NCBI RefSeq assembly: GCF_013362815.1
Contig: NZ_JABFVK010000004.1
Coordinates: forward strand, 1 to 64,000
Reading direction: 5' to 3'
DNA: 64,000 bases
DNA from: Hamadaea sp.
Lineage (GTDB): Bacteria > Actinomycetota > Actinomycetes > Mycobacteriales > Micromonosporaceae
In this document: positions 1 to 64,000 of the stretch, in pieces
Layout: every line of letters starts with the position of its first letter
Position numbering within the stretch: the first letter of the stretch is position 1
Translations under genes and position numbers: made by a program
The notes under the pieces: generated by a model
Told to the model about the DNA's origin: nothing
Databases searched by the model: none
Seen by the model: the letters and a program-made list of their open reading frames with translations, nothing else

Positions 1-1
1 C

Positions 2-271
2 TGCGCCTCCAACGTGGTGGCCGGCGTCGGTGGCACCGTCGTCAGCAGCACGCCCGACGCGGTCTTCGGCGACTGCCGCAACGCGACGGTGAAGATCACC
101 CAGGACGACCCGACCTCGGTCATCTCCGTCCTGGACAACACCTCGATCAACGCGGCGCCGTGGCAGATCTGCGGCTCCAACTCGGTCGCCGGTGTCGGTG
201 GCACGATCGCGCTGCAGTCCAGCACCACGGTCTTCGGCGCCTGCCACAACGCCGACACGATCATCGACTGA
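2..271 (+). CDS. Chaplin-like repeat secreted protein, 3' end only
   Basis: The reading frame is open from the window edge and ends with TGA at 269-271, so only the C-terminal 89 residues are present. It contains the end of one repeat and one complete repeat of the pattern W-Q-I-C-G-S-N, then V-A-G-V-G, then G-x-C-x-N. The same unit occurs four times in the gene at 456, so the two are tandem paralogues. Two cysteines per unit and the hydrophobic small-residue composition recall the chaplin/DUF320 domain of actinomycete surface amyloids. That relationship is an inference from pattern, not a search. A surface or secreted role is likely, but the signal peptide lies outside the window. Confidence 0.6.
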   Translation, partial: CASNVVAGVGGTVVSSTPDAVFGDCRNATVKITQDDPTSVISVLDNTSINAAPWQICGSNSVAGVGGTIALQSSTTVFGACHNADTIID

Positions 272-301
272 CGACTGATCGGGTAAGCGAGTCAGGTACG
301 C

Positions 302-329
302 GTGGGGCGGGTCTTCGGATCCGCCCCAC
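302..329 (+). terminator. Hairpin terminator with UUCG loop
   Basis: A 12-bp stem (302-313 with 318-329, one G-T pair) closes on a TTCG tetraloop flanked by C and G, an exceptionally stable loop. It lies 30 bases after the stop of the first chaplin-like gene. There is no long T-run, as is common in high-GC actinomycetes. Confidence 0.7.
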
Positions 330-455
330 TCTCATGTCCGGACTGGTACGCGGTAACGAGATCAGCTTCGGGTCGTTACCCAATGTGCAGTGTTTGCAGC
401 ATTTAGAAGCATTTGTCCACTTTATTTGGACCAATCTCCAGTACGAGGAGTGACC

Positions 456-1310
456 ATGCAGGTGAGAAAGGTGGGGGCGGTCGCCGTCGGCGCGCTCGCG
501 ACCGTGGCCGCTATCGGCGGACCAGCCGCCGCGGCGCCCGGCTTGACGACGCAGCAGAACGCCGCCACGACCACCACCGCGACCGCCACTGGCGCCGCCA
601 AGGCGCTGGACAAGGTGGGCGAGCCGTTCTTCCAGCCGCTCATCACGATCGGCACGGGCTCCTCGATCAACGCCGCCGCCTGGCAGATCTGCGGCTCGAA
701 CGCGGTCGCCGGCCCGGGTGCCGTGATCACCTCGGGTACGCCGCACACACAGCTCGGCGACTGCACCAACTCGAACGTCAAGTTGAAGCAGGACACCGTG
801 CCGGGTCTGATCTCCATTTTGGACGACACCTCGGTCAACGCCGTCCCGTGGCAGGTCTGCGGCTCGAACGTGGTGGCCGGCGTGGGTCTCCAGGCCGCCA
901 TCAACTCCCCGGCGACCGTCGTCGGCGACTGTGACAACGCCAACACGCAGATCACCGACGGCAAGAACGTGGCCGGCCCGAGCAGCCTGGTCTCGGTGCT
1001 CTCCGGCTCTATCGTGAACGCGGCCGCCTGGCAGGTCTGCGGTTCCACCGCCGTCATGGGCCTGGGCGTCTCGGCCGGCTTCGACTCGCCGACCACCGTC
1101 ACGGGAACCTGCCGCGACAGCAACAACTCGATCAGCGTACGCGAGCCGCAGGCGGCCATCCCCGTGCTGAGCAACGTCGTGCTGGACGTGCTGCCGCTGC
1201 AGGTCTGCGAGCAGGACTCGCTCATCTCGCTCGTCGGCCTCTCGCCCGCGATCAACAGCCCGGCCAACGTGCTCGGCGGCTGCGTACCGCCGCACACGAT
1301 CTACCAGTAA
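456..1310 (+). CDS. Secreted four-repeat chaplin-like protein
   Basis: This 284-residue protein has a Sec signal peptide (MQVRK, a hydrophobic stretch, then an AAAAP cleavage region near residue 27). A short Thr/Ala-rich linker follows, then four repeats of about 57 residues. Repeats 1 to 3 carry W-Q-[IV]-C-G-S and a second Cys in G-[DT]-C. The fourth is divergent (LPLQVCEQD). Each repeat has exactly two Cys, as in chaplin domains, but the repeats are longer than the usual ~40-residue chaplin unit and no LPxTG sorting signal is present. ATG 456 is preceded by GAGGAG at 445. The upstream DNA around 380-440 is unusually AT-rich for this window. A cell-surface structural role is likely, and the precise family is uncertain. 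Confidence 0.65.
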   Translation: MQVRKVGAVAVGALATVAAIGGPAAAAPGLTTQQNAATTTTATATGAAKALDKVGEPFFQPLITIGTGSSINAAAWQICGSNAVAGPGAVITSGTPHTQLGDCTNSNVKLKQDTVPGLISILDDTSVNAVPWQVCGSNVVAGVGLQAAINSPATVVGDCDNANTQITDGKNVAGPSSLVSVLSGSIVNAAAWQVCGSTAVMGLGVSAGFDSPTTVTGTCRDSNNSISVREPQAAIPVLSNVVLDVLPLQVCEQDSLISLVGLSPAINSPANVLGGCVPPHTIYQ

Positions 1311-1325
1311 GCCGGTTACACGCGA

Positions 1326-1352
1326 AACGGGGGCCCCGCCGGGGCCCCCGTT
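1326..1352 (+). terminator. Strong 12-bp hairpin terminator
   Basis: A perfect 12-bp GC-rich stem (1326-1337 with 1341-1352) with a 3-base loop follows the chaplin-like gene by 15 bases and is followed by a pyrimidine-rich stretch. It separates this gene from the convergent dioxygenase gene. Confidence 0.85.
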
Positions 1353-1392
1353 CTCGTTCAGCTTTCGCGACGGTCGATTTATTGACGATCGA

Positions 1393-2301
1393 TCAGCGCA
1401 GCCAGGGGATGTTGCGGTCGAGCTGGCCCCGCTCCTTCAGCTCCTTGCGCAGCGGGATCTCGTCGTCGATGTAGCCGTCCCAGTTGATGCCCCAGTAGTT
1501 CGCCGAGTGCGGCGCCTCGCCGAGCAGCTGACGCTGGACCGGGGTGCGGTTGGCGTACCACTCGCCGTTGGGGTCGAAGTCGATCGCGTCGAGGTGCCGG
1601 ATCCAGCGGTACGTGTAGCCGATGAACAGCATCTTCCGCGTGATCGTGGAGAGGTTCGTCGACCGGGAGTGCCACTGGCGGCGGTCGAAGATGAACGCGT
1701 CACCGGGGTTCGCGGTGATCTCGACGGTGCCCTCGGGGTCCGGGTTGTGCACCGAGAGGTCGGCCGGCCGGGGCAGCGAGTTCTTCAGGTGGCTGCCCGG
1801 GATGACCTTGGTCGCACCGCGCCCGGTCTCCGACAGGTCGGAGAGCACGTACGCGATCTTCAGCGAGAACATCGGCCGCGGGAGGTTGGGGTCCATCGTC
1901 TCCGGGTCGGAGTTCTGCCGGTACCCGTCCTGGTGCCAGCCCCAGTAGGGCTTCTCCGGCTCCTTGGCCGGCGGGGTCACGTCGAGGTGGTTGTGGTGCG
2001 AGTAGATGTTCCAGCCGGCGAGGCCCCACATGTAGGGCAGGACCTTCGGGTGCGTCAGCAGGTCGCCGAACAGCTCGTCCCGGTTGAGGAAGCCCAGGAG
2101 GTGCACGGTGCCGTCCTTGTGCCGCCCGGCCTCGAGCTCCTCGGCGTAGACCCGGTCGACCGCCGATTCCAGGTCGGCCCGATGCTCTTCGGTCAGCACG
2201 TTGCGCAGCAGCAGGAAGCCCTGCTCGTGGAACTCCTTGCGGTCCACCTCGCTGATCGGCTCGTAGCCGGTGAGGCCGTAGCCGTAGTCCTTCTTCGCCA
2301 T
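1393..2301 (-). CDS. Phytanoyl-CoA dioxygenase (PhyH) family Fe(II)/2-oxoglutarate oxygenase
   Basis: This 302-residue cytosolic enzyme shows the PhyH-family metal site: WGWHQDGY supplies His123 and Asp125, and RQWHSRS supplies distal His211. A downstream Arg in ITRKML may bind 2-oxoglutarate. Family members hydroxylate substrates ranging from phytanoyl-CoA to ectoine and natural products, and the substrate cannot be told from sequence. The ATG at 2301 is preceded by AAGGGGAGAC, a good ribosome site. An in-frame extension upstream lacks one. The neighbours give no pathway context: the chaplin-like gene converges on it and an anchored lysozyme-like protein lies upstream on the same strand, 255 bases away. 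Confidence 0.8.
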   Translation of the reverse strand: MAKKDYGYGLTGYEPISEVDRKEFHEQGFLLLRNVLTEEHRADLESAVDRVYAEELEAGRHKDGTVHLLGFLNRDELFGDLLTHPKVLPYMWGLAGWNIYSHHNHLDVTPPAKEPEKPYWGWHQDGYRQNSDPETMDPNLPRPMFSLKIAYVLSDLSETGRGATKVIPGSHLKNSLPRPADLSVHNPDPEGTVEITANPGDAFIFDRRQWHSRSTNLSTITRKMLFIGYTYRWIRHLDAIDFDPNGEWYANRTPVQRQLLGEAPHSANYWGINWDGYIDDEIPLRKELKERGQLDRNIPWLR

Positions 2302-2556
2302 GTCTCCCCTTGGGTGGTGAGCGGTCTGGGAGGGACCGGTCGGGACCGCTGCTCGGGCTCGGCCGGACACAAAGCGCGATGGTAACTCGCGTTCCTTGCG
2401 TTGTTCAGACCGAGATCTGCACCACCGCAAGGCGCTCACGTAGAGCTGATCAGCCGTTACATGGAGTCCACCAGGTTCGGGGCAAATGTCCGATGTGCTG
2501 GAATCCTGGCTCGGCGATGCCGTCCGCCCGGTTTCCCACCTCGTGGGACACGACTT

Positions 2557-3414
2557 TCAGAGTGCCGCGATGACTCGGGAGGCGTCGTTGACCGCGGCCG
2601 GCTTCCATTCGCCGGAGTCGGCGGTCCAGACCCGCCCGGCGAAGGTCACGCTGGCCACTCCGTGATCGGCGGCCCGGGCCACCAGCCAGTGGGCGTACGC
2701 CCAGCCCTTGGTCGCGTCGGTCGCGCTGACTAGCACCGCCTTCGCCCCGGTGTCGGCGGTGGCGCTGACCGACCCGTAGTCCAGCTTCATCGCCTCGGCC
2801 ACCTCGCTCAGCGCGCCGAGGTCGGTCACCTCGCCGTCGGCGTCCGGCAGCGTGCAGCGCACCGCGGCGGGGTCCTTGCCGAGGAGGGCGTTCGCGATCA
2901 CCTCGGCCTCATCGGCCCACTTCTGATACGCCTCCGGGTACGCCGACCGCTGCACCTTCTGGGCGGCCTCGGTGACCCGCATCTTCTGCCAGCCCTTGAC
3001 CTTGAGGAGGGCGGTGTAGAACTTCTTCGCGGCGTACCGCGGATCGGCGATCTGCTCCGGCGTCCCCCAGCCCTGGCTGGGCCGCTGCTGGAAGAGGCCG
3101 ACCGAGTCCCGGTCGCCGCCGTCGAGGTTCTCCAGCTTCGACTCCTGCAACGCGGTCGCCAGTGCGACGACCACCGCGCGATCGGGGACCTTCCGCCCGA
3201 TGCCGACCGCCGTGATCGTCGCGGCGTTGCTCATCTGCGTCAGGTCCAGCCCGACGTTGGTGTCCGCGTTGCTGACCGTGCAGCCGGCCGAGCGCGGGAG
3301 GTGGAACGGGTGCGAGCCGTTCTTCGCGACGAAGTAGAGCGCGATCCCGCCCAGCACGGCGACGACCACCAGCCCTACCAGCGTCCCGCGTGCCGCCCTC
3401 GTCACGCAGACCAC
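2557..3414 (-). CDS. Membrane-anchored lytic-transglycosylase-like protein
   Basis: This protein of 285 residues has one N-terminal membrane segment (about residues 9-29) and an extracytoplasmic domain. The stretch ALQESKLENLDGGDRDSVGL followed by FQQRPSQGWG is typical of the lysozyme-like fold found in many actinobacterial exported proteins. The Glu of LQES is the expected acid residue. The C-terminal third (about 190-285) is a separate domain that I do not recognise. A role in cell-wall turnover is plausible but unproven. The start is uncertain: GTG at 3414 or GTG at 3405, neither with a strong ribosome site. Confidence 0.65.
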   Translation of the reverse strand: MVCVTRAARGTLVGLVVVAVLGGIALYFVAKNGSHPFHLPRSAGCTVSNADTNVGLDLTQMSNAATITAVGIGRKVPDRAVVVALATALQESKLENLDGGDRDSVGLFQQRPSQGWGTPEQIADPRYAAKKFYTALLKVKGWQKMRVTEAAQKVQRSAYPEAYQKWADEAEVIANALLGKDPAAVRCTLPDADGEVTDLGALSEVAEAMKLDYGSVSATADTGAKAVLVSATDATKGWAYAHWLVARAADHGVASVTFAGRVWTADSGEWKPAAVNDASRVIAAL

Positions 3415-3442
3415 TCTAACCCCGTCCCGCTGCCTTCCCGAC

Positions 3443-3509
3443 CGCGCTGGATCAGGGATCTCGGCCGAATCTTGGAGCCTGATTCGACCCGGATCCCTGA
3501 TCCAGCGCG
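3443..3509. repeat. Palindromic element family A, copy 1
   Basis: An imperfect palindrome of 67 bases: the outer arms CGCGCTGGATCAGGGATC and GATCCCTGATCCAGCGCG are fully complementary. The centre carries CGAATCTTGG and TGATTCGA. Closely related copies lie at 38613 and 60951. This one sits between the start of the lysozyme-like gene and the end of the enoyl-CoA hydratase gene. Confidence 0.9.
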
Positions 3510-3516
3510 AAAGCGA

Positions 3517-4266
3517 CTACGAGGCGAGCCAGGAGGGGGAGCGCTTCTCCCGGGCGGCGGCGACGCCTTCCCGGCCTTCGGCCGAGCTGAAGTGCTTGAC
3601 GGACAAGGCGGTCAGCTGGTCCATCCCGGTCGGGCCTTCGCGCAGCAGTCGCTTCGTGGCTCGCAGCGCACCCGGTCCGCCGCGCAGCAGTGACTCGCGG
3701 TACGCCGCCGCGGCCGGCTCGAGAGCGTCGGCGGGCACACTGCGGCTGACCAGGCCGATCTGCTCCGCCCGGGGTCCGTCGAAGACGTCGCCGGTGAGGA
3801 ACAGCTCCGACGCCGCCCGGGAGGTCAGCCGGGGCAGCACGACGGCCGATATCACCGACGGGACGACGCCGAGGCGTACCTCGGTGAAGGCGAAGTGGGC
3901 GGTGTCGGCGCAGACCGTGATGTCGGCCGCCGCCATCAGCCCGAGCCCGCCCGCCCGGGCCGGTCCGGCGACCACCGCCAACACCGGTTTGGCGTGCTCG
4001 GCCAGGGCTTCCAGGACTTCGCCGAGCCGGGCGACCGGCAGTGCTTCGCCGGAACCGGCCTGCGTCTCTTTCAGGTCCGCCCCGGAGCAGAACACCGTGC
4101 CGGTGTGGCGCAGCTCGACGAGGCGTACGCCGTCGTCGGTCGCGGCTGCTTCGAGGGCGGCGAGGAGCTCCGCCATCAGTGCGAGGGACAACGCGTTGCG
4201 GTTGGCCGGGCTGTCGAGCGTGATCGTGGCCACCCCGCCGGAGTGCGCCGCCTGAATCAGAGCCAT
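3517..4266 (-). CDS. Enoyl-CoA hydratase/isomerase (crotonase) family protein
   Basis: This protein of 249 residues is the usual length for a single-domain crotonase. It shows the N-terminal NRNALS, the VFCSGADLK oxyanion-hole segment, AGPARAGGLGL (the second oxyanion region), and FTEVRLGVVP. The last retains a Glu at the position of one catalytic acid, while the other canonical Glu is not obvious. It probably acts on an acyl-CoA in fatty-acid or branched-chain catabolism. The substrate is unknown. It is divergent from hemW, and a TetR-type operator-like palindrome lies 12 bases upstream of its ATG (4278-4291). Confidence 0.85.
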   Translation of the reverse strand: MALIQAAHSGGVATITLDSPANRNALSLALMAELLAALEAAATDDGVRLVELRHTGTVFCSGADLKETQAGSGEALPVARLGEVLEALAEHAKPVLAVVAGPARAGGLGLMAAADITVCADTAHFAFTEVRLGVVPSVISAVVLPRLTSRAASELFLTGDVFDGPRAEQIGLVSRSVPADALEPAAAAYRESLLRGGPGALRATKRLLREGPTGMDQLTALSVKHFSSAEGREGVAAAREKRSPSWLAS

Positions 4267-4277
4267 GCCCGTCAGGT

Positions 4278-4291
4278 TAACGGTCGTTCAA
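4278..4291. promoter_or_regulatory. TetR-type operator-like palindrome
   Basis: TAACGGTCGTTCAA contains AACG-N2-CGTT half-sites and approximates TGAACG-N2-CGTTCA. The exact reverse complement recurs at 55484-55497 upstream of ilvE. The position, between the divergent starts of the enoyl-CoA hydratase and hemW genes, suits repressor control of the hydratase. The binding protein is unknown. Confidence 0.45.
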
Positions 4292-4318
4292 CAACAGCGC
4301 TGGGGCAGACTGGTAGCC

Positions 4319-5530
4319 ATGCCAGCCACGTTGCCCGACGGTGAGCCCGTCCCGACCTCCGGCGAGCTGCCCGCGTCGGCACTCGACGGCGTCGGCGAGC
4401 GTGACTTCGGCGTCTATCTGCACGTCCCGTTCTGCGCCAGCCGATGCGGGTACTGCGACTTCAACACGTACACCCCGACCGAGAGCGGGCTGGCGCAAGG
4501 CGACTACGTGAGCGCGGCGCTCGCCGAGATCGAGCTGGCGCGACGCGTACTGCCCGAGGCGGGACCGGTCCGGACCGTCTTCGTCGGCGGTGGAACACCG
4601 ACCCTGCTCCCACCGGACGACCTCGCCCGGCTGCTCGATGCCGTCGATCAGGCGTGGGGGCTGGCCCCCGGAGCCGAGGTCACCACCGAGGCCAACCCCG
4701 AGTCGGTCGACCCGGCGTCGCTGGCCCGGCTGCGCAAGGCCGGGTTCACCCGGATCTCCCTGGGCATGCAGTCCGCCGCCGCGCATGTGCTGCGGGTGCT
4801 GGATCGCCGCCACACGCCGGGACGGGCCACCGCGGCGGCGGCTGAGGCTCGCGAAGCCGGCTTGGAGCACGTCAACCTCGACCTCATCTACGGCACGCCC
4901 GGCGAGACCGCGGCGGACTTCGAGGCGTCGCTCCAAGCGGCCGTAACCGCGGGGGTCGACCACGTCAGCGCGTACTCGTTGATCGTCGAGGACGGGACGC
5001 GCCTGGCTGCGCGGATCCGGCGGGGTGAGGTCCCGATGCCGAGCGACGACGTGGCCGCGGATCGGTACCTGGCCGCGGAGGCCGTGTTGAGCGGAGCCGG
5101 TCTGGGCTGGTACGAGGTCTCGAACTGGGCGGCTTCGGAGGGAGCGCGATGCGCGCACAACCTCCTGTACTGGACCGGCGGCGACTGGTGGGGGATCGGG
5201 CCGGGCGCGCACTCGCACGTCGGCGGGGTCCGCTGGTGGAACGTCAAACGCCCGGCGCACTACGCGAAGCTGCTGGCCGACGGCCATTCGCCGGGCGCGG
5301 GCCGGGAACGGCTGAGCGACGAGGATCGCTACGTCGAGGACGTGATGTTGCGTCTGCGTCTACGCGACGGCTATCCACTCGCCCAACTTCGTGACGACGG
5401 ACCGCTCGCTGCCGAGCGAGCCCGGGCCGACGGCCTCCTGGACGACGCCGAGTACGCGGACGGCCGCGCGGTGTTGACCCTGCGCGGCCGTCTGCTGGCG
5501 GATGCGGTCATCCGCGACCTGCTTACTTGA
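4319..5530 (+). CDS. hemW: Radical SAM heme chaperone HemW
   Basis: The protein has 403 residues. The [4Fe-4S] cysteine motif FCASRCGYCDF (Cys39, Cys43, Cys46) is followed by VFVGGGTPTLL and SLGMQSA, typical of the HemN/HemW family. The fourth cysteine found in true coproporphyrinogen dehydrogenase HemN is absent (CDF), which points to HemW, a heme-binding and heme-transfer protein, rather than a biosynthetic enzyme. ATG 4319 was chosen over the upstream in-frame ATG at 4265 because the latter overlaps the divergent hydratase start and adds unconserved residues. The 3' end overlaps the convergent DUF4870 gene by 8 bases. Confidence 0.92.
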   Translation: MPATLPDGEPVPTSGELPASALDGVGERDFGVYLHVPFCASRCGYCDFNTYTPTESGLAQGDYVSAALAEIELARRVLPEAGPVRTVFVGGGTPTLLPPDDLARLLDAVDQAWGLAPGAEVTTEANPESVDPASLARLRKAGFTRISLGMQSAAAHVLRVLDRRHTPGRATAAAAEAREAGLEHVNLDLIYGTPGETAADFEASLQAAVTAGVDHVSAYSLIVEDGTRLAARIRRGEVPMPSDDVAADRYLAAEAVLSGAGLGWYEVSNWAASEGARCAHNLLYWTGGDWWGIGPGAHSHVGGVRWWNVKRPAHYAKLLADGHSPGAGRERLSDEDRYVEDVMLRLRLRDGYPLAQLRDDGPLAAERARADGLLDDAEYADGRAVLTLRGRLLADAVIRDLLT

Positions 5531-6020
5531 TCACGTTGACGGACAACGGATACGAGTAGAAGGCGCCCTCGTTCGCCTTGAGACCCGCGATCACCCCGAA
5601 GACCGCCGCGATGATGATGGCGATGGGCAGCGTGATGAAGCCGATGATCGCGCAGAACAGCACGTAGCTCAGCACGGAGATGATGGCCCAGAGGCCCTGG
5701 AAGTTCAGCGCGGCGAGCGCGTGCGCCCGCACGGTGGGCGATTCGTTGCCTTTGACGAGCATGGCGATCAGCGGCGGCACCCAGCCGAGCCAGCCGCCAC
5801 TGACGACGGCGGCACCGGCGCCGCCGAAGTGGGCGATGAGCGCCCACATCTTCTCGTCCTGGTTGGCGAAGCCGGTCGGCGCGACCTGGCCGGTGACCGG
5901 CGTGCTGTCGGCAACCGGCGGCGTGGAGCCCGTCACCGGCGGAGGCGGCGGCGCGTCGTACTGAGGGGCGGCCGGCGGCTCGGGGTCCGGCGTCCCCGGA
6001 GGGGTGGGGGTTTCACTCAT
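5523..6020 (-). CDS. DUF4870 family membrane protein
   Basis: This 165-residue protein has a Pro-rich, disordered N-terminus (about residues 1-55). A hydrophobic region follows with three probable membrane helices: HFGGAGAAVVSGGWLGWVPP, a central ISVLSYVLFCAIIGF and a final LPIAIIIAAVFGVIAGL. The motif VRAHALAALNFQ is characteristic of DUF4870 (Tic20-like) proteins. Function is unknown. The start at ATG 6020 is followed directly by the acidic, Pro-rich tail MSETPTPPG. It overlaps the end of hemW by 8 bases on the opposite strand. Confidence 0.85.
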   Translation of the reverse strand: MSETPTPPGTPDPEPPAAPQYDAPPPPPVTGSTPPVADSTPVTGQVAPTGFANQDEKMWALIAHFGGAGAAVVSGGWLGWVPPLIAMLVKGNESPTVRAHALAALNFQGLWAIISVLSYVLFCAIIGFITLPIAIIIAAVFGVIAGLKANEGAFYSYPLSVNVIK

Positions 6021-6195
6021 GCGCGACACGGTAAGCCCACAGATCAATATGCGCCAGAGCTCGCATTCGACCGGTTGGCGACACTAAGACGGCCAAATGT
6101 CCAGTCATTCGTCGCCGATGGACGTCTATGTCGACACGGCGTACGCCCTCGGTGGCCGATGCGCCAGCGAGCCGCGTATCCGAACAGCCGGTAAA

Positions 6196-6222
6196 CTGGC
6201 ACTCGCGGCGTACGAGTGCCAG
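6196..6222 (+). promoter_or_regulatory. CIRCE operator (HrcA binding site)
   Basis: CTGGCACTC, a 9-base spacer, then GAGTGCCAG: a perfect 9-bp inverted repeat matching the CIRCE consensus TTAGCACTC-N9-GAGTGCTAA at its core. It lies about 80 bases before the hrcA GTG, so HrcA should repress its own hrcA-dnaJ transcript until heat shock. Confidence 0.93.
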
Positions 6223-6300
6223 AATCGAGCCGCAGCCCGACCCTCGCCAGGGCCGGGGCCCCGACCGCACAGGACAGGGCAGAGGCAGGGAGGTGCGCCG

Positions 6301-7320
6301 GTGGGTCTCGACGATCGCAAGCTCGACGTCTTGCGCGCCATCATCGAGGACTACGTGTCGACGCAAGAGCCCGTCGGCAGCAAGTCCCTGGTCGAGCGGC
6401 ACTCCCTCGGCGTCTCCCCGGCGACCGTACGCAACGACATGGCCGTCCTCGAGGAGGAGGGCTACATCCGGCAGCCGCATACGAGCGCGGGCCGGGTCCC
6501 GACCGACGCCGGTTACCGCCTTTTCGTCGACCGGCTGTCGAAGATCAAGCCGCTCTCGCCGGCCGAGCGCCGGGCGATCGAGCGCTTCCTGCTCGGCGCG
6601 GTCGATCTCGACGATGTGGTGCACCGCACCGTCCGGCTGCTGGCGCAGCTGACCCGGCAGGTCGCGGTGGTGCAGTACCCGTCGCTGTCCCGGTCCAAGG
6701 TCCGGCACCTGGAGTTGGTGCCGTTGTCGACTACGCGGATGATGTTGGTGGTGATCACCGACACCGGCCGGGTCGAGCAGCGCCAGGTCGACATCCCGGG
6801 CACGCTGCCCGCCGACGACGTGCTGGAGCTGCGCCGCATCATCAACGCCAAGCTCGGCGGTCAGCCGCTGACGCAGACCCCGCCGTTGGTGCAGAGCCTG
6901 GTCGAGGAGGTCAGCGACGACCTGCGCCCGGCCATGACCACGCTCGCCACCGTGCTGCTGGAGACCCTGGTCGAGCGGCACGAGGAGCGGATCGCACTGG
7001 CCGGCACGGCCAATTTGACCCGCGGGGGCATGCTGGACTTCGCCGGCTCGATCCGGCCGGTGCTCGAGGCCCTTGAGGAGGAGGTCATCCTCCTCAAGCT
7101 GATCGGCGAGCAGTCCGGGTCGACGCGGGTCAGCATCGGTGACGAGAATGAATACGCCGATCTGCGGGCGACCTCCATCGTGAGCACCGGATACGGGCCG
7201 GGTGGGCAGATCGTCGGCGGACTGGGCGTGCTCGGCCCGACCCGGATGGACTATCCCGGCACGATCGCGACCGTCCGGGCGGTGGCCCGGTACGTGGGCG
7301 ACCTACTCGCACAGAACTGA
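6301..7320 (+). CDS. hrcA: Heat-inducible transcriptional repressor HrcA
   Basis: This 339-residue protein is the usual HrcA length. The N-terminal winged helix (about residues 1-80) contains [11 protein letters not shown] and [16 protein letters not shown], and the [14 protein letters not shown] motif follows. The GAF-like and inserted dimerisation domains end with [20 protein letters not shown], diagnostic for HrcA. GTG 6301 is preceded by GGGAGG. A CIRCE site lies upstream, and dnaJ starts 10 bases downstream, the standard actinobacterial hrcA-dnaJ operon. Controls the heat-shock chaperone genes. Confidence 0.97.
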
Positions 7321-7330
7321 AGAGGATCAC

Positions 7331-8464
7331 GTGGCCAAGGACTACTACGGCATCTTGGGCGTGCCCAAGGACGCCACCGCGGACGACATCAAGCGCGCTT
7401 ATCGCAAGCTCGCGCGGCAATACCACCCCGATGTCAACCCGGACCCCGAGGCGCAGGACCGCTTCAAGGAGATCAACGCCGCCTACGAAGTGCTCTCCGA
7501 CGACCACAAGCGGCAGATCGTCGACCTCGGCGGCGACCCGCTCGCCCCCGGTGGCGGCGGCATGGGCGGCGGTCCCGGCGCGGGCGGCCCGTTCGTCGGG
7601 TTCCAGGACATCATGGACGCGTTCTTCGGTGGCGCGACCGCCCGGGGACCGCGGCCACGCGTACGCGCCGGGGCGGATGCGATCATCCGGCTCGATCTGG
7701 AGCTTCAGGAGACGGCGTTCGGCGTGGAAGCGCCGCTCACCGTGGACACCGCCGTCCTCTGCTCGACCTGTTCGGGCGCCGGGACGGCAGCCGGCACCCA
7801 CCCCGTGACCTGCGACATCTGTCACGGCAAGGGCGAGGTGCAGTCGGTTCAGCGTACGTTCCTCGGCCAGGTCGTCTCGACTCGTCCGTGCGCCGCCTGC
7901 CAGGGCTTCGGCACGACCATCCCGAACCCGTGCGCCACCTGTGGCGGGGAGGGCCGGGTGCGTACGCGGCGGACGCTGACCGTGAAGATCCCGGCCGGGG
8001 TCGAGGACGGCATGCGCATCCGGCTGGCTCAGCAGGGCGAGGTCGGTCCCGGCGGTGGCCAGCCCGGCGACCTCTACGTCGAGATCCACGAACGGCCGCA
8101 CGACGTCTTCGCCCGCAAGGGCAACGACCTGCACTGCAAGGTGACGGTGCCGATGACGGCGGCGGCGCTGGGCACCCGGCTCACCATCAAGACCCTCGAC
8201 TCGGAGGAGCAGGTCGACGTGAAGGCCGGCACGCAGCCCGGCGCCACGGTACGCATCAAGGGCCGGGGGGTTCCGCAGTTGCGCGGCAGCGCTCGGGGCG
8301 ACCTGTTCGTGCACCTCGATGTGCGTACGCCGACCAAGATCACGCCGGATCAGGAGCGGATGCTGCGCGACTTCGCCAAGTCGCGGGGCGAGGAGATGGC
8401 CGAGCTTGCCAAGCAGACCGGCGGTTTCTTCAACTCGCTGCGCAACGCGTTCAACGGCCACTGA
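7331..8464 (+). CDS. dnaJ: Molecular chaperone DnaJ (Hsp40)
   Basis: This 377-residue protein carries all type I DnaJ parts. The J domain has HPD at 32-34, which stimulates DnaK. A Gly-rich linker with [10 protein letters not shown] follows. The zinc domain has four CxxCxGxG units ([32 protein letters not shown]). The C-terminal substrate-binding domains follow. It is co-transcribed with hrcA, which marks it as the hrcA-linked DnaJ2 paralogue rather than the dnaK-operon copy. GTG 7331 gives the canonical start [11 protein letters not shown]. rsmE follows after 3 bases. Confidence 0.97.
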
Positions 8465-8467
8465 TCC

Positions 8468-9199
8468 GTGAGCAAACCGCTGTTTCTGGTCGACGCGCTG
8501 CCCGCTGCCGGGCGGTTCGTCCTGGAAGGTGCGGAAGGTCGGCATGCCGCCGACGTCCAGCGCCTGCGTCCGGGCGAGGAGCTGCTGCTCGGCGACGGTC
8601 ACGGCGGTGTCGCCCCGGCCGTCGTCAGCTCCGTCGGTAAGGGCACGCTGCTGCTCGACGTCGGCGCGGCGGCGGTGGCCGAGGTCGCGCAGCCGCGGAT
8701 CGTGGTCGCGCAGGGCCTGGCCAAGGGCGACCGTGGCGAGCTCGCGGTCCAGGCGATGACCGAGGTCGGCGTGGACGAGATCCTGCCCTGGGCGGCCGCG
8801 CGCAGCGTCACCCAGTGGCGCGGCGATCGCGGCGCCAAGTCACGCGACAAGTGGGCGGCCACTGCCCGCGAAGCGGCCAAGCAGGCCCGCCGCGCGTGGG
8901 TCCCGTCCGTGGGCGGCTCGCCCGACGTCTCGACCAAGCAGCTCGCCGCGCGGATCAGTGCCGGCTCCGCGTTCGTCCTTCATGAGGAGGCACTTGTACG
9001 CCTGGCGGCCGTCGATCTGCCGGACACCGGTGACCTGATCCTGGTCGTGGGTCCGGAAGGCGGCGTCGCGCCGGACGAGCTTGCCACGTTCACCGAGGCC
9101 GGGGCGATTGCCGTGCGGCTGGGCGACAACGTTCTGCGTACGTCGACGGCGGGGGTGGCGGCGATCAGCCTGCTGAACACCCGGCTCGGCCGGTGGTGA
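8468..9199 (+). CDS. rsmE: 16S rRNA (uracil-1498-N3)-methyltransferase RsmE
   Basis: This 243-residue SPOUT-class methyltransferase has an N-terminal PUA-like RNA-binding part (RHAADVQRLRPGEELLLGDG). The C-terminal knotted domain contains LVVGPEGGVAPDE and LRTSTAGVAAISLLN, the SAM-binding motifs of RsmE. It methylates U1498 of 16S rRNA. It is translationally close to dnaJ (3-base gap), a common hrcA-dnaJ-rsmE order in actinobacteria. The start GTG 8468 gives VSKPLFLVD. Confidence 0.95.
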   Translation: MSKPLFLVDALPAAGRFVLEGAEGRHAADVQRLRPGEELLLGDGHGGVAPAVVSSVGKGTLLLDVGAAAVAEVAQPRIVVAQGLAKGDRGELAVQAMTEVGVDEILPWAAARSVTQWRGDRGAKSRDKWAATAREAAKQARRAWVPSVGGSPDVSTKQLAARISAGSAFVLHEEALVRLAAVDLPDTGDLILVVGPEGGVAPDELATFTEAGAIAVRLGDNVLRTSTAGVAAISLLNTRLGRW

Positions 9200-9206
9200 C
9201 TGCAAC

Positions 9207-9220
9207 TGCAAACGGTTGCA
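9207..9220. promoter_or_regulatory. LacI-like operator palindrome before the pectinase gene
   Basis: TGCAAACGGTTGCA is a near-perfect palindrome centred on CG, the style of LacI/GalR-family operators. It is followed by a region that also holds TGCATGTGCA (around 9293). It lies 125 bases upstream of the pectate lyase/pectinesterase ATG. This may be catabolite or pectin-responsive control. No regulator gene is adjacent. Confidence 0.4.
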
Positions 9221-9344
9221 AACCTGTCTGACGTAGTCAATTGACCCACTCGGATCTGCTCAGACATGGCCGATCTAGCTCTTCGATACATTTGCATGTG
9301 CAGAAATATTGGTAGGCCGCGCCGGTTTTCGTAACGTGCTCGGC

Positions 9345-11588
9345 ATGCGTACGACACGTCTGGTGCTCGCCGTCTCCCTCGTCGCCCTCGGGCTGACCGC
9401 CGGACCGGCGCCCGCAACCGCGCAGGGCCCGCAGAACGGCCCCGGCCGCGACGCCCTCGCCGCCAACGACGGCTGGGCCTCGGCGACGACCGGCACGTCC
9501 GGTGGGGGCGCGGCCGATCCCGCGCACACCTTCGTCGTACGCGATCGAGCTGGGCTCGTGGCCGCGCTCGGCGACGGCACCGACACCACGCCCCGGATGG
9601 TCTACGTCGCCGGCAAGATCGACGGCGACGCCGCCCCGGACAACTGCGCGAAGTACGCCGACCCCGGCTACACGCGAGAGGCTTACCTCGCGGCGTACGA
9701 CCCGGCGGTTTGGGGGCGGACGACGAAGCCGAGCGGACCGCTCGAGACGGCCCGTGCGGCGTCGCAAGCGAGGCAGTCCGCCGAGACGAAGATCCGCGTC
9801 TACGGCAACACCACGATCTTCGGCCTCGGCGGCGGCGCACGCCTGTCCGGGATGAACCTGATGCTCAGCGCGGCCGACAACGTGGTGATCCGCAACCTCG
9901 ACGTCGAAGCCCCGGTCGACTGCTTCCCGAGCTGGGACCCGACCGACGGCGCGGAGGGCAACTGGAACTCCGAGTACGACGCGATCACGCTGACCTACGC
10001 GTCGACGCACGTCTGGATCGACCACAACAGCTTCAGCGACGGCCGCTACCCCGACTCGACCCAGCCGCTCTACTTCGGACGGCCCTATCAGTGGCACGAC
10101 GGGCTCGTCGACCTGATCCGAGGCAGCGACTTCGTGACGATGTCGTGGAACGTCTTCGCCGACCACGACAAGACCCACCTCATCGGCAACACCGACAAGA
10201 CCACCAACGGCGACGAGGGCAAGCTGCACGTCACCATTCACCACAACATCTATCGCAACTCCGGCCAGCGGGTGCCACGGGTACGCTTCGGCCAGGTCGA
10301 CGTCTACGACAACCTGTATCAGGTCACCGACCCGGACGCGTACTCGTACAGCTGGGGTGTCGGCGTCAACTCGGCCATCGTCGCCCAGCACAACGCCTTC
10401 GAACTGGCCGACGGCGTCGATCCTGCGAAGATCATCAAGTACTGGAAGGGCACCGCGATAACGGCGTCGGACAACCTCGTGAACGGCGCTGTCGTGGATC
10501 TGCTTTCGGCGTACAACTCGGCGAATGTGGAGCAACTCGGCGCGGACGCCGGCTGGACCCCGACCCTGCGCGCCACAGTCCATGCTCCGGCCCAGCTGGC
10601 GCGAGTGTTGCGCGAGCTGGCCGGAGCGGGCCGCGCGGGCCGCGCGGAGACCATCACGGTCGACCCGCTCGGTGACTTCCCGACCGTGCAGTCCGCAGTG
10701 GACGCCGCACCGACCGGCAGCCCGGCGCGGGTGACCATCCGGGTACGCCCCGGCGTGTACCGCGGCACCGTGACCGTCCCCTCGGACAAGCCGAATCTGG
10801 CGATCGTTGGAACCACCGGCCGGGCCGAGGACGTGGTCATCGTCGAGAATCACTGCAACGGCTGCCTCAAGCCGGACGGCACGACGTACGGCACCACCGG
10901 CAGCGCGACGGTCACCTTGAAGGGCAACGACTTCCTCGCGCGCGACGTCACTTTCGCCAATGACTTCGACGAGGCCGGCCACCCCGAGATCAGCAGCAAG
11001 CAGGCGGTCGCAGTGAAGACGACAGGCGACCGCATCCTCTTCGACGGCGTGCGATTCCTCGGCAATCAGGACACGCTTTACGTGGACACCCCGGTCGTCA
11101 CCGCCACCGCCCGGGTCTACGTTCATGACTCCTATGTGGAGGGAGATGTCGACTTCATCTTCGGCCGGGCGACCGCCGTCTTCGACCACGTACGCATCCA
11201 CGGCCTCGACCGAGGGCTGAACCCGGCGGGCTACTTCACGGCGGCCAGTACGCAGCTGTTCAACCCGCGGGGTTTCCTGATCACGCACTCGACGCTGACC
11301 AGCGACGCCCCGGCGCAGTCGTACTACCTCGGGCGGCCCTGGCACCCGAGCAACGACCCGAACGCGCAGGCCCAGGTCGTGATCCGGGAGAGCAGCCTGC
11401 CCGCCGCGATCAAGAGCACCCCGTGGACCGACATGTCCGGCTTCTCCTGGCGGGACGCCCGGTTCGGCGAGTACGCCAACACCGGGCCCGGCTCCGTCGG
11501 CGACCCAGCCGACCGGCCCCAGGTCGCTGACCCCGGTTTGGTCACCGTCGCCGCCTACCTGGGCGACTGGACCCCTGGGTGCCTATGA
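9345..11588 (+). CDS. Secreted bifunctional pectate lyase (PL1) and pectin methylesterase (CE8)
   Basis: The protein has 747 residues with a signal peptide (MRTTRLVLAV to about ATAQ, residue 27). The first half is a polysaccharide lyase family 1 beta-helix with WIDHNSFSDG, DHDKTHLIGNTD and RVPRVRFGQVDVYDN. The second half, from about residue 440, is a family 8 carbohydrate esterase with GNQDTLYVD, YVEGDVDFIFGRA and YYLGRPWH, covering the catalytic Gln, two Asp and Arg. De-esterification by the second domain would create substrate for the first. The start ATG 9345 lacks a clear ribosome site; a leaderless or alternative GTG 9336 start is possible. No pectin transporter lies nearby, so it stands alone. 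Confidence 0.93.
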   Translation: MRTTRLVLAVSLVALGLTAGPAPATAQGPQNGPGRDALAANDGWASATTGTSGGGAADPAHTFVVRDRAGLVAALGDGTDTTPRMVYVAGKIDGDAAPDNCAKYADPGYTREAYLAAYDPAVWGRTTKPSGPLETARAASQARQSAETKIRVYGNTTIFGLGGGARLSGMNLMLSAADNVVIRNLDVEAPVDCFPSWDPTDGAEGNWNSEYDAITLTYASTHVWIDHNSFSDGRYPDSTQPLYFGRPYQWHDGLVDLIRGSDFVTMSWNVFADHDKTHLIGNTDKTTNGDEGKLHVTIHHNIYRNSGQRVPRVRFGQVDVYDNLYQVTDPDAYSYSWGVGVNSAIVAQHNAFELADGVDPAKIIKYWKGTAITASDNLVNGAVVDLLSAYNSANVEQLGADAGWTPTLRATVHAPAQLARVLRELAGAGRAGRAETITVDPLGDFPTVQSAVDAAPTGSPARVTIRVRPGVYRGTVTVPSDKPNLAIVGTTGRAEDVVIVENHCNGCLKPDGTTYGTTGSATVTLKGNDFLARDVTFANDFDEAGHPEISSKQAVAVKTTGDRILFDGVRFLGNQDTLYVDTPVVTATARVYVHDSYVEGDVDFIFGRATAVFDHVRIHGLDRGLNPAGYFTAASTQLFNPRGFLITHSTLTSDAPAQSYYLGRPWHPSNDPNAQAQVVIRESSLPAAIKSTPWTDMSGFSWRDARFGEYANTGPGSVGDPADRPQVADPGLVTVAAYLGDWTPGCL

Positions 11589-11603
11589 GCGCCGAAATTA
11601 CCT

Positions 11604-14030
11604 CTATACCTCGCGATCAAGGTTCTGCGTGGCATCGCTGTACATCACTGATGCACTGATGTCGTCGGCGCTTTGTGGTCGCTTTGGATAGTTCGACCAC
11701 ATCCGCGTATAAGGTGAGTCGTCTAGACTGATGAAACGCAGCACCTCACCTCGATCGGAGAACCGCGCCGACGGCATGGCATGCTGTGGCACATCTAGCT
11801 CGGGCAATCCCAACCAGGCGAGCCCCGACGGGCGGTACAGGATCAGCTGGTGTCCTCTGGTGGCCGTCAAGGTGACGATCGACCGGCTAGCCTCATCACG
11901 TTCCGTGCGAGTTCGGCGGTAGTGCATTCGGGCAAAACCATTGACCTCTATCGTTTCAATCGCCTCTCTGATCGCGGTAAGAGCGATTCGTAGGCGATCA
12001 CCTGGATTTGTCGTTCTTCTCCGTGGGTGCAACCATTCGTTCCTCGCTTCATTGATATCTGCGCCTATTAACCCTCTCGTCAAACCTTGCAGCGCGTCCA
12101 GGATCTCCGTCCGACTGTCGCTAAGTAAGTCTAGGAATGGAACAATATGTGAGAACGGAAATTGCTCCAAACTCTGCGACTTAAACCAGATCGGAATACG
12201 ATTCTCTGATCGAAGATACTCATCTTCGCGGCTGATTGTGCTCTTAAGGTATTCGGCAATCAGGCCGAAGCCACGGGCCAACGGGTAGAGCGTTAGTTTG
12301 CCGTCAAGATTCAGTCGCGGATTTCCTGACTCGTCTACGTCGTGTGCTGCTTGTGTCTTAAGGATTTCAAGCGCGGCCACGCTATCTTTGTGAGGGCGGT
12401 ACGTGAACGGCTGCTCGCTCGAGAAATGATCATTAGCAAGACACCACGTCGTGTACAGTAGAGAATCCTGCAAAATGGCCTCGACCTGAACGAAATAGTT
12501 TACAATTTGACCGCGGAGCTGCTCTTCGTCGACATCGAACGCTTTCAAATCTCCTTGTCGAGTCAGGCTAACCATCTTCTCATGCTGCTGCCAGAACATC
12601 TCATGAGGGTCGAAAGAATCTTCCACAGAAAAGCCGAGTTTCCATAGAACTGCGTCGACTCGCTCGTGATCAGTTGTTAGCGTGCGTTCGTTCAGCATGA
12701 GTTTCTCGGCTGCGACTATAAAGTTGCTCCGTCGTGCCAAAAGAAGAGCATTCACAGCTTCGCGCGGCGTCCGTGATCTAAGATACTGCTCAACTACGGC
12801 CTCAATATTTTCCGTGCCATCATCTCGAAGTTGCAGATGCCAGGCAAGTTCTAGTCGATCTTCCTCGCTGTCGAATCGATACATTTGTCGGACTAGGCGG
12901 CGCAGTCGCAAGACGGCCAACGACTTCTCGTTGGGTCGCAGGCGAAGACCATTAACGCTCAGCTCCGGACGTAACCCAAATGCATTACCCATGGGACGTT
13001 GCGACAATCGGGGTCGCCTCACCTCGGTCGGCGGGATCTCGATGTCGCCGGATGATATCAAGGCATCTATCGCTGCGAATATTTCTCGATTAGCCGTAAG
13101 AAGTACTAGTTGAATTAGCTCTGCGGAATTAAGGCGAGCCGCTATGCTCGACGCCGGCCCGCCAGGCCCTCCCAACTCGCGAAGGATAGTCCGAAGCTCG
13201 CCACGTGTATCGTCGAGCAAGCGACCTGCTAGGGTTTGTAGTTCGCCCAACGTAAGAGCATCACCAATTAGGCTGGCTATCGAGTCGCCGGCGAAGTCAT
13301 CGTAGGGGTCCGCTGGATAGATGGAGAACCGCCGGAAATAGCCCGACCAGTCGCTAGAGCTCGGGAATTCTCGTGCGAGAATCTTGTCGGACTTCTCTCG
13401 GCTCTCGTTAATGTCTGCTTCTCGTGCTGTCTCCAGTTGATGGTAGTGAAGGCGCGTGCACGTGTCGTCCGCGCAATGGTATGCAAAGCGAAGGCTTGGG
13501 CTCAAACTACGACGTTCTTTAGATCGCAGCAATCCGTACGGGCCGACAACGAGATTGCCGACTTGGAAGACTCCTTGCGGCGTGCCATCCATGAGCTCGA
13601 GGGTGTCACGGTGAGTTACTCGACTTTTCCTGTTGAGACCTAGGTCATGAGCCTTGTCGTACAACAGCCGACCATATGTGTATGGGTACCTTATTTCGGC
13701 GTCGCGAACCTGCTTGGAAACCGCCGAGGCTAGTCGTTGAATGTCTGTTGCAGTTGGATCGATAAGCGAATCCACCTGTAGCAAATCGAGGTAGCAGATG
13801 AAGCGTGCGCAGGGATATGGGACGCCCCGCTTCATCATTTTCTCGACGACACGCTCGCCGTCTCCCGTAAGCACGAGTGGATCGTATAACGGCTGGGTTA
13901 TCTTATATTCGCGCCCGATGATGCAGCGTTCGACAAGAGTCCGAAGATCTAGCAATTCATTGAGTGCGCGTCGGAACTCAATGTCACCATAACGCTCGGC
14001 GAGTTGATCATCGGTCAGCGGTTCCGACAT
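11604..14030 (-). CDS. Orphan 808-aa protein with putative C-terminal HEPN motif, on an AT-richer island
   Basis: I do not recognise this family. The protein is large, soluble (no signal peptide or membrane segment) and mostly helical by composition. Two features stand out. HCADDTCTRLHYH (residues 185-197) could bind a metal. In the C-terminal part (about 505-705), RNEWLH (663-668) fits the R-[N/D/H]-x3-H signature of HEPN ribonucleases, within a helical context and after an amphipathic helix VQVEAILQDSLLYTTW. The last ~100 residues look like a small separate domain. The gene is visibly AT-richer with relaxed codon use compared with both neighbours, a sign of recent acquisition. It stands alone, with no toxin/antitoxin partner. 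ATG 14030 was preferred to TTG 14036. A phage-defence role is an inference. Confidence 0.55.
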   Translation of the reverse strand: MSEPLTDDQLAERYGDIEFRRALNELLDLRTLVERCIIGREYKITQPLYDPLVLTGDGERVVEKMMKRGVPYPCARFICYLDLLQVDSLIDPTATDIQRLASAVSKQVRDAEIRYPYTYGRLLYDKAHDLGLNRKSRVTHRDTLELMDGTPQGVFQVGNLVVGPYGLLRSKERRSLSPSLRFAYHCADDTCTRLHYHQLETAREADINESREKSDKILAREFPSSSDWSGYFRRFSIYPADPYDDFAGDSIASLIGDALTLGELQTLAGRLLDDTRGELRTILRELGGPGGPASSIAARLNSAELIQLVLLTANREIFAAIDALISSGDIEIPPTEVRRPRLSQRPMGNAFGLRPELSVNGLRLRPNEKSLAVLRLRRLVRQMYRFDSEEDRLELAWHLQLRDDGTENIEAVVEQYLRSRTPREAVNALLLARRSNFIVAAEKLMLNERTLTTDHERVDAVLWKLGFSVEDSFDPHEMFWQQHEKMVSLTRQGDLKAFDVDEEQLRGQIVNYFVQVEAILQDSLLYTTWCLANDHFSSEQPFTYRPHKDSVAALEILKTQAAHDVDESGNPRLNLDGKLTLYPLARGFGLIAEYLKSTISREDEYLRSENRIPIWFKSQSLEQFPFSHIVPFLDLLSDSRTEILDALQGLTRGLIGADINEARNEWLHPRRRTTNPGDRLRIALTAIREAIETIEVNGFARMHYRRTRTERDEASRSIVTLTATRGHQLILYRPSGLAWLGLPELDVPQHAMPSARFSDRGEVLRFISLDDSPYTRMWSNYPKRPQSADDISASVMYSDATQNLDREV

Positions 14031-14185
14031 GTCCAAACGATACCGTGAAACCTTGATGGAAAGCGATGGTTCGCTCGCTCATGAACTTAGTGCAATTTCC
14101 TGGAGAGTTGACCGAATAGCGCCCAGTCGTTCGGTGCAGAGTGTGAGCCACCGGCTCGGTAGCGACAACCGTTAAGGTGAGCGAC

Positions 14186-14530
14186 GTGACCGATTGCCTG
14201 TTCTGCCGGATCGTGGCGGGCGAGATCCCCGCGACCGTGGTGTACGAGACCGACGCCGTGCTGGCCTTCCGGGACATCCGGCCGAAGGCCGGCGTCCACG
14301 TGCTCGTGATCCCGAAGCAGCATTTCGACAGCGTGGTCGAGCTGGGCGCCGATCCCGCTGCGGCGGGTGCGCTGATCGCGGCGGTCGGCGAGGTCGCGCG
14401 AGCGGAGGGCGTCGTCGAGCCCGGCTTCCGGACGATCTTCAACACCGGCCCGGACAGCGGCATGGAGGTCCCGCACGTGCATGCCCACATCTTGGGCGGT
14501 GGTCCGCTGGGAGCTATGGTCGCTGGGTGA
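14186..14530 (+). CDS. HIT-family nucleotide-binding protein
   Basis: This 114-residue protein has the histidine triad HVHAHILGG near its C-terminus and the N-terminal DCLFCRIVAGEIPA typical of the HINT branch. Such proteins hydrolyse nucleoside phosphoramidates or AMP-lysine-like adducts. The N-terminal Cys pair may bind zinc. GTG 14186 was chosen because AAGG lies 8 bases upstream. GTG 14177 would add three residues. Its TGA overlaps the GTG of the following serine hydrolase, implying co-translation. Confidence 0.92.
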   Translation: MTDCLFCRIVAGEIPATVVYETDAVLAFRDIRPKAGVHVLVIPKQHFDSVVELGADPAAAGALIAAVGEVARAEGVVEPGFRTIFNTGPDSGMEVPHVHAHILGGGPLGAMVAG

Positions 14531-15873
14531 TCGACTCCGTCACCCGCTCCGTCCAGCGTCTACAGGCCGACGCCCGGATTCCCGCCCTCACCGTCGCCGT
14601 ACGCCGCAACGACCGTCCGCTGTGGACGATGGAGGTCGGCGAGTCGGGGACGAGCCGGCCGCTGGATTCGCGTACGCGTCTGCGCATCGGCTCGGTGACG
14701 AAGACGTTCACCGCCGTGCTGATCATGCAGGCGCGCGATGCCGGGCTGCTCGATCTGGACGACGCCATCGGTACGCATCTGCCGATCCCGAAGCACGGTG
14801 AGCTCACCCTGCGGCGGCTGCTCAGCCACACCGCCGGGTTGCAGCGGGAGCCGTTCGGGGACGTGTGGGACACGCTGCGCGTACCGGGGGCGGAGCAGTT
14901 CCTCGCCGATCTCGACCGCGCCGAGGCGCTCTACCCCCAGTCGCGTCGCTTCCACTACTCCAACCTCGCGTACGCGCTGCTCGGGGCGGTCGCGGCGGAG
15001 AAGTTCGGCGCGTCGTGGGCGTCCCTGGTCGCCGACCGGATCGCCGCCCCGCTCGGACTGGAGAGCATCGGGCCCGACGTCGACGAGTTGTGCGCCCAGG
15101 GCTTCCTGGTGGACCCGTACTCCGATCACGCTCGGCCGGAACCATCGACCGACTTCGGCGTCTTCGGCCCGGCCGCTCAGCTCTGGGCGACCGCGGCCGA
15201 CATGGCCACCTGGGGTGCCTTCCTCGCCGACCCGGCCTCGGCCGACCCTGACGGCAAGGTGCTGGCCGCCTCGACGCTGCTGGAGATGCGCTGGCCGCAC
15301 ACCGTACGCGACGACGAGCAGTGGGTCTCCGGGCTCGGGCTCGGCCTCATGGTCTACCCGCGACCGCAGCGCGTGCTGTATGTCGGGCACAACGGGGCGA
15401 TGCCCGGCTTCCTCGCCTCCGTCTACGGGCGGGTCGGTGGAGCGGGCAACCCCGGTGGCGTCGGCGTCGCGGTGCTGGCCTCGTCGGGGACCGCCGACGA
15501 GATCTTCCCGTTCGCACACAACCTAGTCGATGAAGTGCTCGGCGCCGACCCGCCCGCCATCGCGCCCTGGCGGGCCGGCGAGCCCGCTCCGGCGGCGTAC
15601 CGGTCGGTGTTGGGTCGCTGGTGGGGCGAAGGGTACGAGTACGTGTTCCGGTGGTCTGACGGTCGCCTCACCGCCCGGGGTGCGGACGACCCTGCCGGGC
15701 TGCCGCCGTCGGTGTTCGAGCCGCTGGAGGGCGACGTTCTGCGTACGGTGTCCGGCCGGGAGGTCGGCGAGCTGCTCCGACTGCATCGAGACAGCGAGGG
15801 CGTGGTCACCCGGATGCATTGGGCGACCTACCGCTTCACCCGGTCTCAAGAGACCTTCGACGGCCAGCTCTAG
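14527..15873 (+). CDS. Serine hydrolase, class C beta-lactamase/esterase fold
   Basis: The protein has 448 residues. The SxxK nucleophile motif is SVTK in RIGSVTKTFTAV, and the YxN motif is YSN in FHYSNLAYALLG. The third motif is probably the HNG of LYVGHNGAMPGF. The family covers class C beta-lactamases, DD-peptidases and esterases. There is no signal peptide, so a cytoplasmic esterase or peptidase is more likely than a beta-lactamase. The C-terminal ~110 residues form an extra beta-rich domain often seen with these hydrolases. GTG 14527 overlaps the HIT stop codon. Confidence 0.87.
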   Translation: MIDSVTRSVQRLQADARIPALTVAVRRNDRPLWTMEVGESGTSRPLDSRTRLRIGSVTKTFTAVLIMQARDAGLLDLDDAIGTHLPIPKHGELTLRRLLSHTAGLQREPFGDVWDTLRVPGAEQFLADLDRAEALYPQSRRFHYSNLAYALLGAVAAEKFGASWASLVADRIAAPLGLESIGPDVDELCAQGFLVDPYSDHARPEPSTDFGVFGPAAQLWATAADMATWGAFLADPASADPDGKVLAASTLLEMRWPHTVRDDEQWVSGLGLGLMVYPRPQRVLYVGHNGAMPGFLASVYGRVGGAGNPGGVGVAVLASSGTADEIFPFAHNLVDEVLGADPPAIAPWRAGEPAPAAYRSVLGRWWGEGYEYVFRWSDGRLTARGADDPAGLPPSVFEPLEGDVLRTVSGREVGELLRLHRDSEGVVTRMHWATYRFTRSQETFDGQL

Positions 15874-15920
15874 TCCCGCGAACGCGGCGGAGCCGCCGCG
15901 GTGTGAGCGGCGCGAAACCC

Positions 15921-15985
15921 GACGGATCACGGATATCGCGGCCAAAACCGCCCATGATCACATGCATAACCGTGATCTGCGGCGG
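15921..15985. repeat. Palindromic element family B, copy 1 (degenerate)
   Basis: GGATCACGGATATCGCGGCC followed by AAAACCG, then GCATAACCGTGATCTGC, resembles the better-preserved copies at 22980, 35011 and 40612. It lies in the 255-base gap before phoH. The rest of the gap shows a possible promoter region near 16040-16070 but no gene. Confidence 0.75.
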
Positions 15986-16128
15986 AAAGCGTGCCGATCA
16001 GAGCCGGATGAGGTGGCGTTTTCCCACAGATCAAGGTGGGAATTCCGGTGGCGAAGCCCGGTACCATGGACTCCACCGGACGCCGCAGAGCACGGAGAGC
16101 AGGTGCGAGAAGGCCGTAGCGCCAGCCC

Positions 16129-17175
16129 ATGACAGAGACCGTTTCGAGCAACCAGCAGACCCCTGAGCGGGTTCAGACGAAGTTGACCGTCAACGACCCG
16201 CACGCGATGGTCAAGCTCTTGGGCGCGGGCGACGGCATCCTCCGGCTTCTGGAGAAGTCCCTCGTCAGTGACGTCCTCGTGCGGGGCAACGAGATCACGA
16301 TCTCCGGCCCGGCGGCCGAGAACGCCTTGGCCGAGCGGGTCTTCACCGAACTCCTGGAACTGATCGAGAAGGGCGAGACGCTGACCGAAGACGTGGTCCG
16401 CCGCAGCATCGGCATGCTCACCTCGGGTGAGGCCGAGCGTCCGGCGGAGGTGCTGACCCTCAACATCCTGTCCCGGCGCGGCCGGACCATCCGGCCGAAG
16501 ACGGTCGGCCAGAAGCGCTACGTCGACGCCATCGACCAGCACACGATCGTGTTCGGCATCGGCCCGGCCGGTACCGGCAAGACCTACCTGGCCATGGCGA
16601 AGGCGGTCCAGGCGCTCCAGGCCAAGGAGATCACCCGGATCATCCTGACCCGCCCGGCGGTCGAGGCCGGCGAGCGACTGGGCTTCCTGCCCGGCACGCT
16701 CAACGAGAAGATCGACCCGTACCTGCGGCCGCTCTACGACGCGTTGCACGACATGATCGACCCCGAGTCCATCCCGCGGCTGATGACTCAGGGCACGATC
16801 GAGGTCGCGCCGCTGGCTTACATGCGCGGCCGGACGCTCAACGACGCCTTCATCATCTTGGACGAGGCTCAGAACACCACGCCCGAGCAGATGAAGATGT
16901 TCCTGACCCGGCTCGGCTTCGGCTCCAAGGTCGTGGTCACCGGTGACGTCACACAGGTCGACCTGCCCGGTGGCACGAGCAGTGGCCTGCGGGTCGTCCA
17001 GGACATCCTCGATGGCCTCGAAGACGTCCACTTCTCGAAGCTGACCAGCGCCGACGTGGTCCGCCATCGGCTGGTGGGCGAGATCGTCGACGCGTACGCG
17101 AAGTGGGACGCGGAGCAGAACGCCACGCAGATGCCGCACAACCTGCAGCCCCGGCGCGCCGGCCGGCGACGCTGA
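16129..17175 (+). CDS. phoH: PhoH-family ATPase
   Basis: This 348-residue protein has Walker A GPAGTGKT at 145-152, IILDEAQN as Walker B and [12 protein letters not shown] as sensor, the typical PhoH/YbeZ set. An N-terminal KH-like/dimerisation part precedes the ATPase. PhoH proteins are predicted RNA-associated ATPases or helicases acting with YbeY in ribosome maturation and RNA decay. ybeY follows after 71 bases. The start ATG 16129 follows a purine-rich leader without a strong AGGAGG. Confidence 0.95.
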
Positions 17176-17246
17176 CACGGATCCGGCGGCCTGGCGAAAG
17201 CCGGGCCGCGGGAAACGCAGCCGGGCCGATGAAGGAAAATGACGAG

Positions 17247-17765
17247 ATGTCCATCGAGATCGCCAACGAGTCCGGCTTCGAGGTCGACGCCGACGAGATC
17301 GTCGCCGTCGCCCGGCACGCCCTCGACGAGATGGGCGTGAACCCGCTCGCCGAGCTGTCCGTGCTGCTGGTCGACGTCGACTACATGACCGAGCTGAACC
17401 ACCGCTGGATGGGCGGTGACGGGCCGACCGACGTCCTGGCGTTCCCGATGGACGAGGAGACGATCGACCACGGTCCGGCCGAGGGCCGGGCCGAGCCCGC
17501 GCTGCTGGGCGACATCGTGCTGTGCCCGGAGGTGGCGACCCGCCAGGCCGCGCAGTTCGGCTCGGACGACCCGCGGATGCGGCAGCCCGACGCGCCCGCG
17601 CCCACCCCGTCGCCCGACTACACCATGGCCGACGAGCTCCAGATGCTGACCGTCCACGGCGTCTTGCACCTGCTCGGATTCGACCACGGTGAGCCCGAGG
17701 AGGAGCGCGAGATGTTCGGCCTGCAGGCCAAGCTGCTCAACAGTTGGCGGGGGCGCGGGCGCTGA
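17247..17765 (+). CDS. ybeY: Endoribonuclease / rRNA maturation factor YbeY
   Basis: This 172-residue protein has the zinc-binding H-x3-H-x5-H motif [11 protein letters not shown] (His137, His141, His147) and the fold core [11 protein letters not shown]. It acts in 16S rRNA 3'-end processing and ribosome quality control. An insertion of about 20 residues ([10 protein letters not shown], near 115-124) before the zinc helix is longer than in many bacterial YbeY proteins. ATG 17247 is preceded by GAAGGA at 17231. The stop codon overlaps the ATG of the next gene. Confidence 0.95.
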
Positions 17766-19030
17766 TGTCCGATGGTCCGTTGATCTGGACGGCGGCCGCG
17801 CTGGTTGTCGTCGCCGGGTTGGTGGCCATGACGGAGGCCGCGCTCGGCGTGGTGTCTCCGGCCCGAGCCGGTGAGATGGCCAAGGAGGGTCAGCGGGGCG
17901 CCGCGACTCTCCAAATCATCGCCGGTGACGTGGTACGCCACCTCAACCTGCTGCTTCTGCTCCGGATGGCGTGCGAACTCGTCGCCACCGTCATGGTCAC
18001 CCTCGTCGCCGTCGACACCTTCGGCACCGCCTGGGGGGCCACCTTCACCGCCGCTGTGATGACCGTGATCCTCTTCGTGGTCATCGGTGTCGCGCCGCGG
18101 ACCCTCGGCCGGCAGCACGCGTACCGGGTCGGGCGATATGCCGCCCCGATCGTGTTCTGGCTCAGCCGGGTCCTCGGCCCGTTGACGCGCCTGCTGATCG
18201 TGCTGGGCAATGTGCTCACTCCCGGCAAGGGCTTCCGCGAGGGCCCCTTCGCCACCCAGGTCGAGCTGCGCGAACTGGTCGACCTCGCCGAACAGCGCGG
18301 CGTCGTGGAGCACGGCGAACGCCAGATGATCCACTCCGTCTTCGCGCTCGGCGACACGATCGCCCGCGAGGTGATGGTTCCGCGTACCGAGATGGTGTGG
18401 ATCGAGAGCGACAAGACTCTGCGCCAGGCGCTCCAGCTAGCTTTGCGGTCCGGCTTCTCGCGTATCCCCGTCATCGGCGAGTCCGTCGACGACGTGCTCG
18501 GCGTCGTCTACCTCAAGGACCTGGCGCGCTCGCTGACCGGCGGATACGACGAGGTCACCACGGTCGGCCGGGTGATGCGCGAGGCCGTCTTCATCCCGGA
18601 GTCCAAGCCGATCGACGACCTGCTCGCCGAGATGCAGGCGGCCCGGACGCACATGGCCGTGGTCATCGACGAGTACGGCGGCACCGCCGGCCTGATCGCG
18701 ATCGAGGACATCCTGGAGGAGATCGTCGGCGAGATCACCGACGAGTACGACGTGGAGCGTCCGCCGATCGAGCACCTTCCCGAGGGCGCGGTCCGCGTCT
18801 CGGCCCGGCTGCCCGTCGAAGACCTCGGCGAGATCTTCGACGTCGAACTGCCGACCAACGAGGTGGAGACGGTGGCCGGTCTGCTCGCCCAGGCCCTCGG
18901 CCGCGTACCGATTCCGGGCGCGAGCGCCCAGGTGGGCGGTCTCACCCTCACCGCGGAGGGCGCGACCGGCCGTCGCAACCGCATCGACACCGTGCTGGTC
19001 ACGCCGCAGAAGGAGCTGCAGGATGCCTGA
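17765..19030 (+). CDS. CNNM/CorC-type membrane protein with CBS domains
   Basis: The protein has 421 residues. The N-terminal DUF21/CNNM domain has about four hydrophobic segments (LIWTAAALVVVAGLVAM; LLLLLRMACELVATVMVTLV; a third at AAVMTVILFVVIGV). Two CBS domains follow: REVMVPRTEMVWIE and VGRVMREAVFIPE, the latter leading to MAVVIDEYGGTAGLIAIEDI. A CorC_HlyC domain ends the protein. Annotated relatives are called hemolysins, but the family is now associated with Mg/Co transport. ATG overlaps the ybeY stop. Confidence 0.93.
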   Translation: MSDGPLIWTAAALVVVAGLVAMTEAALGVVSPARAGEMAKEGQRGAATLQIIAGDVVRHLNLLLLLRMACELVATVMVTLVAVDTFGTAWGATFTAAVMTVILFVVIGVAPRTLGRQHAYRVGRYAAPIVFWLSRVLGPLTRLLIVLGNVLTPGKGFREGPFATQVELRELVDLAEQRGVVEHGERQMIHSVFALGDTIAREVMVPRTEMVWIESDKTLRQALQLALRSGFSRIPVIGESVDDVLGVVYLKDLARSLTGGYDEVTTVGRVMREAVFIPESKPIDDLLAEMQAARTHMAVVIDEYGGTAGLIAIEDILEEIVGEITDEYDVERPPIEHLPEGAVRVSARLPVEDLGEIFDVELPTNEVETVAGLLAQALGRVPIPGASAQVGGLTLTAEGATGRRNRIDTVLVTPQKELQDA

Positions 19031-19394
19031 CACCCCCGCCCTCGCGCCCGCTCCGGCCGAACTCACGGCCGAGGACGCGAAGCTGGTCACTCTCGCCCGG
19101 TCGGCGCGGGCTCGCGTCGCCGCTCTCGAAGGGGCGGCGGTACGCGACCAGGACGGCCGCACCTATACCGGAGTGACGGTGGCCCTGCCCTCGTTCGGCT
19201 TGGGCGCTCTGCAACTGGCGGTGGCGGCGGCGGTGGCCGCGGGTGCCACGACGCTGGAAGCGGCGGCGCTGGTGACCGAGGCGAGCACGCTCGACTCGCA
19301 GAACGCCGATGCCGTACGCGACTTGTCGGGAGTTGCGCCGGTCTACCTCGCCGACGCCACCGGCAAAGCGTTCGCCGTGCTGCCCGGCGAATGA
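19023..19394 (+). CDS. Cytidine deaminase-fold protein lacking the zinc site
   Basis: This 123-residue protein has the length and position (between the CNNM protein and era) of the actinobacterial cytidine deaminase-like gene. TLARSARAR, GAAVRDQDGRTYTGVTV, LGALQLAVAAAVAAGATTLEAAALV and DLSGVAPVYLAD follow the CDA fold. The catalytic signature C/H-A-E and P-C-x2-C is absent: the positions read G-A-L, and the protein has no cysteine at all. It is therefore probably a pseudoenzyme with a structural or binding role. It overlaps its upstream neighbour by 8 bases, with AAGGAG upstream of the ATG. Confidence 0.75.
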   Translation: MPDTPALAPAPAELTAEDAKLVTLARSARARVAALEGAAVRDQDGRTYTGVTVALPSFGLGALQLAVAAAVAAGATTLEAAALVTEASTLDSQNADAVRDLSGVAPVYLADATGKAFAVLPGE

Positions 19395-19837
19395 CGAGCG
19401 GCGATGACTTCGTCGTCTGTCACGAGCTGGACGAGCACCGCCTCGCACAGCTGACGGCCCTGTTCGCCGAGGCGTGGTGGGCCAGTGAGCGTACCGAGGC
19501 GGAGATCGCGGCGCTCGTCCGTGGCTCGGATCTCGTCGTCGGCCTCGTCCGGCGGTCGGACGACCGTCTCGTGGGGTTCTGCCGAGTGCTGACCGATTGG
19601 GCGTACGTGGCGTTGATCTTCGACGTCGTCGTCGCCGGAGATGTCCGCGGCAGAGGGCTCGGTGATCGGCTCATGGCCGATATCGTGGCGCGCCCGGAAC
19701 TGTCGGCCGTACGCAGCCTGGAACTGGTCTGTCAGCCCGACCTCGTCGGCTTTTACGAGCGGTGGGGCTTCACCGATCAGGTCGGCGGCTCGCAGCTGAT
19801 GCGGCGTACGACCGACCCCCGGTTACGTCGCGGCTAG
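19391..19837 (+). CDS. GNAT-family N-acetyltransferase
   Basis: This 148-residue single-domain protein contains VGFCRVLTDW, LIFDVVVAGDVRGRGLGDRL (the acetyl-CoA pyrophosphate loop R/Q-x2-G-x-G/A) and GFYERWGFTDQ near the C-terminus, the standard GNAT layout. The substrate is unknown. It starts at an ATGA overlap with the CDA-like gene, and its stop overlaps the convergent end of era by 4 bases. Confidence 0.9.
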   Translation: MTSGDDFVVCHELDEHRLAQLTALFAEAWWASERTEAEIAALVRGSDLVVGLVRRSDDRLVGFCRVLTDWAYVALIFDVVVAGDVRGRGLGDRLMADIVARPELSAVRSLELVCQPDLVGFYERWGFTDQVGGSQLMRRTTDPRLRRG

Positions 19838-20721
19838 AAACCGAGCCGCCGGAGCAGCTTCGGGTCGCGCTGCCACTCCTTGGCGACGCGTACATGGAGG
19901 TCGAGGTAGACCTTCGTGCCGATGAGGTCCTCGATCTCGACCCGGGCGGTCGCACCGATGTTCTTCAGCCGGGAACCGCCCGCCCCGATGACGATCGCCT
20001 TCTGGCTGGGCCGCTCGACGTAGATGTCGGCGAAGACCCGGGTCAGCCGGTCCTCCGGCAGGATCTCCTCGACGAGAACCGCGATCGAGTGGGGCAGCTC
20101 GTCGCGTACGCCCTCCAGCGCGGCCTCGCGGATCATCTCGGCGATCAGCACGTGCTCCGGCTCGTCGGTGAGCATGTCGTCCGGGTAGAGCCGGGGCGAT
20201 TTCGGCAGGTGCCCGACCATGACGTCGACCAGCACGTCCAGCTGTTTCCCGGCGACCGCGCTGACCGGCACGACGTCGGCGAAGTCGCCGAGCTGGCTGA
20301 CGGCGAGCAACTGTTCGGCGAGAGCCTGCTTGCTCACGAGGTCGGTCTTCGTGACGACCGCGACCACCTTGGCCTTGAGCTCGGCGATCTCGGTGGCGAT
20401 GAACTTGTCGCCCTTGCCCACCGGTTCGTCGGCCGGTATGCACAGCCCGATCACGTCCACCTCGGACCATGTGGTCCGGACCAGATCGTTGAGGCGCTCG
20501 CCGAGCAACGTCTTCGGGCGGTGCAGCCCGGGGGTGTCGACCAGGACGAGCTGCGAGTCAGGCCGGTGCAACACGGCCCGGATCACGTGCCGGGTGGTCT
20601 GTGGCTTGTTCGACGTGATCGCGATCTTCTGCCCGATGATCGCGTTGGTGAGGGTCGACTTGCCGGCATTCGGCCGCCCGACAAAGCAGGCGAAACCGGC
20701 ACGGAACTGATCATCAGCCAC
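19834..20721 (-). CDS. era: GTPase Era
   Basis: This 295-residue protein has G1 GRPNAGKS (15-22), G3 DTPG, and G4 TKTD, plus the Era-typical effector PQTTRH. The C-terminal KH domain has GAGGSRLKNIG. Era binds the 3' end of 16S rRNA and helps assemble the 30S subunit, which fits the nearby phoH-ybeY. It uses a GTG start at 20721. In contrast to many genomes it is on the opposite strand from phoH-ybeY here. Confidence 0.97.
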   Translation of the reverse strand: MADDQFRAGFACFVGRPNAGKSTLTNAIIGQKIAITSNKPQTTRHVIRAVLHRPDSQLVLVDTPGLHRPKTLLGERLNDLVRTTWSEVDVIGLCIPADEPVGKGDKFIATEIAELKAKVVAVVTKTDLVSKQALAEQLLAVSQLGDFADVVPVSAVAGKQLDVLVDVMVGHLPKSPRLYPDDMLTDEPEHVLIAEMIREAALEGVRDELPHSIAVLVEEILPEDRLTRVFADIYVERPSQKAIVIGAGGSRLKNIGATARVEIEDLIGTKVYLDLHVRVAKEWQRDPKLLRRLGF

Positions 20722-20758
20722 ACGACTACGCTACCGGTCAGCCCAGCGGCGGTTCGCG

Positions 20759-21310
20759 TCAGCCCGGCAGTAGGTCGCGCGGGTCGATCGTGACGTTGAC
20801 CGGCTCGGTCAGGACCAGCGGTGTTCCAGGCGCAGCCGTCGCAGCTTCTCGATAGGTATCGCCCTCTAGATGGTAGAGCTGGAGGACAGGACCCTCCGGC
20901 TCGACGAGGAGATACCACTCGATACCGGCTTGCGCGTAGTAGTACATCTTCGTTACTCGGTCATGCGCGGCGTTGCTGGGCGAGGTGATCTCGCAGACGA
21001 GGCGGATCTCGTCCGGGCTGAGACTCAGCGCCTCCAGGTCTCCCGCCTCGGCGATCACGAGATCGGGGATGACGACCCGGCCGGGTCGCAGTCGAAGATT
21101 GATCGCCCTGAGGACAACCAGGCCGGCCGCGTCGGCGGAGCCGAGAAGCTCGGTGGAGAGATGGCCGGAGATCATCTGGTGTCGCCTTGTCGGCGCTGGA
21201 CTCACGTAGAGGCTCCCATCGAGGAGCTCAATCGGCACAGAAGTCTCGCCCAGGGCGAAGTACTCCTGCTCGGTCCAGGGCAGCAGGTGTCTGCTCAGCA
21301 CGATCGTCAT
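20759..21310 (-). CDS. Uma2-family (DUF820) PD-(D/E)xK-like protein
   Basis: This 183-residue protein contains PIELLDGSLYVSPAPTRRHQ, VVIPDLVIAE (the PD motif) and LVCEITSPSNAAHDRVTK with YYAQAGIEWYLLVEPE, the usual DUF820/Uma2 order. The fold is a restriction-endonuclease type. Cellular function is unknown, although such genes are often multicopy. The ATG at 21310 has GGAGGT four bases upstream and was preferred over the longer frame starting at 21370. Confidence 0.88.
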   Translation of the reverse strand: MTIVLSRHLLPWTEQEYFALGETSVPIELLDGSLYVSPAPTRRHQMISGHLSTELLGSADAAGLVVLRAINLRLRPGRVVIPDLVIAEAGDLEALSLSPDEIRLVCEITSPSNAAHDRVTKMYYYAQAGIEWYLLVEPEGPVLQLYHLEGDTYREAATAAPGTPLVLTEPVNVTIDPRDLLPG

Positions 21311-21477
21311 GCCCACCTCCACCGACAGATTCCCCAGAGCGTCATTCTGCCCCGCCTGATGGATCGGCATGCGACGGCGGAAACCCGGTCGCGGGACCGA
21401 GGGGTCGGCCGACTACCCTGGTCGGGTAGTTTGCCGCGTTTCGTAGCTCGCCGAGAGCATGTGCCGAGGAGTCCAGC

Positions 21478-22971
21478 ATGACGACGGTTGCGCCGCCCGC
21501 GTACGACGAAGTGACCGCGACGTTCGAGCCGGTCGTCGGGCTGGAGACGCACGTCGAGCTGGGTACGCGGACCAAGATGTTCTGCGGCTGCCCGACCGTC
21601 TTCGGGGGCGCGCCCAATACGCAGGTCTGCCCGGTGTGCCTCGGACTGCCGGGCAGCCTTCCGGTGGCGAACAAGGCCGCGATCGAGGCGACCATCCGGA
21701 TCGGCCTGGCGCTCAACTGCTCGATCGCCGAGTGGTGCCGGTTCGCCCGCAAGAACTACTTCTACCCGGACATGCCGAAGAACTACCAGATCAGCCAGTA
21801 CGACGAGCCGCTGTGCAGCGACGGGTGGCTGGACGTCGAGGTCGACGGCGAGATGGTGCGGATCGGCATCGAGCGGGTGCACCTCGAGGAGGACACCGGC
21901 AAGACGCTGCACGTCGGCGGGGCGACGGGCCGCATTCACGGCGCGTCGGAGTCGCTGGTGGACTACAACCGGGCCGGCATCCCGCTCGTCGAGATCGTGA
22001 CGAAGCCGATCCCGGGCACGGGTGCGAAGGCGCCGATCGTCGCGCGGGCGTACGTCAGCGAACTCCGGGACGTCATCCGCTCGCTCGGCGTCTCCGACGT
22101 ACGCATGGAGCAGGGTTCGCTCCGCTGTGATGTGAACACCTCCCTCAACCGGCCGGGCGAGGAGTGGGGTACGCGTACCGAGACGAAGAACGTGAACAGC
22201 TTGCGCAGCGTGGAGCGTGCGGTGCGGTCGGAGATGATCCGCCAGGCGGCCGTGCTGAGCGCGGGCGGCACGATCACCCAGGAGACCCGCCACTTCCACG
22301 AGGACACCGGCGAGACCACCTCCGGCCGCTCGAAGGAGACGGCGACCGACTACCGGTACTTCCCGGAGCCGGACCTCGTGCCGCTCGCACCGGACACCGC
22401 GTGGGTACGCGAACTGCAGGCCGCGCTGCCGGAGTTGCCCCGCGTACACCGTCAGCGGCTGCAGCGCGAGTGGGGGCTGTCCGATCTGGACATGCAGTCG
22501 GTCGTGAACGCCGGCGCGGTCGAGCTGATCGAGGCCACCATCGCCGAAGGCGCCGTCGCCGAAGCCGCTCGCAAGTGGTGGCTCGGCGAGCTGTCGCGTA
22601 AGGCGAACGAGACCGGCGTCGAGCTGGCCGCCATCGGGGCGACTCCGAAGCAGGTCGCGCAGCTGCAGAAGCTCGTGGACGACGGCAAGCTCACCGACAA
22701 GCTGGCCCGCCAGGTGCTCGAGGGCGTCGTGGCCGGTGAAGGCGACCCGGAGCAGATCATGCAGGCCCGGGGCATCGAGGTGGTCTCCGACTCGGGCGCG
22801 CTGACGGCCGCCGTCGACGACGCGATCGCCGCCAACCCCGACGTCGCCGACAAGATCCGTGGTGGCAACGTCGCGGCGGCCGGGGTGCTCATCGGCGCGG
22901 TGATGAAGGCGACCAAGGGGCAGGCGGACGCGAAGACCGTCCGCGAGCTCGTCCTGAGCCGCCTTTCCTGA
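21478..22971 (+). CDS. gatB: Asp-tRNA(Asn)/Glu-tRNA(Gln) amidotransferase subunit B
   Basis: This 497-residue protein has the GatB signatures [31 protein letters not shown] (zinc cysteines), [16 protein letters not shown] and [15 protein letters not shown]. The C-terminal YqeY-like tail recognises tRNA. GatB phosphorylates the mischarged tRNA for amidation by GatA. gatC and gatA are not next to it in this window: upstream lies the divergent Uma2 gene. ATG 21478 has GAGGA upstream. Confidence 0.97.
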
Positions 22972-22979
22972 CCGGAACC

Positions 22980-23042
22980 CTGCAGATCACGATTACGCAG
23001 GCCAAAACCGCGCGGTGAGGCCTGCATTACCGTGATCTGCAG
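22980..23042. repeat. Palindromic element family B, copy 2
   Basis: CTGCAGATCACG and CGTGATCTGCAG form perfect 12-bp outer arms of a 63-base element, with GCAGGCC and GGCCTGC as inner arms. It fills the gap between the convergent gatB and metallophosphoesterase genes, where it could act as a two-way terminator. Confidence 0.92.
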
Positions 23043-23050
23043 CGAAAGAA

Positions 23051-24565
23051 CTAGCCGGTGGGAGTCGGCGTCGGCGCAACGGACGTGAAGGGTGCGACCT
23101 TCCGGGTCAGCGACACTTGAGCCAAGCCCGTCCCGCCCACGTGGATGTCGTCGTACGCCTGAAGGTCGGCCGATGCCGTCCCGGTGGGTGCGGAGAAATA
23201 CAACACCGACATCGCCAGCGGCAACGGCGTACCAGATTCAAGTCCGCGAAGGCCCGCACCGCCGGTCGAGCCTTGAATCAAGAGCAGGCTGGCGTCCTCC
23301 GTGGCGCCGGTGCCGGGCTCCGCGGGCATGGTCGACACGGAGCGGGCGTGGGTGTGCCCGGCGAGGATGATCGGGCAGTGACCCGCGATCGGGCCGGCCG
23401 CGATCGGGTCGTGGATCAGCGCCACGTCGACCTTGCCGTGCTGGGCGTCGATGGTGGCCGCGAGTTTCGTGCCCGATGAGCGGACGAGGTCGACGGTCTT
23501 GTCGGTGAGCAGCGAATCGCTGGCGCGTTCCTGCTTGTCCGGCGTGAAGCGGGGGTCGCCGATGCCGGCGAAGGTGATGCCTTTGACGGTGGTGATGCCG
23601 TTCTCCAGGACGATCGCGTTCGGCTGGCTCGCGACCTCCGACGAGGTCAGTGCCGAGTCGTGATTGCCACGGATGTAGATGTAGGGAACCTTGAGCAGGG
23701 CGATCGAGTCGGCGTACGAGCTTTCCATTTCGCTGCCCCAGTCGTTGATGTCGCCCGTGTCGACCACCACGTCGATCTTGAACTGCTCGACGACGGATCG
23801 GACGACGGTCCACGCCGCCGGGTTGAGGTGCATATCCGAGATGTGCAGTACGCGTACCGTCCCAGGCGCGGGATCGTAGGTGGGCAACGAGGACAGCGTG
23901 CTGTACAGCGTCGAGACGTTGTTGACCAGCTTCTGCAGCTGATCGGCGTACGCCGTGTAGTTCTGCGCGATCTTCCGGGCGTCGCCGACGACGGCGGGGG
24001 CGTTGGCGAGCAACCCGTCGTACCGGGGCTCGGACAAGGCGTCGGCCCGGAAGGTGGCGAGCGCCAAGCCCAGCGAACCCCCGGTGACGACCAACGCCAG
24101 CCCACCGCACAACGCCACCCGGCTCATCCGCCGGAACACCAACGCGGCGAGCGCCATCGTGGCCAGGATCGCGACCGACAGCGTACGCAGAACGAGCCGC
24201 ACGAGGCCGCTCAGCACGTCGTCGACGGCGTGCTCGCTGGCCCGGCTGATGGCGGTGCGATCCGAGATGAGCTGTTCGGTACGCCCACGGTCGAGCGAGT
24301 CCATCTGGACGGAGACGTGAGCCGGGCCGTCGTGGGTGTCGAAGCTGAGCGAACCGAGCGGCGGGATGTCGACTTCGCTGTCACCGTAGAGCGTGGGCTC
24401 GATCGACAGGGTGGCCTGGAACGGGCCGACCGGGGTGGAGGTGTGGGCGCCGAGCGCGACGCCGATCCACACTCCCGCCAGGGTCACGATCAGGACACCG
24501 AGGGTACGCACCGCAGCGCGCAGCCCGCTGGCGTCGAGGATCGTCCTAACCCGTAACCGCCGCAT
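23051..24565 (-). CDS. Membrane-anchored calcineurin-like metallophosphoesterase
   Basis: The protein has 504 residues. N-terminal helix ~20-42, an extracytoplasmic region, two further hydrophobic helices (LRTLSVAILATMALAALVF and ALVVTGGSLGLALATF), then the catalytic domain from about 240. Metal motifs are HISDMHL, VVDTGDIND, IRGNHD and LAGHTHAR. The substrate is unknown. Placement of the phosphoesterase outside the membrane is likely but not certain. The start ATG overlaps the TGA of the upstream sugar dehydrogenase gene, so the two are translationally coupled. Confidence 0.88.
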   Translation of the reverse strand: MRRLRVRTILDASGLRAAVRTLGVLIVTLAGVWIGVALGAHTSTPVGPFQATLSIEPTLYGDSEVDIPPLGSLSFDTHDGPAHVSVQMDSLDRGRTEQLISDRTAISRASEHAVDDVLSGLVRLVLRTLSVAILATMALAALVFRRMSRVALCGGLALVVTGGSLGLALATFRADALSEPRYDGLLANAPAVVGDARKIAQNYTAYADQLQKLVNNVSTLYSTLSSLPTYDPAPGTVRVLHISDMHLNPAAWTVVRSVVEQFKIDVVVDTGDINDWGSEMESSYADSIALLKVPYIYIRGNHDSALTSSEVASQPNAIVLENGITTVKGITFAGIGDPRFTPDKQERASDSLLTDKTVDLVRSSGTKLAATIDAQHGKVDVALIHDPIAAGPIAGHCPIILAGHTHARSVSTMPAEPGTGATEDASLLLIQGSTGGAGLRGLESGTPLPLAMSVLYFSAPTGTASADLQAYDDIHVGGTGLAQVSLTRKVAPFTSVAPTPTPTG

Positions 24566-25668
24566 CAACCAAGACTTACCCGAAGAATCCGGTCATCGCT
24601 ACTCTCAGGCTGGCCGCGTCCGTCCTTATTGCTGGTCAGCACCCAGACGGAACCATCCGGGGCCAGCGCGGCGTGCCGCAGCCGCCCGTACTCGTCGAGC
24701 AGCGCCGCGACCGGCGGGGCCGCCATCGTCCCGGCCGCGCCGTTGAGGGGTATCACCCACAGCCGACGCCCGCGCAGACAGGCCACGACCAGGCGATCAT
24801 GGCTGATCGTCGCGCCCGAGCAGGACGCCTCGTCGGGCTGCCAGGCGACGACCGGGTCGACGAATCGGGCGTCGTGGGCGGCTCCCTCGACCTCCGGCCA
24901 GCCGTAGTTCTTGCCCGGCTCGATCCGGTTGATCTCGTCCCAGTTGTTCTGGCCGAATTCCGTCGCCCACAGGTGACCGCCCGAGTCCCAGGCGAACCCC
25001 TGGACGTTGCGGTGGCCGTAGGACCAGACCAGCGAGTCGCCGAACGGGTTGCCCGGCGCGGGCTTGCCGTCGGTGGTCATCCGCAAGATCTTCCCGCCGA
25101 GGCTCTTGAGGTCCTGCGAGTTCCCCCGGTGTGAGGCGTCGCCGGTCCCGGCGTACAGGAAGCCGTCCGGTCCGAACCCGAGCCGCCCGCCGTTGTGAAT
25201 CCCCGAGATCGGGATGCCCGTGACGATCGGCTGCGGCTGTTCGCCGATCTTCCAGCGGGCGATCCGGTTGTCCGACTTCGTGGTGTAGTACAGAAACAAC
25301 GTCTGGTCCTGGGCGTACTGCGGGGACGCGGCGATGCCCATCAGCCCGCCCTCGCCGTTCGAGTCCGCCTCGGTGATCTTGCCGACCTCTTTGCTGGTCC
25401 CATCGGTCGTGACGGCAAGCACGCGGCCACTCTCGCGCTCGGTCACCAGCGCGGAGCCGTCCGGCAGGAACGCCACCCCCCACGGCACCTCGAGCTTTTC
25501 CACCAGCACCGTCGTGCTCACCACCGTGGGCGGGCCGGCCGTCGCGGTCGAAGCGGGCACGGTCGGCGCGGACGGCGCGACCACGTCCGGGTTGCGGCTT
25601 TCGGAACAGCCGGTCAAGCCGGCTGTCAAGGTCACGGTCGCGATCGCCACGGCGAGGGCACGGCGCAT
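24565..25668 (-). CDS. PQQ-type glucose/sorbosone dehydrogenase lipoprotein
   Basis: This 367-residue protein has a lipoprotein signal ending in LTGC. The six-bladed propeller domain contains LEVPWGVAFLPDGSALVTER, GEGGLMGIA, HNGGRLGFGPDGFLYAGTGD and YGHRNVQGFAWDSGGHLWATEFG, the GSDH-family signatures. Members oxidise aldose sugars using PQQ or act as PQQ-free homologues. No pqq genes are in the window. The gene is followed by the overlapping metallophosphoesterase. Confidence 0.9.
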   Translation of the reverse strand: MRRALAVAIATVTLTAGLTGCSESRNPDVVAPSAPTVPASTATAGPPTVVSTTVLVEKLEVPWGVAFLPDGSALVTERESGRVLAVTTDGTSKEVGKITEADSNGEGGLMGIAASPQYAQDQTLFLYYTTKSDNRIARWKIGEQPQPIVTGIPISGIHNGGRLGFGPDGFLYAGTGDASHRGNSQDLKSLGGKILRMTTDGKPAPGNPFGDSLVWSYGHRNVQGFAWDSGGHLWATEFGQNNWDEINRIEPGKNYGWPEVEGAAHDARFVDPVVAWQPDEASCSGATISHDRLVVACLRGRRLWVIPLNGAAGTMAAPPVAALLDEYGRLRHAALAPDGSVWVLTSNKDGRGQPESSDDRILRVSLG

Positions 25669-25697
25669 GGCACCAACCCTACGCACGCTCGTCCAGG

Positions 25698-25759
25698 GTG
25701 TCGTCATGAAGACGACGACACAGTGTCGTGTGCTAGGTGTCGTCACAAGACGACGACAC
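25698..25759. repeat. Tandem operator-like palindromes, GTGTCGTC-N7/8-GACGACAC
   Basis: Two copies of GTGTCGTC followed by GACGACAC (25698-25721 and 25737-25759) are separated by AGTGTCGTGTGCTAG, which holds a further half-site. They lie between the divergent starts of the sugar dehydrogenase (25668) and the VOC protein (25867). Two tandem palindromes in a shared promoter suggest a repressor site. Confidence 0.6.
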
Positions 25760-25866
25760 CGCACCCGGTCGATCGGTTCCTTCAACGTGTACGCACAACG
25801 CAGCGGTCGCCGCCGGCAACTAGGTTGCGGCTGTCCTGGTCGGGGAGTGGAATCGGGGACGTGCCG

Positions 25867-26235
25867 ATGATTCGCAACGTGGCGTTCGACTGCGCCGACC
25901 CGTACACGCTCGCCCAGTTCTGGGCCAAGGTGATGCACGTCCGGCTCGATGACGACCACGAGCCGGACGATCCGGAGACCGGGATCCAGCCGCCCGAAGG
26001 TCCCGCGCTGTACTTCCAGCGCGTACCGGAGCCGAAGACGGTCAAGAACCGGGTGCACATCTGCCTCACCCCGGAGATTCCCCGCGACCAGGAGGTCGAT
26101 CGCGTTCTGGGGCTGGGCGCGACCCTCGTCGCCGACCATCGGCGGCCCGACGGACTCGGCTGGGCCGTGCTGGCGGACCCCGAAGGCAACGAGTTCTGCG
26201 TATTGCGGAGCGAAGAGGAGCGCCGTCGAGCCTAG
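25867..26235 (+). CDS. VOC (glyoxalase/bleomycin-resistance) family protein
   Basis: This 122-residue single VOC domain has NVAFDCADPYTLAQFWAKVM at the N-terminus and GLGWAVLADPEGNEFCVL at the C-terminus, the characteristic pattern of this large actinobacterial glyoxalase-like subfamily. Substrate and metal use are unknown. ATG 25867 is preceded by GGGGA. A GTG six bases earlier is possible. It is followed after 9 bases by a hydroxyacid dehydrogenase, probably one transcript. Confidence 0.88.
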   Translation: MIRNVAFDCADPYTLAQFWAKVMHVRLDDDHEPDDPETGIQPPEGPALYFQRVPEPKTVKNRVHICLTPEIPRDQEVDRVLGLGATLVADHRRPDGLGWAVLADPEGNEFCVLRSEEERRRA

Positions 26236-26244
26236 GCTGAACGG

Positions 26245-27174
26245 GTGAAGATCTGGATCTCGCACCCCGACGCCGTCGACTTCCTGGGCCCGCTGCCGGA
26301 TGGGGCGGACCTCGCGTTCCTGCCCACCCCCGACTCGCCGCTGCCGGGCGACCCCGCCGAGGTGGAGTTCTGGGTGCCGCCGTTCCTGTCCGGCGGAAGC
26401 ACGACCGTCCTGCTGCCCCGGATGACGTCGCTGCGAGTGGTGCAGCTGCTCTCGGCCGGGGCGGACGCCTGGGCGCCGAAGGTGCCACCCGGCGTCACGC
26501 TCTGCGACGCTCGTGGAGTCCACGATTCGAGCACCTCGGAGTGGGTGCTCACGGCCATCCTCAGTTCGCTGCGACGGTTCGACCACTTCGCCCGGGCGCA
26601 GGCCGACCGCCGGTGGGCGTACGCGGAGGTCACGCCGACGGATGAGCTGGCCGGCAAGCGGGTGCTCATCGTCGGGGCGGGATCGATCGGCTCGGCGGTC
26701 GCCCGGCGACTGGAGCCGTTCGAGGTCTCCCTGACTTTCGTGGCTCGCACCGCTCGCCCGGCCGACGGCGTACGCGGTGTCGACGAGCTTCCCCACCTGC
26801 TGCCCGAGGCCGACATCGTGGTGGTGCTGGTGCCGCTGACCCCGGCGACGACCGGCCTGATCGACAAGGCGTTCCTGGCCGCGATGCCGGATGGGGCGCT
26901 GCTGGTCAACGCCGCCCGAGGCCCGGTCGCGTCGACCGAGGCGCTGGTCGCCGAGTTCGGCACCGGCCGTCTGTGGGCGGCGCTCGACGTGACCGATCCG
27001 GAGCCGCTGCCCGCCGACAGTCCGCTGTGGACGATGTCGAACGTCCTGATCACGCCGCATGTGGCGGGGTCGGTGCGAGGTGTGCTCCGGCGGGGCTACC
27101 AACTCGCCGGAGCGCAAATGCGCCGGTACGCCGCCGGCCAGGAACTCGTCAACGTCGTACGCGACGGCTACTGA
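26245..27174 (+). CDS. D-2-hydroxyacid dehydrogenase family oxidoreductase
   Basis: This 309-residue protein has a Rossmann motif (VLIVGAGSIGSAV) and catalytic Arg (VNAARGP), Glu (DVTDPEPLP) and His (ITPHVAGS), the standard NAD-dependent 2-hydroxyacid dehydrogenase triad. It probably reduces a 2-oxoacid; the substrate is unknown. It starts with GTG at 26245. The end overlaps the convergent PH-domain gene by 7 bases. Confidence 0.9.
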   Translation: MKIWISHPDAVDFLGPLPDGADLAFLPTPDSPLPGDPAEVEFWVPPFLSGGSTTVLLPRMTSLRVVQLLSAGADAWAPKVPPGVTLCDARGVHDSSTSEWVLTAILSSLRRFDHFARAQADRRWAYAEVTPTDELAGKRVLIVGAGSIGSAVARRLEPFEVSLTFVARTARPADGVRGVDELPHLLPEADIVVVLVPLTPATTGLIDKAFLAAMPDGALLVNAARGPVASTEALVAEFGTGRLWAALDVTDPEPLPADSPLWTMSNVLITPHVAGSVRGVLRRGYQLAGAQMRRYAAGQELVNVVRDGY

Positions 27175-27527
27175 GCCTGTTCAAGTGCCTTTCCACTCGC
27201 CTGCACGAGCCGGGGGAGGTCCTCCGGGCGTACGGCGGTCAGCGTAATGCGGCTGCCGTCGGTGAGGGCGGCCTCCACCCTGTTGCGGTCGGCCGGGACG
27301 AAAGCGTCGATCCGGGACCACGCGATCTTCCGGCTCGCGAAGAGCGCGCGTACGCGTACCCCGTTCGAGTCGGCGTCGGTGCCGGAGCGCCACGCCCAGA
27401 CGGCGAACGCGGCGATCGCCAGCGGAACGAAGACGAACCATCCCGAGGCCCGGAGCAGGGGCAATGCGCCGATGGCCGCGATGAGGCCGGCGACCGGCAC
27501 GGCGGTCGGCTGACGGAAGCTGGTCAC
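27168..27527 (-). CDS. Small PH-domain membrane protein
   Basis: This 119-residue protein has two hydrophobic helices (about residues 10-48) and a C-terminal segment (NGVRVRALFASRKIAWSRID) followed by FVPADRNRVEAALTDGSRIT, the pattern of actinobacterial membrane proteins with a bacterial PH domain. Function is unknown. GTG start at 27527. Confidence 0.78.
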   Translation of the reverse strand: MTSFRQPTAVPVAGLIAAIGALPLLRASGWFVFVPLAIAAFAVWAWRSGTDADSNGVRVRALFASRKIAWSRIDAFVPADRNRVEAALTDGSRITLTAVRPEDLPRLVQASGKALEQAQ

Positions 27528-27623
27528 CTGCGGATTCTCGCATGTCCTGCTAAGTGTCGGACATCACGGGAATACTGTCGGGGTTGGTGAAGGCAGCGTC
27601 GCTGGACCAATCGGGAGGTTGCG

Positions 27624-28712
27624 ATGTCCGTACTGCTGATGATCGGGACCGGCAAGGGCCTGTTCCTGGCCCGGCGGGAGCAGCCGGGGCAAGCGTGGCA
27701 GGTCGGTGTCCCGCACTTCCCGATGACGGCGATCTACGCGGTGGGCATCGACCCCCGCCCGGCTACTCCGCGGCTGCTCGCCGCGATCGACAGCTCTCAT
27801 TTCGGGCCGAGCGTGGCGGTCAGCGACGACCTCGGCGCCTCCTGGCGGGAGCCGGAGGAAGCGCCGATCGCCTTCCCGGCCGGGACCGAGACCTCGCTGC
27901 GGCGGGTTTGGGCCTTCGCGCCCGGTTCCGCTGCGGGTGACCCGTCCGTGGTGTGGGCCGGCACCGAACCGTCGGCGCTGTTCAAGTCGGTCGACGGCGG
28001 GGTGAGTTACGAGCTCGTGCAGAGTCTGTGGGACCACCCGCATCGGCCGCAGTGGGGCGAGGGATTCGGCGGGCAGGCCATCCACACGATCACCCCGCAC
28101 CCGGCCGACCCTGATCGCGTACTCGTCGCGATGTCGACCGGTGGCGTCTATCGCACCACCGACGGCGGCCGGACGTGGTCCGCCACCAACACCGGGATCA
28201 AGGCGTACTTCCTGCCCGACCAGTTCCCCGAATTCGGTCAATGCGTGCACAAGGTAGCCCGCGACCAGGCCAATCCGGAGCGGCTCTACCTGCAGAACCA
28301 CCACGGCGTCTACCGGTCCGACGATGACGGCGTGACCTGGACCTCGATCGCCGACGGCCTGCCGAGTGACTTCGGCTTTCCGGTGGTCGCGCACCCCGGC
28401 CGCGGCGACACGCTGTGGAACTTCCCGCTCACCGCCGACGGCAGCCGGTTCGCCCCGGACTTCAAGTGTCAGGTCTTCCGGAGTACCGACGCCGGGAAGT
28501 CCTGGCAGCCACAGTCGGCCGGGCTGCCGACCGAGCCGTTCTACTCGACCGTGCTGCGTGACGCGATGTGCACCGACACCGCCGATCCGGCCGGGGTCTA
28601 CTTCGGCGGGCGCAGCGGCGAGGTATACGCCAGCCCCGATGAAGGCGAGTCGTGGGAACGCGTCGCCACGCAACTCCCGGGCATCCTCTGCCTCCGGGCG
28701 GTCGCGCTGTGA
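27624..28712 (+). CDS. BNR/Asp-box beta-propeller protein (sialidase-like)
   Basis: This 362-residue cytoplasmic protein has no signal peptide. Six Asp-box type motifs are visible (SDDLGASW, SVDGGVSY, TTDGGRTW, SDDDGVTW, STDAGKSW, SPDEGESW), giving a six-bladed propeller like sialidases and VPS10-type proteins. The catalytic Arg triad of sialidases is not evident, so I do not call it an enzyme. GGGAGG precedes ATG 27624. The next gene, with a MoaD-like domain, overlaps its stop codon, so the products probably act together. Confidence 0.8.
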   Translation: MSVLLMIGTGKGLFLARREQPGQAWQVGVPHFPMTAIYAVGIDPRPATPRLLAAIDSSHFGPSVAVSDDLGASWREPEEAPIAFPAGTETSLRRVWAFAPGSAAGDPSVVWAGTEPSALFKSVDGGVSYELVQSLWDHPHRPQWGEGFGGQAIHTITPHPADPDRVLVAMSTGGVYRTTDGGRTWSATNTGIKAYFLPDQFPEFGQCVHKVARDQANPERLYLQNHHGVYRSDDDGVTWTSIADGLPSDFGFPVVAHPGRGDTLWNFPLTADGSRFAPDFKCQVFRSTDAGKSWQPQSAGLPTEPFYSTVLRDAMCTDTADPAGVYFGGRSGEVYASPDEGESWERVATQLPGILCLRAVAL

Positions 28713-29389
28713 GCGTCACGGTTCTGGTGCCCTCCGCTCTGCGTACGGAGATCGCGGGGGAGAAGTCCGTCTCGGTCGACGCCACCGGCGACCTCGCTGC
28801 AGTCCTGGCCGAGGTGGAACGGCAGTGGCCGCGGCTGGGTCGCCGGCTGCGAGACGAGCAGGGACAGCTGCGGCGCTACGTCAACGTCTACGTCGACGGT
28901 GAGGACTGCCGGGGCCTGGCCGGACTGGCCACCCCGGTCGCGGACGGCGCGGAGATCCAGGTGCTGCCGTCGGTCGCCGGTGGCTCGGAGTTCACGGCGG
29001 CCGACGGAGACAAGGTGCTCGCCGCCAACTTCGCCGACTGGGTACGCGACCTCAGCCTCACCGTCGAAGAGGTCGGCGCGGACTACGCGACGTTGCGCCT
29101 GCCCTGGTCGGCACGGCTCGCCCGGGAAGGCGGCGCGTTGTCGGGGCAGGCCCTGATGGCGGCGGCCGACACCGCGACGGTGATCGCGATCAGCTCGGCC
29201 AGGGGCGGCTTCGGCCCGATGACGACCGTGCAGCTCAACGCCACCTTCCAGCGTCCCGTCGTCGGAGTCGACGTGCTGGTGACCGCGCGCCTGACCAAGC
29301 TCGGCCGGTCGATGGCGTTCGCGCAGGTCGACATGGTGGCCGGCGGAGTTCTCGCCGCCCAGGCCACCACCGTGTACGCCCTGCTCTAA
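28709..29389 (+). CDS. Fusion of MoaD/ThiS-like ubiquitin-fold domain and hot-dog thioesterase
   Basis: The protein has 226 residues. Residues 1-92 form a MoaD/ThiS-type beta-grasp domain (YVNVYVDGEDCRGL, then QVLPSVAGG) ending in the Gly-Gly that is normally the free C-terminus used as a sulfur carrier. The reading frame continues without a stop into residues 93-226, a PaaI-like hot-dog domain (FTAADGDKVLAANF, SGQALMAAADTATVIA, ATFQRPVVGVDVLVTARLT). A usable thiocarboxylate would require proteolytic release. Otherwise the domain has another role. The GTG start overlaps the propeller gene stop. A lost stop codon between two once-separate genes is possible. Confidence 0.8.
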   Translation: MSVTVLVPSALRTEIAGEKSVSVDATGDLAAVLAEVERQWPRLGRRLRDEQGQLRRYVNVYVDGEDCRGLAGLATPVADGAEIQVLPSVAGGSEFTAADGDKVLAANFADWVRDLSLTVEEVGADYATLRLPWSARLAREGGALSGQALMAAADTATVIAISSARGGFGPMTTVQLNATFQRPVVGVDVLVTARLTKLGRSMAFAQVDMVAGGVLAAQATTVYALL

Positions 29390-29399
29390 GCCCGCTCGC

Positions 29400-29487
29400 G
29401 CGATCATGGTTGCGAGGAAACGATCAGGGCAGCGGGGACACGACACGCCGGTCGATCACGCCCGAAAGTTCATGATCGCGCGGAAAC
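29400..29487. repeat. Intergenic element family C, copy 1
   Basis: Contains GATCAGGGC, GGACACGACACGCCGGTCG, ATCACG and AAGTTCATGATCGCGCGG in that order. The same order recurs at 61812-61899 and, reversed, at 52192-52281. Nearly fills the gap between two convergent genes. Confidence 0.85.
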
Positions 29488-29513
29488 AACGGAGAAAAGC
29501 GCGGGAGAGGAGG

Positions 29514-30056
29514 TCAGAGGAGGGCGGACCAGAAGGGGACGCGAGCGAGGGACGAGCGAGCGTCCGAGCCCCCGACGCCGAACTCGCGGAAGAGGTAGTC
29601 GGCGAGGGTGTCGCCGTACACGGTGACGTCGGTCTGCATGACGGAGAAGATCGGCAGGTCGGCGACGTCCAGCGCGGGGGCGTACCGGTGGCCGTAGACG
29701 GGGACCAGTGTCGGGGCCTGCGCCAGGGCGCGCCGGGCCACGCCGACCGCCTTGTCGGGGGTGCTGGGTTTGATGCCCCAGGTCGGGAGCCAGAAGCCGT
29801 TCTCCTCGACGTCGAAGAGCACTCCTTCGATCGGGGCGGCCAGGGTTTCGCCGAGGAGGGCGGGGGAGCCGCGCCAGTCGGGCCAGCGCCGTGACCCGCC
29901 CGGTACGCCGGCCGCCAGCAGGGTGCGGTGATCGGGATTGAACCGGAAGCCGAACCGGGTTTCGAGGGCGCGCAGTTCGTCCCCGGTCAGGCCGGGCCCG
30001 ATCGGGGACGGTAGTGCACGCAGCAGCTGGTGGGCCACTGCCTGGGTCAACGGCAT
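29514..30056 (-). CDS. SMI1/KNR4-like protein
   Basis: This 180-residue protein contains LTGDELRALETRFGFRFNPDHRTLLAAGVPGG near its N-terminus, the hallmark order of SMI1/KNR4 domains. A LVPVYGHRYAP segment follows. Members include immunity proteins of polymorphic toxins and general regulators. No toxin gene is adjacent, so its role is open. ATG 30056 is the only plausible start. Confidence 0.75.
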   Translation of the reverse strand: MPLTQAVAHQLLRALPSPIGPGLTGDELRALETRFGFRFNPDHRTLLAAGVPGGSRRWPDWRGSPALLGETLAAPIEGVLFDVEENGFWLPTWGIKPSTPDKAVGVARRALAQAPTLVPVYGHRYAPALDVADLPIFSVMQTDVTVYGDTLADYLFREFGVGGSDARSSLARVPFWSALL

Positions 30057-30074
30057 GCCGTCAGGATATGCGGA

Positions 30075-32312
30075 TCAAGCCCGGGAACGGGCCGAAGAGC
30101 GGGCCGACAGCAGGGCGGAGCTGACGGCGAGCAGCAGGCACGCCCCGGTGACCCAGCCGACGGTGGCCCAGTGCAGGTGGAGGCGTACGGCGGTTTGGGT
30201 CTCCTCGGCGAGCCCGTGGGCCATCCCGGCCAGGCCGGGTACCACGACGGCCAGGCCGAGCAGGGCGCCGACCCCGACGACGAACACCGTCTCGACGGCC
30301 ACCGTACGGCGTACCTGCCGTTGCAGAGCGCCACTGCGGGACAGGACGAGCCGATCGGTTCGGCGGGCCTGGGCCGACATCGCCATCGTCGTCGCCACCG
30401 CGATTCCGGTGTAGCCGACCGACAGTCCGATGAGGACGAGCGCGAACAGCCACAACAGCCGGGTGTCTTCGGCGTACTCGCCCTCGGCGTAGGTCTGCGC
30501 GTCGACGACGCGAAGACCGAAGGAGGAGCCGCCGGAAGCGGAAGCGCCCATGGCGTACGGAGTCAGCGCCGAAGGATCGTGTGCCCGGACGACGTCCCGG
30601 GGAAGGACGAGATCCGCCCCGGACCGGGCAAACGGCACGGACAGCGATACACCGTCCGCGAAGGTCACGACCCGCGTCCCCGAAGCCGCAAACGACGCCC
30701 GGCCGAACGCGGAGAAGGCCTGCGAATCGGCGAACACCCGGGTGGTGAGGTCGCCGGAGCCGCCCGAGGCGCGTACTGCCGCGTCGGTCAGACCGGGTGT
30801 CTCGTCGGGCAGCGCCACGGAGATCCCGTGCAGCTCACGAGCCTTGCCCGCCGGGTACGCCTCCCGCATGGTCGCGACCATGCTGCTGAGCAGGACGGCG
30901 AGTCCGACCGTGGCGATGATCGGCGCGGCCGTGGCCGCCGTACGCCGGGTCGCGGTCTGGATCTCGCCGCGCACGAGCATCCCGGTCGCACCCCGGAGCC
31001 GCAGCAGTGGCCAAGTCACGAGTCGGGCCAGCGGTCCGAGCACGAGTGGTGCCCAAGCGGTCGCGGCGACGATCGCCGCCATCGCTGTGAACAGGGCGTT
31101 GTCGACTCGGTGGGCGGCATCGGCTGAGGCCGTCAAGATCGCCATAGCGCCGGTCAGAAGAGTGGCCAAGAGGGCGCAGATCCAGCGCATAGGCGTCATC
31201 GCCCGAGCCTCCACCGACGCGTCGAGCAGCGCCTCCATCGGGCGTACGCGCGCCGATCGGCGGGCGGCCGACCAGGACCCGGCCAGCCCCACGACCACGC
31301 CTACCACGACGGCTACCAGAATCGGCCCCAGCGTTGGGCGTACCACTAGATCTTCGTTCTCCAGCCCCGAATGGACCAGGAACCGGCCCAGGAGAGGCGC
31401 GGTGACCAGGCTGAGCAGCGCCCCCGCAGCCGCCGCCGCGACACCCACCAGCAGCGCCTCGCCCGCGATCAGCCGCCGGATCTGCCGGGGCGTGGCCCCG
31501 ACGAGCCGCAACAGGGCCAGTTCGCGGCGGCGATGCGCGGCCTGGAGCGCGAACGTGCCGGACACGACGAAGACGGTGACGAATCCCCCCAGCGTGGCCA
31601 TGGCGATGAGCAGCTGCGTGCCGAGCCAGCGGATGCGCGACTCCTGCTCGGGTTCGAGGATCTTGCGCTCGTCGCCGCTGACCACGACGCCGCGATCGCC
31701 CACGGTCGGCACAATGTCCGATGTGGACCAGACGCCGAGCGTGACGACACCCGGCGCGAGACGCGTCGCCAGCCGGTCAGACACGTAATAGCCGGGGCCG
31801 CTCACGGTGCCGACGACGGTCATCTCGGTCGGCCCGGCACCGGTCAGCAGCGGCACGCGCGTGCCGGGCCGCAGACCCAGCGCGGCGTCCACGACCAGCT
31901 CGCCGTCCGCGTCCGGCGCGCTTCCTTCGATCAACTTGTACGCACCCAGCAGCGCGCTGGACCAGTTATGACCGTCCGTGGCCGACAGGGGCCGGCCGTC
32001 GACCACCGCCTGGGCGTAGAAGCCGCGGTCCACGACGACCTGACTGACCCCGGGCTGGGCGGTGAGATCGGCCGTCAGCTGCTCGGTCTCGGCGACCGAC
32101 CAGGGCCGCATCGCCCGGACGACTCCGTCGGCGTTCTCGGCGACAGGCGCGTGCACGACGAGCGGGGCAGCGGCGAACCGCTCTGGGGTCTTCGGCGCGG
32201 CGGAGGCGTACACGAGCAGGGAGGTGGCGAGCAGCGTCACGCCGAGCGCGAGCGCGGCGAAGCTGCCCACGAACCCGCTGATGCGGCCGCGAATGGTGGC
32301 GGTGGCGATCAT
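30075..32312 (-). CDS. FtsX-type ABC transporter permease
   Basis: The protein has 745 residues. N-terminal membrane helix (IRGRISGFVGSFAALALGVT), a large extracytoplasmic domain, three helices in the first FtsX repeat (about 265-400), and a second repeat near the C-terminus, the layout of the MacB/FtsX-like two-repeat exporter family. It starts with ATG at 32312, overlapping the stop of the ATPase gene (ATGA). Substrate unknown; antibiotics, lipids or peptides are typical of such systems. Confidence 0.9.
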   Translation of the reverse strand: MIATATIRGRISGFVGSFAALALGVTLLATSLLVYASAAPKTPERFAAAPLVVHAPVAENADGVVRAMRPWSVAETEQLTADLTAQPGVSQVVVDRGFYAQAVVDGRPLSATDGHNWSSALLGAYKLIEGSAPDADGELVVDAALGLRPGTRVPLLTGAGPTEMTVVGTVSGPGYYVSDRLATRLAPGVVTLGVWSTSDIVPTVGDRGVVVSGDERKILEPEQESRIRWLGTQLLIAMATLGGFVTVFVVSGTFALQAAHRRRELALLRLVGATPRQIRRLIAGEALLVGVAAAAAGALLSLVTAPLLGRFLVHSGLENEDLVVRPTLGPILVAVVVGVVVGLAGSWSAARRSARVRPMEALLDASVEARAMTPMRWICALLATLLTGAMAILTASADAAHRVDNALFTAMAAIVAATAWAPLVLGPLARLVTWPLLRLRGATGMLVRGEIQTATRRTAATAAPIIATVGLAVLLSSMVATMREAYPAGKARELHGISVALPDETPGLTDAAVRASGGSGDLTTRVFADSQAFSAFGRASFAASGTRVVTFADGVSLSVPFARSGADLVLPRDVVRAHDPSALTPYAMGASASGGSSFGLRVVDAQTYAEGEYAEDTRLLWLFALVLIGLSVGYTGIAVATTMAMSAQARRTDRLVLSRSGALQRQVRRTVAVETVFVVGVGALLGLAVVVPGLAGMAHGLAEETQTAVRLHLHWATVGWVTGACLLLAVSSALLSARSSARSRA

Positions 32313-33031
32313 CGGACACCTGCTTCGAGCCGAGCCATCCGGGTGGCGATCTGCTCGGCGTCGGCCCCGCTGAGCTCCCCGACGACGCGACCGTCGGCCA
32401 GGAAGACGACGCGATCGGCGTACGCGGCCGCGACGGGATCGTGCGTGACCATGATGATCGTCTGCCCGTACGCGTCGACCGAGCGCCGCAGCAGGCCGAG
32501 CACCTCCCGTGAGGTGACCGTGTCGAGGGCGCCCGTCGGCTCGTCGGCGAACAGGACGTCGGGCCGGGTGATCAGGGCACGAGCGATCGCCACGCGCTGC
32601 TGCTGGCCACCGGAGAGCTCGGCCGGCCGGTGCTGGGCGCGGTCCGACAGCCCGACCTCGGTGAGGACTGCGAGGACGCGGTCGGCCTTGGGTCGGCGGC
32701 CGGCCAGCCGCAGCGGCAGTTCGACGTTCTGCGCGGCGGTCAGCGACGCGACCAGGTTGAACGCCTGGAACACGAAGCCGACGTGCTCGCGGCGCAGCAG
32801 CGTACGCCGGTGCTCGGACAGCCCGGCCAGCTCGACTCCGGCCAGCGTCACGCTGCCCGACGTGGGGTCGTCGAGGCCGGCGGCGCACTGCAGAAGCGTG
32901 GACTTGCCCGAACCGGACGGGCCCATGATCGCCGTAAAGGTGCCCCGGTCGAAGTCGAGGTCGACGCCGTCGAGCGCGGTGACCTGCTGGTAAGTCTTGC
33001 GGAGACCGTCGAGGCGGACTGTGGTTGACAT
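32309..33031 (-). CDS. ABC transporter ATP-binding protein (MacB/LolD type)
   Basis: This 240-residue protein has Walker A MGPSGSGKST, the Q-loop region VFQAFNLV, signature LSGGQQQR, Walker B VLFADEPTGALD and H-loop VTHD. It is the energising subunit of the FtsX-type exporter downstream. ATG 33031 is preceded by GAAGG. The gene is divergent from a two-component system, a common arrangement for exporters induced by the drug or envelope stress they relieve. Confidence 0.95.
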   Translation of the reverse strand: MSTTVRLDGLRKTYQQVTALDGVDLDFDRGTFTAIMGPSGSGKSTLLQCAAGLDDPTSGSVTLAGVELAGLSEHRRTLLRREHVGFVFQAFNLVASLTAAQNVELPLRLAGRRPKADRVLAVLTEVGLSDRAQHRPAELSGGQQQRVAIARALITRPDVLFADEPTGALDTVTSREVLGLLRRSVDAYGQTIIMVTHDPVAAAYADRVVFLADGRVVGELSGADAEQIATRMARLEAGVR

Positions 33032-33088
33032 GCCTTCGATTCCAGTCCGATTCGGCGTGGAGATCATTGCCACAGGCGTGACTTCACG

Positions 33089-33113
33089 GGTAGTGCCAGC
33101 ACTACCGCTTTTT
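33089..33113 (+). promoter_or_regulatory. Palindrome with T-run between exporter and sensor kinase genes
   Basis: GGTAGTGC-CA-GCACTACC is a perfect 8-bp inverted repeat in the 109-base divergent promoter. On the plus strand it is followed by CGCTTTTTTG, so it could be the response regulator operator or a terminator/attenuator hairpin ahead of the kinase GTG at 33141. Confidence 0.6.
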
Positions 33114-33140
33114 TGAAGTCGATCTCGTTATCGTCGAGGC

Positions 33141-34367
33141 GTGCAGACCCGAACCGCCTGGCAGGCCATCGCCCAGCGGCCGCTGCGGTTCCTGACCTCG
33201 TCCTGGCCGTGGCGCTCGTTGGCGTACCTCGTGACCGGGGTGGCCGTCGGCGTCGTCACCGGCCTGCTGATGATCGGGCTCGCGGCGGCCGGGGTGCTGT
33301 TGCTGATCGTCGTCGTCGGGATCGGCGTCCTCGTCGTCACCGCGCTGGCCGGGATCTACGTCGCCCGGTTCGAGCGCTGGCGGCTGCGGCTCGTCGATCT
33401 CGACCGCGCTGCCGACCCGCACCGGAAGCCGTCCGCGCCCGGTCTGCGGGCCTGGCTGACGACCCGGTTACGCGAGCAGGCGACCTGGCGGGAGTTCAGC
33501 TTCGTCGTCATCTGGCTGGGCGGGCTGTGGTTCGTCGACCTCGGCGTCCTGGCCCTGACGCTGTGGCTGCCGTTCTACTTCATGAGCGTGCCGATCGCCG
33601 ACCCGAATACCTGGCCCTGGATGGTCATCGGGATCGCCATGCTGCTCCCCGCGCCGTACACGATCACGGCTTGGGCCGGCGCCCGCGCCGCCCTGACGCG
33701 GGCACTCCTCGCGCCGCGGGACGACGAGCTCGGCGTACGCCTCGACGAGGTGACCCGGTCGCGGGCGCGCCTGGTCGACGCGTTCGAGTCGGAGCGGCGG
33801 CGGATCGAACGGGACCTCCACGACGGCGCACAGCAGCGGTTGGTCTCGCTCAGCGTTCAGCTGGGCCTGGCCCGGCTCGACGTCGCGCCCGACTCGGCCG
33901 TCGCGAACCAGCTGGCGGCAGCACAAGAGCAGGTCACGTTGGTGCTGAGCGAACTGCGCGACCTCGTACGCGGAGTGCACCCGCAGGTGCTGACCGATCA
34001 CGGGCTGGCCGCCGCGATCGAGGAGATCGCCGACCGTGCGCCGATTCCGGTCACCGTCGACATCCGCCTGCCCGGCCGGGTGGCCGGGGTGGTCGAGCTG
34101 ACGGCGTACTTCGTGATCGCCGAAGCGCTCGTCAACGTCGCCAAGCACGCCAGTGCGTCGCATGCGTCCGTCCGGGGCCGCCTCGAACCCGACCTCCTCG
34201 TCATCGAGGTACGCGACGACGGCGTCGGCGGGGCGGACCCGTCCGCCGGCAGCGGCTTGACCGGGCTGGCCGATCGAGTCGCCGTCGTGGACGGCCGCGT
34301 ACGCCTGTCGAGCCCGCCCGGCGGCCCGACCCTGCTCCACGTGGAGATCCCATGCCACTCCGTGTAG
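33141..34367 (+). CDS. Sensor histidine kinase (HisKA_3 type)
   Basis: This 408-residue protein has an N-terminal sensor region with about four membrane helices (32-74 and 118-170). The HisKA_3 dimerisation motif RRIERDLHDGAQQRL carries the phosphoacceptor His, and the ATPase G-boxes include VRDDGVGG and GLTGLADRV. It pairs with the LuxR-type regulator that overlaps its 3' end by 16 bases. It probably senses membrane or drug stress and controls the divergent ABC exporter. Confidence 0.94.
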   Translation: MQTRTAWQAIAQRPLRFLTSSWPWRSLAYLVTGVAVGVVTGLLMIGLAAAGVLLLIVVVGIGVLVVTALAGIYVARFERWRLRLVDLDRAADPHRKPSAPGLRAWLTTRLREQATWREFSFVVIWLGGLWFVDLGVLALTLWLPFYFMSVPIADPNTWPWMVIGIAMLLPAPYTITAWAGARAALTRALLAPRDDELGVRLDEVTRSRARLVDAFESERRRIERDLHDGAQQRLVSLSVQLGLARLDVAPDSAVANQLAAAQEQVTLVLSELRDLVRGVHPQVLTDHGLAAAIEEIADRAPIPVTVDIRLPGRVAGVVELTAYFVIAEALVNVAKHASASHASVRGRLEPDLLVIEVRDDGVGGADPSAGSGLTGLADRVAVVDGRVRLSSPPGGPTLLHVEIPCHSV

Positions 34368-34999
34368 TCCTGGCCGAGGATTCGCTGCTGCTCCGCGAGG
34401 GACTGATCGGGCTCCTGAGCCGGTTCGGTCACGAGGTCGTCGACGCGGTGGGGGAGGCGGGCGCGATCGCGGCGGCGGTTCGGGCGGCCGAGCCCGACCT
34501 GCTCATCACCGACGTACGCATGCCGCCCAGCAACACCGACGACGGCCTGCGCGCTGCAGTCGAGCTGCGTCAGGAGCGGCCGGAGCTGCCGGTGCTCGTC
34601 TTGAGCCAGTACGTCGAGCAGTCCTACGCGGTGCGCCTGCTCGACTCGGGCGGTGGGCTGGCCGTCGGTTACCTGCTCAAGGACCGAGTGGGAGCGATCG
34701 CCGACTTCGTGCAGGCGGTCGAGCGGGTGGCCGAGGGCGGCACGGTCGTCGACCCCGAGGTCGTACGCCAATTGCTCCGCCGACGCCGGGATCCGCTGGA
34801 ACGGCTCAGCGCCCGGGAACGGGAAGTGCTGGCGTTGATGGCGGAGGGCCGGTCGAACGCGGCCGTCGCGAAGCAGCTGTTCGTCACCGAAGCAGCCGTG
34901 AACAAGCACGTACGCAGCATCTTCGCCAAGCTCGACCTGCCTCAGGACACCGAGGACCATCGGCGGGTGCTCGCCGTGCTCGCGTACCTCCGCGCTTAG
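34352..34999 (+). CDS. NarL/LuxR-family response regulator
   Basis: This 215-residue protein has a receiver domain with acidic pocket LAEDSLLLREG, phospho-acceptor Asp in LLITDVRMPP and the YLLKDR Lys. A C-terminal LuxR helix-turn-helix follows: LSAREREVLALMAEGRSNAA, then VTEAAVNKHVRSIFAKLDL. Cognate to the upstream kinase (overlapping genes). The palindrome at 33089-33106 is a candidate target. Confidence 0.95.
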   Translation: MPLRVVLAEDSLLLREGLIGLLSRFGHEVVDAVGEAGAIAAAVRAAEPDLLITDVRMPPSNTDDGLRAAVELRQERPELPVLVLSQYVEQSYAVRLLDSGGGLAVGYLLKDRVGAIADFVQAVERVAEGGTVVDPEVVRQLLRRRRDPLERLSAREREVLALMAEGRSNAAVAKQLFVTEAAVNKHVRSIFAKLDLPQDTEDHRRVLAVLAYLRA

Positions 35000-35010
35000 C
35001 TGCCTTTCCG

Positions 35011-35073
35011 CTGCAGATCACGGTTACGCAGGCCAAACCGGCTGCGGGAGGCATGCGTAACCGTGATCTGCAG
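35011..35073. repeat. Palindromic element family B, copy 3
   Basis: CTGCAGATCACGGTTACGCA and its complement TGCGTAACCGTGATCTGCAG form 20-bp perfect arms around a GGCC-rich centre. This is the best-preserved family B copy. It lies between the convergent response regulator and glyA genes. Confidence 0.93.
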
Positions 35074-35080
35074 GAACGGT

Positions 35081-36346
<1,266 letters not shown>

Positions 36347-36374
36347 GGGGTCAACCTCCTGGCAGACGTAACCC

Positions 36375-36468
36375 GGCCGGCACCCAGGCGCACGGTGCAT
36401 GTGGCCGATCGGATCGCTCCCCGGTGGTTCTCCACCCGAAGTTCGGCGCCAGTCGCGACCTGTCGAAG
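36375..36468 (-). ncRNA. ZTP (pfl) riboswitch in the glyA leader
   Basis: Read on the minus strand, the leader shows the conserved blocks of the pfl RNA motif in order: GTCGCGACTGGCG, GTGGAGAACCACCGGGGAGC, and after a variable stem GCGCCTGGGTGCC. The known ligand is ZTP/ZMP (AICAR), which accumulates when 10-formyl-THF is short, and known targets include glyA, folD and purH. In actinobacteria control is often at translation initiation, which the nearby AGGAGG would allow. Boundaries are approximate. Confidence 0.85.
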
Positions 36469-36573
36469 TTTAGGCCACCTCGGTCCGGGGGCTATCGGAG
36501 TGTTGACACTTAACCGGTTCAGTGATGTGATGGCGCTCTCACACGGACATCCATCGCCTCTAGGAGTACGCCC

Positions 36574-38547
36574 ATGCTCCGGCGCTTCTGCCTGCTGCTC
36601 GCGGCCTGCCTCGCCGTCGTACTGCCGGTCACTCCGGCGGCCGCCGCAGACTCCGGTTATGTCACCCGTCAGGGGACTCAGCTGAAGCTGAACGGCAAGC
36701 CGTTCAAGTTCTACGGCAGCAACAACTACTACCTCATGTACCAATCTCCGGCGATGGCCGACGACGTCTTCGCCGACGCGCACGCCGCCGGGTTCACCGT
36801 GCTGCGTACGTGGGCGTGGCTGGACATCGGCAACGCCGACGGCAGCGATTCGGTCGCCGGCAAGGCCAACGGCGTGTACCTCCAGTACTGGGATCCGGCG
36901 ACCGGCGCGCCCGCGTACAACGACGGGGCGGACGGCTTGCAGCGCCTCGACTACGTGCTCTATCGCGCGCGACAGAGCGGGATCAAGCTCGTCCTCGCCT
37001 TCACGAACAACTGGAGCGACTTCGGCGGGATGGATCAGTACGTCCGCTGGGCCGGCTTGTCACACCACGACGACTTCTACACCGACGCCCGGATCAAAGG
37101 CTGGTTCAAGGACTGGATCAGCCACGTGCTGAACCGCGTCAACCCGCTGACCGGGGTGGCGTACAAGGACGACCCGACCGTCATGACCTGGGAGCTGGCG
37201 AACGAGCCCCGGTGTCAGGGCTCGGGCGGGTACCCGGCTTCCGACGCCTGCGGGATGCAGCACCCCGAGACGATCACCGCGTGGGCCGACGAGATGACCC
37301 GGCACGTGAAGTCGATCGACCGCAAGCACCTCGTCAGCGTCGGCGAAGAGGGCTTTACCTGCGACAACCTCGGCACCGACGACTGGACCACCAACTGCGG
37401 GCCGGGCACCGACAGCGCCGCCCTCACCGCGCTACCCGCCGTCGACGTGATGTCCTTCCACCTCTATCCGGACGGCTGGGGCAAGACGGCGTCGTGGGGC
37501 ACGCAGTGGATCGAAGACCACATCACCACCGCGCACAGCCTCGGCAAGGCGGTGATGCTCGGCGAGTTCGGCTACAAGGACAAGGCCACCCGCAACCCCG
37601 TCTATCGCGAGTGGACGGACACGATCCGCGCCAACGGCGGCAACGGCTTCCTCTACTGGATACTGTCCGGCTCGCAGGACGACGGGGCGCTCTACCCCGA
37701 CTACGACGGGTTCACCGTCTACTGCCCGAGCCCCGTCTGCACCACCATCGCCAACGGCGGCGACGAACTCGTCCACGGGCAGAGCAGCCGTCCGCCGGTG
37801 GCCGACCACGACACCGCCGTCACCGAGTTCGACACCCCGATCGGGCTGCACCCGCTGGCCAACGATGTGGCGTACCGGACGTATCTGCGGCCCGCGTCGC
37901 TCGATCTCCAGCCCGACGTGGCCGGGGTCCAGGGCTCGGTCACGATCGCCGGTGGCGTCTTCACCGCGGCCTCCGGCGACGTGAGCTTCGTGCCGACGTC
38001 TGGGTTCGTGGGCAAGGCGACTGCGCACTATGTGGTACGCGATGCGGCCGGTCGCCGCTCGAACGTGGCCGACCTGGTGGTGACCGTCAAACCCGATCCG
38101 ACGGCAGCGATCCTGATCGAGTCGTGGGAGTCCGGAGTGGACGGATGGGCGCCGGGAAGCTGGCAGGCGAACGCCGGAACCGTTGCACAGACCGCCGACT
38201 TCCACACCGACGGTGCGTACGGGTTGCACGTGGCGGCCGCCGACGGCGGGTGGTTCGGGTTCACCCCGGCCCAGCCGCTGAACCTCGCGGGCAAAGCCAC
38301 TCTGAAGTACGACGTCCGCGCCGGGGCGTCGGCCGGTACCTCGACGACGGTGGCGTTGCAGGTCGGCTCCGGCTGGGCGTGGTGCCAGGGCTCCTGGATC
38401 TGGGTGCCGCAGGGCAGCTCGGCCACGATCGAGATCGACCTGTTCAACGGAGTGTCGTGCGATCAGACCGCGCTGGGCGAGGTGCACGGCGTCCTGATCT
38501 ACCTCAGCTCGGGCGACTTCGACCTGGACGACGTTCGGGCCGAGTAG
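36574..38547 (+). CDS. Secreted GH5 endo-beta-mannanase-like enzyme with C-terminal binding module
   Basis: This 657-residue protein has a signal peptide (cleavage near AAA-DSG, residue 25). The GH5 catalytic domain (about 26-400) has acid/base Glu211 in WELANEPR and nucleophile Glu331 in MLGEFGYK, with the LRTWAW loop typical of fungal-type beta-mannanases. A linker domain (about 410-510) resembles a tandem Ig/cadherin-like Big repeat. The last ~140 residues (IESWESGVDGW onward) look like a carbohydrate-binding module of the beta-sandwich type. It degrades mannan or glucomannan outside the cell. Confidence 0.88.
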   Translation: MLRRFCLLLAACLAVVLPVTPAAAADSGYVTRQGTQLKLNGKPFKFYGSNNYYLMYQSPAMADDVFADAHAAGFTVLRTWAWLDIGNADGSDSVAGKANGVYLQYWDPATGAPAYNDGADGLQRLDYVLYRARQSGIKLVLAFTNNWSDFGGMDQYVRWAGLSHHDDFYTDARIKGWFKDWISHVLNRVNPLTGVAYKDDPTVMTWELANEPRCQGSGGYPASDACGMQHPETITAWADEMTRHVKSIDRKHLVSVGEEGFTCDNLGTDDWTTNCGPGTDSAALTALPAVDVMSFHLYPDGWGKTASWGTQWIEDHITTAHSLGKAVMLGEFGYKDKATRNPVYREWTDTIRANGGNGFLYWILSGSQDDGALYPDYDGFTVYCPSPVCTTIANGGDELVHGQSSRPPVADHDTAVTEFDTPIGLHPLANDVAYRTYLRPASLDLQPDVAGVQGSVTIAGGVFTAASGDVSFVPTSGFVGKATAHYVVRDAAGRRSNVADLVVTVKPDPTAAILIESWESGVDGWAPGSWQANAGTVAQTADFHTDGAYGLHVAAADGGWFGFTPAQPLNLAGKATLKYDVRAGASAGTSTTVALQVGSGWAWCQGSWIWVPQGSSATIEIDLFNGVSCDQTALGEVHGVLIYLSSGDFDLDDVRAE

Positions 38548-38562
38548 CCGGGCTCCGCAGCG

Positions 38563-38602
38563 GCGCCGGCCGGCGTAGGAGTGGGAGCCGCCCGGCCGGC
38601 GC
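38563..38602 (+). terminator. GC hairpin terminator after the mannanase gene
   Basis: An 11-bp perfect stem, GCGCCGGCCGG (38563-38573) with CCGGCCGGCGC (38592-38602), 15 bases after the stop codon, followed by TTCG. Confidence 0.7.
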
Positions 38603-38612
38603 TTCGTCAGGC

Positions 38613-38679
38613 CGCGCTGGATCAGGGTTCTCGGTCGAATCTTGGCGCAAGATTCGACGCGGAACCCTGATCCGGCGCG
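38613..38679. repeat. Palindromic element family A, copy 2
   Basis: CGCGCTGGATCAGGGTTC, then TCGAATCTTG, GCGC, CAAGATTCGA, then GGAACCCTGATCCGGCGCG. The central TCGAATCTTG/CAAGATTCGA arms are perfectly complementary here. Between the mannanase terminator and the convergent glycosyltransferase gene. Confidence 0.92.
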
Positions 38680-38713
38680 ATTCGGCGTGGGCGTCCGCGA
38701 GGCGGCGTAGGCG

Positions 38714-39931
38714 TCAGTGGGCCGTGGCGGGACGGAAGACCCAGGCGCGCATCAGCACGAAGCGGAGCAGCGTCGCCAGCAGGTTCGCCACGACGAGCGC
38801 GGCCATCTCGACCGGGCGGGCCGGCGTACTGGTGACGGCGTGGAGCACTGCCAGCGACCCGCTCGTGAGGACCAGTCCCAGCCCGAAGATCAGCAGCCCT
38901 TGAGCCTGGTGGCGCAAGGCGTCCGCCGATCCGCGTACGCCGAAAGTCAGCCGCCGGTTCGCCGCGGTGTTCGCCACCGCCGTGAGGAGCAGTGCGAGCA
39001 GATTCGCCCCCTGAGCGCCCAACCCCGGTGCGAACGCTGCATAGAGCAGCAGGTACGCCAAGGTGCTGGCGACGCCGACGCCGCCGAACCGGATGAGCTG
39101 CCCGAGCAGGGTGGTCTCGGCGTCCCGCCGACCGCGGCCGAGTCGTTCGCGCAGGTGCGCCAACGGAAGCGCGCCGGTGAGCAGGTTGCGTCCAACGCGG
39201 GCGATGCCGCGCAGGTCTGCCTTGATCGTCGCGACGATGTCGACCCGGCTGTCCGGATCGTCCACCCAGTCGACCGGCACCTCGTGGATGCGCATCCCGG
39301 CGTTCTGCGCGAGGACGAGCAGCTCGGTGTCGAAGAACCAGCCGGTGTCCTCGACCAGCGGCAACAGCTCTCGGGCGACGTCGGCCCGGATCGCCTTGAA
39401 CCCGCATTGGGCATCGGAGAACGACGCGGCCAGGGTTCCGCGCAACAGCAGGTTGTAACCCCGGGAGATCACTTCCCGCTTGGCTCCGCGGACCACCCGG
39501 GACTGCCGGGCCAGCCGGCTGCCGATCGCCACGTCGGAGTGACCCGTGATCAACGGCGCGATCAGCGGCAGCAACGCCGCCAGATCGGTGGACAGATCCA
39601 CGTCCATGTACGCCAGCACCGCGGCGTCCGAGGTGGACCAGACCTGACGCAGGGCACGGCCCCGGCCCTTCTGCTCCAGGCGTACCACTCGGGTATGCGA
39701 GAGACTGGCCGCGAGCCCGGCGGCGACCTGCGGCGTGGCGTCGACGGACGCGTTGTCGGCGATCGTGATCCGGAAGCTGTAGGGCAGGTGCTGAGTGAGG
39801 TACGCGTGCAGCCGCCGGACGCTCGGCCCGAGGTCGGTCTCCTCGTTGTAGACCGGAATGACCACGTCGAGGACGAGGTCCCGCTGGTCGGCGGGGCGCG
39901 CGAGGCCGGTGGCAAGGGTCGGGGCTGTCAT
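38714..39931 (-). CDS. GT2 glycosyltransferase fused to GtrA-like membrane domain
   Basis: The protein has 405 residues. Residues about 20-260 are a GT-A domain related to dolichyl-phosphate mannose synthase, with VVIPVYNEE, YMDVDLSTD (the metal-binding DxD) and SDAQCGFKA. Residues ~275-395 are a four-helix GtrA-like domain (LIRFGGVGVASTLAYLLLY and VANTAANRRLTFG). It probably transfers a sugar from a nucleotide donor to a polyprenyl phosphate, with GtrA helping flipping. The fusion is seen in other actinobacteria. Confidence 0.92.
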   Translation of the reverse strand: MTAPTLATGLARPADQRDLVLDVVIPVYNEETDLGPSVRRLHAYLTQHLPYSFRITIADNASVDATPQVAAGLAASLSHTRVVRLEQKGRGRALRQVWSTSDAAVLAYMDVDLSTDLAALLPLIAPLITGHSDVAIGSRLARQSRVVRGAKREVISRGYNLLLRGTLAASFSDAQCGFKAIRADVARELLPLVEDTGWFFDTELLVLAQNAGMRIHEVPVDWVDDPDSRVDIVATIKADLRGIARVGRNLLTGALPLAHLRERLGRGRRDAETTLLGQLIRFGGVGVASTLAYLLLYAAFAPGLGAQGANLLALLLTAVANTAANRRLTFGVRGSADALRHQAQGLLIFGLGLVLTSGSLAVLHAVTSTPARPVEMAALVVANLLATLLRFVLMRAWVFRPATAH

Positions 39932-39995
39932 GACGTCCAGGCTGGCCGGGCCCGATCAGCGCCGGATCGGCCTGGCCTGGACGCCACCTGTGAAC

Positions 39996-40580
39996 CTAGA
40001 CGGGCTCGTTGCCCGGCTTCCACTTGATCGAGCAGCCCGTGCTCGGCCAGTGCGGCTCAGGCACCGATTCGCCCGCGAGCACGGCGTCGACCGCGGCGGC
40101 CAGCGACTCCCCGGTCGCGACCGAACCGTTCTTGGGCCGCGAGTCGTCGAACTGCCCCCGGTACGCCAACGGCCGGTTCCCGTCGGCGTCGGCCGGGCCG
40201 TAGAGGAACAGATCCGGCGTGCACGCCGCCCGATAAGCGCTCGCCACCTGCTGGCTCTCGTCATGCAGGTACGCGAACCCGAAGGCGGCCCGTTCGGTCT
40301 GCTCGACGAGCTTGGCCGGGGCGTCGTCGGGATAGTTCTCGACGTCGTTGGCGCTGATCGCCACGGTCGCCAGGCCGAGCTTGGCGTACCGGGTGGTCAG
40401 CTCGCCGAGCGCCGCCTCGATGTGCCGCACGTACGGGCAGTGGTTGGACAGGAACGCCACGAGCAGCGCCGGGGACTCCCGATAGTCGTCGAGGGAGACC
40501 GGTACGCCGGTCGCAGCGGAGGGCAGGGTGAAGGCGGGCGCGGGGGTGCCCAGCTCCACCATGAAGGAGTTGACGGCCAT
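39996..40580 (-). CDS. Thioredoxin-fold AhpC/TSA-like protein
   Basis: The protein has 194 residues. VELGTPAPAFTLP begins the fold. FLSNHCPYVRHIE contains the active-site Cys typical of this branch (CPYV in place of CxxC, so no resolving Cys in the motif), and ACTPDLFLYG is the cis-Pro region with a second Cys. A thiol peroxidase or thioredoxin-like role is likely. The ATG at 40580 was chosen as the conserved start MAVNSF. Confidence 0.85.
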   Translation of the reverse strand: MAVNSFMVELGTPAPAFTLPSAATGVPVSLDDYRESPALLVAFLSNHCPYVRHIEAALGELTTRYAKLGLATVAISANDVENYPDDAPAKLVEQTERAAFGFAYLHDESQQVASAYRAACTPDLFLYGPADADGNRPLAYRGQFDDSRPKNGSVATGESLAAAVDAVLAGESVPEPHWPSTGCSIKWKPGNEPV

Positions 40581-40611
40581 GTGCCCCAACGTATCCCGCC
40601 CGCTCCGTCCA

Positions 40612-40670
40612 TGCAGATCAGGGATATGCATGGTTCCCGAGGCGGGGAAGGCTGCATATCCCTGATCTGC
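40612..40670. repeat. Palindromic element family B, copy 4
   Basis: TGCAGATCAGGGATATGCA and TGCATATCCCTGATCTGC form near-perfect arms around CCGAGGCGGGG. The stem sequence differs from copy 3 by compensating changes (ACGGTTACG to AGGGATATG with matching complement), implying selection for the hairpin. Between the thioredoxin-like gene and ilvD. Confidence 0.9.
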
Positions 40671-40682
40671 GTGGAAAGGGCC

Positions 40683-42530
40683 TTAGTCGGGGACGCGGCG
40701 ATAAGCCCCGTCGCTCGCACTGGTGGTCATCGACGCGTACGCCCGCAGCGCCGCACTGATCGGGCGGACCCGATCGGCCGGGGTGTAGGGCTTGTCGCGC
40801 TTGTCCTGGGCGACCCGCCGGGCGTCGAGGACGTCCTGCGGCACCTCCAGGACGAGGCTGCGCGCCGGGATGTCGATGCTGATGATGTCGCCGGGCTCGA
40901 CCAGGGCGATGAGCCCGCCCCCGGCCGCCTCGGGGGAGATGTGCCCGATGGACAGCCCGCTGGTGCCGCCGGAGAACCGGCCGTCGGTGATCAGCGCGCA
41001 GCTCTTGCCCAGGCCCCGGCCCTTGAGGAACGAGGTCGGGTAGAGCATCTCCTGCATGCCCGGGCCGCCCTTGGGGCCTTCGTAGCGGATCACCACGACG
41101 TCGCCCGCGACGATGTCACCGGCGAGGATGCCGGTGACGGCGTCGTCCTGGGATTCGAACACCTTGGCCGGTCCGCTGAACCGCCAGACCTCCTCGGGCA
41201 CGCCCGCGGTCTTGACCACGCAGCCGTCCTCGGCGAGGTTGCCGTGGAGCACCGCGAGCCCGCCGTCGGCGGTGTACGCGTGCTCGACCGAGCGGATGCA
41301 GCCGCCCGCCGCGTCGGTGTCCAGTGTGGCCCACCGGTTCTGCGTCGAGAACGGCTCGGTCGTCCGCACACCGCCGGGGGCGGCGTGGAACAGTTCGACG
41401 GCCGCGTCGGACGGCGAGCCGCTGCGGATGTCCCATTCGGTCAGCCACGACGTCAGGTCGGGGGAGTGCACGGAGTGGACGTCGCGGTGCAGCATCCCGC
41501 CACGGTCGAGTTCACCGAGGATGGCGGGGATGCCGCCCGCGCGGTGGACGTCTTCCATGTGGTACTTCGGCGAGTTCGGCGCGACCTTGGCCACGCACGG
41601 GACCCGGCGCGAGACGGCGTCGATGTCGGCGACGCCGAAGTCCAGCTCGGCCTCCCGGGCCGCGGCCAGCAGGTGCAGCACGGTGTTGGTCGAGCCGCCC
41701 ATCGCGACGTCGAGCGCCACCGCGTTCTCGAACGCCTCACGGGTGGCGATCGCCCGCGGGAGCACCGAGGCGTCGTCGCCGTCGTAGTAGCGCTTGCACA
41801 GGTCGACGATCAGCGAACCCGCCCGCTCGAACAGCTCCTTACGGGCGGCGTGGGTGGCCAGGGTGGACCCGTTGCCCGGCAGGGCCAGGCCGATCGCCTC
41901 GGTCAGGCAGTTCATCGAGTTCGCGGTGAACATGCCGGAGCAGGATCCGCAGGTCGGGCAGGCCGACCGCTCGATCCGGTCGAGATCGGCCTGGCTGACG
42001 GAGTCGTTGGAGGCGGCCACCATCGCGTCGATCAGGTCGAGCTTCTCGTGGACGACCCCCTCGATCGCCACCGTCTTGCCGGCCTCCATCGGGCCGCCGG
42101 AGACGAAGACGGTCGGGATGTTCAGCCGCAGCGCGGCGAGCAGCATGCCCGGCGTGATCTTGTCGCAGTTGGAGATGCAGACCAGCGCGTCGGCGCAGTG
42201 CGCCTGCACCATGTACTCGACGGCGTCGGCGATCAACTCGCGGCTGGGCAGCGAGTAGAGCATGCCGGCGTGGCCCATCGCGATGCCGTCGTCGACCGCG
42301 ATGGTGTTGAACTCGCGGCCCACGCCACCGGCCGCGGCCACGGCGTCGGCGACGAGGCCGCCGAGGTCCTTGAGGTGGACGTGACCCGGTACGAACTGGG
42401 TGTAGCTGTTGGCGATGGCGACGATCGGCTTGCCGAAATCGTCGTCGGTCATGCCGGTGGCGCGCCACAGCGCCCGGGCGCCCGCCATAGTCCGGCCGTG
42501 CGTGGAGGTCCTCGACCGCAGCTCAACCAT
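40683..42530 (-). CDS. ilvD: Dihydroxy-acid dehydratase
   Basis: This 615-residue enzyme is a [Fe-S] dehydratase of valine/isoleucine synthesis. Cluster cysteines are in CISNCDK and [26 protein letters not shown] and PSFL-type substrate motifs agree. ATG 42530 starts MVELRSRTS; upstream in-frame residues are unconserved. It is separate from ilvBNC, which lies 2.6 kb away on the other strand. Confidence 0.97.
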
Positions 42531-42679
42531 GCCGCAAAGTCTGCCACCGCAGATCCGGAACGGCTCGTCGCGTACCCACCCCGGTCCATCTGTCGGGAAC
42601 CCGTCCCTCGAACGCCGAATTGTTAGCGCCGAATCGCACAGCGGGTGCGGAAAGGATCTTTTCGGTACGGCAGAGTGGA

Positions 42680-44992
42680 ATGGTGCTCCTCCCCTCGGGA
42701 CTGCCGACAGCCGCTCCGCTGGAGCGGCCGCTGGCGCTCGCGGCCACGGTGAGCGCCTTCGTAGCGCTGCCGGGTGCCTGGTCCCTGTGGCGGGCGGCCC
42801 GCGCCAGCGGCCGGTCCTCCCGCGGCCCCCGGCTACTCGCCGTCGGGGTCGTGGTGGTCCTGGCCGGGCCGCTCCTCGCAACCGTCGCCGCGCTCGCCTT
42901 CCTGGCCGACGGCTGGCAGGACGATCGGCACGGACGCATGATGCTCGGCGGGTTGATCGCGCTCGGCGCCATCCTGGGCGCGCCCATTCTCGGCTGGGGC
43001 CTGCTCCGGCTGCCGGGCATCGGCGACACCCCGGGCGTACGCACGAGGCACCTGCTCGACGGGCTGACCATCGGCGCTGCCTTGTTCATCTGCGGCTGGG
43101 TGCTCGTGGTCAATCCGCACTCGGCCCTGTTCCCGCTGCCCAGCCGGGGTGGCTGCGTACCGATCGCGGTCGCCGCCGTGCTGACGCCGTTGACGGCCGG
43201 ACTGGCCCTGACGCTGTCCACCCGGGTCCAGCCGCCCCGCCGGCCGATCGCGCGGGCAGCCGTCGGCGCCGCGCTCGCCGTCGTCGCCGAGACCGCACTC
43301 GGCACCGGGATCTGCTACGGCTTGAGCTGGATGATCCTCGTCGGCGGCGGTCTGCTGCCGCTCGGCGTCGGGCTGATGGCGTACCGGCCGCGCTGGCGTG
43401 AGGTGCGGGCCGAGTTGGAGCTCCCAGCCCCGACCTCCGGGCTGCTCACCGCGCTGACGCCGGTGTTCGCCATTCTCGTGGCCACCACCTATCAGGCCTC
43501 CCGGAACGAGGGGACGCTCGACCTCCCGACCATCGTCGCGGGCATGATCGTCGGGCTTCTGCTGGTGGCCCGGCAGCAACTCGGCTACCTCGACGTCAAG
43601 CGGTACGCCACCCGTCTGGCCGACAGCGAGCGCCACTTCCGCGAGCTGGCCCACACCGATCCGCTGACCGGGCTGAGCAACCGCCGCGGTCTGCTGCGGA
43701 CGCTGTTCGAGGACGCCGTCGGCGGCCCGCCGTGCACGCTGTTGGCTATCGACCTGGACGGCTTCAAGAACGTCAACGACATGCGCGGTCACGACGTCGG
43801 CGACGACGTGCTGGTCGAGGTCGGCCAGCGGCTGCGGCTCAACCTGCGGCCCGGCGACGTGGCGGCCCGGCTCGGCGGCGACGAGTTCGCGGTGCTCATG
43901 TGGGCCCGTCCGGCCGAGGCGATGCTCGTCGCCGAACGGCTGCTCGGCGTACTGTGCCGGCCGTATCAGGCCCGTCAGGGGATGGTGTACCTGTCGGCCA
44001 GCATCGGGCTCGCGGGCTGCAAGGAAGCCGACAGCGTACCGATGCTCATGCGGAACGCCGATCTCGCGCTGCGGTTCGCCAAGCAGCGCGGCAAGAACCG
44101 GGTCGAGGAGTACTCGCAGGAGTACGACGAATGGCTGCGGCGGCGTACGACGGTCGAGCACGAGCTGCGGGGTGCGATCGAGCGCGACGAGCTGCGCGTG
44201 GTGTTCCAGCCGGTGGTGGCGTTGCCGTCGATGCGCCCGACCGGGGCCGAGGCGTTGATGCGGTGGCATCATCCCGAGCTCGGCACGGTCCGGCCCGACG
44301 AGTTCATCCCGATCGCCGAGGACTCCGGGCAGATCGTCCAGCTCGGCACCTGGGTCCTCAACGAGGCCTGCCGGCAGCTGTCCCGCTGGCTCGCCGACGG
44401 TCACGACGTCTGGGTCTCGGTCAACGTCTCCCCGCGTGAGCTGCATCCCGCGGAGTACGTCACGCGCGTCACCGAGGTGTTGCGGGCTCATCGCGTACCG
44501 GCGTCGCGGCTCGTCTTCGAGGTCACCGAGCAGGCCGTCGCGACCGACCTCGACGAGCTCAAGGCCCGGCTCGCGGCCCTGCGGGACATGGGCGCGCGGA
44601 TCGCGCTCGACGACTTCGGCTCCGGCTATTCGTCGCTCGGGCAGCTGCGCCACCTGCCAGTCGACATTCTCAAGATCGACCACAGCCTGGTGTGGGACAC
44701 CGGCGTCCGCGAGTCGCAGCCCGCTCCGATGGTGGATGTGGTGGTACGCATGGGGCACCGGCTCGGTTTGGAAGTGATCGCCGAGGGGATCACCGACAAG
44801 GGTCAGCGCGCCACGGTCGAACGGGCCGGTTGCCGATTCGGCCAGGGCAGCCTCTTCGGCTGGGGCGTACCGGCGGAGCACATGGAAGCGCTGCTGGCCT
44901 CGTCCCAGCCGTCCATCCTGCCGGCACAGCCGACACCGTTGTCCCAGAAGCTGGGAGAAGTTGACTCAGCCGCTGAGATGCGCAAGAGTTGA
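42680..44992 (+). CDS. Membrane GGDEF-EAL cyclic-di-GMP enzyme
   Basis: The protein has 770 residues. About eight hydrophobic helices occupy residues 15-310. The GGDEF domain has an intact [10 protein letters not shown] active site, and the EAL domain has [16 protein letters not shown] and [13 protein letters not shown], so both synthase and phosphodiesterase activity are possible. No periplasmic sensor domain is clear. The start is uncertain: ATG 42680 lacks a strong ribosome site. The 3' end probably holds the promoter of the ilvB leader. Confidence 0.92.
44961..44989 (+). promoter_or_regulatory. Candidate ilvB promoter inside the GGDEF-EAL 3' end
   Basis: TTGACT, a 17-base spacer, then AAGAGT (a weak -10). 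If used, transcription would begin at or next to the ATG of the leader peptide at 44997, giving a leaderless leader peptide. Confidence 0.4.
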
Positions 44993-44996
44993 CGCC

Positions 44997-45032
44997 ATGT
45001 CGACCCGGCTCGTCGCCCGAGTACTTACCTGA
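44997..45032 (+). CDS. ilvB attenuator leader peptide (11 aa)
   Basis: ATG to TGA encodes MSTRLVARVLT: Leu5, Val6, Val9 and Leu10 are branched-chain residues, four of 11. It is followed at once by two consecutive hairpins, the second with a T-run, and then by ilvB. This is the classic arrangement for ribosome-mediated attenuation by leucyl/valyl-tRNA supply. Too short for usual gene callers. Confidence 0.8.
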   Translation: MSTRLVARVLT

Positions 45033-45061
45033 GCGCACTCTCAGCAAGACCGAGAGTGCGC
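45033..45061 (+). promoter_or_regulatory. First hairpin of the ilvB attenuator
   Basis: GCGCACTCTC (45033-45042) pairs perfectly with GAGAGTGCGC (45052-45061) around a 9-base loop, starting directly after the leader stop codon. It may be the pause hairpin. Partial re-pairing with the terminator arm would make the antiterminator, which I cannot fold here. Confidence 0.75.
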
Positions 45062-45062
45062 T

Positions 45063-45093
45063 AGCCCCGTGCATACAGCACGAGGGCTTTTTT
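45063..45093 (+). terminator. ilvB attenuator terminator
   Basis: AGCCCCGTGC (45063-45072) pairs with GCACG-GGGCT (45078-45088, A83 bulged) around ATACA, followed by TTTTTT (45088-45093). It is the only strong hairpin plus T6 upstream of ilvB, and may also end the GGDEF-EAL transcript. Confidence 0.88.
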
Positions 45094-45134
45094 GTTGGGT
45101 TCAGACGGCCGTTGGGGTTACCGAGAGGCAGAAG

Positions 45135-46955
45135 ATGACCAGACCCACACCGGAGGCGCTCGCTCAGCGGGCCGCCGCCCATCGGACGGCGGCCACCCCG
45201 CCGCCGCCCGCACCCATCCAGGTGACCGGCGCGCAGAGCCTGGTCAAGTCGCTGGAGGCGCTCGGGGTAGAGGTGATGTTCGGGATTCCGGGCGGAGCCA
45301 TCCTCCCGGCGTACGACCCGATCTTCGACTCCTCCGTCCGGCACATCCTCGTCCGCCACGAGCAGGGCGCGGGTCACGCGGCGACCGGGTACGCACAAGC
45401 CACCGGCAAGGTGGGCGTCTGCATCGCGACCTCCGGCCCCGGCGCGACCAACCTCGTCACGCCGATCGCCGACGCGTACATGGACTCGGTGCCCATCGTC
45501 GCGATCACCGGCCAGGTGGCGCGGCCCTCGATCGGGTCGGACGCCTTCCAGGAGGCCGACATCCAGGGCATCACGCTGCCGATCACCAAGCACAACTTCC
45601 TGGTCCAGGAGGGCGAGGACATCCCGCGGATCCTGGCCGAGGCGTTCCACCTGGCCGCGACCGGCCGACCGGGCCCGGTGCTGGTCGACATCCCCAAGGA
45701 CGTCCTGACCAACCAGACGACCTTCAGCTGGCCGCCGACCCTGGACCTGCCGGGGTACCGGCCGACCCTGCACCCGCACGGCAAGCAGATCCGCGAGGCG
45801 GCCCGGCTGATCAGCCAGGCCAAGCGCCCGGTGCTCTACGTCGGCGGCGGCGTGCTGAAGGCGCAGGCGACCGATGCGCTGAAGGAGTTGGCCGAGCTGA
45901 CCGGGGCGCCGGTGGTGACCACGCTGATGGCGCGCGGGGCGTTCCCCGACTCGCACCCGCAGCACCTGGGCATGCCCGGCATGCACGGCACCGTCGGCGC
46001 GGTGTACGCCTTGCAGCGGTCGGACCTGCTGATCTGCCTGGGCGCGCGGTTCGACGACCGGGTGACCGGCAAGCTGGAGACGTTCGCGCCGGACGCGCAG
46101 ATCATCCACGCCGACATCGACCCCGCCGAGATCGGCAAGAACCGCCAGGTGGACGTGCCGATCGTCGGCGACGCCAAGCACGTCATCGAGGAACTGCTGA
46201 CGGCGCTGGCCGGGCAGGACGAGCAGAGCCGCAAGCGGTTGACCGAGTGGTGGAGCCAGCTCGACCAGATGCGCACCACGTATCCACTCGGCTACGAGGA
46301 GCCCTCCGACGGAACCCTCGCCCCGCAGTACGTCATCCAGCGCATCGGCGAGATCGCCGGACCCGACGCGATCTACGTCGCGGGCGTCGGCCAGCACCAG
46401 ATGTGGGCCAGCCAGTTCATCAAGTACGAGAAGCCGGGCACCTGGCTGAACTCCGGCGGCCTCGGCACGATGGGGTACGCCGTCCCCGCCGCCATGGGCG
46501 CGAAGGTCGGCCAGCCGGGGACGGTTGTCTGGGCGATCGACGGCGACGGCTGCTTCCAGATGACCAACCAGGAGCTCGCGACCTGTGCCCTGGAAGGCAT
46601 CCCGGTCAAGATCGCCGTGATCAACAACGGCAACCTGGGCATGGTCCGGCAGTGGCAGACGCTGTTCTACGGGGAGCGCTACTCCAACACCGACCTCGGT
46701 ACGCACAAGCACCGCATCCCCGATTTCGTGAAGCTCGCCGAGGCGCTGGGCTGCATCGGGATGCGTTGCGAGACAGCCGCCGACGTCGACAAGACGATCG
46801 AGGCCGCGATGGCGATCGACGACGCGCCCGTCGTGGTGGAGTTCGTGGTCGGCAAGGACGCCATGGTGTGGCCGATGGTGGCCGCCGGCACCAGCAACGA
46901 CGAGATCATGTTCGCCCGGGGCGTGCGCCCCATCTTCGACGAGGACGACCTGTGA
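45135..46955 (+). CDS. ilvB: Acetolactate synthase large (catalytic) subunit
   Basis: This 606-residue ThDP enzyme is the first common step of Val/Leu/Ile synthesis. Visible are [30 protein letters not shown] (catalytic Glu), the FAD-binding centre [20 protein letters not shown] and the ThDP motif [21 protein letters not shown] lies 7 bases before ATG 45135. ilvN starts on the stop codon. Expression is set by the attenuator upstream. Confidence 0.98.
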
Positions 46956-47476
46956 TGGCCACGAAGCACACGCTGTCGGTTCTGGTGGAGAACAAGCCCG
47001 GCGTGCTCGCCCGCGTCTCGGGGCTGTTCTCCCGGCGCGGATTCAACATCGACTCGCTGGCGGTGGGGGAGACCGAGCATCCGGAGATCTCCCGCATCAC
47101 CATCGTGGTGGACGCCGAGACGCAGCCGTTGGAGCAGGTCACCAAGCAGCTCAACAAGCTGATCAACGTGCTGAAGATCGTGGAGCTCGAACCGGCCGCC
47201 TCGGTGCAGCGCGAACTGCTGCTGGTGAAGGTGCGCGCGGATCGGCCGATCCGGTCGCAGGTGCTGGAGACGGTGCAGCTGTTCCGGGCCCGCGTCGTGG
47301 ACGTGGCGGCCGACGCGCTGACCATCGAGGCGACCGGGACCTCGGAGAAGCTCGACGCGCTGCTGCGCGACCTGGAGCCGTTCGGGATCAAGGAGATGGT
47401 GCAGTCGGGCCGGGTCGCCATCGGCCGCGGCTCGCGTTCCATCACCGCGGCCCCCGCCCTCCGCTCCGCCGCGTAA
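46955..47476 (+). CDS. ilvN: Acetolactate synthase small (regulatory) subunit
   Basis: The protein has 173 residues. The N-terminal ACT domain (LSVLVENKPGVLARVSGLFS, then RGFNIDSLAVG) binds valine for feedback inhibition, and the C-terminal ALS_ss_C domain has ELLLVKVRA and GRVAIGRGS. The ATG overlaps the ilvB TGA (TGATG), ensuring balanced synthesis of the two subunits. Confidence 0.97.
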   Translation: MATKHTLSVLVENKPGVLARVSGLFSRRGFNIDSLAVGETEHPEISRITIVVDAETQPLEQVTKQLNKLINVLKIVELEPAASVQRELLLVKVRADRPIRSQVLETVQLFRARVVDVAADALTIEATGTSEKLDALLRDLEPFGIKEMVQSGRVAIGRGSRSITAAPALRSAA

Positions 47477-47483
47477 CCCCCCG

Positions 47484-47540
47484 TTGATCATGAACCTAGG
47501 GTCTCAGTCGACGGCGTGTCGGCACCCCCGACCTCATGGT
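47484..47540. repeat. Partial element family C in the ilvN-ilvC gap
   Basis: TTGATCATGAACCTAGGGTC followed by CGGCGTGTCGG matches the end of family C in reverse orientation. Lies in the 163-base gap between ilvN and ilvC, which otherwise shows only the ilvC ribosome site. Confidence 0.55.
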
Positions 47541-47609
47541 CAACCGTTCTTGAATACTGAGACGTCCCGTCCCACCGTACGGGCCAGTGACGGTCCGGCG
47601 GCAGGATGA

Positions 47610-48650
<1,041 letters not shown>

Positions 48651-48685
48651 GTTTTTCGGCACCACCGGAACCTTCAGGTAAGAAG

Positions 48686-48726
48686 CGGGCCACGCCGGGG
48701 CGATCCCTCAGGCGTGGCCCGTTTTG
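48686..48726 (+). terminator. Terminator of the ilvBNC operon
   Basis: CGGGCCACGCC (48686-48696) pairs perfectly with GGCGTGGCCCG (48711-48721) around a 14-base loop, followed by TTTTG. Thirty-six bases after the ilvC stop. Confidence 0.88.
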
Positions 48727-48816
48727 TCGGTCTGCGTCACGGAGTGTTCATCCACTTGGCGTCAAGCGAAACCTCAAGGGTGGGTGCTTTATCGTCCGTT
48801 CAGGTATCGTCCGGCC

Positions 48817-50106
48817 ATGCGGTTGGAGTATTCGTACCGAACGGAGCGGTTCGGCGCCGTCCGAATCAGCCCGTTGCAGCGAGTCGTCGAGATCGACGGC
48901 TCCGCGGCCGACGACGAGGTCGAGCGGGTCCAAGGGGACGGCTCGACCAGGGTCGTCGGCCGGGACACGCTCCGGGGGATCGAACGCGACATGGTCATCG
49001 TCGTCCCCTGCATGAACGAGCCGCGCCGGGTGATCGAGGGAGTTCTGGCGGGCATCCCGCACGACTGCCTGATCGTCCTCGTCTCGAACAGTGACCGGAC
49101 CCCCGTGGACCGGTACGACATCGAGCTGCGCTCGCTGGAGGAGTACTGCCGGTTGGCCAATCGGCCGGCGTTGGCAGTGCACCAGAGCGATCCCGGGGTG
49201 GGCGCCGCCATGAAGGCGGCGGGCATGCCCGAGATCGTCGACGAGACCACCGGCGGCGTACGCGGTGGCAAGGGCGAGGCGATGATCCTGGCCATGGCCC
49301 TGGCCGCGATGAGCGGCCGCCGCTACATCGGCTACGTGGACGCCGACAACTACGTCCCCGGATCGGTCCACGAGTACTGCAAGGTCTACGCGGCCGGTCT
49401 CGCGTTGGCCGACAGTCCTTACTCGATGGTCCGCATCGCCTGGGACTCCAAGCCCAAGGTACGCGACGGGCGGCTGTTCTTCAGCAAGCGCGGCCGGACG
49501 TCGGAGGTCACCAACGACTTCCTCAACCGGCTGCTCGCCGAGTACTCCGGGTTCGGCACCGACGCGATCGTCACCGGCAACGCCGGGGAACACGCGCTCA
49601 GCCTGGAACTCGGCCTGCGGATGCGGATGGCCGGCGGCTTCGCCGTCGAACCGTTCCAATTCGTGGAGCTGTTCGAGCAGTTCGGCGGCGTGCTGCCAGA
49701 CGCCTCCCCGGTCCCGCACGACGTCGGCGTGCCGATGCTCCAGATCGGCACCTGCAACCCTCACTTCCACGACAACAAGGGCGACGAGCACGTCCAGTCG
49801 ATGCGCTTCCAGGCGCTCAACGTGCTCTACCACTCCCCGGTCTGCCCGCCCTCCCTGCGTACGGAGATCCTCGACTTCCTGATCCTCCAGGGAGCGCTGG
49901 AGCCGGGCCAGGAGCCGCCGCGCGAGCGCGTCTACCCCCCGGTGGGCACGCTGGCCCTCGATCGCCTCTACGACGTCCTCGCCGGTGAAGCGACGTCTTT
50001 CCGTCAGTTCGGTCACAAGGTGACCGCTGTGACTCCGCGCACGGTCGTGCCGATCGAGCGGAGTGTCATGCAAGACACGGTTCGGGAGACAACGGTGCTG
50101 GCATAG
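48817..50106 (+). CDS. mpgS: Mannosyl-3-phosphoglycerate synthase
   Basis: This 429-residue GT55 (GT-A fold) enzyme makes mannosyl-3-phosphoglycerate from GDP-mannose and 3-phosphoglycerate, first step of mannosylglycerate synthesis. Visible are MVIVVPCMNEPRRVIEG, GGKGEAMILA, IGYVDADNYVPGSVHEYCKV with the metal-binding DAD, and TGNAGEHALS. ATG 48817 starts MRLEYSYRTERFG, a typical N-terminus. No mannosyl-3-phosphoglycerate phosphatase gene is adjacent. Compatible solute or glucosylglycerate-type polymer use is possible. Confidence 0.87.
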   Translation: MRLEYSYRTERFGAVRISPLQRVVEIDGSAADDEVERVQGDGSTRVVGRDTLRGIERDMVIVVPCMNEPRRVIEGVLAGIPHDCLIVLVSNSDRTPVDRYDIELRSLEEYCRLANRPALAVHQSDPGVGAAMKAAGMPEIVDETTGGVRGGKGEAMILAMALAAMSGRRYIGYVDADNYVPGSVHEYCKVYAAGLALADSPYSMVRIAWDSKPKVRDGRLFFSKRGRTSEVTNDFLNRLLAEYSGFGTDAIVTGNAGEHALSLELGLRMRMAGGFAVEPFQFVELFEQFGGVLPDASPVPHDVGVPMLQIGTCNPHFHDNKGDEHVQSMRFQALNVLYHSPVCPPSLRTEILDFLILQGALEPGQEPPRERVYPPVGTLALDRLYDVLAGEATSFRQFGHKVTAVTPRTVVPIERSVMQDTVRETTVLA

Positions 50107-50117
50107 GCCGTTGCCCG

Positions 50118-50145
50118 CCCGGGACGCGCCCGATAGCGTCCCGGG
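50118..50145 (+). terminator. GC hairpin after mpgS
   Basis: CCCGGGACGC (50118-50127) pairs with GCGTCCCGGG (50136-50145), loop of 8 bases, 11 bases after the mpgS stop. The remaining 230 bases before serA hold no gene I can support. Confidence 0.75.
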
Positions 50146-50373
50146 TCGGGGGTGACGTGATGACCGTCACGCCGCGCCAGCCCAGCGGCGGATGCCTCGC
50201 AAGCCGTACGATTCGCCTGGTAGAGCCCGAGCGCGGCGTTGCGTTCCGGCGGTCCTCCCCACCCGGAGCGGCCGTCTGCGGCGTGCCACCATCACACGTC
50301 ATGTCGCGGGCCGGTTCTCTCTTTTCTGCCCTGGCCGGTCCGGCCTGGATCACAAGAATCCCGTGAGGCAACA

Positions 50374-51972
50374 GTGACTCCCGTCGTTCTCATCGCCGAA
50401 GAGCTCGCTCCCGCGGCCCTCGACGTTCTCGCCAACGACTTCGACGTCCGGCACGTCGATGGCACCGACCGCCCGGCCCTGCTGGCCGCGCTCGCCGAAG
50501 CCGACGCCGTGATCGTCCGAAGCGCCACCCAGATCGACGCCGAGGCGATCGCCGCCGGATCCCGGCTCAAGGTCGTCGCCCGCGCCGGCGTCGGTCTCGA
50601 CAACGTCGACACCGCCGCCGCCACCGCTCGTGGCGTCATGGTCGTCAACGCGCCGACCTCCAACATCGTCTCCACCGCTGAGCAGGCCGTAGCGCTGCTG
50701 CTCGCTGTCGCCCGGCACACCGCCGCCGCGCACGCGTCCCTGCGGAAAGGCGAGTGGAAGCGTTCGAAGTACACCGGTGTCGAGGTGCAGGGCAAGACCG
50801 TCGGCGTCGTCGGGCTCGGTCGCGTCGGGGTGCTCTTCGCTCAGCGGATGGCGGCCTTCGGCACCCGGCTCATCGCGTACGACCCCTATGTCCAGCCGGC
50901 CCGCGCCGCTCAGCTCGGCATCCGGCTCGTCGGGCTGGAGGAGCTGCTTCAGGAGAGCGACTTCATCTCGATCCACGCGGTGAAGACCCCGGAGACGGTG
51001 GGTCTCATCGGCGTCAACGAGCTCAAGCTGGTCAAGCCCGGCGTACGCATCGTCAACGCCGCACGGGGCGGGCTGATCGACGAGGCCGCCCTGGCCGACG
51101 CGGTCGCCGACGGCCGGGTTGCGGGCGTGGGACTCGACGTCTACGCCAAGGAGCCGTGCACCGACTCGCCGCTGTTCGCCTTCGACAACGTCGTGGCGGT
51201 GCCGCACCTGGGTGCATCGACCGTCGAGGCGCAGGACAAGGCGGGCCTCGCGGTCGCCAAGAGCGTGAAGCTCGCGCTCCAGGGCGAGTTCGTCCCGGAC
51301 GCGGTCAACGTGCAGGCCGGCGGTGTCGTGGACCAGGAGGTGCGCCCGCTGCTGCCGCTCGCCGAGAAGCTCGGCAAGGTCTTCACCGCGGTCGCGGGTG
51401 GGGTCGCCGCCAGCGTCACGGTCGAGGTCCACGGCGAGATCGTCGCCCACGACGTCTCGGTCCTCAAGCTCGCCGCGACCAAGGGCCTCTTCGGCGCCGT
51501 CGTGGAAGAGCAGGTCACGTACGTGAACGCGCCGCTGCTGGCGGCCGACCGCGGCGTTGAGGTCGAGCTGGTCACCTCGGCCGAGGTCGTGGGTCACAAG
51601 AATCTTGTGACGGTACGCGGAGCGAAGCCGAACGGTCGCGTCGTCACCGTCTCGGGCACAGTCGTGTCGAACGGTCTCCGCGATCAGGTCAAGCTGACCG
51701 CGGTCGACGACTTCGACCTCGAGCTCGACGCCGAGGGCGTGCTCCTGTTCTTCCGGTACGCCGACCGCCCGGGCATCGTCGGCACGATCGGCACCTTCCT
51801 CGGCCAGGCGGGGGTCAACATCGCCTCGATGCAGGTGGCCCGGCGGGCTGCCGGTGGCGAGGCGCTGATGACCCTGACGGTCGACAGTGGAGTCGGTGCG
51901 GAGCTGCTCCAGCAGGCCGCCGCGTCCATCGGTGCGACCGCGGCGGCAGCCGTCGACCTCACCGAAGAGTGA
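50374..51972 (+). CDS. serA: D-3-phosphoglycerate dehydrogenase
   Basis: This 532-residue long-form (type I) PGDH commits 3-phosphoglycerate to serine synthesis. Substrate domain, then Rossmann VGVVGLGRVGVLFA. Catalytic Arg (VNAARGGLID), Glu (YAKEP) and His (VPHLGAST) are present. The allosteric ASB domain follows from about 320, and the C-terminal ACT domain has FFRYADRPGIVGTIGTFLGQ. GTG 50374 is preceded by GAGG. Supplies serine for glyA. Confidence 0.97.
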   Translation: MTPVVLIAEELAPAALDVLANDFDVRHVDGTDRPALLAALAEADAVIVRSATQIDAEAIAAGSRLKVVARAGVGLDNVDTAAATARGVMVVNAPTSNIVSTAEQAVALLLAVARHTAAAHASLRKGEWKRSKYTGVEVQGKTVGVVGLGRVGVLFAQRMAAFGTRLIAYDPYVQPARAAQLGIRLVGLEELLQESDFISIHAVKTPETVGLIGVNELKLVKPGVRIVNAARGGLIDEAALADAVADGRVAGVGLDVYAKEPCTDSPLFAFDNVVAVPHLGASTVEAQDKAGLAVAKSVKLALQGEFVPDAVNVQAGGVVDQEVRPLLPLAEKLGKVFTAVAGGVAASVTVEVHGEIVAHDVSVLKLAATKGLFGAVVEEQVTYVNAPLLAADRGVEVELVTSAEVVGHKNLVTVRGAKPNGRVVTVSGTVVSNGLRDQVKLTAVDDFDLELDAEGVLLFFRYADRPGIVGTIGTFLGQAGVNIASMQVARRAAGGEALMTLTVDSGVGAELLQQAAASIGATAAAAVDLTEE

Positions 51973-52071
51973 CCGGATGCTTGCTTTGCGTTGCGAGGCC
52001 CGTTAACCTGCTGAAGTCCCCAGTGGACTTCGGGTCCGTCTTCGGGTGACGCGACCCGCATTCAGCTCAGA

Positions 52072-52110
52072 ACCGATGGCCGGGACGATTGCCGCGTCCC
52101 GGCCATCGGT
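52072..52110 (+). terminator. 16-bp hairpin terminator after serA
   Basis: ACCGATGGCCGGGACG (52072-52087) and CGTCCCGGCCATCGGT (52095-52110) are perfectly complementary with a 7-base loop. No T-run. Confidence 0.8.
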
Positions 52111-52119
52111 GCATCCACC

Positions 52120-52281
52120 CATTGATCATGAACCTATGGTCCCGGGCGCCCTGTCGGCTCGCGTTGTCCGCGGCGTCCCGGCTGGCCCGCCCTTTCCGCG
52201 CGATCATGAACCTTCGGTCGTTGTCGTCCGGCGTGTCGTGTCCGCAGCGCCTTGATCGACTCCGCGCGAGCCTGATCGACA
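52120..52281. repeat. Family C elements, tandem pair in reverse orientation
   Basis: Two units each begin with GATCATGAACCT (52122 and 52201). The second continues TCGGTCGTTGTCGTCCGG, GTGTCGTGTCCGCAGCGCC, GATCGACTCCGCGCGAGC and CTGATCGAC, the reverse complement of the copies at 29400 and 61812. Confidence 0.8.
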
Positions 52282-52328
52282 TCGTCGTCGGGTAGCGGCC
52301 CAGGCTCTTACCGGAGCGGCTGTCGCTG

Positions 52329-52435
52329 CAAGATCAAGTGCCCTAGGTCTGCGATTCTCAGCTCGAAACGGCGATCATGTTCCCGACATATGCGCCAACG
52401 GGACTCTGGGCGCATACCTGCGGAACTTGATCTTG
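52329..52435. repeat. Inverted repeat, AAGATCAAGT type
   Basis: CAAGATCAAGT at 52329-52339 is matched by ACTTGATCTTG at 52425-52435, with CTGCG-type inner complementarity (GGTCTGCG with CGCATACC). Possibly a degenerate member of the same class of intergenic palindromes. Confidence 0.5.
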
Positions 52436-52495
52436 AAAATCAACGACTCAGCGCAGGTGACGGGTACTTGATCAAGCAAACGCTGCGGACAATCG

Positions 52496-53353
52496 CTAGT
52501 GCGCCGCGGTGCCCGCCAAGGATGCCGAGTGCAGCGCCCGAGCCTGGGCCACGACCTTGTCGATCGGTTCCCGCAACAGGACCGCAGGGATGACCAGCGC
52601 ACCCTGAACGTGACGAGCCTGAATTCGACGCCACGGCTTCGGGTGAGCCCGCCGGAGTACGCCGTCGGCATCACGAAGGCGGAAGGCCAGCGACATTCCG
52701 TAGCCGAAGTCCACCCGTTCGACGTCGGCCCAGCCGAAGGTAAGCCCGAGATGCGGAATAGTCACTCCATCGGCATCCATTCCGACCAGGGTGCCTCGCC
52801 CGCGGTGGGTCAAGAGTGCGACGAGGAGCCAGATCAGGCCCGGGACAAGGCAGATCACCACGGCCGTCACGCGGATGGCTTCGAGGAGACGGCCGGGTAA
52901 GGCGTCCAGCGGCAACCGGTTGATCATGTCTTGGATCGAGATGGTGAGGACGACGGATGCACCGGCCCATAAGAGTGCGGTCAGGTCGGGGCTGGGATAG
53001 AAGAACCGCCGCCGCGCCGCGAACGGCTCAGCTGCCGGAAGGGGCACTGAGTTGATCATCACTTCGAGATTCGCCCGCTCGACCCCCTCAGCGTTCCGCA
53101 CGGCGGCGAGCTGCCAATAGAGCATTGACAAGATCAGAACGAGTCCCAGCAGGGTCAGCAGGCTGTACGACAGAGTCAAGATCAGCGACACCGCGATGGC
53201 TGCCGAGAACCACTGGGTGACCGTGCGTACGCGGGTGGCCCAGTCCACGGCAGCCCGCTGGATCGCCGGATCCGGATGCGGATAGCCGTTCTCGGCCAGC
53301 CGCCGCACCTCGTCCCGGGTGGTACGCGGAAGGTCCCGCCAGCGCAGCGTCAT
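52496..53353 (-). CDS. Membrane protein of unknown function, paralogue 1
   Basis: I do not recognise the family. The protein has 285 residues. Two hydrophobic pairs of helices (about 47-85 and 125-185), then a cytoplasmic C-terminal domain with MDADGVTIPHLGLTFGWADV and a PH-like beta pattern. The following segment VERVDFGYGMSLAFRLRD resembles the upstream gene, so the two are paralogues. The start ATG 53353 overlaps the end of that gene by 4 bases. Confidence 0.6.
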   Translation of the reverse strand: MTLRWRDLPRTTRDEVRRLAENGYPHPDPAIQRAAVDWATRVRTVTQWFSAAIAVSLILTLSYSLLTLLGLVLILSMLYWQLAAVRNAEGVERANLEVMINSVPLPAAEPFAARRRFFYPSPDLTALLWAGASVVLTISIQDMINRLPLDALPGRLLEAIRVTAVVICLVPGLIWLLVALLTHRGRGTLVGMDADGVTIPHLGLTFGWADVERVDFGYGMSLAFRLRDADGVLRRAHPKPWRRIQARHVQGALVIPAVLLREPIDKVVAQARALHSASLAGTAAH

Positions 53354-54096
53354 CTGTCCCCCACTGAAGTCGATGCTCTCTTGAAAGCGTGTGCCGTCTG
53401 GAGCAGATCCACCAGGGGAGCCCGAAGCCAGTTCGCCCGCAAGAAGACGCAGCCTCCGTTACGTGCGGCGGCGCGGCGCATCCTGCGGCTGACCAGAGTA
53501 ACTTCCGGTTTGGCGAGGTGGAAGGCGAGCCCCAGATGAGGCGTGGTCGAGTCGGGAATCGGCCAGACGGCGTCGATCTCCGCCCACCGGAGGGTGAGCC
53601 GGGCGTGGGGCAGTTCGACGCCGTCCGGAGTGAGCCGCAGCGCCACTCCGGGTCGGCGGGGCATGAACGGGTTGTAGTACGCCTCGACCCCGACGATTAC
53701 GGCGATCACCACGACCGTGATCGCACTGATCACGACGTGCAGACGGCGCCCGTCGAGGTACGCGTACGCCAGAGCGTAGGTGAGCCAGATCAGTGGAAAC
53801 GCACTGTCGATGTGCCACCAGCGAGTACGCACCTCGCGCGGTTCGGCCGCCGCGAGGCCGTCCGAGCTGAGCTCATGCAGCGCCCCGACCGCGCGGGGAA
53901 AGGCAGACTGCCGTTTGGTGTGCACGACGGCGGCCCCGAAGATCACGAGCAGCAGGGGCACCACAACGTAAAGCGATGCCTCCAGCCACCACATCAGGAC
54001 GAAGCCCGCGACGACGAGCGCGGCGACGATGGAAAGGCGACGTTCCAGCGTCCGGTACGCCCGCACCGCTTCATCGAGGGCATCGAGGGATGGCAT
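53350..54096 (-). CDS. Membrane protein of unknown function, paralogue 2
   Basis: This 248-residue protein has two helix pairs (about 23-55 and 100-150) and a PH-like C-terminal domain (LTPDGVELPHARLTLRWAEI, then STTPHLGLAFHLAKPEV) shared with the overlapping downstream paralogue. Function unknown. The start is uncertain: ATG 54096 or ATG 54123; neither has a good ribosome site. The pair forms one operon. Confidence 0.6.
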   Translation of the reverse strand: MPSLDALDEAVRAYRTLERRLSIVAALVVAGFVLMWWLEASLYVVVPLLLVIFGAAVVHTKRQSAFPRAVGALHELSSDGLAAAEPREVRTRWWHIDSAFPLIWLTYALAYAYLDGRRLHVVISAITVVVIAVIVGVEAYYNPFMPRRPGVALRLTPDGVELPHARLTLRWAEIDAVWPIPDSTTPHLGLAFHLAKPEVTLVSRRMRRAAARNGGCVFLRANWLRAPLVDLLQTAHAFKRASTSVGDR

Positions 54097-54178
54097 GGCG
54101 ACATTGTGAGAGATGTTCGCCATGAAGCGGTGACCCGGGTGATCGTGCGGTCGGGTACGCGACAACAGCCCGGTGCAA

Positions 54179-54281
54179 GATCGTCGGCTCCCGACGATCA
54201 ATGCACGAATACGCCCACGATTGTCGGAAGCCGACGATCATGGCGGCGCGGACGGCCAAGAATGTCGGAAGCCGACGATCA
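54179..54281. repeat. Tandem TGTCGGAAGCCGACGATCA repeats
   Basis: TGTCGGAAGCCGACGATCA occurs exactly at 54222-54240 and 54263-54281, preceded by a diverged inverted unit GATCGTCGG-CTC-CCGACGATC at 54179-54199. Each unit can form a CGTCGG/CCGACG hairpin. Lies between the divergent DUF pair and leuB. Confidence 0.85.
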
Positions 54282-54383
54282 CGAAGGCAACCCAGCGCAC
54301 CAAGTATCAAAGAGTGAGACGCGAGTACCGCCCTATAGGACAAGGCCCGTACAGTCGAGCGTACCCAACGGAGTGGAGACGTC

Positions 54384-55415
54384 GTGCGCATCGCAGTCGT
54401 GGCTGGTGACGGCATCGGGACCGAGGTGGTCGCGGAGGGACTCAAGGTGCTGCGCGCCTTGGTGCCTTCGGTCGAGACCACTGAGTACGACCTCGGCGCG
54501 GCACGTTACCACCGGACCGGCGAGGTGCTTCCGGCCACCGTCCAGGACGAGCTGGCCCAGCACGACGCGATCCTGCTCGGCGCGGTCGGCGATCCGAGTG
54601 TGCCGCCGGGCGTACTGGAGCGCGGACTGCTGCTGAAGCTCCGGTTCGACTTCGACCAGTATGTGAACCTGCGGCCGAGCCGGCTGTGGCCGGGCACTGC
54701 CGGTCCGCTGGCCGGGGTGAAGCCGGGCGAGATCGACTTCGTCGTCGTCCGGGAGGGCACCGAGGGGCTCTACACCGGCGCGGGCGGTGCGATGCATCGT
54801 GGTACGCCGGCCGAGGTGGCGACCGAGGAGAGCCTGAACACCCGGCACGGCGTCGAGCGCGTCATCCGCGACGCGTTCGACCGGGCCACCCGACGCGAGC
54901 GCCGCAAGGTGACCATGGTTCACAAGACCAATGTGCTGACGCATGCGGGTGGGCTCTGGGCGCGTACGTTCGACGCGGTCAAGGCGGAGTATCCGGACGT
55001 CGCCACCGAGTACCAGCACGTCGACGCCGCTTCGATGTTCATGGTGACGAACCCGCAGCGCTATGACGTGATCGTGACGGACAACCTGTTCGGCGACATC
55101 CTGACCGACATCGCCGCCGCGGTGACGGGTGGCATCGGTCTCGCGGCCAGCGGCTGCATCAACCCGCCTTCGGCGTACCCGTCGATGTTCGAACCGGTCC
55201 ACGGCTCGGCGCCGGACATCGCGGGCAAGGGGATCGCGGACCCGGTGGCCGCGATCTTGTCGGTGGCCTTGTGCCTGGACCACCTCGGTCACCCCGAGGC
55301 GGCGCAGAAGATCAACGACGCGGTGACGGCGGAGCTCACGCAGCGCGGCAGTTCCGCGATCGTGACCGCCGAGGTAGGGGACCGAGTAGCCGCCGCCGTA
55401 GTAGGCGCGCAGTAG
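54384..55415 (+). CDS. leuB: 3-Isopropylmalate dehydrogenase
   Basis: This 343-residue enzyme is an actinobacterial-length LeuB. Visible are GDGIGTEV, the substrate-binding loop in [40 protein letters not shown] and [10 protein letters not shown], the Mg-binding aspartates. It catalyses oxidative decarboxylation in leucine synthesis. leuA, leuC and leuD are not in the window. GTG 54384 has GGAG upstream. ilvE follows. Confidence 0.96.
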
Positions 55416-55483
55416 CAACCACGGCCCGGCCGTGGCCGGGCACGAGCACTTCTCCCGATGTCCGGCACAGCCCGGGTCTGCAG

Positions 55484-55497
55484 TTGAACGACCGTTA
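55484..55497. promoter_or_regulatory. TetR-type operator-like site upstream of ilvE
   Basis: TTGAACGACCGTTA is the exact reverse complement of the site at 4278-4291 and approximates TGAACG-N2-CGTTCA. It lies 84 bases before the ilvE ATG. Confidence 0.4.
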
Positions 55498-55580
55498 GAG
55501 GTAAGTTTCAGCCAGACCACGGTGACGCCGCGCAGCGCTGCCGCGTCACCCCAGTGGCATCAGATGGAGGGCACGCCGCC

Positions 55581-56666
55581 ATGGGAGACCTGTTCGAGAT
55601 CCACCCCAACCCCCACCCGGTCGCGCGGGCGGAGCGCGAGGCGCTTCTGGCCAATCCCGGTTTCGGCCGGGTATTCACCGACCACATGGTGATGATCAAG
55701 TACGCGGAGGGCAAGGGCTGGTACGACGCGCGCGTCGAGGCACGCGGGCCGCTCCCGCTCGATCCCGCGACGGCGGTGCTCCATTACGCACAGGAGATCT
55801 TCGAGGGGTTGAAGGCGTATCAGCTCGCCGACGGCGGCGTGAGCCTGTTCCGGGCGGACGCCAACGCCGCGCGGTTCGTCGACTCGGCTCAGCGGATGGC
55901 GATGGCGCCGCTGCCGCCGGAGCTGTTCCTCGGCGCGATCCGCGAGCTCGTCACGATCGACCGCGACTGGATTCCGGGCACCGAGGAGGCCAGCCTCTAC
56001 CTGCGGCCGTTCCAGATCGCCAGTGAGGTCTTCCTCGGCGTGCGGCCGGCGAAGGAGTACATCTTCTGCGTCATCGCCTCGCCGGTCGGCGCGTACTTCA
56101 CGGGCGGCGTGAAGCCGGTCTCGCTGTGGGTCTCCAGCGAGTACACCCGGGCCGCGCCTGGCGGCACCGGCGCGGCCAAGTGCGGCGGCAACTACGCGGC
56201 CTCGCTCGCGCCCATGGTCGAGGCGGCGGAGAAGGGCTGCGACCAGGTCGTCTTCCTGGACGCAGTCGAGCGCAAGTACGTCGACGAGCTGGGCGGCATG
56301 AACGTCTTCCTCGTCCTCGACGACGGCACGCTGGTGACGCCGCCGCTGACCGGCACGATCCTGCCCGGCATCACCCGTGACTCGCTGGTGACGCTGGCCA
56401 AGGCCGACGGCCGGGTCATCGAGGAGCGCCCGATCAGCATGGACGAGTGGCGCGAGGGCGCGCTCAGCGGCCGCGTGGTGGAGTCGTTCGCGTGCGGCAC
56501 GGCCGCCGTGGTCACGCCGATCGGCACCATCCGGTCCGAGGAGGGCGACTTCACCATCGCCGACGGCGGCACCGGGCCGATCACCGCCGAACTGCGCAAG
56601 CGCATCCTCGACATCCAGTGGGGCCGATCCGCCGATCCCTACGGCTGGTCGACGCGCATTCTCTAG
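55581..56666 (+). CDS. ilvE: Branched-chain amino acid aminotransferase
   Basis: This 361-residue fold-type IV PLP enzyme has YAQEIFEGLKAY, FRADANAARF, LYLRPFQIA and the PLP lysine in GAAKCGGNYAAS, with VVESFACGTAAVVTPIG late. Final transamination of Leu, Ile and Val. ATG 55581 is preceded by GGAGGG nine bases upstream. It is followed by a very strong terminator. Confidence 0.96.
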   Translation: MGDLFEIHPNPHPVARAEREALLANPGFGRVFTDHMVMIKYAEGKGWYDARVEARGPLPLDPATAVLHYAQEIFEGLKAYQLADGGVSLFRADANAARFVDSAQRMAMAPLPPELFLGAIRELVTIDRDWIPGTEEASLYLRPFQIASEVFLGVRPAKEYIFCVIASPVGAYFTGGVKPVSLWVSSEYTRAAPGGTGAAKCGGNYAASLAPMVEAAEKGCDQVVFLDAVERKYVDELGGMNVFLVLDDGTLVTPPLTGTILPGITRDSLVTLAKADGRVIEERPISMDEWREGALSGRVVESFACGTAAVVTPIGTIRSEEGDFTIADGGTGPITAELRKRILDIQWGRSADPYGWSTRIL

Positions 56667-56676
56667 ATCCAGATCC

Positions 56677-56720
56677 AAATCCAGGGGTACGCAGAAAGCC
56701 CGCGTACCCCTGGATTTTTT
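56677..56720 (+). terminator. Strong Rho-independent terminator after ilvE
   Basis: ATCCAGGGGTACGC (56679-56692) pairs with GCGTACCCCTGGAT (56702-56715) around AGAAAGCCC, extended by AAA/TTT pairs, followed by TTTTT. The most canonical terminator in the window. Confidence 0.95.
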
Positions 56721-56755
56721 GTGGAATGTGGACAGGCGTGACAGCGCGCGGGGAG

Positions 56756-56929
56756 TCAGCGACGCGGCGGACGTGACGACGTGGGCCGGGCGCCCGCGGG
56801 GCGCGAACCGACCGGACGGGACCCGGCGGGACGGGTTCCGGCCCAGCTCATCGAACGGGTGACCCCCGTCAGGGTGTCGACGTCGGGGCGGGTGAGTCCT
56901 AGGTTTGCGGGAGTGCTGTGGTGTGCCAT
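56756..56929 (-). CDS. Small 57-aa Arg/Pro-rich peptide gene
   Basis: ATG 56929 has AAGGAG with ideal spacing. The peptide begins MAHHSTPANLGLTRPD and ends in a repeated G-S-R-P / G-A-R-P tail (PAGSRPVGSRPAGARP). I know no family. It lies 97 bases downstream of the prim-pol-like gene on the same strand and may share its transcript. The strong ribosome site supports translation. The repetitive basic tail suggests nucleic-acid or partner binding, or a precursor peptide. Confidence 0.5.
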   Translation of the reverse strand: MAHHSTPANLGLTRPDVDTLTGVTRSMSWAGTRPAGSRPVGSRPAGARPTSSRPPRR

Positions 56930-57025
56930 GTCAAACTCCTTCGATACCCCGACCAACGACACCAGACGTGGCCGGACACTGGCACACCCCCAGCATTCGG
57001 ACATTCTGCAGGGCATCGCGGACGT

Positions 57026-57805
57026 TCAGGCAGCCCGCCGTAGAACTTCCACCGGACTGTCCGTAGTAGACCGTGTCGATCGCCGGAGCGTCATCGGGTA
57101 CACCGTGGCCGCGGGGGCAGGCGGCGCGGGGGTGATCGTCCGGCTGTGCCGGGCGTCCAGCAGCGAGGCGTCGAGCGCCACCATCGCGGCGACGAGCGCC
57201 TGCTGGGCCTGGTCACTGGTGGGCAGCCGCCAGCCGACGTCGTCCGGCGAGACCTCCCAACGCACCGGGCCACTGCGCAGCCGGGTCGGCGGCAGCGGAA
57301 CCCAGGAGTCGGTGGAGTGGCACAAGACGTCCTCCCGGCCGGACAACTCCGGGCCGAGCTGGGCCGCCTCCCCCCGACCGGTACGCACGAAGAACATCCA
57401 GCGGTCCTGGGGAGTGACGGCGACGGGACCCCGGAGGGAGCCGGTGACCGAAGGCCGGCCCGGACCGGTGACCGGGCCGCAGACGGCGCGCGCGCCGAGC
57501 AGGGCCGGAACCTCGATGACCTCGATGCCGTGGCCGGTGGCCAGGAGCAGGGAGTACGGCGCGTCCTGCCACCACTCCTCGATCTGTGCCGGATCGGTGG
57601 TGGCGTCGGCGTCCCAGTGGGCGAGCGCCGGGTGGCACGAACTGGTGACGCACCCCGGCCGTCCACATTCGAATCGCGACGGCGCTTCGTCTCCCGCGGG
57701 TTCGAGCCAGGCCCCCGGAGTGACGGTCCAGCTCTCCTCGGCGAAGCGCAGAGCGGCTCGCCGGAGTCGGAAGTGGGACACCCATCTGTCGATGGCCCAG
57801 TGCAT
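57026..57805 (-). CDS. Primase/polymerase (AEP prim-pol)-like domain protein
   Basis: The protein has 259 residues. Residues 30-100 show a pattern of actinobacterial bifunctional primase/polymerase N-domains: PGAWLEPAG, a Cys/His cluster (C47, C52, C57, H58), ATTDPAQIEEWW and LLLATGHGIEVIEVP. Where active enzymes have the metal-binding D-x-D this has GIEVIEV, so catalysis is doubtful. The remaining part has FFVRTGRG. Such proteins occur in actinobacteria beside XRE regulators, as here (divergent regulator at 58022). ATG 57805 follows a G-rich site. Confidence 0.6.
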   Translation of the reverse strand: MHWAIDRWVSHFRLRRAALRFAEESWTVTPGAWLEPAGDEAPSRFECGRPGCVTSSCHPALAHWDADATTDPAQIEEWWQDAPYSLLLATGHGIEVIEVPALLGARAVCGPVTGPGRPSVTGSLRGPVAVTPQDRWMFFVRTGRGEAAQLGPELSGREDVLCHSTDSWVPLPPTRLRSGPVRWEVSPDDVGWRLPTSDQAQQALVAAMVALDASLLDARHSRTITPAPPAPAATVYPMTLRRSTRSTTDSPVEVLRRAA

Positions 57806-58021
57806 CTCGTTGTACCCCCTGTCCGTTGACCTGCTGGCATCCACCTGGTGTTTCCGGAATTGCCGCATTGTCGAGCATCACTGTGCGGTACGGCGTCACC
57901 GGTACGGCGTACATCTCGTTGGACCAGGCAACAGCTTGTGCAACTTGCATCGAAAATTACGAGCGAGAGCGGTAACCTCAGCGCACATGGTGTGCGACTA
58001 AGCCCCGGGGAGGTCGAGCAC

Positions 58022-59251
58022 GTGGACGAGCTGCCGATAGGAAGACGGGTCGCCTACTGGCGCAACCGCCGGAAGATGTCTCAGCAGGTTTTCGCCGACC
58101 GTCTCGGCAAGTCGAAGAGCTGGGTCGACAAGGTCGAGCGAGGCGTACGCCGGCTGGACAAGTTCTCCGTGGTCTACGAGATCGCCGATGTGCTCTCGGT
58201 CGACGTGCAACTGTTGCTGGGCAAGGAACCTGAGCGCCGGCCCGAATCGGTGAACTGTGTCGACGCCGTCGAGGTCGCCGAGATCCGCGCCGCGTTGGAG
58301 CGCTATGACGCGTTCAGCGCGTTCTTCGCCCCGGCCACCGAACCGCCGCCCGTCGTGGAGATGCGCAAGGCGGTGAACCACGCCTGGCTGACCTTCCAGC
58401 ACGCGCGCTACGGCGTACTGGCACGGAGTCTGCCGAAACTGTTGCGGGATGCGCAGGCCGCCGACACGGCGTACGCGACAACCGATCAGGCGCGCGACGT
58501 GGCGAACCTCCTCGGCCAGGTGTACCAGCTCTCGTCGTCGGTGCTCCGCAAGCTCGGTGAGCTGGAATTGGCGTGGCTGGCGGCCGACCGGTCGATCGCC
58601 GTCTCGCAGCGATCCGGTGATCCGTTGCTGGCCGGCACGGCCACCTATCGGGTGGGCTCGGCCTTGCTCGCGCTGGGACGTGCGCGACCGGCGTTGGAGA
58701 TCAACGTCAACGTGGCCAACCGGCTGGCTCCGGGATCCGGTGACACGTCACCCGAACAGCTGTCCGTCTACGGAATGCTGCTGCTGCAAGGCGCGATGGC
58801 CGCCGCCCGGATCGGCGACAGCGCCACCATGCGCGACCTGCTCGACGGCGCGGCCGAGGCGGGGCACGCGGTCGGCGAGGACCAGAACCATTACTGGAGC
58901 TGCTTCGGGCCGACGAACGTGCTGCTGCACCGCGCGGCGGCGAGTGTCGAACTCGGCGAGGGCGGCCTGGCCGTCAACGTCCACGAGCAGAGCATCCCGA
59001 CGTCGTCGTTCACTACGCTGATGCCGGAACGCCGCGCGCATCACTACCTCGACATGGCTCGGGGCTTCGCCCAGGTCGGTGACGTCGACCGGGCGGGGGA
59101 GATGCTGCTGGAGGGCGATCGTCTCGCGGCGGCGGAGATCCGCTGCCGTCCGATCGCCCACGAGGTACTCTCGGACGTCCTCCGCCGCACCAAGGGCACC
59201 CCGTCGGCGCCCATCGCGGAACTGGCCGAGCACATGGGAGTCGGCGTTTGA
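58022..59251 (+). CDS. XRE-family regulator with TPR-like C-terminal half
   Basis: The protein has 409 residues. XRE HTH at about 8-66 (RVAYWRNRRKMSQQVFADRL, then GKSKSWVDKVERG). The rest (~100-390) is all-helical with TPR-like spacing (LGELELAWLAADRSIAVS; GTATYRVGSALLALGRARPA). Actinobacterial regulators of this build often sense peptides or metabolites. GTG 58022 has GGGGAGG eight bases upstream. The stop overlaps the TTG of the flavoprotein gene, so the pair is coupled. Confidence 0.85.
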   Translation: MDELPIGRRVAYWRNRRKMSQQVFADRLGKSKSWVDKVERGVRRLDKFSVVYEIADVLSVDVQLLLGKEPERRPESVNCVDAVEVAEIRAALERYDAFSAFFAPATEPPPVVEMRKAVNHAWLTFQHARYGVLARSLPKLLRDAQAADTAYATTDQARDVANLLGQVYQLSSSVLRKLGELELAWLAADRSIAVSQRSGDPLLAGTATYRVGSALLALGRARPALEINVNVANRLAPGSGDTSPEQLSVYGMLLLQGAMAAARIGDSATMRDLLDGAAEAGHAVGEDQNHYWSCFGPTNVLLHRAAASVELGEGGLAVNVHEQSIPTSSFTTLMPERRAHHYLDMARGFAQVGDVDRAGEMLLEGDRLAAAEIRCRPIAHEVLSDVLRRTKGTPSAPIAELAEHMGVGV

Positions 59252-59787
59252 CCGTCCTATATGTAGTCACCTGCGGCTCGCCGGCCGCGCGTGACGTCGC
59301 GCGCCTCGTCACGGGTGCGCAGGAGATCGGTTGGCAGGTCTGCGTCGTGGCGACGCCGGACGGCCGCAAGTTCATCGACGTCCCCGCGCTCGCCGAGCAG
59401 ACCGGGTACGCCGTCCGCAGCACCTTCAAGAACCCGGGCGAGCCCGATCTGCTGCCGGCCGCCGATGCGATGATCGTCGCGCCCGCGACCGCCAACACCG
59501 TGGCGAAATGGGCCGCCGGGATCGCCGACACCCTCGCGCTCGGGCTGCTCTGCGAAGGGCTCGGCCGGGGACTGCCGATCGTCGCCGTTCCGTTCACCAA
59601 TTCGGGGATGGCCGGTCATCCGGCCTTCGGCGAGGCGCTCGACCGGCTGCGGGGCTGGGGGGTGACCGTCCTTTGGGGACAGGACATCATGCCCACCTTC
59701 CGGCCCGGCGAGGGCGAGGCGCATTTCGCCGCGATGCCTTGGGATCTCGCGCTCGGTGAGATCCGCAAGCGTTTGGATGTGGCCTAG
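59248..59787 (+). CDS. CoaC/EpiD-like flavoprotein
   Basis: This 179-residue flavin-binding cysteine-decarboxylase-fold protein has an FMN-binding start (YVVTCGSPAARDVARLV) and IVAPATANTVAKWAAGIADT, closely matching the P-A-[TS]-A-N-T-x2-K motif of PPC decarboxylase and LanD enzymes. The later active-site region has FTNSGMAGHPAF in place of the P-x-M-N motif, so substrate and even activity may differ. TTG start overlaps the XRE regulator stop. Usual CoaC is fused to CoaB, so this is an extra copy. Confidence 0.85.
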   Translation: MTVLYVVTCGSPAARDVARLVTGAQEIGWQVCVVATPDGRKFIDVPALAEQTGYAVRSTFKNPGEPDLLPAADAMIVAPATANTVAKWAAGIADTLALGLLCEGLGRGLPIVAVPFTNSGMAGHPAFGEALDRLRGWGVTVLWGQDIMPTFRPGEGEAHFAAMPWDLALGEIRKRLDVA

Positions 59788-59838
59788 GTGGACATGGCCT
59801 AGTCTGCGACGATCCCTCTCGGATACTGTGGGGTCGCT

Positions 59839-59852
59839 GAGCGTTAACGCTC
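59839..59852. promoter_or_regulatory. Perfect palindrome upstream of the GAPDH-like gene
   Basis: GAGCGTTAACGCTC is a 14-base perfect palindrome 28 bases before the TTG start, just after a -10-like GATACTGT at about 59822-59829. Suggests a repressor operator. Confidence 0.5.
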
Positions 59853-59880
59853 GGTCCACAATTCCAAGGGGGACGCTCTG

Positions 59881-60882
59881 TTGGCGGTCAGAGTCGGCAT
59901 CAACGGCATGGGCCGGATCGGCCGAACCTTCTGGCGGGTGAGCCGCTCCCGGCCCGAGCTCGACGTCGTCGCGATCAACGACCTCGCCCCCGCCGCCAAC
60001 CTGGCATACCTCATGAAATACGACTCCGTGCGAGGCCGGTTCCCAGCCGAGATCACGAGTACGCCGGACGCGATCGTCGTCGACGGAGTGCCGATCGCGG
60101 CGTACCAGGAGGCGGAGCCGGACCGGCTGCCGTGGGGTGATCTCGGCGTCGACGTCGTCCTGGAGGCGACCGGCCGGTTCTTCACCGCCGACCGGGCCGC
60201 CGGTCATCTGCGCGCCGGAGCCGGCCGGGTGCTGGTGTCGACGGCCACTGTGGACGCCGACGCGACCGTCCTCATGGGAGTCAACGAGGACGCCTTCGAC
60301 CGCGATCGGCACCGGATCGTGTCGCCCGGCTGTTGCACCAGTAGCGCCGTCGTCCCCGTCCTCGCCGTACTCCGGCAGCTGGGCGAGCTCAAGGAAGGCA
60401 CGCTCACTACCGTCCACGCGTACGACGCGACGAAGAGCGCGCTGCTGGACTCGCCGCACTGGAACCCGCGGATGGGCCGGGCGGCGGCGGCCAACCTGAT
60501 CCCGGTGCAGCTGAAGCCGGGCAGCCTGCACGCGATGGGGCTGGCCGTCCCGGAGATCGCCGGACGGGTCGACGGGCTGCACGTCCGGGTGCCCACCATC
60601 ATCGGCTGCCTCGCCGACCTCGTCGTACGCATGCCGAACGCGCCCTCGGCGGAGGCGGTCAACGTCGCGCTCGCCGCTGCGGCGGCCGGCCACTTCAAGG
60701 GGGTGCTCGGCTACACCGAGGAGCCGGTGGTCTCCTCCGACATCGTCGGCACCGCCGAGTCGAGCATCGTCGACGGGCAGTTCACCACGGTCGTCGGCGA
60801 CACGGTGAAGGTCGTGGCCTGGTACGACAACGAGTGGGGTTTCGCCCACCGCCTCGCCGACGTCACCGGGTTGCTCGGGTAG
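59881..60882 (+). CDS. gap: GAPDH-like dehydrogenase with altered active site
   Basis: This 333-residue protein has the GAPDH Rossmann start VGINGMGRIGR and late WYDNEWGF, and His179 in TTVHAYD. The catalytic motif S-x-S-C-T-T-N reads SPGCCTSS (Cys152 kept, Asn replaced by Ser, and the second conserved Cys replaced by Ala). The usual phosphate-binding S-T-G-A-A-K region reads KPGSLH. It may be a paralogue with changed substrate or a specialised GAPDH. TTG 59881 is preceded by AAGGGGGA. Confidence 0.8.
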   Translation: MAVRVGINGMGRIGRTFWRVSRSRPELDVVAINDLAPAANLAYLMKYDSVRGRFPAEITSTPDAIVVDGVPIAAYQEAEPDRLPWGDLGVDVVLEATGRFFTADRAAGHLRAGAGRVLVSTATVDADATVLMGVNEDAFDRDRHRIVSPGCCTSSAVVPVLAVLRQLGELKEGTLTTVHAYDATKSALLDSPHWNPRMGRAAAANLIPVQLKPGSLHAMGLAVPEIAGRVDGLHVRVPTIIGCLADLVVRMPNAPSAEAVNVALAAAAAGHFKGVLGYTEEPVVSSDIVGTAESSIVDGQFTTVVGDTVKVVAWYDNEWGFAHRLADVTGLLG

Positions 60883-60892
60883 CGTCAGCCGG

Positions 60893-61816
60893 ATGAGTCC
60901 CGAACCCGGCTCGCCGGCCCCCGCGCAGTCCGCCGGCCCGGCGTCTGCGGACCGGATCACGGTTCCGGGTCGAATCTTGCCCCAAGATTCGACCGAGAAC
61001 CCTGATCCGGTGCCGACGGCGGGCGTGCCGACGGTCGCCGACGTGGTGGCCGCGCTGGACGAGTGGTACCCCCCGGCGACCGCCGCCAGCTGGGACCGAG
61101 TCGGGCTCGTCCTCGGTGAGCCGACGGCTCCGGTCGAGCGGGTCCTCTGCGTCGTGGACGTCGTCCCAGAGACCGCTCGGCAGGCGCTGGACCTGGGCGT
61201 ACAGCTGATCGTTTCGCACCACCCGCTGCTGTTCCGCGGGGTGTCGTCGGTCGCGCCGACCACGTACGCCGGTCGCATCGTGCACGATCTGATCCGCGGC
61301 GGCGTGGCGTTGCACGTCGCGCATACCAACGCCGACGTGGCCCCGGACGGGGTGAACGAAGCGCTGGCCGACCTCTTCGGGCTGACCGACCGCGTACTGC
61401 TGACGCCGGAGGGCATCGGCCGGGTCGGCACGCTCTCGGAACCGCTGACCCTTCGCGAGCTGACGACGTTGGCGGCGCGGGTTCTGCCCGCCACCTCGTG
61501 GGGCGTACGCGCAGCCGGCGACCCCGATCGGCGGATCACCCGATTGGCCGTGAGCTCGGGGTCGGGCTCGGAGCACCTCGCCCAGGCGGCCGAGATGGGG
61601 GCGGACGCCGTCGTCACCTCCGACGTGAAGCATCATTACGCGAGCGAGCACATCGCCGCCGGTGGTCCCGCGATCGTCGAGGCCGCCCATTGGGCGACCG
61701 AGTGGCCGTGGCTGCCCCGGGTGGCCGGGCTGCTGCGGAATCGGTTCGGGATGGAGACGTTCGTCTCCGAGCTCCGGACCGACCCGTGGAACTTGGCCGT
61801 CCCTGGCGGAGAATGA
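60893..61816 (+). CDS. Nif3-like dinuclear metal-centre protein (GTP cyclohydrolase I type 2 fold)
   Basis: The protein has 307 residues from ATG 60893. Metal motifs are IVSHHPLLF and AHTNADVAPDGVN, with a late HHYASEH that carries the second set of His. The typical Nif3 start (VADVVAALDEWYPPATAASW) is at about residue 47. The first 45 residues are largely encoded by a palindromic element (60951-61011). GTG 61025 is an alternative start that would place the element in the leader. Function of Nif3 proteins is unknown. Confidence 0.85.
   Translation: MSPEPGSPAPAQSAGPASADRITVPGRILPQDSTENPDPVPTAGVPTVADVVAALDEWYPPATAASWDRVGLVLGEPTAPVERVLCVVDVVPETARQALDLGVQLIVSHHPLLFRGVSSVAPTTYAGRIVHDLIRGGVALHVAHTNADVAPDGVNEALADLFGLTDRVLLTPEGIGRVGTLSEPLTLRELTTLAARVLPATSWGVRAAGDPDRRITRLAVSSGSGSEHLAQAAEMGADAVVTSDVKHHYASEHIAAGGPAIVEAAHWATEWPWLPRVAGLLRNRFGMETFVSELRTDPWNLAVPGGE
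60951..61011. repeat. Palindromic element family A, copy 3, inside the apparent Nif3 5' end
   Basis: ACCGGATCACGGTTC, GGTCGAATCTTG, CCC, CAAGATTCGACC, GAGAACCCTGATCCGGT. The central arms TCGAATCTTG and CAAGATTCGA are identical to copy 2 at 38613. Remains open in the Nif3 frame. Confidence 0.9.
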
Positions 61817-61899
61817 TCAGTGAGCAACGGAGTCGATCAGGGCGCTGGGCACACGACACACCGGTCGATCACGACCACAAGTTCATGATCGGCGGGAAA
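61812..61899. repeat. Intergenic element family C, copy 3
   Basis: GATCAGTGAGCAACGGAGTC, GATCAGGGCGCTGGGC, ACACGACACACCGGTCGATC, ACGACCACAAGTTCATGATC. Overlaps the last codons of the Nif3 gene (the stop codon lies inside it) and fills the gap to the zinc-ribbon gene. Confidence 0.85.
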
Positions 61900-61949
61900 G
61901 CGCCCCGGCGGGAAAGCGCCCGGCGGGACAGGGCAGGGAGAGGGAACGT

Positions 61950-62690
61950 ATGAAGGCCGCACCGGAGGATCAGCGCCGCCTGCTCGACCTGCAGGCCATC
62001 GACACGACCCTGGCTCAGCTCGCGCACCGGCGCAAGACGCTGCCGGAGCTCGCCGAGCTGGACCGGCTAGCCCGGGAGATCTCGTCGTCGTCGGACGAGC
62101 GGGTGCGGGCCCAGGTCGACGTCGACGATCTCGATCGGGACATCGCCAAGCAGGAGCGCGAGGTCGACACCGTACGCCAGCGGCTGGCCCGGGATCAGCA
62201 GCGGCTCGACGACGGCCGGTTGCCCGCGCGCGAACTGACGGCGATCGAGCACGAGATCACCGCGCTCAAGCGTCGCCAGTCCGACCTCGAGGACGTCGAG
62301 ATCGAGATCATGGAACGCCGGGAGCGGGCCCAGGCCGCGTTGGACGCGGTCGAGCAGCGGTTGAGCCAGGCGCGGCAGGACCGCGAGGCGACCGAGACGA
62401 AGCGGGACGAAGCGCTCGCCGAGATCGCCAAGGAGGAGGAGTGGAAGGCGGCCGCACGTAAGCCGCTCGCCGCCGATCTGCCCACCGACCTGGTGACGCT
62501 CTACGACAAGATCCGCGAGGTGTCCGGCGGGCTGGGTGCGGCACTCGTCCAGCACGGTCGCTGCGGTGGCTGCCGGATCGAGCTGGCCGGGGCGGACCGC
62601 GTACGGGTGAAGTCGGCTCCGGCGGACGAAGTGGTCCGCTGCGAGGAGTGCCGCCGGATCATGGTGCGTACGGCCGAGAGCGGGCTGTGA
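61950..62690 (+). CDS. Coiled-coil zinc-ribbon (C4-type) protein
   Basis: The protein has 246 residues. Residues ~1-180 form a long antiparallel coiled coil (VDDLDRDIAKQEREVDTVRQ and similar heptads). The C-terminus has CGGC and CEEC, a C4 zinc ribbon, preceded by PTDLVTLYDKIREVSGG. Family is CT398-like/DUF164; probably nucleic-acid or ribosome associated. In actinobacteria it sits beside the RNase H fusion, whose GTG overlaps its stop codon here. Confidence 0.9.
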   Translation: MKAAPEDQRRLLDLQAIDTTLAQLAHRRKTLPELAELDRLAREISSSSDERVRAQVDVDDLDRDIAKQEREVDTVRQRLARDQQRLDDGRLPARELTAIEHEITALKRRQSDLEDVEIEIMERRERAQAALDAVEQRLSQARQDREATETKRDEALAEIAKEEEWKAAARKPLAADLPTDLVTLYDKIREVSGGLGAALVQHGRCGGCRIELAGADRVRVKSAPADEVVRCEECRRIMVRTAESGL

Positions 62691-63772
62691 AGGTCATCGT
62701 CGAGGCCGACGGCGGCTCGCGGGGCAATCCCGGGCCGGCCGGGTTCGGCGCGGTCGTCCGCGACGCGGGGACCGGAGCAGTGCTCGCGGAACGGTCGGAG
62801 TCACTCGGGATCGCGACCAACAACGCGGCCGAGTACTCGGGGCTCATCGCCGGGCTGAAGGCGGCGGCCGAGGTGGGTGCGACCGAGGTCGACGTCCGGA
62901 TGGACAGCAAGCTCGTCATCGAGCAGATGGCCGGGCGCTGGCAGATCAAGCATCCGGGGCTGCGCCCGCTCGCGGCGCAGGCCGCCGATCTGGTCCGCGG
63001 GTTCCAGGCCGTCCGCTACCAATGGGTGCCGCGTGAGCGCAATCAGCACGCCGACCGGCTCGCCAACCAGGCCATGGACGCCGCGACCCAGGACGAGATC
63101 GCCGAGGCGGCCTCCGAGCAGAGCTGGGAGCCGCGCGAGGATCCGCCGACCCGCCTCATCCTCGTCCGGCACGGCGAGACGCCGCTCACGGCCGAGAAGC
63201 GCTACAGCGGCCGCGGTGACGTCCCGCTCGCGCCGGTGGGTGAGGCTCAGGCCCAGGCGGCCGCCGTCCGGCTCCAGGCTCTCGGTCCGCTCGCGGCCGT
63301 GGTTTCCTCTCCCCTCACCAGGTGTACGCAGACCGCCGGATACATCGCGGAGATGGCTGACGCGGATCTCCCGGTCCAGGTGATGCCGGACCTGATCGAG
63401 GTCGATTTCGGGCAGTGGGAGGCCCTGACCTTCGCCGAGGCTCGCGAACGAGACCCGGCGGCGATGCAGGCCTGGCTCAAGTCGACCGCAGTCGCGCCGC
63501 CTGGCGGGGAGTCCTTCCAGCGAGTGGCGCAGCGAGTTCGCCGGGCGATCGGGGAGCTGCGCCAGAAGCACACCGGCCAGACGGTGGCCGTGGTCTCGCA
63601 CGTCTCGCCGATCAAACTGATCCTCCGGGACGCCCTCGCGGCGGGCGACGCATTCCTGTATCGCCTGTACCTGGACCCGGCCGGAATCAGTGTCATCGAC
63701 CTATATCCCGACGGTGGAGTGGCGGTGCGGTCGGTGAACGAGACCGGTCATCTGCCGCCCAGGAAAGCGTGA
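62687..63772 (+). CDS. Bifunctional RNase H / phosphoglycerate-mutase-like phosphatase
   Basis: The protein has 361 residues. N-terminal RNase HI domain (~1-140): VEADGGSRGNPGP, NNAAEYSGL, RMDSKLVIEQ and NQHADRLAN supply the D-E-D-D set. C-terminal histidine phosphatase (~165-361): LVRHGET with catalytic His, VVSSPLTRCTQTA and VVSHVSPIK. This is the architecture of mycobacterial Rv2228c, with RNase H and alpha-ribazole-phosphatase-like activities. It degrades RNA in RNA-DNA hybrids and may serve cobalamin synthesis. GTG overlaps the previous stop. Confidence 0.95.
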   Translation: MKVIVEADGGSRGNPGPAGFGAVVRDAGTGAVLAERSESLGIATNNAAEYSGLIAGLKAAAEVGATEVDVRMDSKLVIEQMAGRWQIKHPGLRPLAAQAADLVRGFQAVRYQWVPRERNQHADRLANQAMDAATQDEIAEAASEQSWEPREDPPTRLILVRHGETPLTAEKRYSGRGDVPLAPVGEAQAQAAAVRLQALGPLAAVVSSPLTRCTQTAGYIAEMADADLPVQVMPDLIEVDFGQWEALTFAEARERDPAAMQAWLKSTAVAPPGGESFQRVAQRVRRAIGELRQKHTGQTVAVVSHVSPIKLILRDALAAGDAFLYRLYLDPAGISVIDLYPDGGVAVRSVNETGHLPPRKA

Positions 63773-63785
63773 TTCACTTCCCTCC

Positions 63786-64000
63786 GTGATTCGGGAGTCC
63801 ACCGCCCCTCTGCGCCTGCGCGCCGTCCACGCCGCCCTGCTGCTGGGGGCGTACGCCGTGGTCACGATCGAGGCGTTGAGCGCGTTCGACGCCCTCAACC
63901 GGTGGTCGATCGCGGTCGTGTGGCTGGTCTTCGCCGCGGCGTTCGCCGGGTGGTGGGTACGCCGTGGGCGCCCCCGGCCGAACCCCGCCCGCCGGTGGGC
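63786..64000 (+). CDS. Membrane protein, N-terminal fragment cut by window end
   Basis: GTG 63786 opens a frame that runs off the window (about 71 residues). It begins with VIRESTAPLRLRA and contains two hydrophobic helices (AALLLGAYAVVTIEALSAF; WSIAVVWLVFAAAFAGWWV) separated by NR. Family unknown from this fragment; multi-span glycosyltransferases often start this way. The last codon is incomplete. Confidence 0.6.
   Translation, partial: MIRESTAPLRLRAVHAALLLGAYAVVTIEALSAFDALNRWSIAVVWLVFAAAFAGWWVRRGRPRPNPARRW

Follow-up and report, generated by a model that had tools for sequence, protein, structure and literature searches.

A single-gene AT-rich insert in Hamadaea sp. encodes a predicted HEPN RNase that is probably an abortive-infection effector

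The window, the whole stretch of DNA analysed here, comprises 64,000 nucleotides from Hamadaea sp. (contig NZ_JABFVK010000004.1, positions 1 to 64,000). An orphan gene lies on its minus strand between two ORFs of the plus strand, at 9309-11588 and 14177-14530, which are called the pectinase gene and the HIT gene; these names, like those of the rsmE and phoH genes below, are read off the sequence and not taken from a profile search. The reading frame of the orphan gene runs from an ATG at 14030 to a stop codon ending at 11604 with no internal stops, and an alternative in-frame TTG start at 14036 would give a protein of 810 residues. A search of the genome finds one copy of the gene. The gene and the segment that contains it are as follows.

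11604..14030, minus strand: orphan gene, an intact single-gene ORF of 808 amino acids
11589..14176 at most, no strand assigned: segment missing in the congener G003, whose homology to the window ends at 11575 and sets in again at 14184

The gene has a base composition of its own. Its GC content is 0.537, whereas the 8-kb flanks have 0.692; of the 227 stretches of equal length in the rest of the 64 kb, not one is as GC-poor. GC3 is 0.567, versus 0.869-0.928 in the rsmE, pectinase, HIT and phoH genes. The original prediction of a single-gene AT-rich island is borne out by these values. A promoter and terminator scan gives two promoter-like sites against 1.1 expected, none of them useful.

In G003 a gap of about 180 bp separates the pectinase gene from the HIT gene, with no trace of the orphan gene between them, and the DNA on either side is 88% (8000-11575) and 87% (14184-15871) identical to that of the window. 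Four locus layouts were compared in all; in the stretches seen of the other three (G001, G012 and G004), an rsmE-like gene is followed directly by the HIT gene, and the pectinase and orphan genes are absent. Because of the empty site in G003, the orphan gene is most simply explained as an insertion behind the pectinase gene. There is no tRNA gene in the window, no convincing direct repeats flank the insert and no target duplication is seen. The pectinase gene is itself extra between the rsmE-like and HIT genes, being present in G003 and absent in G001, G012 and G004; the rsmE-like/HIT spot appears to be a site of two inserts.

The encoded protein had been described as belonging to no recognised family, which holds for the three catalogues searched: no Pfam, NCBIfam or PADLOC model matches the window protein. 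PADLOC-DB 2.0.0 returns no family at E up to 10 for this protein and none for the five members scanned of 15, while NCBIfam gives only four chance-level rows over all 15 copies. In the literature on HEPN proteins and phage defence no description of the family was recognised, an unnamed family not being searchable by name.

The relatives of the protein consist of 14 full-length copies and one split copy. In the window’s family, full-length copies occur in five of 354 genomes, the window’s own included; this search gave 70 matches at E up to 1, of which the five full-length ones, at E 2e-203 or better, are counted and the other 65 (E 0.0038 or worse, 16.7 bits or fewer) are not. The gene is absent from all three congeners in the family sample, one of which has a genome only 87% complete. 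It is found in 6 of the 397 genomes of an order sample, 5 of 394 of a class sample, 2 of 396 of a phylum sample (one being the split copy of G664) and 5 of 249 genomes of a second family; in a third family one genome in 39 has it, and in one genus one in 38. The samples overlap. Scanned with a sequence pattern, 84,980 species genomes give two matches, one in Micromonospora endolithica and one in Nocardioides hwasunensis. No relatives turned up among plasmids, phages and viral contigs, for which one to three copies served as queries. The presence of the gene is rare, patchy and not universal. The split copy (G664, L037 7665-10165) consists of two ORFs in different frames; the G664 genome is 75% complete, and an assembly error is a possible source of the split.

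In the tree of the family, the five copies from the window’s family form one clade (support 100/100), and the Nocardioides copy groups with two copies from family f21. G217 and G325 are congeners, yet their copies do not group, and a forced grouping is rejected (p-AU 0.00016, for a pair that was named after the tree had been seen). Forced groupings of the f15 copies (p-AU 0.083), of G899 with G1195 (0.137) and of G1378 with G1416 (0.332) are not rejected. As judged from these sequences, movement of the gene between genera is supported. Transfer between families is not supported: the window-family copies are one clade, and the three groupings just named are not rejected. HEPN domains serve in RNA processing as well (PMC3710099), and a single clade within the window’s family would suit a HEPN protein with a host or accessory role in RNA processing or regulation, unrelated to conflict. 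Such a role is improbable, however, for a gene that is missing from the three congeners and from 349 of the 354 family genomes, a poor fit for housekeeping, and whose copies have no neighbourhood in common.

Conservation was analysed over the 15 full-length copies, whose pairwise identity averages 33% (range 22-74%); the relatives are 23-54% identical to the window protein. The features of the protein are as follows.

13533..13583, minus strand: residues 150-166, the strongly conserved stretch TPQGVFQxGxxVxGPYG
13446..13478, minus strand: residues 185-195 (HCADDTCTRLH), H-C-x4-C-x3-H, a candidate zinc site by conservation
11943..12608, minus strand: residues 475-696, predicted HEPN domain from an AlphaFold2 model
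12480..12482, minus strand: E517, an acidic position of helix 2 that is invariant
12027..12044, minus strand: residues 663-668, RNEWLH, predicted catalytic motif with invariant R, N and H
11661..11939, minus strand: residues 698-790, C-terminal extension in which three strands are predicted (704-733) and some residues are invariant

In the N-terminal part, P151, G153, V154, G163, P164 and G166 are invariant within the 150-166 stretch. A possible metal-binding module had been proposed at residues 185-197, and its putative ligands are well kept: C186, C191 and H195 are identical in 15 of 15 copies and H185 in 14, the exception being a Leu in G899. These residues may bind a metal, presumably zinc. 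In the C-terminal part, R663, N664 and H668 of the RNEWLH motif are identical in all 15 copies, and the second piece of the split copy has RNGLDH. The position of E517 is Glu throughout. A Lys or Arg follows it four residues later in 7 of the 15 copies, while the window protein has Gln; an Ex3[KR] motif is present in many, but not all, HEPN families. L520, W529, D534 and H535 are also invariant, as are P734, S735, P743, A755, E762, R765, F766, W778 and R784 in the C-terminal extension. W529, D534 and H535 (window 11826-12611), which are located beside E517, could be part of an active site or of a dimer contact.

An assignment to the HEPN RNases had been made from the RNEWLH string and its helical context. 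Because 19% of 5000 shuffles of the orphan protein contain at least one R[NDH]xxxH, the string alone would be weak evidence for such a domain. Since its R, N and H are kept in 15 of 15 divergent copies, the motif appears to be more than a product of chance. HEPN domains are defined by an Rx4-6H motif with a polar residue after the Arg (PMC3710099), and such a motif is found in every one of the 15 copies.

The AlphaFold2 model of residues 474-735, computed with the 15-sequence alignment, has a mean pLDDT of 89.2 and a pTM of 0.86. Its core is formed by helices 475-491, 502-532 (which holds E517), 637-656 together with 659-667, and 676-696, followed by the three strands. The insert after helix 502-532 carries helices 546-563 and 581-600, and RNEWLH closes the third core helix and opens the next loop. 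In the HEPN layout outlined in PMC3710099, helix 2 bears an acidic residue, an insert separates helices 2 and 3, and helix 3 ends with the motif; the model agrees with this layout in the order of these elements, which is the level at which the two were compared. VIA-align of the domain model includes five HEPN proteins among the 50 rows listed, with Z values in the range that the tool calls common for helical bundles. These are 1wwp, a HEPN protein (PMC3710099), in third place (Z 8.0, 3.0 Å, 116 of 119 residues), HepT 6m6u in seventh (Z 7.6, 3.0 Å, 116 of 130 residues), and the Csm6 structures 5yjc, 4rgp and 6tug (Z 6.1, 6.0 and 5.8 over 132-138 residues, ranks 41, 46 and 49). The remaining rows are unrelated helical proteins, among which receptors and BAR-domain proteins reach equally high Z. 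Foldseek finds nothing for the domain model at E 0.001 or better. The fold match to solved HEPN structures is suggestive and not significant.

Profile searches give a similar picture. PF18731 (HEPN_Swt1) weakly matches two of the 15 members, at E 0.0081 at best, and no HEPN profile in Pfam matches the window protein itself. Profile searches of the PDB with the window protein and with the five-member, C-terminal and N-terminal alignments find no convincing relative. Taking the conserved motif and the model together, residues 475-696 are very probably a HEPN domain, and the protein is likely to be an active RNase. A HEPN-like helical domain that only binds, having no nuclease activity, would be consistent with the weak structural similarity and with an RNase activity that is predicted only, but is quite improbable, given that conservation within the domain is highest at the catalytic residues, which are identical in 15 of 15 copies. 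Of the fold check that the original prediction called for, the bundle layout and the confident model stand, while the match to solved structures stays suggestive. A full-length AlphaFold2 model with five sequences has a mean pLDDT of 46.9 and a pTM of 0.38, and because of this low confidence no fold is claimed for residues 1-470. Its fold matches are mostly receptors and other helical chains, with Csm6' 8pe3 at rank 32 (Z 6.3), and Foldseek finds nothing significant for it.

Each of the known HEPN systems has features that the orphan protein shares or lacks. The Swt1/Abi2-like group (PF18731), in the description of PMC3710099, resembles it in the Asn after the Arg, the acidic residue in helix 2, the insert and the place of the motif. 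It differs in that no profile match is significant, and passages of that paper describe neither a long N-terminal region nor a C-terminal extension for the group. No CARF domain, in contrast to Csm6, has been identified in the orphan protein. In HEPN-MNT toxins the motif is RX4HXY (PMC7641770), whereas the tyrosine is absent from all 15 copies, and no antitoxin partner recurs. The HEPN motif itself, with HepT among the better structural matches, would suit the toxin component of a toxin-antitoxin system such as HEPN-MNT. That assignment is very improbable: there is no recurring partner over 16 loci, whose neighbours were scanned for MNT in part, the RX4HXY tyrosine is missing, and the protein has 808 residues against 130 in the HepT chain.

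A close likeness, in architecture only, is with Tha, a single protein of 301 residues from S. aureus prophages that has a C-terminal HEPN domain with R265NSIMH270 and in which phage tail proteins trigger RNA degradation and abortive infection (PMC11087260). Like Tha, the orphan protein is encoded by one gene and has a C-terminal HEPN domain with R-N-x3-H behind an uncharacterised N-terminal part. Tha-1 is much shorter, with 301 residues compared with 808, and is prophage-borne in Firmicutes; the passages on Tha in PMC11087260 mention no zinc motif, for which the orphan protein has a candidate.

Mobile-element genes are frequent in the surroundings of the relatives. Pfam domains identify RepSA and an integrase at the G325 locus, RepSA, FtsK/SpoIIIE and an integrase at G1111, a TrwC relaxase plus an integrase roughly 140 bp away from the gene in Nocardioides hwasunensis, a TraG/T4CP protein at G1188 and an integrase fragment at G217. 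An integrase remnant lies 157 bp from the split copy in G664, and in G1387 a relaxase-like ORF, recognised by its similarity to the Nocardioides relaxase, ends about 160 bp upstream. The stretches examined in the window, G343, G899, G1195, G1289, G1378 and G1416 contain no mobile-element genes. Of 11 genomes, 4 have an integrase domain no more than 10 kb away from the gene, where 0.45 would be expected (P 6.5e-4), and 5 have one no more than 15 kb away, where the expectation is 0.64 (P 1.9e-4); this statistic covers 11 of the 16 loci with some rounded genome sizes, and both limits were set after the positions had been seen. Phage-integrase domains number two in the 7.4 Mb of the window’s own genome, and 7-22 in ten other genomes searched.

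When the ORFs of all 16 loci are compared all against all, the only families present in at least three loci are integrase, excisionase-like and relaxase families, and mobile-element genes aside no partner gene recurs. Non-mobile pairs, each in two loci, are an ABC ATPase (G217, G1002), DUF5919 (G1002, G1111) and a short ORF (G217, G325). The window flanks have nothing in common with the other loci at E 1e-6. The copies lie in unrelated places, and at the window’s own site the congener G003 lacks the gene. A HEPN RNase that serves integrative or conjugative elements, by excluding or killing competitors or by tuning transfer, with phage defence secondary or absent, would explain why RepSA, FtsK/T4CP, relaxase or integrase genes lie near seven of the copies, the G664 remnant included. 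It is unlikely, as several copies, that of the window among them, have no element genes nearby, and the G1416 copy lies among phage-defence genes.

At that G1416 locus (L072 11477-17224) a compact defence island adjoins the gene, with matches to PD-Lambda-1 (E 1.6e-104), a type IV restriction enzyme (mREase_IV, 1.6e-30) and a PARIS-like AriAB (1.4e-60). These systems share a locus with the orphan gene as neighbours, and they are unrelated to it. A clear defence island is present at only one of the relatives’ 15 loci. The PADLOC scan of neighbours covered 103 proteins (102 of 184 listed, and one HNH gene that was re-read); among the best 25 of 76 matched families, 19 distinct proteins were traced individually, and at the other loci none of these is a clear defence system. 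In G343 an HNH_2 gene (L005 251-1180), a candidate restriction gene with a PADLOC HNH match at 7.8e-19, ends about 320 bp upstream. The PADLOC candidate families PDC-S68 (5.3e-20) and PDC-S07 also matched neighbours of relatives. A strong mad3/AriA match in G1002 is an ABC-transporter-like ATPase and is not counted as defence. The idea that homologues recur in defence islands has one strong case among the 15 loci. Defence systems discovered by experiment are in some cases narrowly distributed and located away from defence islands (PMC9519451); the rarity and setting of the orphan gene fit such systems and do not prove membership among them.

We conclude that the orphan protein is probably a stand-alone, mobile HEPN RNase, a likely effector of abortive infection whose sensor region is uncharacterised. 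A main role in antiphage function has a probability of about 0.58. The invariant RNxxxH and E517, the model with the HEPN layout, the rarity of the gene, the empty site, the integrases, the G1416 island and the Tha precedent argue for defence. Against it stand the Foldseek null result, the VIA Z values in the common range, the lack of a match to a HEPN profile, of the Lys or Arg after E517 and of a PADLOC match, the single island, the one clade formed by the window-family copies, which gives no sign of transfer between families, and the lack of relatives among the phages, plasmids and viral contigs searched.

In the proposed mechanism, actinobacterial integrative and conjugative elements would carry the gene and leave it in place as an insert of one gene. 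The first 470 or so residues, which include the H-C-x4-C-x3-H and PQGVFQ...GPYG motifs, would restrain the HEPN domain; on recognising a phage product or some other mark of infection they would release it. Once switched on, the C-terminal domain (475-696) would cut RNA in the infected cell, and growth would halt before phage progeny form. N-terminal sensing with release of the RNase is proposed because of the analogy with Tha. A HEPN effector is of a known kind; the architecture and the family look new. If the defence reading is true, it would add a single-gene RNase system that is absent from the catalogues, is missed by the present Pfam, NCBIfam and PADLOC models and is carried by mobile elements of antibiotic-producing actinobacteria, and the first 470 residues with their invariant positions would be a candidate new sensor fold.

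In each of the 15 copies the gene is the lowest-GC stretch of its length within its own locus, with GC values of 0.50-0.63. AT-richness therefore characterises the family and is kept up in hosts of high GC, and because it is common to 15 of 15 copies it is no proof of recent import; an argument for recent import from GC alone is rejected. Of the foreign origin claimed for the island, the empty site in G003 and the patchy presence stand, and the argument from AT-richness to recent arrival falls. The outcomes named as speaking against the original prediction were a model lacking the HEPN fold, GC and codon use like those of the flanks, and universal vertical presence; none of them was found.

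Silencers of the Lsr2 type bind AT-rich DNA in actinobacteria (PMC6584129, PMC7002338). It is speculation that AT-richness lets Lsr2 silence the gene until infection; if so, the AT-richness of the whole family might connect xenogeneic silencing with the way in which toxic defence genes are controlled. A more far-reaching version of the defence reading, in which these proteins are one-protein actinobacterial immune receptors, with a zinc-motif sensor of about 470 residues gating the HEPN RNase, carried between genera by ICEs and keeping their AT-richness for Lsr2 silencing, is tentative and rather doubtful as a whole. The most diverged copy is that of G899 (L036 9133-11442), which has the Leu in place of H185, a GC3 of 0.81 and a long branch in the tree, and which sits between sugar-transport-like genes.
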